DNA from: Demequina sp. | GTDB taxonomy: Bacteria; Actinomycetota; Actinomycetes; Actinomycetales; Demequinaceae | Direction: 5' to 3' | Assembly: GCF_016278775.1 (NCBI RefSeq) | Contig: NZ_JADQBF010000005.1 | Coordinates: forward strand, 1 to 43,016 | DNA: 43,016 bases | Shown: piece after piece, positions 1-43,016 of the stretch | How the letters are laid out: every line of letters begins with the position of its first letter | Position numbering within the stretch: the first letter of the stretch is position 1 | The notes under the pieces: generated by a model | What the model was told of the DNA's origin: nothing | Databases searched by the model: none | What the model saw: only the letters and a program-made list of their open reading frames with translations | Program-made: the position numbers and the translations under genes

Positions 1-438
1 GACCACGTTCATCACGACCGAGCTGGGATACACGGCGAGGCCGCCGGGCACGTAGAGCCCCACGCGGCTGACCGGGACCCAGCGCTGCGAGACTCGAGCG
101 CCCGGCGCGAGGTCCACGCTCACGGGCGGGGGGACGGTCGCTTCGTGGAAGGCGCGCACGCGCCTGATGGCCTCCTCAAGGCCCGCCCGTACGGCGGGGT
201 CCAGGGTGGTCAGGGCCGACTCGATGGCGGCCGGGTCGATACGCAGACTGTCCGGCGCGCCCCCGTCGAAGCGGTCGCCGTACTCCCGCAACGCCTGCTC
301 TCCCCTGGCCCGCACGTCGGCCAGGATCGGCAGGACGGTGGCGAGTGCGGCGTCGACATCAATCTCGGCGCGGGGGACGATGTCAAGAAGTTCACGTGCG
401 CTGAGTGCACGCCCGCGCAGGTCGGTGACGGAGAGCAT
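1..438 (-). CDS. hisD: Histidinol dehydrogenase, N-terminal 146 residues (runs off left edge)
   Basis: HisD oxidises L-histidinol to L-histidine in two NAD-dependent steps, the last reactions of histidine synthesis in the cytoplasm. Only the N-terminal third is present; the gene continues past the left edge. The visible N-terminus has the family opening D-L-R-G followed by L-S-x-x-E-L-L and V-P-R-A, then a long helical stretch and the typical W-V-P-V-S-R-V-G-L-Y-V-P-G-G segment near residues 123-136, which precedes the NAD/substrate region. The start is the ATG at 438, nine bases after the stop of the upstream membrane gene. No clear Shine-Dalgarno site lies in front of it, so reinitiation from the upstream gene is plausible (inference). 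The family call is firm. Confidence 0.95.
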   Translation of the reverse strand, partial: MLSVTDLRGRALSARELLDIVPRAEIDVDAALATVLPILADVRARGEQALREYGDRFDGGAPDSLRIDPAAIESALTTLDPAVRAGLEEAIRRVRAFHEATVPPPVSVDLAPGARVSQRWVPVSRVGLYVPGGLAVYPSSVVMNVV

Positions 439-447
439 AACGCCAGT

Positions 448-1533
448 CTAGGAGTCCGCGAGCGGGCGTCCATCCTCGTCGAAGTCGATCTGCTGGCTCG
501 AGCCGCCCTCTGCCCACGCGATGGTCGCTGCCACCTCGCCCGAGGCTGACCACAGTCGTACAGTGACCGTGCCGCCGACCGTCTGGTTGATGACCTGTGC
601 AGCGCTCGCGGTCAGCCGGTCCATCGCGCCGGGGCGGTCGAGAGGGCGGGCACGGCCGTCAATCAGCTCCACGCGCACGCCACGGGCACGAGCCGAACGG
701 GTCGCGGCCACGACCACCGGTGTCGTGAGCGACCGGGCGCGAACCGAGTCCTGCAGGTTCGCCTCGGCCAGCCCGTACTCGCGCCGATCTTGGTCGGTCA
801 TTACTGGTGACTGAATGATGCGGGTGAGCAACGGGGCGGCCTCCGCGGCCAACTCTTGAGTACGCGCCTCGCGCGTCTCGCGCTCCGCCTCGGTTGCCGC
901 GGCCGACGTGACGAGGCTCACCGATCTCGCGTTGAGTTCTTTGATCCGCGCAGACGCGCGGCGCAAACCACGCGCGAACAGGCTGCACACAAACAGCACC
1001 GCAGCGCTGGTTTGGAAGGCAAGCAGTTGGCCCACGAGTCCTCGCCCGGTGTCGAGCGCCCACACCGTCTGCACCAAGAGCATCATCCCGAACGACGTCC
1101 AGGCCAGGCCGACACGACCCCTGAGTGCCATCAGGAACAGAACCCACACGTTGCTGATGGCGTACCAGGCCTCGCGGCCCGGTTCGTCGGCAACAATCTG
1201 CCAGGCCACGAGCGCCACGGACGCCGGCACCGCGAACGACACGATCGCCGCGTCGCTCGCGGGCATCGGATCTCCCGAGGACCTCAGCATGAGCAGCGCG
1301 GGCCCAAGGAGTACCGCAAGCCCCGCGACTACCATCCACGGATTGGCGACCCGGTCGAGGGTGGTCAGCGCGAAAGTCGCGGTGCATGCGGCAAACAGGC
1401 CATACACAAGCCACGCGCTCACGCTGCCGATGCCGAGCAGCACCGAGACGTCAGACTCGGCGCCTCCCACGGGGGCACGTCCGCCCGGTGCCGCCGCACC
1501 CGTGCGTGGGCTCAACGATGCCGTCGCGCTCAT
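448..1533 (-). CDS. Multi-pass membrane protein with degenerate histidine-kinase-like C-terminus
   Basis: This protein has 361 residues. The first ~190 hold about five or six hydrophobic segments. A charged, Ala/Glu/Arg-rich helical linker follows (roughly 195-230), then a ~125-residue soluble domain. The linker-plus-domain layout matches the dimerisation and ATPase part of NarL-class sensor kinases. However, no phosphoacceptor His, N-box Asn or D-x-G-x-G is visible, so it is probably not a catalytic kinase. The start chosen is the ATG at 1533. It overlaps the upstream kinase-like gene as ATGA and has GGTGAGG five bases before it; an ATG at 1548 is a less supported alternative. Pairing with the upstream gene suggests a heteromeric membrane sensor (inference). 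No family name is recognised with certainty. Confidence 0.75.
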   Translation of the reverse strand: MSATASLSPRTGAAAPGGRAPVGGAESDVSVLLGIGSVSAWLVYGLFAACTATFALTTLDRVANPWMVVAGLAVLLGPALLMLRSSGDPMPASDAAIVSFAVPASVALVAWQIVADEPGREAWYAISNVWVLFLMALRGRVGLAWTSFGMMLLVQTVWALDTGRGLVGQLLAFQTSAAVLFVCSLFARGLRRASARIKELNARSVSLVTSAAATEAERETREARTQELAAEAAPLLTRIIQSPVMTDQDRREYGLAEANLQDSVRARSLTTPVVVAATRSARARGVRVELIDGRARPLDRPGAMDRLTASAAQVINQTVGGTVTVRLWSASGEVAATIAWAEGGSSQQIDFDEDGRPLADS

Positions 1534-2765
1534 GCGAACCTCACCCATCGAAGTGTCACTACCGTGCCGCGGCCTGGGCGCGAGTCAATGTGCGCGCTGC
1601 CGCCCGCCAGGGCCTGCATTCTTTCCATCACGCTCACCCGCAGTCCCATTTTCCGCTCGTTGACGGCACGCACGTCAAAGCCCACGCCGGAGTCCTCCAC
1701 CGCCACCTGAACCACGTCGTCGGCGATGGTCACGTTGACCACCCGCGTCACCAAGCGACCGTCCGGCGCGGCGTGCCGCAGGCTGTTGCGCACAGCCTCG
1801 GCGGTCGCTTCGGAAAGGGCCTCAACCACCTCGGCCGCTATGCGACCGGTGCCCCACTCGCGGTGCCAGAACTCCACAGTGCCCTCAACATCGGACGCTG
1901 CCGCCCGCAGCGCCGCCAACACATCTTCTGGTGAGTAGTCGACCGCCTGGCTGGAGCCCGATCCGATGGTGCGAATGCGCTCAAGCGCGGCCCGTGCCGC
2001 TCCCGTCACCTCGTCGGTCAGCGGGCTGGTGGCCGCGAGTCCAAGGGCCGTCATCACCTCGTCAAACACGATCGAGTTGATGCGGGCCTGTTCGCGACTA
2101 CGGGTGCGACTAGCGGCGTCTCGCGCCGCAAGCGCGCGTGTGTGTTGCTCCAACGCGTCCTGTTTGTCTCCGGCAGACACGAGTGCAAGCGCCGCGCCCG
2201 CCAACAGTCCGGAGAACAGCACGGACAGCACGCCGCTCAGGATGCCCTCAAGCCATGGCCCCTCCGTGGAGACGCGTTGCGTGACGGCGACGAGCGGCAA
2301 CTGAGCAAAGACGTACAGCCACACTCCCCAGTGGCGGTAGGCCGCTGCAGCAATAAGCACGGGGATTGCGTTCACGGCCTGGAGCCACGGGCCTGCGTCC
2401 ATTCGGTCCACAGTCATGAACGCCAGCCAGCTCGCGTGCACCACGAAGAATGCGATCGGGATCACTTTGGCGTACCCAGTGACTGCCCGGATGGGCATGA
2501 GGAAGGGCAACACGATTAGCAGCGCCGGCATGACTGCACCCACCGCGAACGCGACGATCGCGTACGCGGGCATGACCGCCTCGCTTTGGTCCAGGAGCTG
2601 ACCCACGCGCAAGCCCACGAACACCACGGCCGCGATGCCGATGGAGATGTAGAGCACGCGCTGGATGCGTTCGCGCGCCACATGGTTTCCCGTGACGGGT
2701 GGTGTGGTCACCGCGCCCGCGACGGTGCGCGCCTCACTCACCTTGGGTGGTGATGGTAACGACAT
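1530..2765 (-). CDS. Sensor histidine-kinase-like membrane ATPase lacking the phosphoacceptor His
   Basis: This 411-residue protein has about six membrane segments between residues 37 and 197, a helical linker (~200-262) and a C-terminal HATPase_c domain. The ATP-site motifs are intact: N-box Asn327 in a E-A-V-R-N-S-L-R-H-A context, G1 box Asp358-Ser-Gly-Val-Gly362, and the G2 region M-G-L-R with a final P-G-R-G-T near residue 397. In the dimerisation helix, where NarL/DesK-class kinases have H-D-E-V, the sequence is F-D-E-V (234-237). Autophosphorylation on His is therefore not expected there. The ATG at 2765 follows a good GGGAGG site. The next gene overlaps it by four bases, and no response regulator lies on either side within the window. 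It could be a pseudokinase or a phosphatase-type regulator (inference). Confidence 0.85.
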   Translation of the reverse strand: MSLPSPPKVSEARTVAGAVTTPPVTGNHVARERIQRVLYISIGIAAVVFVGLRVGQLLDQSEAVMPAYAIVAFAVGAVMPALLIVLPFLMPIRAVTGYAKVIPIAFFVVHASWLAFMTVDRMDAGPWLQAVNAIPVLIAAAAYRHWGVWLYVFAQLPLVAVTQRVSTEGPWLEGILSGVLSVLFSGLLAGAALALVSAGDKQDALEQHTRALAARDAASRTRSREQARINSIVFDEVMTALGLAATSPLTDEVTGAARAALERIRTIGSGSSQAVDYSPEDVLAALRAAASDVEGTVEFWHREWGTGRIAAEVVEALSEATAEAVRNSLRHAAPDGRLVTRVVNVTIADDVVQVAVEDSGVGFDVRAVNERKMGLRVSVMERMQALAGGSAHIDSRPGRGTVVTLRWVRFA

Positions 2766-2865
2766 CGCCGCCTCCCTCCCTCAGACGCTGCCGGTCTCAA
2801 CTTAGCGACAACTGGTCCTGCTCGCCGGGCGATGAAGTCGGCGTGTGTGACAACGCCAACAATCC

Positions 2866-2970
2866 CTAGCGATTCTTGTGCCGTCTCGACGGCACGGAGG
2901 CGCGCGGCACCACCGCAAGCAGCTCGCTGGTGGACAGTTCCTGACCGCGTAGATCGATGGGCCTCAACAC
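2866..2970 (-). pseudogene. Relic resembling the N-terminus of HisD
   Basis: Reading from a GTG at 2970, the first ~26 codons give L-R-P-I-D-L-R-G, then L-S-T-S-E-L-L and V-V-P-R-A. Aligned by eye without gaps to the true HisD start in this window, 14 of 25 residues are identical, including D-L-R-G, L-S, E-L-L and V-P-R-A. The similarity then stops and a TAG follows at 2868-2866. At DNA level the two stretches match at only about 55% of positions, so this is not a recent local copy. It may be an old or imported remnant, or a short leader peptide that resembles HisD by chance. Confidence 0.45.
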
Positions 2971-3020
2971 GCCCGTCAGGCGACCGGCGCCACGGGAACG
3001 CCGTGTGATGGCGCCGCCTC

Positions 3021-3066
3021 CCCCGCAAGAGTGATCGGACGTACCCCGCAAGAGTGACGGGACGTA
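3021..3066. repeat. Two-copy 23 bp tandem repeat
   Basis: Units at 3021-3043 and 3044-3066 match at 21 of 23 positions. Each reads ccccgcaagagtga followed by a variable pair and ggacgta. The copies are directly adjacent, 11 bases upstream of the operator-like palindrome of the next gene. Confidence 0.85.
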
Positions 3067-3076
3067 CGCCCCTCAT

Positions 3077-3099
3077 ACCTACGGTTGCGTAAGTTACGC
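3077..3099 (+). promoter_or_regulatory. Operator-like overlapping palindromes before the nitronate monooxygenase gene
   Basis: Positions 3077-3094 form a near-palindrome, ACCTACG-GTTG-CGTAAGT, with 6 of 7 arm positions paired. Positions 3087-3099 form GCGTAA-G-TTACGC, perfect apart from its central base. It ends 28 bases before the ATG at 3127, a place where a TetR-type repressor could act. From memory it resembles operators in front of lipid-metabolism genes in actinobacteria; this was not checked. Confidence 0.45.
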
Positions 3100-3126
3100 T
3101 TGCCGAAACGACGGGAGAGGCCCCCC

Positions 3127-4599
3127 ATGGCGACTCACATCGCAGCATCACCCCACGCTGGCCACACCGAAGGCCGGAGCCTACCGAGCATCATCCAAGG
3201 CGGCATGGGCGCCGCAGTGTCTTCGTGGCGCCTCGCTTCGCAAGTCGCACAGGCCGGACAACTGGGCGTCGTGTCAGGCATCGGCCTCGACATGGTGCTC
3301 GCGCGCAGGTTGCAGGATGGCGATAAGGGCGGGCACATGCGTCGCGCCCTCGCGGCCTTCCCCGTGCCCGAGATCGCCGAGCGCGCCCTCGAGGAGTACT
3401 TCCTGCCAGACGGTCGCGACGAGGCACAGCCCTACGCGGCCGTACCGAAACTGGTGATCGAGCAATCTCGCGAAGCCCAAGAGTTGGCGGTGCTAGGCAA
3501 CTTTGTCGAGGTCTGGCTCGCCAAGGAGGGCCACGACGGCTTGGTGGGCGTCAACTATCTCGAAAAGGTGCAGATGGCCACACCTACGGCGGCCTACGGC
3601 GCCATGCTCGCCGGGGTCGATTACGTGCTCATGGGCGCGGGCCTGCCACGCGAGATTCCTCACCTGCTTGACCAGCTTGCCGGGCACGCCACGGTGGCTT
3701 TCCCCGTCGACGTGGTGGGGGCCGAGCGGGGCAGCTACTCCGTCACGCTCGACCCTGTCGACCTCCTCGGGACCGCCTTGCCGCCACTCAAGCGGCCCCA
3801 CTTTCTCGCGATCGTGTCCGCCCACGTGCTCGCGGAATACCTCGCCCGCGACGACGCGATCCGTCCAGACGGCTTTGTGATCGAGGGCCCCTTGGCGGGC
3901 GGCCACAACGCACCCCCGCGCGGCAAAGCCGTCCTCGACGACGCTGGGGAACCCCAATTCGGTCCTCGCGACTACGCGGACCTCGCGAAGGTCGCCGCGA
4001 TTGGTATGCCGTTCTGGCTGGCGGGCACCTACGGCACACCGGAGGGCCTCGTCGCCGCCAAAGAGGCCGGGGCGGTCGGCGTGCAAGTGGGCACCCTCTT
4101 CGCCCTCAGCAACGACGCCAACTTCGAGCCGTCCATCCGCAAAGAGCTGGTGTCCCACGTGGCCGACGGAACACTGCGGGTCACCACCGACTTGCGGGCC
4201 TCCCCCACCGGATTCCCGTTCAAGGTGGCCGAGCTGGAGGGCTCCCTGTCCGAGCCGGAGGTAGTCGAGGCACGTCCGCGGCTGTGTGATCTGGGCTTCT
4301 TGGGAGTTCCATTCGTGAAGCCCAACGGCAAGGTGGACAACCGTTGCGCCGCAGAGCCGGAAAGGCCCTTTGCGCGCAAGGGAGGCAAACCGGAGGATGC
4401 GGCCGGACGGCTATGCCTGTGCAACGCCCTGATGGCCAACGTCGGCCTGGGGCAGACGCGCGCTACCGGCTACGTCGAGAAACCACTCATCACGCTCGGT
4501 GCTGACCTTGAGGGGCCGCGGCGACTCGCTGAGCGCCACCCCGGAGGATGGACCGCCCGCGAGGCTCTGGAGTGGTTACTCGCGCCCACTGACGGCTAG
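3127..4599 (+). CDS. FMN-dependent nitronate monooxygenase / PfaD-like oxidoreductase
   Basis: This 490-residue TIM-barrel flavoprotein belongs to the nitronate monooxygenase (2-nitropropane dioxygenase) superfamily. The opening I-I-Q-G-G-M-G (residues 22-28) is the FMN-proximal barrel start. G-P-L-A-G-G-H-N followed by A-P-P-R-G-K near residues 253-266 is the family's glycine/His signature. G-V-Q-V-G-T near 319-324 is the phosphate-binding strand. It is longer than the ~320-350-residue stand-alone enzymes; the extra C-terminal part contains a Cys-rich R-L-C-L-C-N segment, as in PfaD-like enoyl-reductase relatives. The ATG at 3127 has GGGAGAGG upstream; an earlier in-frame start at 3085 would run through the operator-like palindrome. 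The substrate is unknown. A role in acyl-chain metabolism is inference from the subfamily and operator. Confidence 0.85.
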   Translation: MATHIAASPHAGHTEGRSLPSIIQGGMGAAVSSWRLASQVAQAGQLGVVSGIGLDMVLARRLQDGDKGGHMRRALAAFPVPEIAERALEEYFLPDGRDEAQPYAAVPKLVIEQSREAQELAVLGNFVEVWLAKEGHDGLVGVNYLEKVQMATPTAAYGAMLAGVDYVLMGAGLPREIPHLLDQLAGHATVAFPVDVVGAERGSYSVTLDPVDLLGTALPPLKRPHFLAIVSAHVLAEYLARDDAIRPDGFVIEGPLAGGHNAPPRGKAVLDDAGEPQFGPRDYADLAKVAAIGMPFWLAGTYGTPEGLVAAKEAGAVGVQVGTLFALSNDANFEPSIRKELVSHVADGTLRVTTDLRASPTGFPFKVAELEGSLSEPEVVEARPRLCDLGFLGVPFVKPNGKVDNRCAAEPERPFARKGGKPEDAAGRLCLCNALMANVGLGQTRATGYVEKPLITLGADLEGPRRLAERHPGGWTAREALEWLLAPTDG

Positions 4600-4609
4600 C
4601 CAGCCAGGC

Positions 4610-4651
4610 GCGCGCGGTGGCCAGGATGGAGCGCGCGGTGGCCAGGACAAG
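4610..4651. repeat. Two-copy 21 bp tandem repeat
   Basis: The units at 4610-4630 and 4631-4651 share gcgcgcggtggccagga exactly and differ in the last few bases. The repeat lies between two convergent genes, directly after the stop of the nitronate monooxygenase. No stem-loop with a T-run accompanies it, so it is not an obvious terminator. Confidence 0.8.
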
Positions 4652-4660
4652 GCACGCGGA

Positions 4661-5047
4661 TCATTGCGCGGCGTCGGCGTCGAGGGGGCGCTTTCCGATC
4701 CAGCCCAGGTGAGTGTGCTGAAAGTCGTCGCTGTGCTTGAGTCCGTACCCGAGCGCCCGGTCGACGCCCACGTGGAAGGCCCACGAAGTCGCCACGATGA
4801 TCCACGCCTCCGCGCCTGTCGCCGCGAACACGGCCGCAGCCGCCACCGGGCCCACGTACGAATGCCCGGCGTTGTACACAGCCGCGCCGATGCGAGGCCC
4901 AGCCGTGTACCCGGCCGCCGACACGTCGAACGCCAGGAACAAAGCGAGCGGCCACCACCACGCCTGCCCGAAGCCGATCACGAGCGACGCCACCGAGGCG
5001 ACCGCAATGGCCGCACCCTCAAGTTTCTGCCACGCAATCACGGTCAT
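4661..5047 (-). CDS. DUF4260 family membrane protein
   Basis: A small protein (128 residues) with about four hydrophobic segments: two in the first 45 residues, then around 65-80 and 80-95. The C-terminal signature H-V-G-V-D-R-A-L-G-Y-G-L-K, followed by F-Q-H-T-H-L-G-W-I-G, is what I recall for DUF4260 proteins. It is predicted to sit in the cytoplasmic membrane; its function is unknown. It starts at the ATG at 5047 and converges on the nitronate monooxygenase gene. It is separated from dnaE, upstream on the same strand, by 130 bases. Confidence 0.85.
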   Translation of the reverse strand: MTVIAWQKLEGAAIAVASVASLVIGFGQAWWWPLALFLAFDVSAAGYTAGPRIGAAVYNAGHSYVGPVAAAAVFAATGAEAWIIVATSWAFHVGVDRALGYGLKHSDDFQHTHLGWIGKRPLDADAAQ

Positions 5048-5177
5048 GGCGCCACCCTAGCCCGCAGGCGTCTCGGGGGACCGCCCCACGGAAACCATGT
5101 TCGGCCGCACTGTCAGGGGTCACGGCGACCGTGGCGGCGCCGCACGCCGTTCGGGAGGTTCGGTGAGCCCGACCGCC

Positions 5178-8100
5178 CTACACGGCCAAGCAGCTGGGCC
5201 CCAGCGCCGCCTTCAGGTCGCCGTACAACGCCGACGACTTCTCCACCCTGAACTCGTCGCCCAGGCGCATCGTCAGCGGCTTGTCGCCGCCCGTCAGCAC
5301 CATCCGCACCTCCACTGTGCCTGGATGCGACCGCAGAATCCCCTTGACCTCTTCCACCAACGGAGGGGTCACGCGTGCCGCTGGCACGTTGATCGCCACG
5401 GGCGCGTTGTCCACCACGTTGACGTTGGGGATCCGCAACTCGATCGCGGAGAACTGCAGGCCACCGTCTCCACGCTCCCGTGAACGGGCCTTGATGGTGA
5501 CCACCGAGTCCTCCGTGAGGTCTCGCGCGTAGGTGTCGTAGGTCTTGGCGAAGAACGACACCTCGACCTCGCCCGTCATGTCCTCGAGCACCACGATCGC
5601 GTAGGCGTTGCCCGAGCGCGCGATGCGCCTATCCACGCGCGTGATGAGCCCGGCGAATACGACCTGCTCGCCCTCGCCGAGCCCATGCGCCGGTGTGGCA
5701 TTGAGGATCTGGTGCGTCGCCTCGGCGCGCAGCACGTGGTCCAGCCCCGACAGCGGGTGATCGGACACATACAGCCCGAGCATCTCCCGCTCCAGGTTGA
5801 GCAGCGTCTTCTTGTCCCACTCCGGCACGTTGGGCACCTCGACGCGCACGCCGCCGCTGAGGTCGGCATCGCCGCCGAACAAGTCGAACTGCCCCGTCGC
5901 CTCTTGGCGCTTGAGGCCCACCACGGAATCGACTGCCTGTTCGTGGATGAGCGACAGCGACTTGCGGGTGTGGCCCAGCGAGTCGAACGCGCCCGCCTTG
6001 ACGAGCGAGTCGATGGTGCGCTTGTTGCACACCGATGCGGTCACCTTGTCCAAGAAGTCGGGGAACGACGCGTAGTCACCCTTCGCCTCTCGCGCCTTCT
6101 GGATTTCCGCAACCACGTTGGCGCCGACGTTGCGCACCGCGGTGAGCCCAAAGCGGATGTCTTTGCCAACGGCCGAGAAGTTCGCCTTGGAGTCGTTGAC
6201 GTCAGGCGCCAACACCGTGATGCCCATGCGGCGGCATTCGGCCAGGTAGAGCGCCATCTTGTCTTTGTCGGTGCCCACAGAGGTGAGCAGCGCCGCCATG
6301 AACTCCGTCGGATAGTGCGCCTTGAGGTACGCCGTCCAGAACGACAGCACCCCGTACGCGGCCGTGTGCGCCTTGTTAAACGCGTAGTCGGCGAACGGAA
6401 CCAGCGTGTCCCAGAGCTTCTTGATTGCCTCATCGGAGAAGCCGTTCGCCTTCATGCCAGCGTTAAACGGCTCGAACTCCTTGGCGAGCACCTCTGGCTT
6501 CTTCTTGCCCATGGCCCGCCGCAGCAGGTCTGCCGCTCCGAGCGTGTAGCCGGCCACGATCTGCGCAATGCGCTGCACTTGCTCTTGGTAGACGATCAGC
6601 CCGTACGTGACCTCCAGCACCTCGCGCAGCGGCGCCTCGAGTTCCGGGTGGATGTAGTCGACCTGCTGGCGGCCGTTCTTGCGCTCGGCGTAGGCGGTGT
6701 GCGAGTTCGCGCCCATGGGGCCCGGCCGGTACAACGCCAACACTGCGGAGATGTCTTCGAACGTGTCCGGCTTCATCTGGCGCAGCAGCGAGCGCATGGC
6801 CACGCCGTCGAGCTGGAACACGCCCAGGGTGTCGCCACGCCCCAGCAGGTCGAAGGTGGCTTGGTCCTCGAGCGCCAGATCCTCCAGCACCAAAGGCGGC
6901 TTGCCGTTGTCGACGATGTTGTCCAATGCGTCGTCGAGGATCGTCAGGTTGCGCAGCCCCAAGAAGTCCATCTTCACCAGGCCGAGGCCCTCGCACGTGG
7001 GGTAGTCGAACTGGGTGATGATGACGCCGTCTTGCTCGCGCCTCATGATCGGGATGATGTCGATGAGCGGCTCGGACGACATGATGACGCCAGCCGCGTG
7101 CACTCCCCACTGACGCTTGAGGCCCTCGAGCCCTAGCGCCATGTCGACTACTTCGCGCGCCTCAGGGTCGGCCTCGACCGCCGCCCTGAAATCGCCGCCC
7201 TCGTTGTAACGATCGTTCTTCTCGTCGAACACGGCGGCGAGCGACAGGTCGCGGCCCTGCTGGGGGTCGGGGTACGCCTTGGTGAGCAACTCGCCCAGCG
7301 CGTACGGCTTGCCCAGCACCCGCGCGGAGTCCTTGAGCGCCTGCTTGGCCTTGATGGTGCCGTACGTGACGATCTGGGCGACCTTGTCTTCGCCGTACTT
7401 GTCCGTCACGTAGCGGATCACTTCGCCGCGACGACGCTCGTCAAAGTCGATATCGAAGTCGGGCTTGGACTCGCGTTCGGGGTTGAGGAACCGCTCGAAG
7501 TACAGCTGGTGTTGGATCGGGTCCAGGTCGGTGATCCGCATGGCGTAGGCGGCCATGGAGCCGGCACCCGAGCCGCGGCCAGGCCCCACGCGAATCTTGT
7601 GGTCCTTGGCCCACTTCACAAAGTCGGCGACTACCAGGAAGTACCCCGGGTAGCCCTTGTCCGCGATCACATCGATCTCGAAGTTGGCGCGGTCCTGCAC
7701 GTGTGCAGGAATCTGCTCGCCAAAGCGGTCGTGTAGCCCGCGCTGCACCTCCTTGACAAACCAGGAGTGCTCGTCCTCCCCCGGCGGGACGGCGTAGCGC
7801 GGCATGTAGTCGGCGGACGTATTGAACGCCACCTCACACTGTTCGGCGATCGCGAGGGTGTTGGTGAGCGCCTCCGGGTGCCTGTCGCCCCACAGGTCCC
7901 ACATCTCTTCCGCCGTCTTGACGTAGTAGCCGTCGCCGTTGAACGCGAAGCGCTTGCCGCCCTGGTCGTAGGTGGGCTCGTCGAGGGTCGCACCCGACTG
8001 GATGCACAGCAACGCCTCGTGTGTCTTGGCGTCGTCCTTTGACGAGTAGTGAAGGTCATTGGTGGCCACCAGCGGCGCGCCCAGGTCCTTCGACAGACGC

Positions 8101-8720
8101 ACCAGGTCCTCGTAGACCCGCTTCTCAATCTCGAGATCGTGGTCCATCAACTCCACGTAGTAGTTCTCGCGACCGAAGATCTCTTGGAACTCCCCCGCCG
8201 CCTTGAGCGCCTCGTCGTACTGGCCAAGGCGCAGCCTGGTCTGCACCTCCCCGGACGGGCAGCCAGTGGTAGCGATGATGCCCTTCGCATAGCGCTGCAG
8301 CAGGTCGCGGTCCATGCGGGCCTTGTAGAAGTGCCCCTCGAGAGACGCGTAGGACGCGAGCCGGAACAGGTTGTGCATTCCCGCCGTGTCCTTGGCCCAC
8401 ATGGTGGCGTGCGTGTAAGCGCCACCCGAGCTGACGTCGTCCCCCGCCTGACCCTCCTGCCCCCACTTGACGCGAGAACGGTCCGAGCGGGCTGTGCCTG
8501 GGGTGAGGTATGCCTCAAGCCCGATGATGGGCTTGACTCCGGCCTCCGTGGCCTTCGACCAGAACTCGTAGGCGCCGAACAGGTAGCCGTGGTCGGTGGT
8601 CGCAATGGCCTTCTGGCCCAGCTCGTTGGCGCGCTGCATGAGGTCGGTGATGCGGGCGGCGCCGTCCAACATCGAGTACTCCGTGTGCACATGGAGGTGG
8701 ACGAAGTCGCGCGACGGCAT
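5178..8720 (-). CDS. dnaE: DNA polymerase III alpha subunit (replicative polymerase)
   Basis: This is the catalytic subunit of the chromosomal replicase, 1180 residues, normal for actinobacterial DnaE1. The N-terminal PHP domain begins with H-L-H-V-H-T-E-Y-S (residues 8-16) and later T-D-H-G, the metal-binding signature of actinobacterial PHP proofreading nucleases. The palm has the catalytic aspartates in P-D-F-D-I-D-F-D-E (about 419-427) and a further Asp in K-M-D-F-L-G near 582. Finger and thumb regions follow, then a helix-hairpin-helix region (~830-880) and an OB-fold (~1000-1080). The ATG at 8720 gives the expected short leader before the first PHP histidine. It diverges from hrpA across 227 bases containing an inverted-repeat element. 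No damage or frameshift is seen. Confidence 0.98.
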   Translation of the reverse strand: MPSRDFVHLHVHTEYSMLDGAARITDLMQRANELGQKAIATTDHGYLFGAYEFWSKATEAGVKPIIGLEAYLTPGTARSDRSRVKWGQEGQAGDDVSSGGAYTHATMWAKDTAGMHNLFRLASYASLEGHFYKARMDRDLLQRYAKGIIATTGCPSGEVQTRLRLGQYDEALKAAGEFQEIFGRENYYVELMDHDLEIEKRVYEDLVRLSKDLGAPLVATNDLHYSSKDDAKTHEALLCIQSGATLDEPTYDQGGKRFAFNGDGYYVKTAEEMWDLWGDRHPEALTNTLAIAEQCEVAFNTSADYMPRYAVPPGEDEHSWFVKEVQRGLHDRFGEQIPAHVQDRANFEIDVIADKGYPGYFLVVADFVKWAKDHKIRVGPGRGSGAGSMAAYAMRITDLDPIQHQLYFERFLNPERESKPDFDIDFDERRRGEVIRYVTDKYGEDKVAQIVTYGTIKAKQALKDSARVLGKPYALGELLTKAYPDPQQGRDLSLAAVFDEKNDRYNEGGDFRAAVEADPEAREVVDMALGLEGLKRQWGVHAAGVIMSSEPLIDIIPIMRREQDGVIITQFDYPTCEGLGLVKMDFLGLRNLTILDDALDNIVDNGKPPLVLEDLALEDQATFDLLGRGDTLGVFQLDGVAMRSLLRQMKPDTFEDISAVLALYRPGPMGANSHTAYAERKNGRQQVDYIHPELEAPLREVLEVTYGLIVYQEQVQRIAQIVAGYTLGAADLLRRAMGKKKPEVLAKEFEPFNAGMKANGFSDEAIKKLWDTLVPFADYAFNKAHTAAYGVLSFWTAYLKAHYPTEFMAALLTSVGTDKDKMALYLAECRRMGITVLAPDVNDSKANFSAVGKDIRFGLTAVRNVGANVVAEIQKAREAKGDYASFPDFLDKVTASVCNKRTIDSLVKAGAFDSLGHTRKSLSLIHEQAVDSVVGLKRQEATGQFDLFGGDADLSGGVRVEVPNVPEWDKKTLLNLEREMLGLYVSDHPLSGLDHVLRAEATHQILNATPAHGLGEGEQVVFAGLITRVDRRIARSGNAYAIVVLEDMTGEVEVSFFAKTYDTYARDLTEDSVVTIKARSRERGDGGLQFSAIELRIPNVNVVDNAPVAINVPAARVTPPLVEEVKGILRSHPGTVEVRMVLTGGDKPLTMRLGDEFRVEKSSALYGDLKAALGPSCLAV

Positions 8721-8821
8721 GGAGTCGATTCTAGGCGCGGTGGCCGACAGCCAGGGCCGCCGACGCGCTGCCTCCGGCCTCCTTCACACCTCGCCAGGGC
8801 GGCGTTCTGGCGCCCGCGCCG

Positions 8822-8912
8822 CGTACCGTCCCTGACACTCACCGGACACTCCAGGCGGCGTTATCGGCGTGTCGTCCGGCGAGTCGCGGCGCCGGGTGTC
8901 AGGGACGGTACG
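8822..8912. repeat. 91 bp inverted-repeat (REP/MITE-like) element between dnaE and hrpA
   Basis: Arms at 8822-8838 and 8896-8912 are perfect 17 bp inverted copies (cgtaccgtccctgacac and its complement). Inside lies a smaller inverted pair, ccggac (8842-8847) and gtccgg (8874-8879). It sits between two divergently transcribed genes, so it is not a normal terminator position. A mobile or repetitive palindromic element, or a shared regulatory site, fits better. Confidence 0.7.
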
Positions 8913-8947
8913 TTTCGCGCACGCGCGGGGTCCGCGACAATAGGCAC

Positions 8948-11900
8948 ATGACCTCCTCGCGCCGCACCGACCCTGGCGCGCCCGCACGGGGCGGGGGCCG
9001 GGGCGCTGGCGGCGGCGCATCTCGCGCCAAAGCCGCGGCGGCTCGAGCCGCCGTCGAGGTCCCGACGATCACCTACCCCGCCGAGCTCCCCGTCAGCGCA
9101 AGACGAGAGGACATCGCCGCGGCAATCCGCGACCACCAGGTCGTGATCGTCTCCGGCGAGACGGGCTCCGGCAAGACCACCCAGATCCCCAAGATCGCGC
9201 TCGACCTCGGCCGCGGGCGCACCGGGCAGATCGGGCACACCCAGCCGCGCCGCATCGCCGCGCGCTCGGTGGCTGACAGGATCGCAGAGGAACTCGGCAC
9301 CACTCTCGGCGATATCGTCGGCTACCAGGTGCGCTTCAACGACACCTCATCCGAGAGCACGCTGCTCAAGGTGATGACCGACGGAATCCTGCTGGCACAG
9401 ATTCAGCGGGATCCTGAGCTGCTTGCGTACGACACCCTCATCATCGACGAGGCCCACGAGCGCTCCCTCAACATCGACGTGCTGCTCGGCTACCTCACCA
9501 ACCTGCTCCCCCGCCGCCCAGACCTCAAGCTCATCATCACGTCCGCCACGATCGACTCGCAGCGCTTCGCGCGGCACTTTGCGCCTGGCGGACCCATCAG
9601 GGACGACGAGGGGGCTGGTGGGGACGCCGCGGCGCGCCCCGCCGCCCCCGTCATCGAGGTGACGGGCCGCACCTATCCCGTCGAGATGCGTTACCGGCCG
9701 CTCGCTGGTGAGACGCGCGGCGAGGAACGCGACCTCATGACCGGCATCACCGACGCTTGCGACGAGCTCATGCGCGAGGGGCCAGGCGACATCCTCGTGT
9801 TCCTGTCGGGCGAGCGCGAGATCCGCGACGCGGTGGAGACCCTCGAGGGCCACCTCGGCCCACGAGCGCGCGACCCCAAGCACCCCCAGGCAGTGGAGAT
9901 CCTGCCGCTCTACGCCCGCCTGTCTTCCGCCGAGCAGCACCGCGTCTTCGCGCAGCACTCCCGCCGCCGCATCGTTCTCGCCACCAACGTCGCCGAGACC
10001 TCGCTGACGGTGCCCGGCATTCACTACGTGGTGGACCCCGGCACCGCCCGCATCTCTCGCTACTCCAAGGCGACCAAGGTGCAGCGCCTGCCGATCGAGC
10101 CCATCAGCCAGGCGAGCGCCAACCAACGAGCTGGCCGCGCCGGCCGCCTCGCTGACGGCATCGCTCTTCGCCTCTACGCACCAGAAGACTTCGAGTCCCG
10201 CGCAGACTTCACCGAGCCGGAGATCCTGCGCACCTCTCTCGCGTCGGTGCTGCTGCAGATGATCTCGGTGGGGGTGGTGTCCACTCCCGACGAGGTGGCC
10301 GCCTTCCCCTTCGTCGAGCCGCCCGACACGCGCGCCATCAAGGACGGCATCCAACTGCTGTCCGATCTGGGGGCCGTCACCACGAACCGCACCGGCAGGG
10401 CGCGACTCACGGTGGTGGGGCGCAAACTCGCACGCCTGCCGATCGACCCGCGCCAAGCCCGCATGATCGTCGAGGGCGAGCGCCACGGTGTCGCCTACGA
10501 GTCCGCCGTGATCGCCGCCGCGCTCTCGATCCAGGATCCGCGAGAGCGGCCAAGCGACAAGCGCGACGAGGCCGACCAACACCATCGGCGCTTCTCCACC
10601 CCCACGTCGGACCTGCTGGGCTACCTCAACCTGTGGGCGTACCTACGGGACCGCCAGCACGAGCTGTCCGGTAGCGCATTCAGGCGGATGTGCCGGTCCG
10701 AGTTCCTCAACTACCTGCGCGTGCGGGAGTGGCAGGACCTAGTGCAGCAACTGCGGCAGGCGGCCAAGCCGGTGGGGATTCACGTCAAGGCACGCGCGGC
10801 GCAGCCCGTCACGTCGGAAGACGGCGTGTCCCAGTTCCTCCACACGTGGGACGAAGACGCCATCCACCGTTCCGTGCTCGCGGGCCTCCTCACGCAGATC
10901 GGCATGCAAGACGAGGGCAAGGTCACCGCATCCGGCTTCACGCACCTGCGCGGGGAGGCCAAGGCGATCGCGATGAAGCGCGCCCGCAAGCGCGCCACCA
11001 ATGAGTACCTCGGCACCCGGGGCGCCCGCTTCGCGATCCAGCCGAACTCTCCCCTGTCCAAGAAGCCGCCGGCCTTCGTGATGGCCGCCCAACTGGTGGA
11101 AACCAACAGGCTGTGGGCGCGCGACGTGGCCCGCATCGACCCTGCGTGGGCGGAGGAACTCGCTGGCGACCTGGCCAAGCACACCTACTCGGAACCGCAC
11201 TGGTCCACCAAGCAGGGCGCCGCCATGGCCCACGAGAAGGTGCTGCTCTACGGCGTGCCCATAGTCGCCGAGCGCCGCATCCTGTGGGGCAAGGTCAATC
11301 CCGCCGAGGCGCGCGAACTCTTCATCAGGCACGCCCTGGTTCAGGGCGAGTGGACCACCCACCACGAGTTCTGGAAGGCCAATCAGGCCGCCTTGGCGGA
11401 AGCGGCCGATGTGGAGGCGCGCACCCGCACCTTCGGCCTGGTGGCGGGCGAGGAGGAGCTGTTCGACTTCTACGACGAGCGCGTCCCCGACCACGTCGTC
11501 TCTGCCGCCCACTTCGACAAGTGGTGGAAGGGCGCCCAACGCCAGCAGCCGGAACTGCTCACCTACACGACCGAGCTCCTCATGCCGGACGCCACAGAGG
11601 TTGACGCCTCTCAGTTCCCAGACGAGTGGCCCCAAGGCGAGCTCACCCTGCCCCTCACGTACCAGTTCGAGCCCGGCGCCGACGCCGACGGAGTCACCGT
11701 CCACGTCCCCCTTGCGGTGCTGCCCCGCGTCACGCCTGACGGCTTCGACTGGCTCGTGCCCGGCATGCTGCCCGAGCTGACCACCGCGACCATCAGGGCC
11801 CTTCCCAAGCCCGTGCGGCGACTGCTGGTGCCCGCCCCAGACGCGGCGCGGGACATCGTCGCGTGGATGGCGGCCAACACCCCCGCGTGGGAGGACCTTG

Positions 11901-13144
11901 CACGGGCCGGGGACATGGCGGAGTCCTACCGGGATGCCTTCACACGGGCCACGCGCGCGCTGAGGGACGTCACCATCCCGGCCGACGCGTGGGACGAGGT
12001 GGACGAGCGTCTTCCCTCCCACCTGAAGATGACGTTCCGGATCGTCGAGCACCACGGCAAGCGGGAGTCCATCGTCGACGAGTCAACCCACCTGCTCGCT
12101 CTCAAGCGCTCGCTCGCCCCACAGACGGCCGACGCCGTGCGCAAGGCCGTGGGCGCGTCGCCCGACACCAGGCAAAGGGCAAAGGTCGCCGCCGCGGCGA
12201 AGCCCTCCCCAGCGTCGTTCGCTGGCGGCCCAGTATCGGAGAAGGCACAGTTGACCACCTGGCCCGCGGACCTGCCGGGCGGCGCACTGCCCGAGGTCAT
12301 CGAGTCCGACGTGGGCGGCGGGGTCATCGTGCGCGGCTACCCGGGTCTGGTGGCCGAGAAGGCCGGTGCAGCGGTGCGCATCATGGCCGACGCCCCGACG
12401 CGCGATGCGGCCCATGCGGAGGGCGTGCGGCGGCTGTTGCTCACGGAATGCGGGCTGGCCACCAAGCGCATCACGTCGCGCTGGACCAGCTCCGAGTCGC
12501 TGACGCTCGCGGCATCGGGCTACGAGACCACGGATTCCCTGGTGGCGGACCTGCAACTCGCGGCGATTCGCGCGCTCACGGCGCCAGGCACGGACGACGA
12601 CGCGGCCGGGGTGCGTTCGGCCGCGACTCACGCGGCGGTGCGGGGGCGCGTGCGCGACCGACTCGAAGACGAGATCTACCGCATCGTGGGGCTGGTGGTC
12701 CCCATCGCGGAGGCCGCTCGCGCGCTTGACGCCGACATTCGCTCGACCACCTCGATGGCACTGTTGTCGACGCTCGCGGACGTGCGCGCCGTCGCCCAAG
12801 AACTCGCTGGTGACGGCTTCCTCTCACGCACTCCCCCCGACCGTCTTCGACATCTTCCGCGCTACCTCAAGGCCGCGCGTCATCGGATCGACAAGGCACA
12901 GTCGCATCCGGCCAAGGATGCCGAGCTGGCGTGGCGCGTGCGAGAGATCGCGGAAGAGGTGGAGCGCGAGCGCGAGGCGGGCGCCGCGAGCGGCCCTGAT
13001 GCCGCGCGTGCTGCGCGCATCGAGGCGGCGCGATGGATGCTGGAGGAGTTCAGGGTGTCGCTGTTCGCCCAGCAACTGGGCACCGACGGACCGGTGAGCG
13101 AGAAGCGGATTCGCGCGGCGCTCGCCGGCGCTACTGCTCGGTGA
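8948..13144 (+). CDS. hrpA: ATP-dependent RNA helicase HrpA (DEAH box)
   Basis: HrpA is a large DEAH/RHA RNA helicase; in other bacteria it acts on mRNA processing and stalled ribosomes. The 1398-residue length suits the family. Motifs run in order: Walker A G-E-T-G-S-G-K-T (~69-77), D-E-A-H (~167-170), S-A-T in motif III (~198), and Q-R-A-G-R-A-G-R motif VI (~392-399). The winged-helix/HA2 region and the long DUF3418 C-terminal part follow. The first ~40 residues are a basic, low-complexity Gly/Arg/Ala tail. The ATG at 8948 has no strong Shine-Dalgarno site. The 3' end overlaps the convergent acetyltransferase gene by 14 bases. Confidence 0.97.
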   Translation: MTSSRRTDPGAPARGGGRGAGGGASRAKAAAARAAVEVPTITYPAELPVSARREDIAAAIRDHQVVIVSGETGSGKTTQIPKIALDLGRGRTGQIGHTQPRRIAARSVADRIAEELGTTLGDIVGYQVRFNDTSSESTLLKVMTDGILLAQIQRDPELLAYDTLIIDEAHERSLNIDVLLGYLTNLLPRRPDLKLIITSATIDSQRFARHFAPGGPIRDDEGAGGDAAARPAAPVIEVTGRTYPVEMRYRPLAGETRGEERDLMTGITDACDELMREGPGDILVFLSGEREIRDAVETLEGHLGPRARDPKHPQAVEILPLYARLSSAEQHRVFAQHSRRRIVLATNVAETSLTVPGIHYVVDPGTARISRYSKATKVQRLPIEPISQASANQRAGRAGRLADGIALRLYAPEDFESRADFTEPEILRTSLASVLLQMISVGVVSTPDEVAAFPFVEPPDTRAIKDGIQLLSDLGAVTTNRTGRARLTVVGRKLARLPIDPRQARMIVEGERHGVAYESAVIAAALSIQDPRERPSDKRDEADQHHRRFSTPTSDLLGYLNLWAYLRDRQHELSGSAFRRMCRSEFLNYLRVREWQDLVQQLRQAAKPVGIHVKARAAQPVTSEDGVSQFLHTWDEDAIHRSVLAGLLTQIGMQDEGKVTASGFTHLRGEAKAIAMKRARKRATNEYLGTRGARFAIQPNSPLSKKPPAFVMAAQLVETNRLWARDVARIDPAWAEELAGDLAKHTYSEPHWSTKQGAAMAHEKVLLYGVPIVAERRILWGKVNPAEARELFIRHALVQGEWTTHHEFWKANQAALAEAADVEARTRTFGLVAGEEELFDFYDERVPDHVVSAAHFDKWWKGAQRQQPELLTYTTELLMPDATEVDASQFPDEWPQGELTLPLTYQFEPGADADGVTVHVPLAVLPRVTPDGFDWLVPGMLPELTTATIRALPKPVRRLLVPAPDAARDIVAWMAANTPAWEDLARAGDMAESYRDAFTRATRALRDVTIPADAWDEVDERLPSHLKMTFRIVEHHGKRESIVDESTHLLALKRSLAPQTADAVRKAVGASPDTRQRAKVAAAAKPSPASFAGGPVSEKAQLTTWPADLPGGALPEVIESDVGGGVIVRGYPGLVAEKAGAAVRIMADAPTRDAAHAEGVRRLLLTECGLATKRITSRWTSSESLTLAASGYETTDSLVADLQLAAIRALTAPGTDDDAAGVRSAATHAAVRGRVRDRLEDEIYRIVGLVVPIAEAARALDADIRSTTSMALLSTLADVRAVAQELAGDGFLSRTPPDRLRHLPRYLKAARHRIDKAQSHPAKDAELAWRVREIAEEVEREREAGAASGPDAARAARIEAARWMLEEFRVSLFAQQLGTDGPVSEKRIRAALAGATAR

Positions 13145-13628
13145 CCACCTTGAAGGCGTCGTGGTGCGAGATTCCCTCGTCCATGTAGGCGTCGCCGAAG
13201 ATCGTGTAGCCCAGCTTCTCGTAGAACGGCATGGCCTGATCCTGGGCGCTCAACTCGACGCGCACGCTCCCGCTAGCGCCGTGACGCGCGAGTGCCTGCG
13301 CCTCTAGTTCGAGCATGAGCGCGCTGCCCGCGCCTGAGTTTCGCGCGACCTTCCGCACGGCAACACGCCCAATGTGCGGTAGCGCTGGGTCCATCGCTCC
13401 GAACGCCCCCTCGCCGTGAAACACGTCTGTGTGGGGCGCAAGCAGGCGGCCAGTGGCCAGCGGAATGCCCTCGTCGTCAACCACCAGCGAATGGAACGTC
13501 CTCGGATCGGGGTCGAGCTCATCTCTCTCTGCCGCTGGGTCTACGCCCTGTTCGTCGACAAACACCTCGAACCGAATGGCCAGCGCAACCTCGAGTTGCT
13601 CTGGCGTGGTGACGGCGACAGTTTGCAT
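13131..13628 (-). CDS. GNAT family N-acetyltransferase (ElaA/YjcF-like)
   Basis: This 165-residue single-domain acetyltransferase likely moves an acetyl group from acetyl-CoA to an amine; the substrate is unknown. The N-terminal R-F-E-V-F-V-D-E-Q-G-V motif (residues 19-29) is typical of ElaA/YjcF-like GNATs. The acetyl-CoA loop is seen as R-V-A-V-R-K-V-A-R-N-S-G-A-G-S-A-L near 88-104, and the C-terminal F-Y-E-K-L-G-Y motif near 134-140. The gene starts at the ATG at 13628, four bases after the RluA-family gene stop, and is probably the last gene of that operon. Its 3' end overlaps hrpA on the other strand. Confidence 0.9.
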   Translation of the reverse strand: MQTVAVTTPEQLEVALAIRFEVFVDEQGVDPAAERDELDPDPRTFHSLVVDDEGIPLATGRLLAPHTDVFHGEGAFGAMDPALPHIGRVAVRKVARNSGAGSALMLELEAQALARHGASGSVRVELSAQDQAMPFYEKLGYTIFGDAYMDEGISHHDAFKVVTEQ

Positions 13629-13632
13629 GGAC

Positions 13633-14550
13633 TCAACCTCTCAGTTGCGCGAGCGCGACCGCAAGGTCCGCGGGATATTCGGACGCGACGCGAAGCTCGT
13701 CTCCGCGTGTGGGGTGTGCGAAGGCGAGCTCCTTGGCATGCAACCACTGCCTGGTCAGGCCAAGCTTCTTGGCTTGCACCGGGTCGGCCCCGTAGGTGAG
13801 GTCTCCCACCAGTGGGTGTCGCATGGCGGTCATGTGCACCCGGATCTGGTGGGTGCGGCCCGTCTCGAGGTGCACCTCCACGAGTGATGCGGCAGGGAAC
13901 ATCTCGAGCACCTCGTAATGGGTGATGGATGGCCTTCCGCCCTCAACGACGGCGAACTTGTAGTCGGAACTTGGATGACGCCCGATCGGCGCGTCGATCG
14001 TGCCTTGAGTCGGCTCCAGATGTCCCTGTGCCACGGCGTGATACACCTTGTCGACGGTACGTTCCTTGAACGCCCGCTTGAGGGCAGAGTAGGCCGGTCC
14101 CGTCTTGGCGACCACCATGAGGCCGGAGGTGCCGACGTCGAGCCGATGCACGATTCCCTGGCGCTCGGCCGGTCCCTCTGCGGCAAGAGTGACCCCCGCG
14201 TCGGCGAGGGCGCCCGTGACAGTCGGCCCCTCCCAACCGGGCGACGGGTGCGCCGCAACGCCCACGGGCTTGTCGATCACGGCGATGTCCGCGTCCTCGT
14301 AGAGGACGGTCAGGCCACCGGGGATCGTGGGCTCCGGCATGGCAGCCCGCCGTTGCGGGAGATCCACGGCGAGGGTGCCTTCCCTCACGATGTCTGACCT
14401 TCCCACGATCGCGCCCTCGAGGCTCACGCCTCCCCCGTCGATCAGCTCGGCAGCCTTGGTGCGGCTCATGCCAAGCATCCGTGCGACGGCCACATCCGCG
14501 CGCTCACCGACCAGTGCGTCTGGCACGGGCAAGTAGCGGGTGTCGCTCAC
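13633..14550 (-). CDS. RluA/RluD-family 23S rRNA pseudouridine synthase
   Basis: It converts specific uridines of RNA, probably 23S rRNA, to pseudouridine. The N-terminal S4 RNA-binding domain (~residues 15-75, with G-M-S-R-T-K-A-A-E-L-I) precedes the catalytic domain. That domain carries the family signature H-R-L-D-V-G-T-S-G-L around 137-146, whose Asp is the nucleophile. R-T-H-Q-I-R-V-H-M near 235-243 is the second signature. At 305 residues it is RluD-sized. The start is GTG at 14550, overlapping the lspA stop as GTGA; the same rluD-after-lspA order is common in bacteria. The site it modifies cannot be told from sequence, so no symbol is given. Confidence 0.95.
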   Translation of the reverse strand: MSDTRYLPVPDALVGERADVAVARMLGMSRTKAAELIDGGGVSLEGAIVGRSDIVREGTLAVDLPQRRAAMPEPTIPGGLTVLYEDADIAVIDKPVGVAAHPSPGWEGPTVTGALADAGVTLAAEGPAERQGIVHRLDVGTSGLMVVAKTGPAYSALKRAFKERTVDKVYHAVAQGHLEPTQGTIDAPIGRHPSSDYKFAVVEGGRPSITHYEVLEMFPAASLVEVHLETGRTHQIRVHMTAMRHPLVGDLTYGADPVQAKKLGLTRQWLHAKELAFAHPTRGDELRVASEYPADLAVALAQLRG

Positions 14551-15056
14551 GGCGTCGCGTTACGGTCGGGCGCCGCGTTGGTTCTTGCGGGCTCCAGAAG
14601 CCTCTTGCCGAACAGACTCGCCAGCATGAAGACCGCGGCGGCGCCCACGATCGCGATGTCCGCGATGTTGCCCACAAACATGTCGTTGTAGTTGATCATG
14701 TCGACCACGTGACCACGCCCGAAGCCAGGCTCGCGAAACAGTCGGTCAATCAGGTTGCCGACGGCGCCGCCCAACGCGACGCCCAAGAGCCCCGTCGCGA
14801 GCGGGGTTCTGGCGCGCCTGGCGTAGTAGACGAGTCCCGCCGTGACCACCACAGCAACAATGGTGAGGATCCACGTGTAGCCCTCCCCCAGCGAGAAGGC
14901 CGCCCCGGAGTTGAAGACGAGTTGCACGGATATCACGTCACCGATCACGGGGTGCTTGACGCCCGGCATGAGCGCGGCGAGCGCCCACTGCTTGGAGAAC
15001 AGATCGATCGCGATCACGAGGATCGCGGCCAACCAGACGGCTGGCCGAACTCTCAA
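14547..15056 (-). CDS. lspA: Lipoprotein signal peptidase (signal peptidase II), TTG start
   Basis: LspA is an inner-membrane aspartyl protease that removes signal peptides from prolipoproteins. This protein has four membrane segments. The catalytic Asp regions are G-N-L-I-D-R-L-F and V-V-D-M-I-N-Y-N-D followed by G-N-I-A-D-I-A. N-S-G-A-A-F-S is the conserved loop motif. The best start is a TTG at 15056: it overlaps the upstream dksA-like stop as TTGA, has GAGGAG five bases before it, and puts the first membrane helix immediately after L-R-V-R-P, giving 169 residues. A longer reading from 15152 would add an unhydrophobic extension inside the upstream gene. Its neighbour on the other side is the RluA-family gene, as usual. 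Confidence 0.95.
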   Translation of the reverse strand: MRVRPAVWLAAILVIAIDLFSKQWALAALMPGVKHPVIGDVISVQLVFNSGAAFSLGEGYTWILTIVAVVVTAGLVYYARRARTPLATGLLGVALGGAVGNLIDRLFREPGFGRGHVVDMINYNDMFVGNIADIAIVGAAAVFMLASLFGKRLLEPARTNAAPDRNATP

Positions 15057-15505
15057 CGGCGCTCCTCGCGCTGCTTGCACGTCACGCAGTACTTGGCACG
15101 CGGGAAGGCCTGGAGGCGGGCCTTGCCGATACCCTCGCCGCACGACAGGCACGAGCCGAACGTGTGGGCCTGGATGCGGCGCAAGGCGTCGACGGACTCC
15201 TCAAGCATCTCGCGCGTGTTGTTGACGATCGACATCTCTTGTTCGCGCTCCAGCGCGGTCGACCCGGCGTCTGCCTGATCGTCACCCGAGCCCTCGGAGG
15301 TGTGCAGCAGGTCGTCCAGGTCGTGCTCGTTGGCATGGAACTCTTCCACGAGACGCTCAACGTCGGCGTTCAGCGTGACGACGATGTCGCGCAGCTCGCC
15401 GACCTTCCACGGCTGGTCACCTTCTCGCACGGCGAGCGCCTTCGCGTCGGCGGCCTTCAGGTCCGCAGGGTCCACCTTGACGATGGGAACTTCGGTGCTT
15501 GTCAT
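15053..15505 (-). CDS. TraR/DksA-family zinc-finger protein
   Basis: This 150-residue protein has a helical N-terminal half and a C-terminal four-Cys zinc finger, C-x2-C (C-L-S-C) and C-x2-C (C-V-T-C), spaced as in TraR/DksA/YocK proteins. Such proteins bind the RNA polymerase secondary channel or act as general-stress factors; the exact role here is unknown. The start chosen is the ATG at 15505, preceded by GTGAGG. A start at 15544 lacks support. The stop overlaps the lspA TTG start. An intrinsic terminator downstream of divIVA separates this gene from the dcw operon, so its promoter should lie in about 15506-15560. Confidence 0.9.
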   Translation of the reverse strand: MTSTEVPIVKVDPADLKAADAKALAVREGDQPWKVGELRDIVVTLNADVERLVEEFHANEHDLDDLLHTSEGSGDDQADAGSTALEREQEMSIVNNTREMLEESVDALRRIQAHTFGSCLSCGEGIGKARLQAFPRAKYCVTCKQREERR

Positions 15506-15560
15506 GACGTCCTCACTTGGGTAACGCAGTGAGAGTAGTCGCACTGCGGGGGGAAGGCAA

Positions 15561-15596
15561 AGCGCCGCGCCCGGCCTTGCGGTCCGACGCGGCGCT
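15561..15596 (-). terminator. Intrinsic terminator after divIVA
   Basis: A perfect 9 bp stem, agcgccgcg (15561-15569) with cgcggcgct (15588-15596), closes an 18-base loop. On the minus strand it is followed by TTTGCCTTCC. It starts 14 bases past the divIVA stop and would end the long dcw transcript. Confidence 0.75.
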
Positions 15597-15610
15597 GAAG
15601 CGTGGTGGTG

Positions 15611-16585
15611 CTAGGAGTTCCAGCGCGGAGCGTCGTTCGGATTCTCACCGGACTCGTCATCCTTGCTGGGTGGAGCGGGGGACTCATTTCCCTGAGCGGG
15701 CGAGACCGGCGCCTGTTGGGGCGTCCACGGTTCGGTCGAGCCGAACGGGTTCTGTTCGCCCTGAGGCTGCTGCTGGTCGCCGAACGCAGCGCCCGACTCG
15801 GGGGACGCGGCAGCGGACCGCTGACGCGCCAGGGGTGCGGCGTCGGCGCTCGGCGCGGCATCTGAACGAGGCTCGGTACCCGGAACGCCGAAACCCTCTC
15901 CGAAGGCCAAGGGCGCGCCGGGCTCACCAGGGGCATCTTGCTGAGGAGTGGAAGCCTGCTGCGCGTCAGGATCGGAGGCAGACGACCCCACGGGCCCTGC
16001 GCTCGCCTTCGCCGCGTTGTGCTCAAGGTCGCCCAGCAGATTCTCCAGGTAATTGCGCAAGTGGCCTCGATAGTCGCGTTCAAAACGACGCAGGTCATCG
16101 ATGCGGCGCTCCAGATCGGCGCGCTCGGTCTCGAGGTCCTGCATACGTGCGCGGGCGTCGCTCTCCGCCCGCTCCACAATCGTCTCGGCCTTGACCTTGC
16201 CCTCGTCGATGAGGCGGTCACGTGCCTCCTCGCCCGCTTGGACGTACTCGTCGTGCAGCTTCTGGGCCATCGCCAACATGGTGGTGGCCGAGGGCGGGTT
16301 CGGGTCCGTAGCGGCCTGCAAGAAGCTCTCTGAGCCCGAGGGCGCGGTGGCAGCGGCTGGAGCCGGTGTGGGAGCCGGTGCTGGCGCGGCGGCTGGCACG
16401 ACGGCGCCACCCGCCTGAGCCTGGGCAAGGCGCTGCTGAAGTTCGTCGCGCTCGGCGGTCAGAGCGGCGATCGAGTTGGCCACCTCGTCGAGGAAGTCGT
16501 CAACCTCGTCCTGGTCGAAGCCCTCGCGGTACTTCGTTTTTGAGAAGGCCTTGTTGAGGACGTCTTCGGCGGTGAGCAAAGCCAT
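15611..16585 (-). CDS. divIVA: DivIVA/Wag31-type cell-pole and septum scaffold
   Basis: DivIVA binds negatively curved membrane at poles and septa and directs polar wall growth in actinobacteria. The N-terminal lipid-binding domain is clear: L-L-T-A-E-D-V-L-N-K-A-F then F-D-Q-D-E-V-D-D-F-L-D-E-V (residues 3-35), leading into a coiled coil. A Pro/Ala-rich linker (~60-90) precedes a second long coiled coil (~100-195) rich in R-x-x-D-L-E heptads. The last ~125 residues are Gln/Pro/Ala-rich and probably disordered. It has 324 residues from the ATG at 16585. It lies downstream of yggT with a 108-base gap holding a possible stress-type promoter, and it is followed by an intrinsic terminator. Confidence 0.96.
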   Translation of the reverse strand: MALLTAEDVLNKAFSKTKYREGFDQDEVDDFLDEVANSIAALTAERDELQQRLAQAQAGGAVVPAAAPAPAPTPAPAAATAPSGSESFLQAATDPNPPSATTMLAMAQKLHDEYVQAGEEARDRLIDEGKVKAETIVERAESDARARMQDLETERADLERRIDDLRRFERDYRGHLRNYLENLLGDLEHNAAKASAGPVGSSASDPDAQQASTPQQDAPGEPGAPLAFGEGFGVPGTEPRSDAAPSADAAPLARQRSAAASPESGAAFGDQQQPQGEQNPFGSTEPWTPQQAPVSPAQGNESPAPPSKDDESGENPNDAPRWNS

Positions 16586-16654
16586 GCGTCGTCCATCCTT
16601 ACGTTGGGGCGGCGCCGGGCGTCCGCCAGTTGTTCAGTCATCACGTACTCCCCT

Positions 16655-16680
16655 TACGTATCGGAAAGCACTTGAGTTCC
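16655..16680 (-). promoter_or_regulatory. Possible ECF-sigma-type promoter for divIVA
   Basis: On the minus strand GGAAC (16680-16676) is followed after 17 bases by CGTA (16658-16655). This resembles the GGAAC / CGT layout of extracytoplasmic-function sigma promoters. It lies 70 bases upstream of the divIVA ATG in the only sizeable gap between yggT and divIVA. It is a match by eye only. Confidence 0.3.
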
Positions 16681-16693
16681 TCTTGTGCCGGAT

Positions 16694-16999
16694 CTATGGA
16701 CCCGCAAGGTCCCAACGCACCTGGGTAAGAACGGCACGCATCACAATAACGGCAAAGAAGACCAGCAAGAATGCTACGTCAAGTCTGATCATTCCGATGG
16801 TCAACGGGGGCAATACGCGACGCAACGGCTTGATGAGGGGGTCAGTGACCACGTAGACGGTCTCGACCAAGAGCGCGGAAACCCCGGTGGGTTGCCACTC
16901 CCTGGCGAACGTGAAGATCCACGACATGGCGATCCTCGCAAGCAGGAACAGCATGAGGATGAGTAGCGCAAACAGCGCGAGGTCAATGGCGAAGATCAC
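16694..16999 (-). CDS. YggT family membrane protein
   Basis: A 101-residue integral membrane protein with two hydrophobic blocks (residues 2-22 and ~65-95) around a loop containing V-x-T-D-P-L-I-K-P-L-R, the YggT signature with its conserved D-P-x-x-x-P-x-R. The molecular function is not established; its place between sepF and divIVA is conserved in Gram-positive bacteria and links it to envelope or division biology. It starts at a GTG at 16999, 48 bases after the sepF stop. Confidence 0.95.
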   Translation of the reverse strand: MIFAIDLALFALLILMLFLLARIAMSWIFTFAREWQPTGVSALLVETVYVVTDPLIKPLRRVLPPLTIGMIRLDVAFLLVFFAVIVMRAVLTQVRWDLAGP

Positions 17000-17047
17000 G
17001 TGTCAAGGGTAGCCGAGCGCCGCGGGTCGGCCGGGCAACTCCAGCTG

Positions 17048-17524
17048 CTAGTTGCCGAAGAACCCGGCGTCGGCAGCGGGAGGCTGGGTGTCGACCGCGA
17101 TCTCGACGTGCGCGGGAGACAGGAGGAACACCGCAGTGGTCACCCGCTCGATGTTCCCGTGAAGGCCAAAGGACAGACCCGCAGAGAAATCCACGAGCCT
17201 CTTTGCCTCTGCATCGGTCATCTCCGTCAGGTTCATGATGACGGGAACACCTTGGCGGAATGCCTCACCGATGAGGCGTGCGTCGCTGTACGAGCGCGGC
17301 TTGATCGTCTGGATGCGGCGCAGGTCGCCGTGGTCCGCCGGCTGGGACCTTTGCTGGCGCACCGCAGACGTCCGCGGCCGGGAGTCGTGTTGTTCCCGCA
17401 CGTGGGAAACATCGTGCAGGTTCGTGACGGGCGCGAGTTCTTCGTCGGCGTACTCGTAGTCGTAGTCGTCACGATCCGCGACTTCGAAACCGAAGTACTG
17501 CATCGCCTTGCGCATAGCGCTCAT
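17048..17524 (-). CDS. sepF: Cell division protein SepF
   Basis: SepF anchors FtsZ filaments to the membrane; it fills the FtsA role in actinobacteria, which lack ftsA. The N-terminus M-S-A-M-R-K-A-M-Q-Y-F-G-F is the amphipathic membrane-binding helix. An acidic Asp/Glu/Tyr stretch and a basic linker follow (~14-70). The SepF core (~70-145) contains I-K-P-R-S-Y-S-D-A and the G-x-x-V-I-M-N-L segment, ending with F-L-L-S-P. The start at the ATG at 17524 gives 158 residues with the helix at the very N-terminus, as in other SepF proteins; a start at 17566 would bury it. Upstream is pgeF and downstream yggT. Confidence 0.96.
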   Translation of the reverse strand: MSAMRKAMQYFGFEVADRDDYDYEYADEELAPVTNLHDVSHVREQHDSRPRTSAVRQQRSQPADHGDLRRIQTIKPRSYSDARLIGEAFRQGVPVIMNLTEMTDAEAKRLVDFSAGLSFGLHGNIERVTTAVFLLSPAHVEIAVDTQPPAADAGFFGN

Positions 17525-17621
17525 GGTTTCGCTCCGCTCTTGCTTGCCGTGTCCTGCATCCTCCACGGTAAGTTGTTCCGGCCCCGCGGCTCCGCACCGA
17601 CACGCCGGACCTCGAAGGCGC

Positions 17622-18353
17622 TCACGGGAGTGGCCCCTCGCATGACACCACGCCCGCTTGACGTCCAGTGACGTGGTCGCGCCTGTACGAGAACAGGCGC
17701 CGATCCTCGAAAGTGCAGTGGCGGTGGCGGACGACGCGGTCGAAGCCGAGTTCGGCGAGCCTGCCTACCACCGCCCGCGGCAGGTCAAGGGCGGGAGTGC
17801 CCCAACCCGTGGTTGACATGGCGAGCGGGTGGCGAGCGGCGACCTCAGCACGCACCTGGCTCGACACTTCGTAGCACTTGCCGCAGATCGCGGGGCCGAC
17901 GCTGAAGGTGACGGATTGCGGGCGGGCCCAACCGTGCCTGACGTCCACGATGGCCGCGACTGCAGCGTCGACGACACCAAGACGAAGACCCTCGCGCCCG
18001 ATGTGGGCGGCGACCACGGCGCCCGTCTGCGCGTCGTGAGCGAGCAGCGGCACGCAATCGGCCGCGAGCGTCGCAAGGGACAGGCCCTCGACAGTCGTGA
18101 GAAGAACGTCGGCCGTAGGCGGCTCACGGCCGTCGAGGTAGGACTCGTCCAGGCGAGCTACCCCCACGCCGTGCGCGGGTTTCATGAACACCACCGCGCC
18201 GCCCGCAGACTCTTCCACCACACCGCGGTTGATCGCGACGACGGATGGGTCGTCGCCCACGTGAGACGCGAGGTTGAGGGTGTCGTACGGCTTGTCGCCG
18301 GCGCCGCCGTTCCGGTCGGTGAAGAACGCCCTGACCGGCAGCCCGGCGTCCAT
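17622..18353 (-). CDS. pgeF: PgeF/YlmD-family protein (peptidoglycan editing factor, laccase-like fold)
   Basis: Members remove wrongly incorporated L-Ser from peptidoglycan precursors, or act as purine nucleoside phosphorylases; older annotation calls them polyphenol oxidases. The family landmarks are present: F-F-T-D-R-N-G-G near the start, a His in P-A-H-G-V-G-V (~60), the Cys in A-D-C-V-P-L-L (~99) and a His in A-A-H-I-G-R-E-G (~115). These three are the zinc/active-site ligands. A C-terminal G-P-A-I-C-G-K-C-Y-E-V segment is also seen. The stop of ftsZ is two bases before the ATG at 18353; an in-frame GTG at 18356 is an alternative start. The product has 243 residues. Location between ftsZ and sepF is the usual one. 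Confidence 0.93.
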   Translation of the reverse strand: MDAGLPVRAFFTDRNGGAGDKPYDTLNLASHVGDDPSVVAINRGVVEESAGGAVVFMKPAHGVGVARLDESYLDGREPPTADVLLTTVEGLSLATLAADCVPLLAHDAQTGAVVAAHIGREGLRLGVVDAAVAAIVDVRHGWARPQSVTFSVGPAICGKCYEVSSQVRAEVAARHPLAMSTTGWGTPALDLPRAVVGRLAELGFDRVVRHRHCTFEDRRLFSYRRDHVTGRQAGVVSCEGPLP

Positions 18354-18355
18354 CA

Positions 18356-19540
18356 CTACTTGAGGAAGTCCGGCACGTCCAACGCGTCGTCGTCCGACCA
18401 CGAGGGGTGCACGTGGATCGCGTCCGTGCGCGGCTCGGGGTCGCGCCGATGAGGGGGTTCCGCGTCCGCCAGCGAGGTGGGCACGGCGTCCAGTTCCATG
18501 GGGGCGTCAACGGGCTCGAGTTCTTCCGCGGACGGCGTGGGCGCGGCGCCCTCGATGGTGCCGAGCGCTCCCTGGTGGCGGCGCACAGGCGGTGCCCCGC
18601 CGTCGAACCCTGCCGCGATGACGGTGATGCGTAGTTCGTCGCCAAGAGCATCGTCGATCACCGTGCCAAAGATGATGTTCGCCTCGGGGTGAGCGGCCTC
18701 GCGCACCAGCTTGGCCGCGGTCTCGACCTCCTTGATGCCCAGGTTGGAGCCGCCCGCGATGCTGAGCAGCACGCCGTGAGCGCCCTCGATGGAAGCCTCG
18801 AGCAGCGGCGAGGAGATCGCACCTTCCGCCGCCACGAGTGCGCGGTTTTCGCCGCGAGCGCTCGACACGCCCATGAGCGCCGTACCTGCGCCCTTCATGA
18901 CGGACTTCACGTCGTTGAAGTCGACGTTGATGAGGCCGGGGGTGGTGATGAGGTCGGTGATGCCTTGCACACCACCCTGGAGCACCTGATCGGCCGCGGC
19001 GAAGGCGCCCAGCACCGACAGGTTCTCGTCCTGGATGTCCAGCAAGCGGTCGTTTGGGATCACGATCAGCGTGTCGACCTCGTCGCGCAAGCGCTCGATG
19101 CCCGCCTCTGCTTGGTCATAGCGCCGCCTGCCCTCAAAGGTGAACGGGCGCGTGACGACGCCAACGGTGAGAGCGCCGAGTGCGCGGGCGATGCGGGCCA
19201 CCACGGGCGCGCCGCCCGTACCTGTGCCGCCTCCCTCTCCCGCGGTCACGAATACCATGTCCGCGTCGCGTAGGGCCTCGGAGATCTCCTCCTCGTGGTC
19301 CTCGGCGGCCTTGCGACCCACCTCAGGGTCCGCCCCTGCACCGAGTCCGCGGGTCATCTCGCGGCCGATGTCGAGCTTCACGTCCGCGTCGGACATCAGC
19401 AGGGCTTGGGCGTCAGTATTGATGGCGATGAACTCGGCACCCTTGAGGCCGACCTCGATCATCCGGTTGACGGCGTTGACTCCGCCGCCGCCGACGCCGA
19501 CGACCTTGATCGCCGTGATGTAGTTCTGCGGTGCGGCCAT
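18356..19540 (-). CDS. ftsZ: Cell division GTPase FtsZ
   Basis: FtsZ is the tubulin-like GTPase that forms the division ring. The 394-residue protein starts [20 protein letters not shown] with the nucleotide-binding glycines. It carries the tubulin signature G-G-G-T-G-T-G at ~103-109 and the T7-loop region N-V-D-F-N-D-V near 204. It ends in the conserved tail D-V-P-D-F-L-K that binds SepF/FtsW. Between core and tail (~315-385) is an Ala/Pro/Glu-rich linker. The start is the ATG at 19540 after AAGGGAAGG; an earlier in-frame start at 19567 would run into the promoter-like region. A 124-base gap separates it from ftsQ, so a private promoter is likely. Confidence 0.98.
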
Positions 19541-19561
19541 GGCCTTCCCTTCAACATTAAG

Positions 19562-19590
19562 GTTCAACTTGAGGGTTAGGGTTATGTCAA
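19562..19590 (-). promoter_or_regulatory. Promoter-like element in front of ftsZ
   Basis: On the minus strand TTGACA (19590-19585) is a perfect -35 match, and 17 bases later TTGAAC (19567-19562) occupies the -10 position, a weak match. The spacer holds a CCCTAA/CCCTCA repeat. It lies 22 bases before the ftsZ start codon in the ftsQ-ftsZ gap, so any transcript would have a very short leader. Confidence 0.45.
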
Positions 19591-19664
19591 GTCGATCTGC
19601 AATGACGGTACGTGGGCAGTGCCCTCACAGGCCGAATTGGCGCGCGTGTCGCTCCAGAAACCGG

Positions 19665-20600
19665 CTACGACTCCTGCCGCGTGATCGGCAGCGTCGGGGC
19701 CGACACGTCGATCACGTCGGCGGTGGCCGCCGCGCCCGATGCCAACATCACGTCGAGCACCTGGGCCTTCAGAGCGGAGTCCTCGGCACTTCCCCACTCG
19801 ACCCGTGGCCCATCGCGCAAGGTGAACGAGACCGTATCTTCCGTCTGAGCCCCCACCGTTTCCACCCGGTCCAGAATCGGCTGGGGGAGGTTTCGCACCA
19901 CGTCAAGCACGGCGCCAAGGATCCGGTCATTGTCGGTCCCCAACGGAATGTCGAGCACCGGCAGGCCCTCAGGCACCACGTCGACCTGTCCCACCCTCAC
20001 CGCATCGGCGTCCAGCAACACGAAGCCGTCGCCGCTCGCAATCGCCGCCACCGGGTGGCGAGGGGTGATCGTGACGCGCAGCCCAGAAGGCCACACCCGC
20101 TCCACCGAGGCGTCGCGTACCCCCGCGAGATCGCCCAACTGGTCCGCGACGTGAGGCACGTTGAGGAGCGCAAGCGACGAACCCTCGTACTGCGCGAGCA
20201 CGGCGTCGACGGCAGCGGCGTCGACCTCAGGCGTCACTCCAGACACCTCGATCTCGTCGAGGTCGAGCGAGAAGAACGGCGATTGCAGCACCAACCAGAC
20301 GATCAGCGCCACCACCCCCGTCGCCAGGCCATACTTGCCCCACTTGACGGCGGCGCGCCTGCGCTCGGTACGGCGCCGCTCAGCGAGCCGCTCCCGCATC
20401 CGATGCGTCACGGTGTCGACACGCTCGCGCTGCTTGACGGGTTGCCACGCGGGGGCCTGCGGGGCGTGCGCGCGCGCGGGAGTAGACGCAGTGCTGCTTC
20501 TGGGCGCTGGCGTCGTGCTTGCCGCTCGCGGCGCGACAGGCGCGCGACGGGCCGGCACCTGTCGGGAAGGCACGGCGCTTGGGGGCCGACGCTCAGCCAT
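19665..20600 (-). CDS. ftsQ: Divisome protein FtsQ
   Basis: FtsQ is a bitopic membrane protein that, with FtsL and FtsB-like partners, controls septal FtsWI activity. This 311-residue protein has a basic, Pro/Ala/Arg-rich cytoplasmic tail (~1-85), one membrane helix (~90-108), and then the POTRA domain with the signature F-F-S-L-D-L-D-E-I-E-V-S-G-V. The beta domain follows to the C-terminus. The start is set at the ATG at 20600, eight bases inside the end of murC with a GGAG/AAGG-like site before it; a start at 20621 is less likely. The missing ftsA after it is normal for actinobacteria. Confidence 0.94.
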   Translation of the reverse strand: MAERRPPSAVPSRQVPARRAPVAPRAASTTPAPRSSTASTPARAHAPQAPAWQPVKQRERVDTVTHRMRERLAERRRTERRRAAVKWGKYGLATGVVALIVWLVLQSPFFSLDLDEIEVSGVTPEVDAAAVDAVLAQYEGSSLALLNVPHVADQLGDLAGVRDASVERVWPSGLRVTITPRHPVAAIASGDGFVLLDADAVRVGQVDVVPEGLPVLDIPLGTDNDRILGAVLDVVRNLPQPILDRVETVGAQTEDTVSFTLRDGPRVEWGSAEDSALKAQVLDVMLASGAAATADVIDVSAPTLPITRQES

Positions 20601-21957
20601 CGGCCTTGCTCCAGGCGTCAAGAATCCAGCTGGCGGCCTGAGTCACGGTGCCGGACCCGATCGTCATGACCGTGTCCCCTGGGCGAGCGCTCGCTGCGGC
20701 GCGCGCGGCAGCGTCTTCGAGACTGTCGGCCAACTCCACTGTGGACCCCTGGCCAGGCGTGAGGGCGTCGGCGATGACCTGGGAGGTCACTCCAGGAATC
20801 GGGTCCTCCCTGTCTCCATACACGGGAGCCAAGATGACGGCGGCGTTGTCGATCGACATGGCGCGCCCAAACTCCTCGCCCAACGCCTGAGTGCGGCTGA
20901 ACAGGGCCGGCTGAAACAGCACGACCAGGCGTTCCGCGCCAGCTGCGCGCGCCGCGGCCAGCACGGCGGCCACCTCCGTCGGGTGATGCGCGTAGTCGTC
21001 GATCACGCGCATGCCGCGCACCTCACCACGCAACTCGAAGCGCCTGCCGGTGCCAGCGAAAGACGCCACTGCCTGCGCCGCGATCTCCGGCTCGACGCCC
21101 ACCTCCACGGCGGCGCACCACGCCGCGGCCGCGTTGAGTCGCTGATGCACGCCAGGTACCGGGACCGCGAGCGGCATGGTGCGTTCCGCCCACGTCACGT
21201 CGCGAGGGCCCACCACCACGTCTGCCGCTCCCGCGCCCTCAGGCCTCGGCGATACGCCGTACCTCACCACGCGCACGCCGGCACCTGCCACGGCGTCGGC
21301 CACCCTGGCGGCGCCGGGATCGTCGGCACACACGATGAGCACGCGGGCCGCAGAAGCAAAGCTCACGAACGCTGCTTCGACGGCCTCAAACGAGCCGAAG
21401 AAGTCCAAATGGTCAGGCTCGACGTTGAGCACAATCGCAATCTCGGTGTCGTAGTTCAGGAACGAACCGTCCGACTCGTCCGCCTCGACCACCGCTATCT
21501 CCGCAGAGCCGCCATAGCCGCCAGCGACCGCGCCCTCCACCCCGAACACGCGCGCCCCCACCGCGTAGCTCGCGTCGATGCCGCATGCGTGCAGAATGTG
21601 GGCCGTCATGGCCGAGGTGGTGGTCTTGCCGTGCGAACCAGCCACCGAGATGAGGCGCCTGCCCTCGAGCGCCCAGGCGAGGGCCCGCGATCGGTGCCAC
21701 ACCTCGATCCCCAACTCGCGTGCCCGCGCCAACTCCTCGTTCGCCTCCCGCACGGCGGTGGAGATCACCACCACGTCTGCCCCATCAACCGCGGTCGCGT
21801 CGTGGCCCTGACTGACGTTCACGCCAGCGTCCTCGAGCGCGGCGAAATAGGCGCTGCGGCGCTTGTCGCTCCCGGTGACGTCGACGCCTCTGGCCGCCAC
21901 CAGACGAGCGACGGCCGACATCCCTGAGCCTCCCACGCCGATGAAGTGAAACCTCAT
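20593..21957 (-). CDS. murC: UDP-N-acetylmuramate--L-alanine ligase
   Basis: MurC adds L-alanine to UDP-MurNAc with ATP, the first step of the peptide stem, in the cytoplasm. The 454-residue length is normal. The N-terminal Rossmann motif is H-F-I-G-V-G-G-S-G-M-S (residues 4-14), the ATP P-loop is G-S-H-G-K-T-T-T (~107-114), and the Mur-ligase C-terminal domain contains D-D-Y-A-H-H-P-T-E near 325, the MurC-specific signature. It overlaps murG by four bases (ATGA) and ftsQ by eight. The order murG-murC-ftsQ is the standard actinobacterial one. Confidence 0.97.
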   Translation of the reverse strand: MRFHFIGVGGSGMSAVARLVAARGVDVTGSDKRRSAYFAALEDAGVNVSQGHDATAVDGADVVVISTAVREANEELARARELGIEVWHRSRALAWALEGRRLISVAGSHGKTTTSAMTAHILHACGIDASYAVGARVFGVEGAVAGGYGGSAEIAVVEADESDGSFLNYDTEIAIVLNVEPDHLDFFGSFEAVEAAFVSFASAARVLIVCADDPGAARVADAVAGAGVRVVRYGVSPRPEGAGAADVVVGPRDVTWAERTMPLAVPVPGVHQRLNAAAAWCAAVEVGVEPEIAAQAVASFAGTGRRFELRGEVRGMRVIDDYAHHPTEVAAVLAAARAAGAERLVVLFQPALFSRTQALGEEFGRAMSIDNAAVILAPVYGDREDPIPGVTSQVIADALTPGQGSTVELADSLEDAAARAAASARPGDTVMTIGSGTVTQAASWILDAWSKADG

Positions 21958-23072
21958 GCCTTCGCGGCCCGTTCAATGATGCGGGCGAGACGCTCAGCCC
22001 CGTCGGTGATACCGATCGACGCGGCAGCGGCACGTGCGGCCTGGCGAGCCTTGTGATCAAGCACGAGCGGCTCGGCAGCAAGTTCCAAGGCCGCGGCGGT
22101 GAGTTCGCCATCATGGACGATGCTGGCGGCCCCTGCATCCACGGCCCCCTTGGCGTTGAGTGCCTGTTCGCCGTTGCCGTGTGCAAGCGGAACGTAGACG
22201 GCCGGGAGCCCGAGCGCCGACACCTCGCACACCATTCCCGCTCCGGCGCGGCACACCACGGCGTCGGCCGCCGCAAAGGCCGTCTCCATGTCCAGGACAT
22301 ACTCCCGAATCACGTACATGTCTCGGTAGCGGGCCGGGAGGTTTCCGTGGGCCTGCTCGGCGCCGTCGGCCTTGCCCTTCCCTGTGAGGTGCAGGACGTG
22401 GATGCCGTGCTGCACGAGCCGCTCGACCACCTCCGCCGTGACGGCGTTCAGGCTGGCAGCGCCCGTCGACCCCCCCGTGATGAGCAGAGTCGGCGCGTCG
22501 GCAGCCCACCCCCACGTGGCCCGCGCGCGTCGGCGCAGTTCTTCGCCGACTGCGGCGTCGCGCAACTGCCTGGCGAGTTCGGTAATGGCTGGCCGCAATG
22601 GCAGCCCTGTCACCACCCCGCCCTTGAGGGGCGTGCCCTCAAACGTCAGCGCCACCGCGGCGGCCCCGCGTGCGCCCAGCCGGTTGGCAAGGCCAGGTCT
22701 GGCATTGCCCTCGTGGACCACCACGGGCAACCGACGCCGACGCGCCGCCAAGTAGGCGGGGGCCGACACGTAGCCGCCAAAGCCCACCACCACATCGGCG
22801 TCGATGGCGTCGATCGCTTTGCCAGCTGCCGCGACCGCGGCGGCGAGTCGGGCCGGCAACCTCACCAGGTCTAGCGAAGGCCTGCGCGGCAGCGGCACCC
22901 GCGGCACGAGGTGGAGGTCGATTCCCGCATCCGGTACTAGGTGAGCCTCCAAGCCCTTCTCGGTGCCGAGCGCGGCGACGTCGTGCCCGCTGTGGAGCAA
23001 CGCGTCGGCCGTGGCGAGCAACGGATTGACGTGACCTGCCGTGCCTCCTCCTGCAAGAAGAACGCTAACCAC
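21954..23072 (-). CDS. murG: Lipid II synthase MurG (GlcNAc transferase)
   Basis: MurG transfers GlcNAc from UDP-GlcNAc to lipid I on the inner membrane face, giving lipid II. The GT-B fold landmarks are A-G-G-G-T-A-G-H-V-N-P at residues 7-17, G-F-G-G-Y-V-S-A-P near 95-103, I-T-G-G-S-T-G-A near 193-200 and the UDP-binding C-R-A-G-A-G-M-V-C-E segment near 275-284. At 372 residues it is of normal length. The start is GTG at 23072, eight bases inside the end of ftsW. The stop overlaps the murC start. Confidence 0.97.
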   Translation of the reverse strand: MVSVLLAGGGTAGHVNPLLATADALLHSGHDVAALGTEKGLEAHLVPDAGIDLHLVPRVPLPRRPSLDLVRLPARLAAAVAAAGKAIDAIDADVVVGFGGYVSAPAYLAARRRRLPVVVHEGNARPGLANRLGARGAAAVALTFEGTPLKGGVVTGLPLRPAITELARQLRDAAVGEELRRRARATWGWAADAPTLLITGGSTGAASLNAVTAEVVERLVQHGIHVLHLTGKGKADGAEQAHGNLPARYRDMYVIREYVLDMETAFAAADAVVCRAGAGMVCEVSALGLPAVYVPLAHGNGEQALNAKGAVDAGAASIVHDGELTAAALELAAEPLVLDHKARQAARAAAASIGITDGAERLARIIERAAKA

Positions 23073-24270
23073 GACGACCTCCAGACAGCACGACCATCGA
23101 CCGACGGATCACGGAGGGTCTCGCCTTGAACGCCTCGCGCGCGCCAGGCTCGCTCCGCGCAAACGCCATGAGCGCGCCCAGTCCCGCTAGGGACATCACA
23201 AGCGATGAGCCACCTGAGGACACGAGCGGCAACGGCACGCCTGTCACCGGAAGCAGGTTCAACACCACAGCGATGTTGATGAAGGCCTGACCCACAATCC
23301 AGGCGCCGATCGCGGCGGCGGCGATTTGGGCGAAGGGGTCGCGGTGGTGTCGCACGATGCGACTCACGGCGATGACGATCATGGCGAGGGCGATCAGCAC
23401 CACCAGCGCGCCGATAAGCCCGAACTCCTCCCCGAGGATGGCGAAGATGAAGTCGTTGTCGGCTGCGGGAAGATACCCCCACTTCTCACGGCTCATGCCT
23501 GGGCCCAGACCCCACAGCCCCCCTGACGCAAGCGCACGCGTGGCGTGGACGGTCTGCAGGCAGTTGCCTTGCGGGTCGCACGTGGAGGGGTCGAGCCACA
23601 GGCTGATGCGCGCTGATCTCGTGTCGCCGTCGGAAATGAGCACCATGGCGCCCACCGCCGCCACCGCCGCGCCAGGGGCAAAGAACCTCAACGGAAGGCC
23701 CGCGACCCAGTACGCGGCTGCGACGATGACGCACACGACAGCGGCGGTGCCCATGTCGCGTCCGGCGAGAATCAGGACCATCACGGCGGCGGCGGCGACC
23801 CCGCCGGGCACCATGATGCGCTTGAAGGTGGTCAACTCGCGGCGGAACGTCGACAGCACCATTCCCAAGTACAGCGCCAGCCCCAGCTTGGCGATCTCGG
23901 AGGGCTGCAGGGTGACGCTGCCCACCTCGACCCAGTTGCGATTGCCACCGGACGACACTCCCACCGCGATCACGGCCACGAGCAGCACGAGCGCGGCCAA
24001 CAGGATCAGCGGCGTGACGCGCTTCCACCACGAGACGCTCTGGCGAGAGCCGATCACGAGGGCAGTCAGCCCCACCGCCAGGGCCGCCAACTGGATGAGA
24101 AACAGCGTCCAAGGGTTGCCGCCCTCTTGCCGAATAGAAAACACGGAAGACGACGACAGCACCACGGCCAGGCCGACCAGCAAGAGAATGGAGGTGGCGG
24201 CCGCCAACAGGTAGTAGCTTGCCGCTGGGGAACTCCAGGCACTCGGGGGACGCGTGCTTTGGGCCGTCAC
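23065..24270 (-). CDS. ftsW: Septal peptidoglycan polymerase FtsW (SEDS family)
   Basis: FtsW polymerises lipid II glycan strands at the septum together with FtsI. This 401-residue protein has about ten membrane segments. SEDS landmarks include N-R-N-W-V-E-V-G-S-V-T-L-Q-P-S-E-I-A-K (residues ~108-126), K-W-G-Y-L-P-A-A-D-N-D-F-I-F-A-I-L-G-E-E near 260-280 (with the conserved D-F region), and the C-terminal P-V-T-G-V-P-L-P-L-V-S-S-G-G-S-S motif near 345. It starts at a GTG at 24270, one base after murD, and overlaps murG by eight bases. Confidence 0.97.
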   Translation of the reverse strand: MTAQSTRPPSAWSSPAASYYLLAAATSILLLVGLAVVLSSSSVFSIRQEGGNPWTLFLIQLAALAVGLTALVIGSRQSVSWWKRVTPLILLAALVLLVAVIAVGVSSGGNRNWVEVGSVTLQPSEIAKLGLALYLGMVLSTFRRELTTFKRIMVPGGVAAAAVMVLILAGRDMGTAAVVCVIVAAAYWVAGLPLRFFAPGAAVAAVGAMVLISDGDTRSARISLWLDPSTCDPQGNCLQTVHATRALASGGLWGLGPGMSREKWGYLPAADNDFIFAILGEEFGLIGALVVLIALAMIVIAVSRIVRHHRDPFAQIAAAAIGAWIVGQAFINIAVVLNLLPVTGVPLPLVSSGGSSLVMSLAGLGALMAFARSEPGAREAFKARPSVIRRSMVVLSGGRRG

Positions 24271-24271
24271 G

Positions 24272-25678
24272 TCACCCTCCCTGTAGCGCCCTCACTTCCG
24301 AGGTGAAGGCATCTCCTCTGTCCGCATAACTGCGGAACTGGTCCATCGATGCGCACGCTGGAGACAAGAGCACCGTGTCGCCCGGTTGCGCAAGACCGCG
24401 TGCGGCGGCCACAGCTTCACGCATCACAGTGTCACCCGGGCCGACGCGCTTGAGCGGGATATCGGCGGCGTGTTCAGCCAGCGCCGTCGCGAGCGGTTCT
24501 GCCTCCACCCCGATGAGTACCACCGCCTTCAGCCGATCACGCACCCCCGCGACCAGCGCGCTGAAGTCCTGTCCCTTCGCCAACCCGCCCGCGATCCACA
24601 CCACGGAACGCGACTGCCGACCTCCGAACGCCGCGAGGGCCGCGTGAGCGTTGGTGGCCTTCGAGTCATCGACGTAGTCCACGCCGTCGACGGCTCCCAC
24701 AAAGGCGGTGCGGTGCTGGTCAAGCGCGAAGCCGCGCAACCCCTCGCGCACGGCCGCTGGCGGCACGTCCACAGCGCGAGCCAGCGCGGCGGCGCTCAGG
24801 GCGTTCGTCACGAGGTACGGCGGGACGTCGCCCGCCACCAGATGGGCGAGGTCGGCTACCGCTCCGAGTTCGAGCGCCTCCGCGCGCCGGTGCGGCGTGA
24901 AGGCCCTGTCCACGAGCAAGCCGTCGACGACGCCCAGTTGAGACACCGTGGGAGAACCACCGGTGACGCCAATGGCGCGGCAGCCCTCGACCACGTCGGC
25001 CTCCTCGACCATCCGCTCTACCACCGCGTCATGCGCCGGGTACACGGCGGCTACCCGTGCCAAGCGGAACACCCGCGCCTTGTCCGCCCGGTACGCCTCG
25101 ACGGAGCCATGCCAGTCGAGGTGATCGCTATCCACGTTGAGACACACGGCGGCGGCCGGTGACACCGTGTGCGTGAAGTGCAACTGCAGGCTCGCGATCT
25201 CCACGGCGAGCAGCGCGTGGCGTTCGCGAGCGGCGTCGATGACCGAGACGCCCATGTTGCCGCACACCTTGACGTCGACACCAGCGGCGGCGGCCATGGC
25301 GCCCACCATCTGCGTGGTCGTGGTCTTGCCGTTGGTCCCGGTGACGAGCACCCACGGCGCGTCAGTGGCGCGCACGCGCCAGGCAAACTCCATCTCGGAC
25401 CACACGGGCAGGCCGGAGGCGAGGCACGACACAACGGCGTCGGAGTGGGGCGAGAACGCTGCGGATGCCATGACGACGTCGAAGGTCGCGAGGTCAAGGC
25501 CCTCCACGCTGGGGTGATCAGCGGCGCCGTTCGAGTCGACGGTGACGGCCTCGGCACCGAGATCGCTCAGGGCCGCAACCGTGGACAGCCCGGCGATACC
25601 CATACCCAACACGAGCACGCGCGCGCCCGCGAGGTGGGCGCCGCCGTCGGGCTCGACCGGGGCATCGGCGACAGGCAT
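24272..25678 (-). CDS. murD: UDP-N-acetylmuramoyl-L-alanine--D-glutamate ligase
   Basis: MurD adds D-glutamate to UDP-MurNAc-L-Ala. The N-terminal Rossmann domain shows V-L-V-L-G-M-G-I-A-G-L-S (~20-31), the P-loop G-T-N-G-K-T-T-T-T is at ~113-121, and L-N-V-D-S-D-H-L-D-W-H near 180 is the Mur-ligase central motif. The C-terminal domain has the final L-S-P-A-C-A-S-M-D-Q-F signature. The ATG at 25678 overlaps the mraY stop as TGATG and gives 468 residues; a start at 25708 would lie inside mraY without support. ftsW follows after one base. Confidence 0.97.
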   Translation of the reverse strand: MPVADAPVEPDGGAHLAGARVLVLGMGIAGLSTVAALSDLGAEAVTVDSNGAADHPSVEGLDLATFDVVMASAAFSPHSDAVVSCLASGLPVWSEMEFAWRVRATDAPWVLVTGTNGKTTTTQMVGAMAAAAGVDVKVCGNMGVSVIDAARERHALLAVEIASLQLHFTHTVSPAAAVCLNVDSDHLDWHGSVEAYRADKARVFRLARVAAVYPAHDAVVERMVEEADVVEGCRAIGVTGGSPTVSQLGVVDGLLVDRAFTPHRRAEALELGAVADLAHLVAGDVPPYLVTNALSAAALARAVDVPPAAVREGLRGFALDQHRTAFVGAVDGVDYVDDSKATNAHAALAAFGGRQSRSVVWIAGGLAKGQDFSALVAGVRDRLKAVVLIGVEAEPLATALAEHAADIPLKRVGPGDTVMREAVAAARGLAQPGDTVLLSPACASMDQFRSYADRGDAFTSEVRALQGG

Positions 25679-26778
25679 CAGCCGCCTGGCCCCAGGTTGG
25701 CGACCCACTCGGCGTAGAACAGGCCCATGCCTGCCCCCGTGAACAGTGCCGCGATGATCCAGAAGCGCGTCACGATCGTCACCTCACCCCAACCCATCAG
25801 CTCGAAGTGGTGGTGCAGGGGCGCCATCTTGAAGATCCGTTTACCCCCCGAGATCTTGAAGAAGCCAATCTGCAGCACAGAGCTGAGCACGATGATGACG
25901 AAGAGGCCGCCAATGATGCCGCCGAGGATCTCGGTGCGCGTCACGATGGTGATGCCCGCGATGGCACCGCCGAGCGCGAGCGAGCCAGTGTCGCCCATGA
26001 AGATCTTCGCGGGCGACGCGTTCCACCACAGGAATCCCAGGCAGGCCCCCGCGATGGCCGCCGCGAGGATGGCGAGGTCGCGGGGGTCGCGCACCTCGTA
26101 ACAGGTGGCGGCATCGCTGTTGTTCACGCCGCACAACTGGTTGGTCTGCCAGATCGCGACCAGCACGTAAGCGCCAAAGAAGATGAGTGCGGCACCGGTG
26201 GCGAGCCCATCGAGGCCATCCGTGAGGTTGACGGCGTTTGACCACGCCGTGATGAGAAAGTTCGACCAGATCACGAAGCCGATGATGCCGATCGCCGGAC
26301 CCCAGACGGCGAAGTCGAGCGCGGTGTCGCGCAGGAACGAAATCGCGGTCGAGGCTGGATACACGCCCTGATCATCAGGGAACTGGAGCACGAGCAGGGA
26401 GAAGCCGACCCCGACGAGACCCTGCAGCAGGATCTTCCAGCCGGCGCGGAGGCCAAGCGAGCGCTCCTTGGAAATCTTGATGCCGTCGTCGAGGAAGCCC
26501 ACCAAGCCGAGGCCCACCATGAGGAACACGACCAGCACGGACGAGACGTTCGGGGTGTGCGACGTGAGCAGGTTTCCGCCCGCCCAGCCGATGAGGGTGG
26601 CGACAATGATGACCACCCCGCCCATCGTGGGCGTGCCGCGCTTGGTGTGGTGAGACGCGGGACCGTCGTGCCTGATGAACTGCCCGAACTGCTTGCGCGT
26701 CAGATAGCGGATCACCCACGGGGTACCCAGCAGCGAGAACACCAAGGCGATCGCCGCCGCAAGGACTACCGCCCTCAT
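25678..26778 (-). CDS. mraY: Phospho-N-acetylmuramoyl-pentapeptide transferase
   Basis: MraY joins phospho-MurNAc-pentapeptide to undecaprenyl phosphate, making lipid I in the membrane. The 366 residues form about ten membrane segments. Family signatures are present: P-T-M-G-G near 50, F-L-D-D-G-I-K near 93-99 (catalytic Asp pair), N-A-V-N-L-T-D-G-L-D-G-L near 180-192, F-M-G-D-T-G-S-L-A-L-G near 258-268 and P-L-H-H-H-F-E near 330. It starts at the ATG at 26778 with a four-base overlap with murF. Confidence 0.98.
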   Translation of the reverse strand: MRAVVLAAAIALVFSLLGTPWVIRYLTRKQFGQFIRHDGPASHHTKRGTPTMGGVVIIVATLIGWAGGNLLTSHTPNVSSVLVVFLMVGLGLVGFLDDGIKISKERSLGLRAGWKILLQGLVGVGFSLLVLQFPDDQGVYPASTAISFLRDTALDFAVWGPAIGIIGFVIWSNFLITAWSNAVNLTDGLDGLATGAALIFFGAYVLVAIWQTNQLCGVNNSDAATCYEVRDPRDLAILAAAIAGACLGFLWWNASPAKIFMGDTGSLALGGAIAGITIVTRTEILGGIIGGLFVIIVLSSVLQIGFFKISGGKRIFKMAPLHHHFELMGWGEVTIVTRFWIIAALFTGAGMGLFYAEWVANLGPGG

Positions 26779-28130
26779 GAAGTCTCCCTGGTCAGTGCGT
26801 CAGCGAGGCTCCACAGGCCCGTGCCATGCGAACCTTTGACCAGCACGGTGTCACCGGGAGCAACGCGGTCCCTCACGAGTGCAAGGGCCTCGTCAATGGT
26901 AGCGACGAACGCGGCCTCCTCCCCCCATGACCCTTCGCGCACGGCCGAGACATACGCCGGGCGGGCGCCAGCGCCCACCACCACCAGGTGCGAGATTCCC
27001 AAGCGCACCGCGTCGATCCCCAGGTCGTCGTGCGCCTGCACCGAGGCCTGACCCATTTCGAGCATCTCGCCAATGACTGCCCACGTGCGCCCGCCGTCGG
27101 CGATCTCGCGCAAAGCCCTGAACGCCGCGCGCATCGATTCTGGAGACGCGTTGTAGGCGTCGTCGAGGATGCGCACCCCGTCGGCACGCTCGGTGAGCGC
27201 CATGCGATGCGGGCTCGCCGGGACCGCCGCTGTCACGGAGGCGGCCGCTTGCGCCGTGCTGACGCCGCATTCGCGCGCCACAGCGACGGCGGCGAGCGCA
27301 TTGGTGGCGTGGTGATCACCCAGCAACGTCAGGTGAACGCGCTCCCCGTCGACGGAGAACGCGGCGCGCCCGCCCTCGACCCGCCGGTCGCGGCCAGCCA
27401 CGTCCGCCGAGCCGAAGCCGAACGTGACGGTGCGTGGGGCACGGCCAGCCATACGGGCCACGAGCGGATCGTCGGCGTTGATGATGCCCACGCCCGCCGG
27501 CACCAGGCCGTCCAGAATGGTTGCCTTCTCTGCAGCGAGGCCGTCTGCCGAGCCGTAGCCGGCGGTGTGTGCGCTGCCCACCATGAGCACCACGGCGATG
27601 TCGAGCGGCGCGATCCGCGCCAGATAGGCGATGTCCCCCGGTGCGGCGGCGCCCATCTCAAGCACCAGATGCCTGGTGTCTGGCCCTGCGCTCAGCACCG
27701 TCAGCGGCAGCCCAATCTCGTTGTTGAAGCTGCCAGCGGGGGCGATCACGTCTGGCAGCGTCTGGGCCAGCAAGTCCTTGGTGGTGGTCTTGCCATTCGA
27801 ACCGGTGATGCCGATCACGGTGATGTCGCCCTCGGTGCGCAACAGCGCCAGGTAGGCGGCGGCGAGCGCGCCAAGGGCCTGCGTGACGTCGGGAACGAGA
27901 ATGTGGGGCGCGTCGACTGGCTGCGACACCAGGCACACGGTCGCGCCGGCCGCGGCCGCCTGTGCCGCGAAGTCATGCCCGTCGACATGCTCGCCCACAA
28001 ACGCCACATACAAGCAACCGTCCGTCGCTTCCCGCGAGTCCTTCACCACAGACGTGACGGTCGCGTCCACGTCCGCGGCCAGTTCGCCGCCTACGGCGTT
28101 CGCGATCCACTGCGCGCTGATGGGCCTCAT
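26775..28130 (-). CDS. murF: UDP-MurNAc-tripeptide--D-alanyl-D-alanine ligase
   Basis: MurF adds D-Ala-D-Ala to the muramyl tripeptide, completing the soluble precursor. The 451-residue protein has the N-terminal Mur-ligase domain, the P-loop G-S-N-G-K-T-T-T-K near 109-117 with the MurF-typical T-K-D, E-M-G-A near 157-160, and the C-terminal domain with D-D-A-Y-N-A-S-P-E-S-M near 325-335, the MurF signature. The D-Ala-D-Ala ligase gene (ddl) is not in this cluster. It overlaps murE and mraY by four bases each. Confidence 0.97.
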   Translation of the reverse strand: MRPISAQWIANAVGGELAADVDATVTSVVKDSREATDGCLYVAFVGEHVDGHDFAAQAAAAGATVCLVSQPVDAPHILVPDVTQALGALAAAYLALLRTEGDITVIGITGSNGKTTTKDLLAQTLPDVIAPAGSFNNEIGLPLTVLSAGPDTRHLVLEMGAAAPGDIAYLARIAPLDIAVVLMVGSAHTAGYGSADGLAAEKATILDGLVPAGVGIINADDPLVARMAGRAPRTVTFGFGSADVAGRDRRVEGGRAAFSVDGERVHLTLLGDHHATNALAAVAVARECGVSTAQAAASVTAAVPASPHRMALTERADGVRILDDAYNASPESMRAAFRALREIADGGRTWAVIGEMLEMGQASVQAHDDLGIDAVRLGISHLVVVGAGARPAYVSAVREGSWGEEAAFVATIDEALALVRDRVAPGDTVLVKGSHGTGLWSLADALTRETS

Positions 28131-29680
28131 GTGTCGGCCTCTGCGGCCAGCAGTTCCTCTATCACTACAGCCCTGTCCGTGTAGGGGTGATGCACGCCAT
28201 CGATTTCTTGAGTGGTCTCGTGACCCTTGCCCGTGGTGATGACGGTGTCGTCAGGGCCAGCCATGCGCACGGCCGTGCGGACGGCCTCGGCGCGCGGCGC
28301 GATCTCGTGGACGTCGGCGAGACCTGGCCGCGCCGCAATGACGCCCTCCATGAGTCGCGAGCGGATGAAGGCCGGGTCTTCCGTCTTGGGGTTCTCATCC
28401 GTCACGATCACGACGTCAGCGTGGGTGGCCGCCGCGCGGCCAAGGCCTGGGCGCTTGGAGTCGTCGCGCAAGCCATCGCAACCGAACACCACGAACAGGC
28501 GTCCCGGCGTCACCCCGCGCATGGCGTCGAGCACGGAGGCCACGCCGTCAGGGGTGTGCGCGTAGTCGACCACGATGAGGGGGGTGGTTGCCGAGCGCCT
28601 CGTCACCACCTCCGTGCGACCTGGTACCGAACGCGCATGGGCCACGCCGTCGATCGCCGCGGCAAGCGGAACACCCACAAGGTGGGAGGCCACGATGGCC
28701 GCTGCCGCATTGGAAACGTTGATGTGGCCAGGAAGCGCCACCGTCGCGACGTGGGAAACGCCCTCCGGACCGCGCAGGTCAAACTCCATGCCGCCTGATG
28801 CGGCAAGGCGCTCCCCGGTCACCACCCAGTCGGCGGCCGGTGAGTCTGGCCTGGTCGCGACGGTCGTGACCGGCACCTGGGCCTCCGCCGCCATACGCCG
28901 ACCCCAGGCGTCGTCGACGAGCACCACGGCACGCTCGCTCAACTCCGGCATGAACAGTCGGCGCTTCACCGCGAAGTACTCCTCCATCGTGTGGTGGTAG
29001 TCGAGGTGTTCGTGACTCAGGTTCGTGAACACGGCGACGGCAAACCGCGTGCCAGTGACGCGCTCGAGGTCAATGGCTTGAGAGCTTGCCTCGGTGACCG
29101 CGGCGCCCACCCCCTTCTCGATGGCGCGCGCCAAGAGTGCCTGCAGGACTGGCGCCTCGACCGTGGTGCGTTCGGACAAGCGATGCTCGTCCGCCACGCG
29201 CGCCTCAATCGTGCCCAGCAGCGCCGTGCGCTCATGCGCGCGTCCGAGCGCACCCTCGAGAAGGAACGACGTGGTGGTCTTGCCATTGGTGCCCGTGATC
29301 GCGATCACCGGTAGCCGGTGCGAGGGGTCGGCGAAGATCGCGCACGAGGCGAATGCCATGGCTCTCCTGGGGGCCTCGGCGACAAGGATCGGCACTGACA
29401 CTCCCGCAGCGCGGGCGACCTCGCGCCCTTCCTCGTCCGTGAGGATGGCCGCCGCGCCCGCCGCCACCGCGTCGGCCGCGAAGCGTGCGCCATGGGTCGC
29501 CGCGCCTGGGAAGGCGCCGAACAGGTCGCCGGTGCGCACGTCACGCGAATCGACTGTCGCGCCTGTGAGCGCGGCGTCGGCGGCGCCCTCAAGGCGATCG
29601 ACGCGCTGGATACCCGCCCGATCGGCAACGGCATCGACGCTCACCGGACGTACGTGCGTTGGCCTCAACGCCATCGTCAT
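28127..29680 (-). CDS. murE: UDP-MurNAc-dipeptide--diamino acid ligase MurE, with E-N-P-K specificity motif
   Basis: MurE adds the third stem-peptide residue. This 517-residue protein has the P-loop G-T-N-G-K-T-T-T near 128-135, the L-S-H-E-H-L-D-Y-H central motif near 223-231 and the C-terminal Mur-ligase domain. The amino-acid-recognition loop, D-N-P-R in meso-diaminopimelate-adding enzymes, reads D428-E-N-P-K432 followed by T-E-D-P. The Arg that contacts the second carboxylate of diaminopimelate is therefore Lys. Known family biology makes this consistent with an L-ornithine- or L-lysine-adding enzyme; which of the two cannot be told here. The start is the ATG at 29680 with GGGAG before it, one base after ftsI; murF follows with a four-base overlap. 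Confidence 0.95.
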   Translation of the reverse strand: MTMALRPTHVRPVSVDAVADRAGIQRVDRLEGAADAALTGATVDSRDVRTGDLFGAFPGAATHGARFAADAVAAGAAAILTDEEGREVARAAGVSVPILVAEAPRRAMAFASCAIFADPSHRLPVIAITGTNGKTTTSFLLEGALGRAHERTALLGTIEARVADEHRLSERTTVEAPVLQALLARAIEKGVGAAVTEASSQAIDLERVTGTRFAVAVFTNLSHEHLDYHHTMEEYFAVKRRLFMPELSERAVVLVDDAWGRRMAAEAQVPVTTVATRPDSPAADWVVTGERLAASGGMEFDLRGPEGVSHVATVALPGHINVSNAAAAIVASHLVGVPLAAAIDGVAHARSVPGRTEVVTRRSATTPLIVVDYAHTPDGVASVLDAMRGVTPGRLFVVFGCDGLRDDSKRPGLGRAAATHADVVIVTDENPKTEDPAFIRSRLMEGVIAARPGLADVHEIAPRAEAVRTAVRMAGPDDTVITTGKGHETTQEIDGVHHPYTDRAVVIEELLAAEADT

Positions 29681-29681
29681 G

Positions 29682-31688
29682 TCACTCCCACGTGGTCGGG
29701 TAACGCGTCACTTCGCCCTTGGTCGGCGGTACGCGCAACGTCTGCAACGCAAAGGTTGCCACGTCCTTGAAGACTGGGGCGGCCGTTGTGCCGCCCCAGA
29801 TCGATGACGTGGGGTCATACAACACCACCGAGACCACGATCCTAGGGTCATCAGCAGGTGCAATGCCCACGAACGATGTGACCAACTTGGTGAGTTCGCC
29901 GTTTTCGTCTGGCGCCTGTGCGGTTCCCGTCTTGCCGGCGACCAGGTATCCGTCGATCCGGGCTTGGGGCGCGGTGCCGTCCTCCGTCACCTCGACGAGC
30001 ATGCCCATGATCGCCTTCGCGGTGTCTTCTGAGACAACCCGCACGGGCTCCGCATTCTCGCGCGCGGTAACGGTGCCGTCAGCTGCCTCGAAACCCTTCA
30101 CGATCGTCGGCGAGATCCGCAACCCCTCGTTCGCGATGACGCCGTAGACCTGAACGGTCTGGACGCCCGTCACGGCAACGCCCTGCCCATACATCGTCGC
30201 GTACCTGGTGATCCCGTCCCAGTCCTCGTACGGGTGCAGGATTCCCGACGACTCGTCCGGCAAACCCATGTTCGTGGGCTCTCCCAAGCCGAATGCGCGC
30301 ATGTACTTGTAGCGCGTCTCGTCACTCATCTGTTGACCCACCTGGATGGTGCCGGTGTTGGACGAGTTCACCAGGATCCCGGCCAGCGTGAGCTTCTGAT
30401 CGGGGTGCGGGTGGGAGTCGCGGAACGTTCGATACGGCGTCTCGTACTCATACGGCGCCACGAACTCCGAGGTAGGAGTTGCGATCCCCTCCTCGAGTGC
30501 TGCCGCCATTGTGATGGTCTTGGCCGTCGAGCCGGGCTCGAAGACGGTGGAGACGGCGCGCGAGCCACGCTGGTTGGCGGGTGTGGCGCCGGGATCGCGC
30601 GGGTCGACCGACCCGGAATCCGCGAGCGCCAGGATCTCTCCAGTGCGGCTGTCCATCACCACGATGGATCCCGCACGCGCACCGTACTTGGCGAGCGCCT
30701 TTTCCAGCGCCTGCTCCGTGAAGTACTGAATGTCCCTGTCGAGCGTCAGCATCACGGTCCAGCCGTCGACCGCGGGAGTTTCGCTGTGCAGGCCCGTGGG
30801 AATCATCGTGCCGTAGCGGCTCTTCTCGTACGTTTGCGAGCCAGCGGTTCCCGTCAGCTCGTCCTCGTACAACAACTCCACCCCGGCCATGCCCACGGCG
30901 TCTGTGCTCTCGCCGTCCTCCGCCATGAAGCCGATGACGTTGCCTGCGATGTCGCCATTCGGGTACAGGCGCTCAGAGACCGCGTCCCACGTAATCCCGT
31001 GGATGCGCTCGGCCCGCACAAGCTCGAGTTGCTCGGCCGTGACGTTCTTCGCCAGGTACTGGAACGTCTTGTCCCCCACCAGGTCGGCCGCGAGCTCCGA
31101 CTCGTTGAGACCCAAAATGGGCGCGAGAATCTGCGCCGCGTCGAACGGGCCCTCAGCGACAACCGTGCCATCGTCAGTGCGCTGCCACTTCGCGAGCGTG
31201 ACCTGGTCGACCGCAACGTCATAGCGCTCGACCGACGTGGCCAGCACCACGCCGTTGCGATCCACGATGTCGCCCCGTGGAGGCGTCACCTCGACGGTGA
31301 CGAGTCGTTGGGCGAGAGCCTCCTCCGCAAGCGGTGCCGCGTTGACGAGCTGCACGTCGACAAGGCGTGCCACAAAGACGCCCAGCAGCAGGAGCGAAGC
31401 GACGGATAGCAGTGTTTGCCTGCGGCCAGGCTCCCCCACCTTGGGCGCGAACGGGTGTGCGCCATCCCTGGCGCGCGTCGCCGACGGGCGAGTCCTGGGC
31501 GGCTGCCCCTTTCTCGCCCCCGTTGTTCCCGAGGCAGAAGTGCCCCGCTGCGAGGGGCTGGCGCGCGCCATCGGAGGCTTGCGCCGTGAGTCGGCCGATG
31601 CTGCTGTCGTTGGCCGCGTACCGCGCGTGCCGCGCGGGCGTTGCGGTGACGGAGGGCGTGGCCCCCTGGGGCCGTCTGGCGGCGTCAC
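29682..31688 (-). CDS. ftsI: Septal transpeptidase FtsI / PBP3 (class B penicillin-binding protein)
   Basis: FtsI cross-links septal peptidoglycan with FtsW. The 668 residues comprise a long basic, Pro/Arg/Ser-rich cytoplasmic tail (~1-90), one membrane helix (~93-113), a pedestal domain starting with P-P-R-G-D-I-V-D-R-N-G (~133-143), and the transpeptidase domain. The active-site Ser387 lies in G-S-T-A-K (S-x-x-K), S-S-N is near 441-443 and K-T-G-T near 585-588. No PASTA domain is present. The start is GTG at 31688, overlapping the ftsL stop by one base. The tail is longer than in many homologues but typical for high-GC actinobacteria. Confidence 0.96.
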   Translation of the reverse strand: MTPPDGPRGPRPPSPQRPRGTRGTRPTTAASADSRRKPPMARASPSQRGTSASGTTGARKGQPPRTRPSATRARDGAHPFAPKVGEPGRRQTLLSVASLLLLGVFVARLVDVQLVNAAPLAEEALAQRLVTVEVTPPRGDIVDRNGVVLATSVERYDVAVDQVTLAKWQRTDDGTVVAEGPFDAAQILAPILGLNESELAADLVGDKTFQYLAKNVTAEQLELVRAERIHGITWDAVSERLYPNGDIAGNVIGFMAEDGESTDAVGMAGVELLYEDELTGTAGSQTYEKSRYGTMIPTGLHSETPAVDGWTVMLTLDRDIQYFTEQALEKALAKYGARAGSIVVMDSRTGEILALADSGSVDPRDPGATPANQRGSRAVSTVFEPGSTAKTITMAAALEEGIATPTSEFVAPYEYETPYRTFRDSHPHPDQKLTLAGILVNSSNTGTIQVGQQMSDETRYKYMRAFGLGEPTNMGLPDESSGILHPYEDWDGITRYATMYGQGVAVTGVQTVQVYGVIANEGLRISPTIVKGFEAADGTVTARENAEPVRVVSEDTAKAIMGMLVEVTEDGTAPQARIDGYLVAGKTGTAQAPDENGELTKLVTSFVGIAPADDPRIVVSVVLYDPTSSIWGGTTAAPVFKDVATFALQTLRVPPTKGEVTRYPTTWE

Positions 31689-32083
31689 TACTGGCCACCC
31701 GCCTCGAGCACCTTGCCCGATTCGAGCGTGACAAAACCCGTGCGCCCTGCTGGCTGCATTCCCAACTCGGCGGCGCGGCGCGCGAGGGCCTCCGGTGCGG
31801 CGTTCGCCTCGAGTTGGATCAGCGCGGCCGCGCGCTCCTGGTGGAGCTGAGCAATCTCGATCTTGAGGGCACGCGTCGTGTAGGAGCCTTCAGACATGGT
31901 GGTGTTCAACACGAGGACGGCCGACAGCGCGGCCACCACGATGCCGACGCACAGCCAAGCGAAAGGGGCGATGCTCCGCGCGTGTTGGGGTGCGGTGACC
32001 GCGCGCAAGTGGGGCGCGCGCGGTGGCGCGGCCGCCGGGACGGCACCCGGGCGCGCATTCGATCTCAAGGGTGCGGCGCTCAT
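31688..32083 (-). CDS. ftsL: FtsL-like cell division protein
   Basis: A small bitopic protein (131 residues) with a basic, Ala/Pro-rich cytoplasmic tail (~1-38), one membrane helix (~40-60) and a short extracytoplasmic coiled coil with regular Leu/Ile/Ala spacing (~68-100). FtsL proteins are poorly conserved; this identity rests on size, topology and position between rsmH and ftsI. It would partner FtsQ and a FtsB/DivIC homologue in controlling FtsWI. The ATG at 32083 overlaps the rsmH stop by four bases, and its own stop overlaps the ftsI start. Confidence 0.88.
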   Translation of the reverse strand: MSAAPLRSNARPGAVPAAAPPRAPHLRAVTAPQHARSIAPFAWLCVGIVVAALSAVLVLNTTMSEGSYTTRALKIEIAQLHQERAAALIQLEANAAPEALARRAAELGMQPAGRTGFVTLESGKVLEAGGQ

Positions 32084-33051
32084 GCGGCCCTCCTGGGCGT
32101 CGCACGGGTGCGCTCCGCTGCGCGCAGCCGCACAGGCTTGGCGCGCGAGTTGACTTCAATTTCCGCCTCTGGCGCCTTCTCGGCTCCCCTGGTGAGCAGG
32201 CGCAGGTATGGCTGGGCGTCGTCCGGCACCACCGGCATGCCGGGTGGCACGGCGATCTCTGTGCCCTCAGCGAAGGCGTGCTTGACGATCCGGTCCTCGA
32301 GGGAGTGGTAGCTGAGCACCACGATCCGTCCGCCGACGCGCAGGGCGTCGATCGCCGCCACCAAGGCCGCCTCGAGCACGTCGAGCTCGCTGTTGACCGC
32401 GATGCGCAGGGCCTGAAACGTGCGCTTGGCGGGGTTGCTGCCCGGCGTGCGGGTCGCGGCGGGGATGCACGCGCGCACCAGATCGACCAGTTGCGCGGAA
32501 CGCTCGATCGGTTCGCTCTCACGTCGGCGCACGATCGACCGTGCAATCTTGCGCGCAAACCGCTCCTCGCCGTAGACGTGCAGAATCCGGGTCAGTTCGT
32601 CTTCGCTCTCGGTAGCCAGCAGCGAAGCTGCCGTGACCGGGTCGTCGCGATTCATGCGCATATCGAGCGGCGCGTCCTGGGCGTAGGAGAAGCCCCTATC
32701 CGCCTCATCGATCTGCAGCGAGCTGACCCCCAGGTCAAACAGGATGGCGTCGGCGTGGGTCGCCTCGACCGTCGCGAGCGCACCCGCGATGTCGTCGTAC
32801 GTGGCGTGATGGGACGCGAAGCGGTCTCCAGCAACGTCGAGCCGCTCGCCAGCAAGTCGGATCGCTTCGGCGTCACGATCAATGCCGACGACGCGGGCAC
32901 CAGGGCACGCCGCGAGCAGCGCCTCAGTGTGCCCGCCTAGTCCCAATGTGGCATCGATGGCGACGGCGCCGGGCTCTTGGAGGGCAGGCGACAGTAGCTC
33001 GACGCAACGGTCGAGCAGCACCGGCGTGTGCCGGAAACCCGCTGTACTCAT
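32080..33051 (-). CDS. rsmH: 16S rRNA (cytosine-1402-N4)-methyltransferase
   Basis: RsmH methylates C1402 of 16S rRNA in the decoding centre using S-adenosylmethionine. The 323-residue protein starts with F-R-H-T-P-V-L-L-D-R-C-V. It has the SAM-binding D-A-T-L-G-L-G-G-H-T-E motif (~34-44), V-V-G-I-D-R-D, the L-F-D-L-G-V-S-S motif near 113-120 and the C-terminal S-Y-H-S-L-E-D-R-I-V-K segment typical of the family. It starts at the ATG at 33051 with GGGAAGGG before it. The 102-base spacer to mraZ carries a nested inverted repeat. Confidence 0.97.
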   Translation of the reverse strand: MSTAGFRHTPVLLDRCVELLSPALQEPGAVAIDATLGLGGHTEALLAACPGARVVGIDRDAEAIRLAGERLDVAGDRFASHHATYDDIAGALATVEATHADAILFDLGVSSLQIDEADRGFSYAQDAPLDMRMNRDDPVTAASLLATESEDELTRILHVYGEERFARKIARSIVRRRESEPIERSAQLVDLVRACIPAATRTPGSNPAKRTFQALRIAVNSELDVLEAALVAAIDALRVGGRIVVLSYHSLEDRIVKHAFAEGTEIAVPPGMPVVPDDAQPYLRLLTRGAEKAPEAEIEVNSRAKPVRLRAAERTRATPRRAA

Positions 33052-33069
33052 CTGCCCTTCCCGTCTCGA

Positions 33070-33153
33070 TGCCGCGTCTCGGGGTCTCCCTCCGAACCTC
33101 TGGCGGGGGGAAGTCCGTCAGAGCGTTTCGGGGGAAGGCCTCAAGACGCGGCA
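33070..33153 (-). promoter_or_regulatory. Nested inverted repeat in the mraZ-rsmH spacer
   Basis: The outer arms tgccgcgtct (33070-33079) and agacgcggca (33144-33153) are perfect 10 bp inverted copies. An inner hairpin pairs ctctggcgg (33098-33106) with ccgtcagag (33115-33123), 8 of 9. The outer arm begins on the base directly after the mraZ stop. No T-run follows, so an RNA-processing or attenuation structure is more likely than a plain terminator. Confidence 0.5.
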
Positions 33154-33621
33154 CTACATGTCGTTCAGCAGCGCCTCGGCCGTTGCCGAGTACGCCTCCT
33201 CGCCCTCCGCGAGGTAGTTCTCCCATGCGGCTGCGTCCCAAATCTCCACTCGGGATCCCATCCCCACCACGGCCACGTCGCGGGTGAGCGCGGCGTAGTC
33301 CCTCAGCGGGGAACTGATCAAAATGCGTCCCTGCTTGTCCGGCACCTCGTCCTGGGCATGGCCCAGGAAGTTGCGCAGGTAGTCGCGCGCCTGCTTGTTC
33401 TCGAGCGGGGCCTTGCGCAGGCGGTCGTGCACCTGCATGAACTCGTCCACAGGGAACAGGAAGACGCAACGGTCGAGGCCACGAGTGGCCACCAGGCCGG
33501 ACGCGAGCCTTCCCCTGAACTTCGAGGGAAGGATCAGCCGGCCCTTGTCGTCGAGCCTGGGCGTGAACGTGCCAAGGAAGACCCCGGTGGGTCCTAGACC
33601 GTGCGTCAGTTCCGACACCAC
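33154..33621 (-). CDS. mraZ: Transcriptional regulator MraZ
   Basis: MraZ is an AbrB-fold DNA-binding protein that regulates its own dcw operon. It has two SpoVT-AbrB repeats with the D-x-x-x-R signatures D-D-K-G-R (in [10 protein letters not shown], ~residues 22-31) and D-K-Q-G-R near 97-101. It has 155 residues from a GTG at 33621, which is six bases after AGGAGG; a second GTG directly follows and is also possible. The usual M-F-L-G-T start is preceded here by about 13 extra residues. Five 10 bp GTGG-type repeats immediately upstream are its probable operator. Confidence 0.96.
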
Positions 33622-33631
33622 GGCTCACCTC

Positions 33632-33681
33632 CTCGCGCCACGACTCGCCAGTTCGCCCCACATTACTCCACTTCTCTCCAC
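33632..33681 (-). promoter_or_regulatory. Array of five 10 bp MraZ-box-like direct repeats
   Basis: On the minus strand five adjacent 10-mers read GTGGAGAGAA, GTGGAGTAAT, GTGGGGCGAA, CTGGCGAGTC and GTGGCGCGAG. TGG recurs at exact 10 bp steps. MraZ of E. coli is known to bind TGGGN repeats at the same period. The array ends at the mraZ Shine-Dalgarno site (33625-33632), and a possible -10 box CATAAT (33697-33692) lies 10 bases upstream of it. MraZ would then bind just past the transcription start. Confidence 0.75.
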
Positions 33682-33812
33682 ATTTCTGATGATTATGGCG
33701 AACTGCACATCCGCCGCACACATATGCCCAGGTAGAGTGCCAAGACACGCGGTGGAGGGACAAATCACAAACTCCATCGTTTAGGCTCAGGAGAGACATC
33801 GAAGGAGCGTTC

Positions 33813-34844
33813 ATGAGCCACCCCTTGCCCACCGAGGCCGAACTTGCAGAGGTTGCGGAGGTCACCGCGCGCATGCGCCAGTCGATCGGCACCGTGCTAG
33901 CCGGACTGGATCAGGCGGTCACCGCGACCCTCGCCGTGGTCCTCGCAGAAGGCCATCTGCTCATGGAGGACGTCCCCGGCGTCGGCAAGACCACCCTGGC
34001 GAGGGCGCTAGCGCTCAGCCTCGACTGCAGCGTCGGAAGGCTGCAGTTCACTCCCGACCTGTTGCCGTCGGACGTCACTGGGGTGAGCATCTTCCGTTCC
34101 GACGATCACCGCTTCGAGTTCCGTCCCGGCCCGATCTTTGCCAACGTGGTCATCGCCGACGAGATCAACAGGGCCAGCCCCAAGACCCAGGCGGCACTTC
34201 TCGAATCCATGCAAGAACGAGCCGTCACCGTCGACGGCCAGACGCGCCCGCTCCCCCGGCCGTTCGTGGTGGTCGCCACACAGAACCCCATCGAGATGGA
34301 GGGCACCTACCCCCTGCCGGAGGCCCAGCGCGATCGCTTCATGGCGCAGGTCTCGATCGGCTACCCCTCCGCTCGCGACGAGATGGTGATGCTCGACAGC
34401 CACGACGGAATCGACCCGCTCACTCAGGTGCGCCCCGTCACGGACACGGAGACGCTCGCTCGCCTCATCGCCGTGGCCCGCCGCATCTACGCGGCCCCGG
34501 CGATCAAGCAGTACATCGTCGACCTCGTGACCGCCACGCGGCACGACTCCGCTTTGCGGCTGGGCGCCTCGCCACGCGCCGCCTTGCAGTTGCTCGCGGC
34601 GGCAAAGGCTCGCGCAGCCATGGCCGGCCGCAACCACGTCCTTCCTGACGACATCAAGGCGCTCGCCGTGTCGGTGCTCGCGCACCGACTGATCCCCAGC
34701 ACTGAGGCGCGCCTCGCTGGCCGAACTCCCGCCAAGATCCTCAGCGAAACAGTGGCACGCACGTCCGTGCCGACCGAGGCTCGCGACTTGCCTCCTCGCC
34801 GGGAGCAGGCCGTGCTGCCCGGAACTCGCGTCACCGCGGTCTAG
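33813..34844 (+). CDS. MoxR-family AAA+ ATPase
   Basis: MoxR ATPases act as chaperones that mature or remodel partner proteins, often with a neighbouring DUF58/VWA protein. This 343-residue protein has Walker A G-V-G-K-T-T (~56-61), Walker B followed by the MoxR-typical D-E-I-N-R-A (~116-121), sensor 1 V-A-T-Q-N-P (~151-156) and the Arg-finger region E-A-Q-R-D-R-F. A C-terminal helical lid follows. The ATG at 33813 has GAAGGAG five bases upstream. It is the first gene of a moxR-DUF58-transglutaminase operon that diverges from mraZ across 191 bases. Confidence 0.95.
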   Translation: MSHPLPTEAELAEVAEVTARMRQSIGTVLAGLDQAVTATLAVVLAEGHLLMEDVPGVGKTTLARALALSLDCSVGRLQFTPDLLPSDVTGVSIFRSDDHRFEFRPGPIFANVVIADEINRASPKTQAALLESMQERAVTVDGQTRPLPRPFVVVATQNPIEMEGTYPLPEAQRDRFMAQVSIGYPSARDEMVMLDSHDGIDPLTQVRPVTDTETLARLIAVARRIYAAPAIKQYIVDLVTATRHDSALRLGASPRAALQLLAAAKARAAMAGRNHVLPDDIKALAVSVLAHRLIPSTEARLAGRTPAKILSETVARTSVPTEARDLPPRREQAVLPGTRVTAV

Positions 34845-34846
34845 GC

Positions 34847-36121
34847 ATGGCTCCACGGCCCAGCTCCGACACCGTGCTCACGTCACGAGGCATCGGCCTC
34901 GCGGCTGCCGGCACAGTTGTTGGCGGCCTGGGCGTGGGGCTCGCGACACCGCCGCTGGTGTACGTGGGAGTCGCCATGGTGGCCTCTGTTGCTGTCGGCG
35001 GGCTATGGCTCATGCTCTCTATCAACGGCTTCTTGAGCCGATTCCCTTTCGCGCACAGGGAAGTAGTGCCGCACCCGTTGACCGTGGGCGTTCCGGGTCG
35101 GGTCACGGTCACGATCAGCTCGTCGGCTGGGCGTCGCGGAGGGGCGCTGAGACGAGCGCTCGCTGAGTCCCTCGACATCAGGGAGCAGGCGGCGGCAGAA
35201 CTCACCGGCGGCCTGAGCACCAAGGCGACCGTGAGTCGCACCTCCGAGTCATTCTCGCTGTCCTACTCGCTGTTGCCCTCGCGCCGCGGGCGCTGGCCAC
35301 TTGGTCCAGCCCTCATCCACTCAGCCGATCCGCTCGGCATGCTGCGCTCCGACACCTCCGTGGGCGGCGAGGAACTCATCCCCGTGTGGCCGTCTGTTGT
35401 CGACCTCACGGCCACCGCTGGCGTGCTGATGGGCCAGGCCGACCGCGTGGTGCTTGGTGCCCGCAGCCCTTCTCCAGACGATGCGGCGTTGCGCGACTAT
35501 CGTGAGGGAGACGACTTGCGTCGCGTCCACTGGCCGTCGAGCGCCCGCAAAGGCACGATGCTCGTCAGGTCAGACGAGCGGGCAGGAAAGCGACCAGCCA
35601 CCGTGCTGCTCGACCTGCCCTACGAGTCGGCCGCCCTCGAGTGGTCGATTTCCGCAGCCGCCTCCATCGGTCTCTCGGTGCTCGACTCCGGACACCCCGT
35701 GCGGTTCTTCGGCGGCCCCCTCGGCCCCGAGCACGTGCATCACATCGGGCGCGAACACCCCCAGAGCGCACGCGCCGACTTGCTCGACAAGACGGTGGAC
35801 CTGACTCGTCCCCCGTCGCCAACGGCGGGTTCGGCGTGGCTGCTCACCGCCATCAGGCGCACCGCAGAGGGCGTCTCGAACGGCGAGGTCATCGTGGGTG
35901 TGTTCGAGCCCCTCAACGCCGAATGCCTCGAGGCGCTCGTGCCGTTGGGCGACGCGGGCAGGGCGTGGGCCATTGTGCGCGGCGACAGCGAAGACGACGC
36001 GGACGCTCAGGAGACGGCCACGGCGTTGAGACGCGCAGGCTGGCGCGCCACCACGGCGCACTCCCGCACAGACATCGACTCCGTGTGGAGTACCCTGCTC
36101 ACGGCGGGAGACATCGCATGA
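34847..36121 (+). CDS. DUF58 domain-containing membrane protein
   Basis: This 424-residue protein has two hydrophobic segments near the N-terminus (~13-32 and 36-58), then an extracytoplasmic-looking beta-rich domain, then the DUF58 domain. The signature D-Y-R-E-G-D-D-L-R-R-V-H-W-P-S-S-A-R-K-G is at ~216-235, followed by a VWA-like region beginning L-L-D-L-P. DUF58 proteins are encoded with MoxR ATPases and transglutaminases; their biochemical role is unproven, though a part in cell-surface protein assembly is often proposed. It starts two bases after moxR stops, and its stop overlaps the next start as ATGA. Confidence 0.93.
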   Translation: MAPRPSSDTVLTSRGIGLAAAGTVVGGLGVGLATPPLVYVGVAMVASVAVGGLWLMLSINGFLSRFPFAHREVVPHPLTVGVPGRVTVTISSSAGRRGGALRRALAESLDIREQAAAELTGGLSTKATVSRTSESFSLSYSLLPSRRGRWPLGPALIHSADPLGMLRSDTSVGGEELIPVWPSVVDLTATAGVLMGQADRVVLGARSPSPDDAALRDYREGDDLRRVHWPSSARKGTMLVRSDERAGKRPATVLLDLPYESAALEWSISAAASIGLSVLDSGHPVRFFGGPLGPEHVHHIGREHPQSARADLLDKTVDLTRPPSPTAGSAWLLTAIRRTAEGVSNGEVIVGVFEPLNAECLEALVPLGDAGRAWAIVRGDSEDDADAQETATALRRAGWRATTAHSRTDIDSVWSTLLTAGDIA

Positions 36122-38331
36122 CCACGCGCGCCACCACCGCCCGATCCCCCTGGTACGCCACGCCCGTCGTCGCGATCGGGATCCTTCTGGGGCTCAACGG
36201 TTTCGCGACCATGGTGGAGTGGGGAGAGTGGCTCTCCACGGTCGTCGGCCTGGTCGCCGTGGTAGCGCTGCTGATCATCGTGACACGCCTGCTGACCCGA
36301 TCACGGCTGTTGCCCACGCTCGTCGGCGCCGCGACCGCCGTCATCGTGAGCGTGCCCACCTTCGCGCGCAACGAGGACGGCGGGGCGCACATGCTGCCCA
36401 CGCCGTCCGCGCTGAGGGACCTCGCGACCGCCGTCGGCGATGGCGTCCACGAGGCGGCCACCACGGTCGCTCCCGCAGAGATGTCTCGCCCGCTCGTCGC
36501 GCTCGTGATGGTGGGCGTCTTCTCGGCGTTCCTGCTCGCGGAACACGTCGCGGTGTCGTGGAGAGCCGCCGCGGTCGCCGGCATCGTGCTCCTCGCCCCG
36601 TGGATGCCTGCCGTCGTGCTCCAGCACCGAGTGTCGACGTCGGCGCTGATCGGCGCGATCGCCGCATGGGTGCTCCTGCTTGCGCTGACCACCAGACACA
36701 CGGGCTCCTTCACCTCCTTGTCGCCATGGGCCGCAGGAACCGCAACGGTCGCCACGGTCGCGCTCGTCGCCGTCGTGGCACCGACGGCGCTCGGCGCTGC
36801 TGGCTGGGGGGCCATTCCCCGCTTCTCGACGCCCAGCCAACTCGACACGACGTCGCGCCTCAACCTCGCTCTCGACCTGCGCAACTCGCTCACCGCCAAC
36901 AGCGCCGCACCCAAGATTGTGTATTTCACCTCGGGAAGGCGACCGGAGGCGTTCCGCGTCTACACGCTGATCGACTTCGATGGCTCCGCGTGGAGCCGTC
37001 CAGACACCGCTCCCTCGGCGCAAGCACCGCTCGACGGGGGCGTGCAGTGGCCCGCGCCCGTCAACGGCTGGGAGGACAGGGAACTGGACCGCGTCAGCGT
37101 GCAGGTCCTCTCGCAGGCCGAGAGCAGCCTGCCGCTGCCGCCCGTGCCCCGATCGGTGACGGTGGGCGGAGACTGGGCCTACTTCCCCGCGCTCGACGAG
37201 GTCTCGTCAGATACCACCTCGACCCAGAACCTCAGCTACGAGTTTGAGGCTGATCTGAACTACTTCAGCGCCGATGCGCTCCGGTCCTTGGGGTCGGCCG
37301 CCGGTCAGGACCCCTTGCTTGACCCGAGATACTTGGAACTCGCCGACGCGATCGACGTGGACAACGTCGGCGCGAAGGCACGCGAGGTCGTTGGCGATGC
37401 ACCCACCCGCTACGACCAGGCGATGGCGCTACAGGAGTTCCTCAGGGACACGCAGGTCTTCACGTATGACACGTCCGTCACGCCGTCAGGGGACGACTCG
37501 GTCTCGGTGTTCCTCGACGACCGTTCCGGCTACTGCGTCCAGTTCGCCTCCGCCATGGTGGTTATGTCTCGCAGCCTTGGCATCCCCACGCGATTGGCCA
37601 TCGGCTTCTTACCTGGCGAGCGCGGTTCCGACGGCGAGTCCATCATCACGGGCGCCAACGCGCACGCGTGGCCAGAACTGTATTTTGAGGGCGCCGGGTG
37701 GGTGCGGTTCGAACCGACGCCAGCCGTTCAGACAGGCGCGCGGCCCGTCTACGCCGACCCCACCAACACGGGCGCACTCAACCCGTTCGACGAGTTTCCC
37801 ATTCCCGGGCAGGGGCCCACCACTGCTCCCACCGCGGTGCCGCAACCCGCTGAGGTTCCCGGCACCGCCCAGTCCGGCGACAGCTCGGCTGCTCCGCCGT
37901 GGTGGATGTGGGTGGTGGTGGCAATCGTCATCACCGGCCTGGTAGTCGGCTGGCGGTTGATGCATTCGCGGCGCGTGACGGCCGCCCGCGTCGACGACCC
38001 AGAACGCGTGTGGGCGTGGCTCCAGGAACGCCTCCCCCACGGCTTCGCCTGGCCCGACACCTTGACGCCGCACGAGAGCGAGGCTCATGTGCGCCGCGCC
38101 CTGTTCGCTGACGCGATGTTCCTGTCGGCCGACGCAGATCGCGCATTGTCAGAGTTGGTCGTCGCGGTTTCCGATCACCGCTACGCGCCACAAGGCGCAA
38201 CGCCGTCGTTTGACAGCCTGAAAGACGATGCCCGCATCGTGATCGACGAGGTCACCTCCACCAAGGCTCCAGACGCTACAGGTCGCCGCTCTCGCGTCGG
38301 CGGGCCAAGCGCTCCTCGACGCGGCGCATAA
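36118..38331 (+). CDS. TgpA-type membrane transglutaminase-like protein
   Basis: A 737-residue membrane enzyme with about six N-terminal membrane helices (within residues 10-240, DUF3488-like) and a large extracytoplasmic region. Its transglutaminase core has the nucleophile Cys473 in S-G-Y-C-V-Q-F-A-S-A, His516 in A-N-A-H-A-W-P-E and F-E-P-T-P as the third site. A Pro/Thr-rich linker, one more helix (W-W-M-W-V-V-V-A-I-V-I, ~585-605) and a cytoplasmic C-terminal domain (DUF4129-like) follow. The substrate is unknown. The ATG at 36118 overlaps the DUF58 stop by four bases; the upstream extension of the frame lies inside DUF58 and is not coding. The last 56 bases overlap the convergent DUF3040 gene. 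Confidence 0.93.
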   Translation: MTTRATTARSPWYATPVVAIGILLGLNGFATMVEWGEWLSTVVGLVAVVALLIIVTRLLTRSRLLPTLVGAATAVIVSVPTFARNEDGGAHMLPTPSALRDLATAVGDGVHEAATTVAPAEMSRPLVALVMVGVFSAFLLAEHVAVSWRAAAVAGIVLLAPWMPAVVLQHRVSTSALIGAIAAWVLLLALTTRHTGSFTSLSPWAAGTATVATVALVAVVAPTALGAAGWGAIPRFSTPSQLDTTSRLNLALDLRNSLTANSAAPKIVYFTSGRRPEAFRVYTLIDFDGSAWSRPDTAPSAQAPLDGGVQWPAPVNGWEDRELDRVSVQVLSQAESSLPLPPVPRSVTVGGDWAYFPALDEVSSDTTSTQNLSYEFEADLNYFSADALRSLGSAAGQDPLLDPRYLELADAIDVDNVGAKAREVVGDAPTRYDQAMALQEFLRDTQVFTYDTSVTPSGDDSVSVFLDDRSGYCVQFASAMVVMSRSLGIPTRLAIGFLPGERGSDGESIITGANAHAWPELYFEGAGWVRFEPTPAVQTGARPVYADPTNTGALNPFDEFPIPGQGPTTAPTAVPQPAEVPGTAQSGDSSAAPPWWMWVVVAIVITGLVVGWRLMHSRRVTAARVDDPERVWAWLQERLPHGFAWPDTLTPHESEAHVRRALFADAMFLSADADRALSELVVAVSDHRYAPQGATPSFDSLKDDARIVIDEVTSTKAPDATGRRSRVGGPSAPRRGA

Positions 38332-38653
38332 ACGGTTCCTTGGCGGCCCGCTTCTTGGGAGGCTGACCGGCCGGGCCTCGCTTGCCCCCGGAAGACGAGT
38401 GCTTGCGGGGCGTCAGGATTGCCCACATCGCTGCGGCGATCATCAACGCGAAGCCCGCGATGCCTATCGGCACCACCTGGGATACAGCGCCGACCAACAC
38501 CACGCCGAGACCCACAATGACACCCAGTGCGCCGCCGACGATGCGGCCGCGTTGGTGAGGCGCCCGTGACATCGAGCGGCCCAACTTGGGGTCGGCACCG
38601 AGGTCGCGCTCAAGCTGATCGAGCACTCGCTGCTCGTACTCCGACAGCGGCAT
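38276..38653 (-). CDS. DUF3040 domain-containing membrane protein
   Basis: A 125-residue actinobacterial protein of unknown function. It opens M-P-L-S-E-Y-E-Q-R-V-L-D-Q-L-E-R-D-L, the DUF3040 signature. Two adjacent membrane helices (~37-57 and 60-82) and a basic Lys/Arg/Gly-rich tail ending R-R-V-E-E-R-L-A-R-R-R follow. The ATG at 38653 is preceded by a strong AAAGGAGGT site. The 3' end overlaps the transglutaminase gene on the other strand by 56 bases, which is long for convergent genes. In other actinobacteria this family also lies near the dcw cluster. Confidence 0.92.
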   Translation of the reverse strand: MPLSEYEQRVLDQLERDLGADPKLGRSMSRAPHQRGRIVGGALGVIVGLGVVLVGAVSQVVPIGIAGFALMIAAAMWAILTPRKHSSSGGKRGPAGQPPKKRAAKEPFMRRVEERLARRRESGDL

Positions 38654-38826
38654 CGTGACCTCCTTTGACCCTGGTCGTTACTCCTAGTGTAAAACGGAAC
38701 CGAAGCGACGCCTAGCCCAACGCCCACGTCACCCGTGTGGTGGTAACGACTAGCCTCCCACGGTCTGTTCCCGCAGGCGTGCATCCTGCCCCGTTCTCGT
38801 CGGTGCATCTCCCACCAGGAATGACA

Positions 38827-38859
38827 GAGCCGCCGCCCCCTTGACGGGGACGGCGGCTC
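38827..38859 (-). terminator. GC-rich stem-loop terminator after the cold-shock gene
   Basis: gagccgccg with cccc on the left pairs with gggg, a bulged a and cggcggctc on the right. This forms a ~13 bp stem with a short loop. It ends 17 bases beyond the stop of the cold-shock gene on the minus strand. Confidence 0.7.
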
Positions 38860-38876
38860 GTCGCGGTGCGAAACCC

Positions 38877-39080
38877 TTAGAGGGCGCGAACCTGCTCTGC
38901 CTGCGGGCCCTTGGGACCCTGTGTCACCTCGAACTCGACGCGCTGCGCCTCGTTGAGGGACTTGAAGCCGTCGGTCACGATCGCAGAGTAGTGAACGAAG
39001 ACGTCAGCGCCTCCGCCATCCTGCGCGATGAAGCCGTAGCCCTTTTCCGCGTTGAACCACTTAACGGAACCTTGTGCCAT
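38877..39080 (-). CDS. Cold-shock protein (CspA family)
   Basis: A 67-residue single cold-shock domain that binds single-stranded RNA and DNA and acts as an RNA chaperone. RNP1 K-G-Y-G-F-I (residues 13-18) and RNP2 V-F-V-H-Y (27-31) are intact; the opening [10 protein letters not shown] is canonical. The ATG at 39080 has AAGGAA upstream. The gene is followed by a strong stem-loop terminator, and it has a gap of about 140 bases upstream that could hold a long leader. A 13 bp palindrome with one central base (39205-39217, CATGCT-T-AGCATG on the minus strand) lies in that gap. Confidence 0.97.
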
Positions 39081-39224
39081 GCCTGTAATTCCTTGCCTTC
39101 AGATGCCCGGGACGGGAAGCGGGGCAACTTGCCCTACTCGTCGCCGCAATGCCTTGTCCCGTGCCCCAAAAAGAGGCAGGTCGTGCACACTACGTAATCG
39201 CAACCATGCTAAGCATGCCACGAA

Positions 39225-40139
39225 TTAGTCGTTTGGGGGGAAATCTCGGCGTTGTTGGGCAAGAAATCTTTCGAACTCAGCGCCCAGCTCGTCCGCGGTG
39301 GGCAATGGCCCGTCGACTTCAATGCCGTCCCGACGCGCAGCCTCGATGGCCTCGTACTGCGTTTCGAGGGTCTCGACCAGTGCCTGCACCTCTTCTGACT
39401 CCGCCATCTGGCGCACAATTTCGGCCGTCGCCGTCTCGGCGTCGTCATCCAAACTCGAAGGATCGAGCGCCAACCCGGTGAGCCCTTCGACTTGCGTCAA
39501 TGCGTGTTGGGCGGCTTGAGGCAATGAGGATTGCGCCAGGTAGTACGGCACGTGCACGGCGACGTTGACCACATCGAGCCCCCACTGGCCAAAGCGGTAC
39601 TCCAGCAGATTCTGAGCCGACCCAGGGACGGTGACGGTGCCGAACATCCCCGGAGAATCGGGGAGCAAGTCTTGCCTGGTGCCGTGCGTTGTCGAACCAA
39701 TCGGCTTGGTGTGCGGCACGCCCATGGGGATCCCGTGGGCCCCAACGGTGAGGCCCACTCCCAGCCTCGTCACCGCTTCACGGACCGACGCAATGAACGC
39801 CTCCCAACGAATGTCTGGCTCGCTGCCGTGCAACATCAGGAACGGCCTATCCTCCGCGTCACGCACCATGTCGATGGCCAGGTACGGCTCGTCGTACGCC
39901 GCCCACTCGTTGATCGAAAACGTCATCTCTGGCCGTCGCGAACGGTAGTCAAGCAGGTCATCCACCGCGAACGTCACGACGCGAACGGGTTCCGCCATGG
40001 CCACCACGTGGTCTCGGATCAGCAGGCCCACCCTGCCAGCGTCGACGAAGCCGCGAAGCGACTGCAGCAGCACGGCATCGGAGCCAGATGCGGCCGCCCA
40101 CTGCTCCACACCTTCGTTGTCCCACGTCATGAGTGCCAT
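39225..40139 (-). CDS. PAC2 family protein (proteasome-assembly-chaperone-like)
   Basis: This 304-residue soluble protein belongs to the actinobacterial PAC2 family, related in fold to archaeal/eukaryotic proteasome assembly chaperones. The N-terminal half shows the family pattern D-N-E-G-V-E-Q-W, F-x-V-D-D-L-L-D-Y-R-x-R-R-P (~75-90) and G-S-E-P-D-I-R-W (~124-131). The middle has G-I-P-M-G-V-P-H-T. The C-terminal third is acidic and helical and ends E-F-E-R-F-L-A-Q-Q-R-R-D-F. Its function in actinobacteria is not settled. The ATG at 40139 fits the family N-terminus but lacks a Shine-Dalgarno site, so leaderless translation is possible. It diverges from the HelR-type gene. Confidence 0.92.
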   Translation of the reverse strand: MALMTWDNEGVEQWAAASGSDAVLLQSLRGFVDAGRVGLLIRDHVVAMAEPVRVVTFAVDDLLDYRSRRPEMTFSINEWAAYDEPYLAIDMVRDAEDRPFLMLHGSEPDIRWEAFIASVREAVTRLGVGLTVGAHGIPMGVPHTKPIGSTTHGTRQDLLPDSPGMFGTVTVPGSAQNLLEYRFGQWGLDVVNVAVHVPYYLAQSSLPQAAQHALTQVEGLTGLALDPSSLDDDAETATAEIVRQMAESEEVQALVETLETQYEAIEAARRDGIEVDGPLPTADELGAEFERFLAQQRRDFPPND

Positions 40140-40277
40140 GTGATCACTGTGGCACGCCCGCGCGCGCGCAGGGTGCGATATCGCGGCCCGCGAACGCCAG
40201 CGCATTCTCAAGACGCCTGGGCCATGAAAGGATGGTCTACTGCCCGCGGGAGTCGTGGGCAAGGTGAAAGGGCGGTC

Positions 40278-42467
40278 ATGCACGACGAGTCCACCGTGAC
40301 GGCGGGACCCGGTCTCGAAGCGGAACAGGGCGTCGTTGACACTCTCTACTCGCGGCTCGACGCCATCAGGGACGAGGCCAACGTTCGCCTTGTCGAGGTG
40401 CGTCGCTCGGGACCGTCTGGGTCGCCGCAGAACCGTTCGGAACGCGACGCCTTCGCCACCCTGTACGAGGACCGCATCGCTCAACTCGACGCCGTCGAGG
40501 ACCGGCTGTGCTTTGGGCGTCTCGACATGGCCGTTGGCGAGAGGCTCTACGTGGGCCGCATCGGACTGTCGGACGAGGACCACGTGCCGCTGCTGACCGA
40601 CTGGCGAGCTCCGGCCGCAACCCCGTTCTACGCCGCCACCGCCGCGCACCCCTCCGGAGTCGTGAATCGCAGGCACCTGACCACTCGCGGACGCAAGGTG
40701 ATGGCCGTCGAGGATGACGTGCTGGATGTCGAGGCGCTGCGCGCCTCCGGCCAGGAGGAGTCGCTCGCCGGAGAGGGAGCCCTGTTGGCGGCGCTCGACG
40801 CGCGCCGCACCGGCCGGATGGGCGACATCGTCGCCACCATCCAATCAGAGCAGGACGCTGTGATTCGGGCCCCTTTGCAAGGCGCGCTTGTGGTTCAGGG
40901 CGGCCCAGGCACTGGCAAGACGGCCGTGGCCCTGCACCGTGCTGCCTACCTGCTGTACCACCACCGGGAGCTGTTGGAACGGCGCGGAGTGCTGCTCATC
41001 GGCCCGTCCGCTTCGTTCTTGAGGTACATCGACCACGTGTTGCCCTCGCTCGGAGAGACGGGCGCGGTGTCGACCACTCTGGCCGGGCTGGTGCGCGGCA
41101 TCGGCCCCACCGTGCGTGAGAGCGACGATGTGGCGTTGCTCAAGGGCCGCGCCGACATGGCTGGTGTGATTCGTGCGGCGGTGCGCGAGCGCCAACGCGT
41201 GCCGCGCAAGGATCAGGAGTTTCGCATCGACGGGCGGCCCGTCGTGCTGAAGCGCTCAGATGTGCGCGAGGCCCAGTCGCGTGCCAGGCGCGATGGCAAG
41301 CCGCACAACGAGGCACGGGCGGCCTTCGCCAAGGACATGATCACGCGGCTCGCAAGGCAGGTCGCTGACTACTTGGGGCCAGAGACCGAGGAAGAGGACC
41401 GCAAGGAGATCGCCCGCGACCTGCGCGACGACCGCGACATCCGCATCGCCATCAACCTGTGCTGGCTGCCCGTCACCCCCGTGGCACTCCTGCGCGACGT
41501 GCTGTCCAAGCGCCACCTGCTCGATGCATGCGCCTCGCGGCTGTCCGTCGACGAGCGCGACCTGCTCTTCAGAAGCGCCGACGCGCCCCTGACCGACGCG
41601 GACATTCCCCTGCTGGACGAGGCGGCGGAGCTTCTGGGGGAGCTCCCGCAGGCCGCCGCGCGCAAGGACGACAGAAAGGCAGAGCTTCGCTACGCCAAGG
41701 AAGTGCTTGAGATCGTCGGCGGCAACGGGGTGGTGACCGCCGAGATGCTCGCAGACCGGATGCAAGCGCCCACGCTGCAGCGATCGGTGGCCGAGCGCGC
41801 CTCAGAGGACCGTTCGTGGACGTACGGGCACGTTGTGGTCGATGAGGCGCAAGAGCTCAGCCCGATGGCGTGGCGCATGCTGTTGCGGCGGTGCCCCTCA
41901 CGGTCGTTCACGATCGTGGGAGACGTGGCCCAGACGTCGTCCCCCGCCGGGACACGGTGGTGGCCGGAAACGATGGACCCGCAATTCCAGGCGGGCTGGA
42001 ACCTGCGCGAACTGACCGTGAGCTACCGCATCCCGGCCGCGGTCGCGGAAGCTGCTCAAAGCTTTGCGCGCGCGGCAGGGTTGCCCGTGAGCGAGATCAG
42101 CGCGGCTCGCGAGGTGGACGATGCGGTGTCAGCCATCTCAGTCCCGCACGCGGCCGACGTGGTCGAGCGGGCCGTCCTCGCGGCGGCGGGGGAAGCGGCG
42201 GCGCTCGAGGAGCGCGGCGGCGGCCTTGTCGCCATCATTGCGTCGGCCGAGATGGTCACCGCGCTCGCCGCTGTCGCGCCAGAGGGTGTGGAGGTGCTGA
42301 CGGCGCGCGATGCCAAGGGTCTTGAGTACGACGCCGTCGTGGTCGCCGATCCCGCCGCCGTCGCCCACGTGCCCCAAGATCTCTACGTGGCGCTCACTCG
42401 CCCCACCCGCAGGCTTGTGCTCGTGCACTCTGGTCGCCTGCCGGAGGGACTCGCCGCGGAACACTAG
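40278..42467 (+). CDS. helR: HelD/HelR-type RNA polymerase recycling ATPase
   Basis: HelD-family proteins are superfamily-1 ATPases that pull RNA polymerase off DNA; the actinobacterial HelR branch also displaces rifamycins. The 729-residue protein has an N-terminal helical arm (~10-85). Walker A G-G-P-G-T-G-K-T is at ~209-216, Walker B with D-E-A-Q at ~521-524, Q-T in motif III, S-Y-R-I-P in motif IV, and the final V-A-L-T-R-P-T-R-R-L motif VI near 700. The ATG at 40278 is preceded by AGGTGAAAGG; the long upstream open frame is antisense to the PAC2 gene. No rifamycin-associated element of the Streptomyces type is seen before it. The HelR rather than HelD sub-assignment is moderate. Confidence 0.88.
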   Translation: MHDESTVTAGPGLEAEQGVVDTLYSRLDAIRDEANVRLVEVRRSGPSGSPQNRSERDAFATLYEDRIAQLDAVEDRLCFGRLDMAVGERLYVGRIGLSDEDHVPLLTDWRAPAATPFYAATAAHPSGVVNRRHLTTRGRKVMAVEDDVLDVEALRASGQEESLAGEGALLAALDARRTGRMGDIVATIQSEQDAVIRAPLQGALVVQGGPGTGKTAVALHRAAYLLYHHRELLERRGVLLIGPSASFLRYIDHVLPSLGETGAVSTTLAGLVRGIGPTVRESDDVALLKGRADMAGVIRAAVRERQRVPRKDQEFRIDGRPVVLKRSDVREAQSRARRDGKPHNEARAAFAKDMITRLARQVADYLGPETEEEDRKEIARDLRDDRDIRIAINLCWLPVTPVALLRDVLSKRHLLDACASRLSVDERDLLFRSADAPLTDADIPLLDEAAELLGELPQAAARKDDRKAELRYAKEVLEIVGGNGVVTAEMLADRMQAPTLQRSVAERASEDRSWTYGHVVVDEAQELSPMAWRMLLRRCPSRSFTIVGDVAQTSSPAGTRWWPETMDPQFQAGWNLRELTVSYRIPAAVAEAAQSFARAAGLPVSEISAAREVDDAVSAISVPHAADVVERAVLAAAGEAAALEERGGGLVAIIASAEMVTALAAVAPEGVEVLTARDAKGLEYDAVVVADPAAVAHVPQDLYVALTRPTRRLVLVHSGRLPEGLAAEH

Positions 42468-42474
42468 GAACCGT

Positions 42475-42490
42475 GGAGGCTCCCGCCTCC
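42475..42490. terminator. Short bidirectional stem-loop between convergent genes
   Basis: GGAGGC (42475-42480) pairs perfectly with GCCTCC (42485-42490) around a 4-base loop. It lies in the 27-base gap between the stops of the HelR-type gene and the right-edge gene. There is no T-run, so the call is tentative. Confidence 0.5.
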
Positions 42491-42494
42491 GGGG

Positions 42495-42950
42495 TCAGTC
42501 CAGGCTGTTCACGGTGACGACGAACGCGCCCCAAGCCCCGTCGTCGTAGCCATCAACGCCCACGTAGTACGCACCCGTCTCCATCCAACTCGACACCTGC
42601 GGATCGCGGTCCACGAAGTCGTCGTTGCTGAGTGAGATATAGGCATCGATAAGACCCGAGTCATCGAACGGACCATCGAGGTAGAGCACCGTGTCGAGTC
42701 CGTCGGCGCCAGCCACACTCACGGCGTAGGTGCCAGCCTCGCTGATCTCAAGGCACAGCGTGACTGTCTCTCCCACAGGCAGCTCGCCTGCATACTCGGT
42801 TGCCGTGTCGATCTGCGGCAAATAGTCGGCGTTTGCCTGGCACAGACGGCCAGGAACGGTCACGTCAAAGTAGGGCGCCTCGTAGACGGTCACCGGCGTC
42901 GGCTCCAGTCCCTGCCAACCAGCAAACTCCAAGGAGACGCCGGTCCACAT
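42495..42950 (-). CDS. Protein with pre-peptidase-C-like beta-sandwich domain
   Basis: This acidic protein of 151 residues opens M-W-T-G-V-S-L-E-F-A-G-W-Q-G. The main part (~45-150) alternates short beta strands and Gly/Asp turns. It contains G-T-Y-A-V-S-V, V-L-Y-L-D-G-P-F-D-D, and G-A-Y-Y-V-G-V-D-G-Y-D-D-G-A-W-G-A-F-V-V-T-V at the end, the pattern of bacterial pre-peptidase C-terminal domains. Two Cys (near 36 and 67) could form a disulphide. Such domains normally sit in secreted proteins, yet no signal peptide is seen from this start. The ATG at 42950 overlaps the stop of the upstream frame as TGATG. It may be a separated C-terminal part of the upstream gene. Confidence 0.6.
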   Translation of the reverse strand: MWTGVSLEFAGWQGLEPTPVTVYEAPYFDVTVPGRLCQANADYLPQIDTATEYAGELPVGETVTLCLEISEAGTYAVSVAGADGLDTVLYLDGPFDDSGLIDAYISLSNDDFVDRDPQVSSWMETGAYYVGVDGYDDGAWGAFVVTVNSLD

Positions 42951-43016
42951 CACAGTCGGAACCCTGTGGAGCCGCGCTCGTAGGAGACAACGTCGACGTC
43001 TCCCGCCCACCCTTCT
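42950..43016 (-). CDS. C-terminal 21 codons of a gene running off the right edge
   Basis: On the minus strand one frame ends W-A-G-D-V-D-V-V-S-Y-E-R-G-S-T-G-F-R-L with a TGA at 42952-42950. Its codons favour G or C in third position (about 15 of 21). The frame that would extend the downstream gene instead gives an Arg-rich, unlikely peptide, so this frame is the better coding choice. No family can be named from 21 residues. Confidence 0.5.
   Translation of the reverse strand, partial: EGWAGDVDVVSYERGSTGFRL

Follow-up and report, generated by a model that had tools for sequence, protein, structure and literature searches.

Gene organization of the locus

The window, i.e. the whole stretch of DNA analysed here (43,016 nucleotides), is contig C63 of a single Demequina sp. 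genome assembly (2.52 Mb, 94% complete). Near its start lie two open frames, both intact and overlapping by 19 bases, which encode membrane proteins termed here protein A and protein B. Along the minus strand the gene order is dnaE, a DUF4260 gene, a nitronate monooxygenase-like gene (itself on the plus strand), A, B and hisD. Two further Demequinaceae genomes, G033 (contig C11) and G046, carry homologous genes at the same place. The features are listed below.

1-438, minus strand: hisD, truncated by the contig end; flank common to the window, G033 and G046
448-1548, minus strand: protein B, 366 aa; layout as in A, C-terminal domain kinase-like without motifs, without His
1530-2765, minus strand: protein A, 411 aa; helical membrane part, long helix and DHp-like hairpin with F234, HATPase_c with N, G1 and G2
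2064-2066, minus strand: codon TTT of F234 in A (approximately 2062-2066; exact position from 2765 - 3 x 233)
2766-3126, no strand: gap upstream of A, the place of the decayed regulator gene in G033; regulator remnant not found
3127-4599, plus strand: nitronate monooxygenase-like gene, flanked by A and the DUF4260 gene; not in the G033 locus order
4661-5047, minus strand: DUF4260 gene; dnaE-side neighbourhood common to the window and G033
5178-8720, minus strand: dnaE; flank common to the window, G033 and G046

Protein A

The motif region of protein A reads INSIVFDEVMTAL, and F234-D235-E236-V237 stands where an autophosphorylating kinase of the NarL/DesK class is expected to carry its phosphoacceptor His. 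The elements of the ATP site are present, i.e. the alignment shows an N-box (EAVRNSLRHA), G1 (DSGVGF) and G2 (GRGT), and HATPase_c of Pfam matches above its cut-off (E 1.1e-10). The first-pass annotation had read these motifs and the F-D-E-V at 234-237 correctly, but the H-D-E-V that it gave as the norm does not hold, as the relatives mostly read VHDD[VI]MSVL. A non-His phosphoacceptor residue combined with retained ATP motifs is the sequence pattern of a DivL-like pseudo-histidine kinase, and A shows it. As far as can be judged from the sequence, phosphorylation of A at the usual place is impossible.

In the 77 aligned A rows the phosphoacceptor column holds His 74 times; the exceptions are Phe in the window, Arg in the syntenic copy of G033 and a gap in a distant locus (L130), where the kinase half is out of frame. 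Phe at column 234 was found in the window genome only. The first-pass annotation had raised the conservation of both the H-to-F change and the pairing of A with B; the pairing is conserved across the family, the change is confined to one genome. This comes close to what that annotation had named as speaking against itself: the relatives have the His, at this very column, and usually a linked response regulator. A shifted His was not found in A either, as none lies close to 234 and the nearest in sequence, H208, is 26 residues upstream. The codon of F234 is TTT and the His codon of the relatives is CAC (70 rows) or CAT (4 rows), so that two or three base changes are required and a one-base sequencing error is unlikely, though a wrong consensus could occur in one assembly.

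At E 0.01 none of 56 A rows matched HisKA_3 of Pfam, including those that have the His, and its absence therefore says nothing about window A alone. HATPase_c_2 is found in 52 of the 56 rows, and A matches it at its cut-off. The phosphatase motif of the NarL/DesK class is expected to carry Gln; that position is occupied by Ser in most canonical A rows and by Thr in window A, and the motif thus gives no hint of a phosphatase role. The structural model of A (pLDDT 90.4) consists of a helical membrane part, a long helix running into a hairpin, and a catalytic domain. A Foldseek search with this model returned DesK-DesR as the best match and DivL as the second, with DesK-DesR the most frequent among the best matches.

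Protein B

The overlapping partner has the layout of A and no kinase motifs, as had been noted at first pass. It contains no His; any Pfam matches were at E 0.09 or weaker, and NCBIfam yielded nothing up to E 1. Its counterpart B2, from the canonical copy in the same genome (see below), has no NCBIfam match either. Thirty columns are at least 90% conserved among the 55 rows of the B family; none of them is His or Asn, hence there is no conserved N-box Asn, and window B retains 27 of the 30. A single Pfam match to DUF6286 (one of 55 B rows, E 0.004) and three sequence-profile matches to solved structures (E 0.07-0.14) were taken as chance.

The model of B (pLDDT 90.9) follows the plan of A with a smaller C-terminal domain, and Foldseek returned no match for it at E 0.001. 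Over residues about 271-359 the model aligns to the catalytic domains of many kinases, but the Z scores of 6.2-7.7 are of a size common by chance; the top VIA-align row, over residues 26-213 with Z 10.1, is the membrane protein ImcA, a match that may mean little as helical bundles are compared. A profile comparison of A with B gave 96.4% over 325 columns at 15% identity, to which the included membrane helices may contribute. B is likely a degenerate relative of kinase A.

A and B are joined in one open frame in three of 20 distant loci, namely L130 (genome G261), L132 (G105) and L140 (G384), the first of which holds only the C-terminal half of A. Such fusions suggest that A and B act as one unit. 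The search of the order showed an 855-aa frame in three genomes of one genus, of which G105 is the one read. Relatives of B occur in 45 of 47 Demequinaceae genomes; at the level of the order, 78 of the 396 genomes sampled have one. B is, by these comparisons, an undescribed family, with no Pfam name in the rows tested.

The regulator-A-B operon in Demequinaceae

We examined 57 systems in 45 Demequinaceae genomes (58 A rows, two of which are halves of the G046 gene). The usual operon of the family is response regulator-A-B, and the canonical regulators consist of a receiver and a LuxR-type HTH. An R2-like regulator adjoins A in 46 of the 57 systems, one of the 46 being decayed (G033), and a regulator is also present in 19 of 20 more distant loci. 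No linked regulator is seen in 11 systems, namely those of the window and G046 and nine pairs that stand beside hydrogenase genes. The window genome itself has an intact canonical copy on contig C114, with a regulator of 214 aa, a kinase A2 that reads VHDDIMSVL and a B2 of 343 aa. The idea of an ATP-dependent pseudokinase pair, put forward at first pass, fits the evidence from the window; a separate class of His-less sensors is not supported, considering that the relatives have the His in 74 of 77 rows and the regulator in 46 of 57 systems.

In 30 of the 33 canonical loci with long flanks, exonuclease III is encoded upstream at a distance of a few genes. Roadblock/LC7 (12 of 33) and ATP_bind_1 (16 of 33) genes are also found near canonical loci (L061, L062 and others), downstream and on the opposite strand, in what we take to resemble a conservon-type cluster. 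No signal for the canonical system follows from these three kinds of neighbours.

Nine genomes (loci L071-L079) have a second, His-bearing A-B pair without a regulator. It stands beside a hydrogenase beta-subunit-like gene in all nine loci, accompanied by a gamma-like gene in six and a delta-like gene in five, and all nine genomes also hold the canonical operon. These pairs are possibly a hydrogen- or redox-linked sensor that uses an unlinked regulator. In locus L081 (genome G011, 50% complete) A and B of a canonical operon are each split in two overlapping frames, through sequencing error or decay.

Search for a response regulator

Searches for receiver and LuxR-HTH domains in the whole genome gave no match on contig C63, and a search with 36 regulators of relatives gave no match at E 1 or better within 2700-5200 (the best in the window had E 0.11). 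The first-pass statement that no response regulator is adjacent was thus borne out: the pair lacks the linked regulator by which a two-component system is recognised and, with F234 in addition, it fits the evidence to say that this is no functioning two-component system of the usual design. The orphan LuxR-type regulator that had been proposed as a search target does exist in the genome, in the form of a NarL-type regulator on contig C84 (L149, 3636-4253) that has no adjacent kinase and lies beside a sigma-factor-like gene. It is an ordinary NarL-type protein that matches the canonical regulator weakly (38 bits), and we did not accept it as the cognate regulator. Another candidate, on contig C58, was rejected since its own kinase adjoins it.

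The pair at dnaE-hisD in three genomes

Three systems adjoin hisD, i.e. the window, the C11 copy of G033 and G046, so the copy at dnaE-hisD is found in three of the 45 system-bearing genomes (12 of the 57 loci have only 1.5-kb flanks). Neither hisD nor dnaE was seen in any other examined locus, with about 1.5 kb of flank in those 12 loci and with the canonical contig of G044 ending just after B. The dnaE genes of the window and G033 are 80.5% identical.

In G033 the order is dnaE, DUF4260, decayed regulator, A (with Arg), B and hisD. In the decayed regulator Asp55 and Lys104 are still in place in the alignment, but E11A and T82S have occurred and the HTH and the C-terminus are changed; a search for GerE at E 0.001 was negative, and the receiver scored below its cut-off. 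Its GC3 is 0.68 as compared to 0.78 in the C114 regulator, and its dN/dS against a canonical regulator is 0.22. The spot of this decayed gene is occupied in the window by the nitronate monooxygenase-like gene, which may have arrived as the regulator was lost.

In G046 protein A still has the His (HDRV). Its gene follows dnaE and is cut between contigs, B precedes hisD on another contig, and no regulator lies between dnaE and A. This genome (89% complete) gave no further match to A or B. A lone regulator on a third contig (L158, 1635-2276) is 67% identical to that of C114, with receiver and GerE above their cut-offs; an exonuclease III fragment lies upstream, three tRNA genes lie downstream, and A or B is absent from the remaining 850 bases of the contig. 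As exonuclease III also marks the canonical loci, the regulator seems to have been kept at the canonical place, and the one kinase pair found in G046 is at dnaE-hisD. This suggests that a dnaE-hisD pair can serve a canonical-type regulator in trans, provided that the two indeed work together. Of the three genomes, the window genome and G033 have a canonical kinase in addition and lack the His in the dnaE-hisD copy, and G046, in which no canonical kinase was found, retains it; three cases are no proof.

Phylogeny and sequence constraint

The tree of A unites the window, G033:C11 and G046 (100/100) beside the canonical copies of G044 and G045 (100/99), and the tree of B agrees (95/90, then 99/96). 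Within the trio both trees pair the window with G046 (85/27 for A, 99/90 for B) on long branches, and a grouping of the window with G033 is compatible with the data (AU p 0.447 for A and 0.269 for B). The trees as drawn imply two losses of the His; one loss is compatible with the AU tests. The A branch has a length of 0.65 in the window as compared to 0.41 in G033:C11.

Twenty-seven positions of A are at least 95% conserved in the 53 other rows. Window A keeps 23 of these, the lost ones being H234F, P310A, R372K and L373M, and the A protein of G033:C11 keeps 26, the His being the one lost. In a leave-one-out comparison the other A rows lose 0-4 such positions, never the His in the 0.95 lists shown. 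Nei-Gojobori dN/dS between the window and G033:C11 is 0.29 for A and 0.42 for B; between the canonical copies in these two genomes it is 0.33 for A, 0.38 for B and 0.10 for the regulator. Against the canonical A of G044 the values are 0.45 for window A and 0.30 for the A of G033:C11, so window A is somewhat less constrained. These dN/dS estimates are rough, since synonymous sites are near saturation (pS 0.62-0.65), and as both one and two losses of the His are possible the constraint is not datable to the time after the loss. GC3 of A and B is similar to that of A2 and B2. The figures argue against a long neutral drift, not against a recent decay.

Possible function of the window pair

As we read the alignments and trees, A and B of the window descend from a regulator-A-B system from which the regulator and the His were lost, and they show much the same constraint as the canonical copies. 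A copy of this system lies at dnaE-hisD; in that lineage the regulator decayed or was deleted, and A in the window lost its phosphoacceptor with the ATP site and the dimerisation helices retained. The pair would then be a non-phosphorylating membrane sensor that, as its motifs suggest, binds ATP and changes shape without passing on a phosphate. The parts kept (membrane part, dimerisation helices, ATP site, B) and the parts lost (His, regulator) suit such a sensor. Its effect would be exerted in trans on the output of the C114 regulator-kinase-partner system, perhaps through mixed dimers or by holding the C114 regulator; as the closest kin of the pair in the cell, the C114 system is its likeliest target. 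Modulation of the intact C114 paralogue in trans by a pseudokinase-partner pair is the reading that we tentatively put forward, and we rate it a little short of an even chance. It draws on the presence of the intact paralogue, the conserved positions, dN/dS, GC3, the split system of G046 and the precedents of DivL, ChrS and RetS. On the other side, the two His-less copies carry different residues, Phe and Arg, as would be expected under relaxed selection no less than for a chosen residue, window A has lost three further near-invariant residues and has a longer branch than G033:C11, the constraint estimate is rough, the truncated ChrS pseudokinase formed no heterodimer (PMC9491836), and there is one assembly.

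The main rival is a redundant copy in decay, which lost its regulator and then the His because the cell can do with the intact paralogue, and in which A and B look intact as the decay is recent. The stepwise loss is visible (regulator decayed in G033, absent in the window), the His is gone just where a canonical kinase is present, its two replacements are unrelated residues, and the copy is restricted to the few genomes named above. However, A and B are free of stops and frameshifts, the ATP motifs and most near-invariant residues are retained, and dN/dS and GC3 are similar to those of the canonical copies. We hold this explanation to be possible, if somewhat doubtful. A more elaborate form of the modulation in trans makes A and B an obligate two-subunit sensor kinase, with B as a motif-less kinase-like subunit; the dnaE-hisD version would have lost phosphorylation altogether and would, gated at the membrane and binding ATP, modulate the active two-subunit kinase of the same cell. 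As a whole, this model is rather doubtful.

It is improbable that the pair has a phosphate-free output of its own which is unrelated to the C114 system, for instance the ATP-dependent holding of a protein partner. Apart from HATPase_c_2, the ATP domain of A weakly matches the anti-sigma factors RsbW and SpoIIAB, but these matches are far under the NCBIfam cut-offs (24 bits vs 145 and 135) and are shared with canonical members, and no candidate target gene was found next to the pair. Very improbable is a continued phosphorylation of A on another residue or another protein, with signalling to an unlinked response regulator, for which the orphan regulator on C84 and a cognate gene missing from a 94% complete genome could be invoked, but H208 is remote from 234, B has no His and the C84 protein only weakly resembles the canonical one.

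To return to the modulation in trans, the working three-gene form, the form with a decayed regulator and the split form with a lone regulator all occur in Demequinaceae, so the change from a phosphorelay to a possible non-catalytic sensor is traceable within one family. Should B prove to be a genuine second subunit, there would be heteromers among the sensor kinases now regarded as homodimers; a pair that is just decaying would be an ordinary case.

Comparison with known systems

Natural kinases that lack the phosphoacceptor His and have an ATP site form a small class, with DivL as the usual example. His-less kinases as such are already known; the DesK-like form with Phe or Arg and a partner B, and B itself, are absent from the literature found. 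No paper on the regulator-A-B operon, on B or on Demequina kinases came up in this literature, with subscription journals mostly outside its scope. The NarL/DesK class, represented by DesK, resembles the window family in that it provides the top Foldseek matches of A and in that the canonical regulator is a receiver with a LuxR-type HTH. The family differs from it by A rows without a HisKA_3 match and by the constant second membrane protein B, and the window in addition by the missing His and regulator.

DivL of Caulobacter regulates in vivo without kinase activity (PMC4211667). Like A it has a non-His phosphoacceptor residue (Tyr, Ala in one species), and it keeps the N, G1, F and G2 boxes (PMC4211667). 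Its PAS domains, its conserved Tyr and its weak ATP binding (PMC4211667) set it apart from A, which has a membrane part, the partner B and Phe or Arg in place of the His. RetS of Pseudomonas is a sensor kinase without autokinase activity that controls another one, GacS (PMC5992135). RetS has a retained H-box, a degenerate ATP domain and receiver domains (PMC5992135), and window A shows the opposite pattern.

ChrS and HrrS of Corynebacterium glutamicum are, like the window pair and its paralogue, paralogous actinobacterial sensor kinases, and they show crosstalk (PMC9491836). A catalytically dead ChrS raises the signalling of HrrS to ChrA; the native kinases heterodimerise in two-hybrid assays, and the truncated pseudokinase showed no heterodimer (PMC9491836). 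The ChrS pseudokinase arose from a laboratory frameshift in the ATP domain with the His kept (PMC9491836), whereas in window A the His is lost and the ATP domain is kept, and this in a natural genome.
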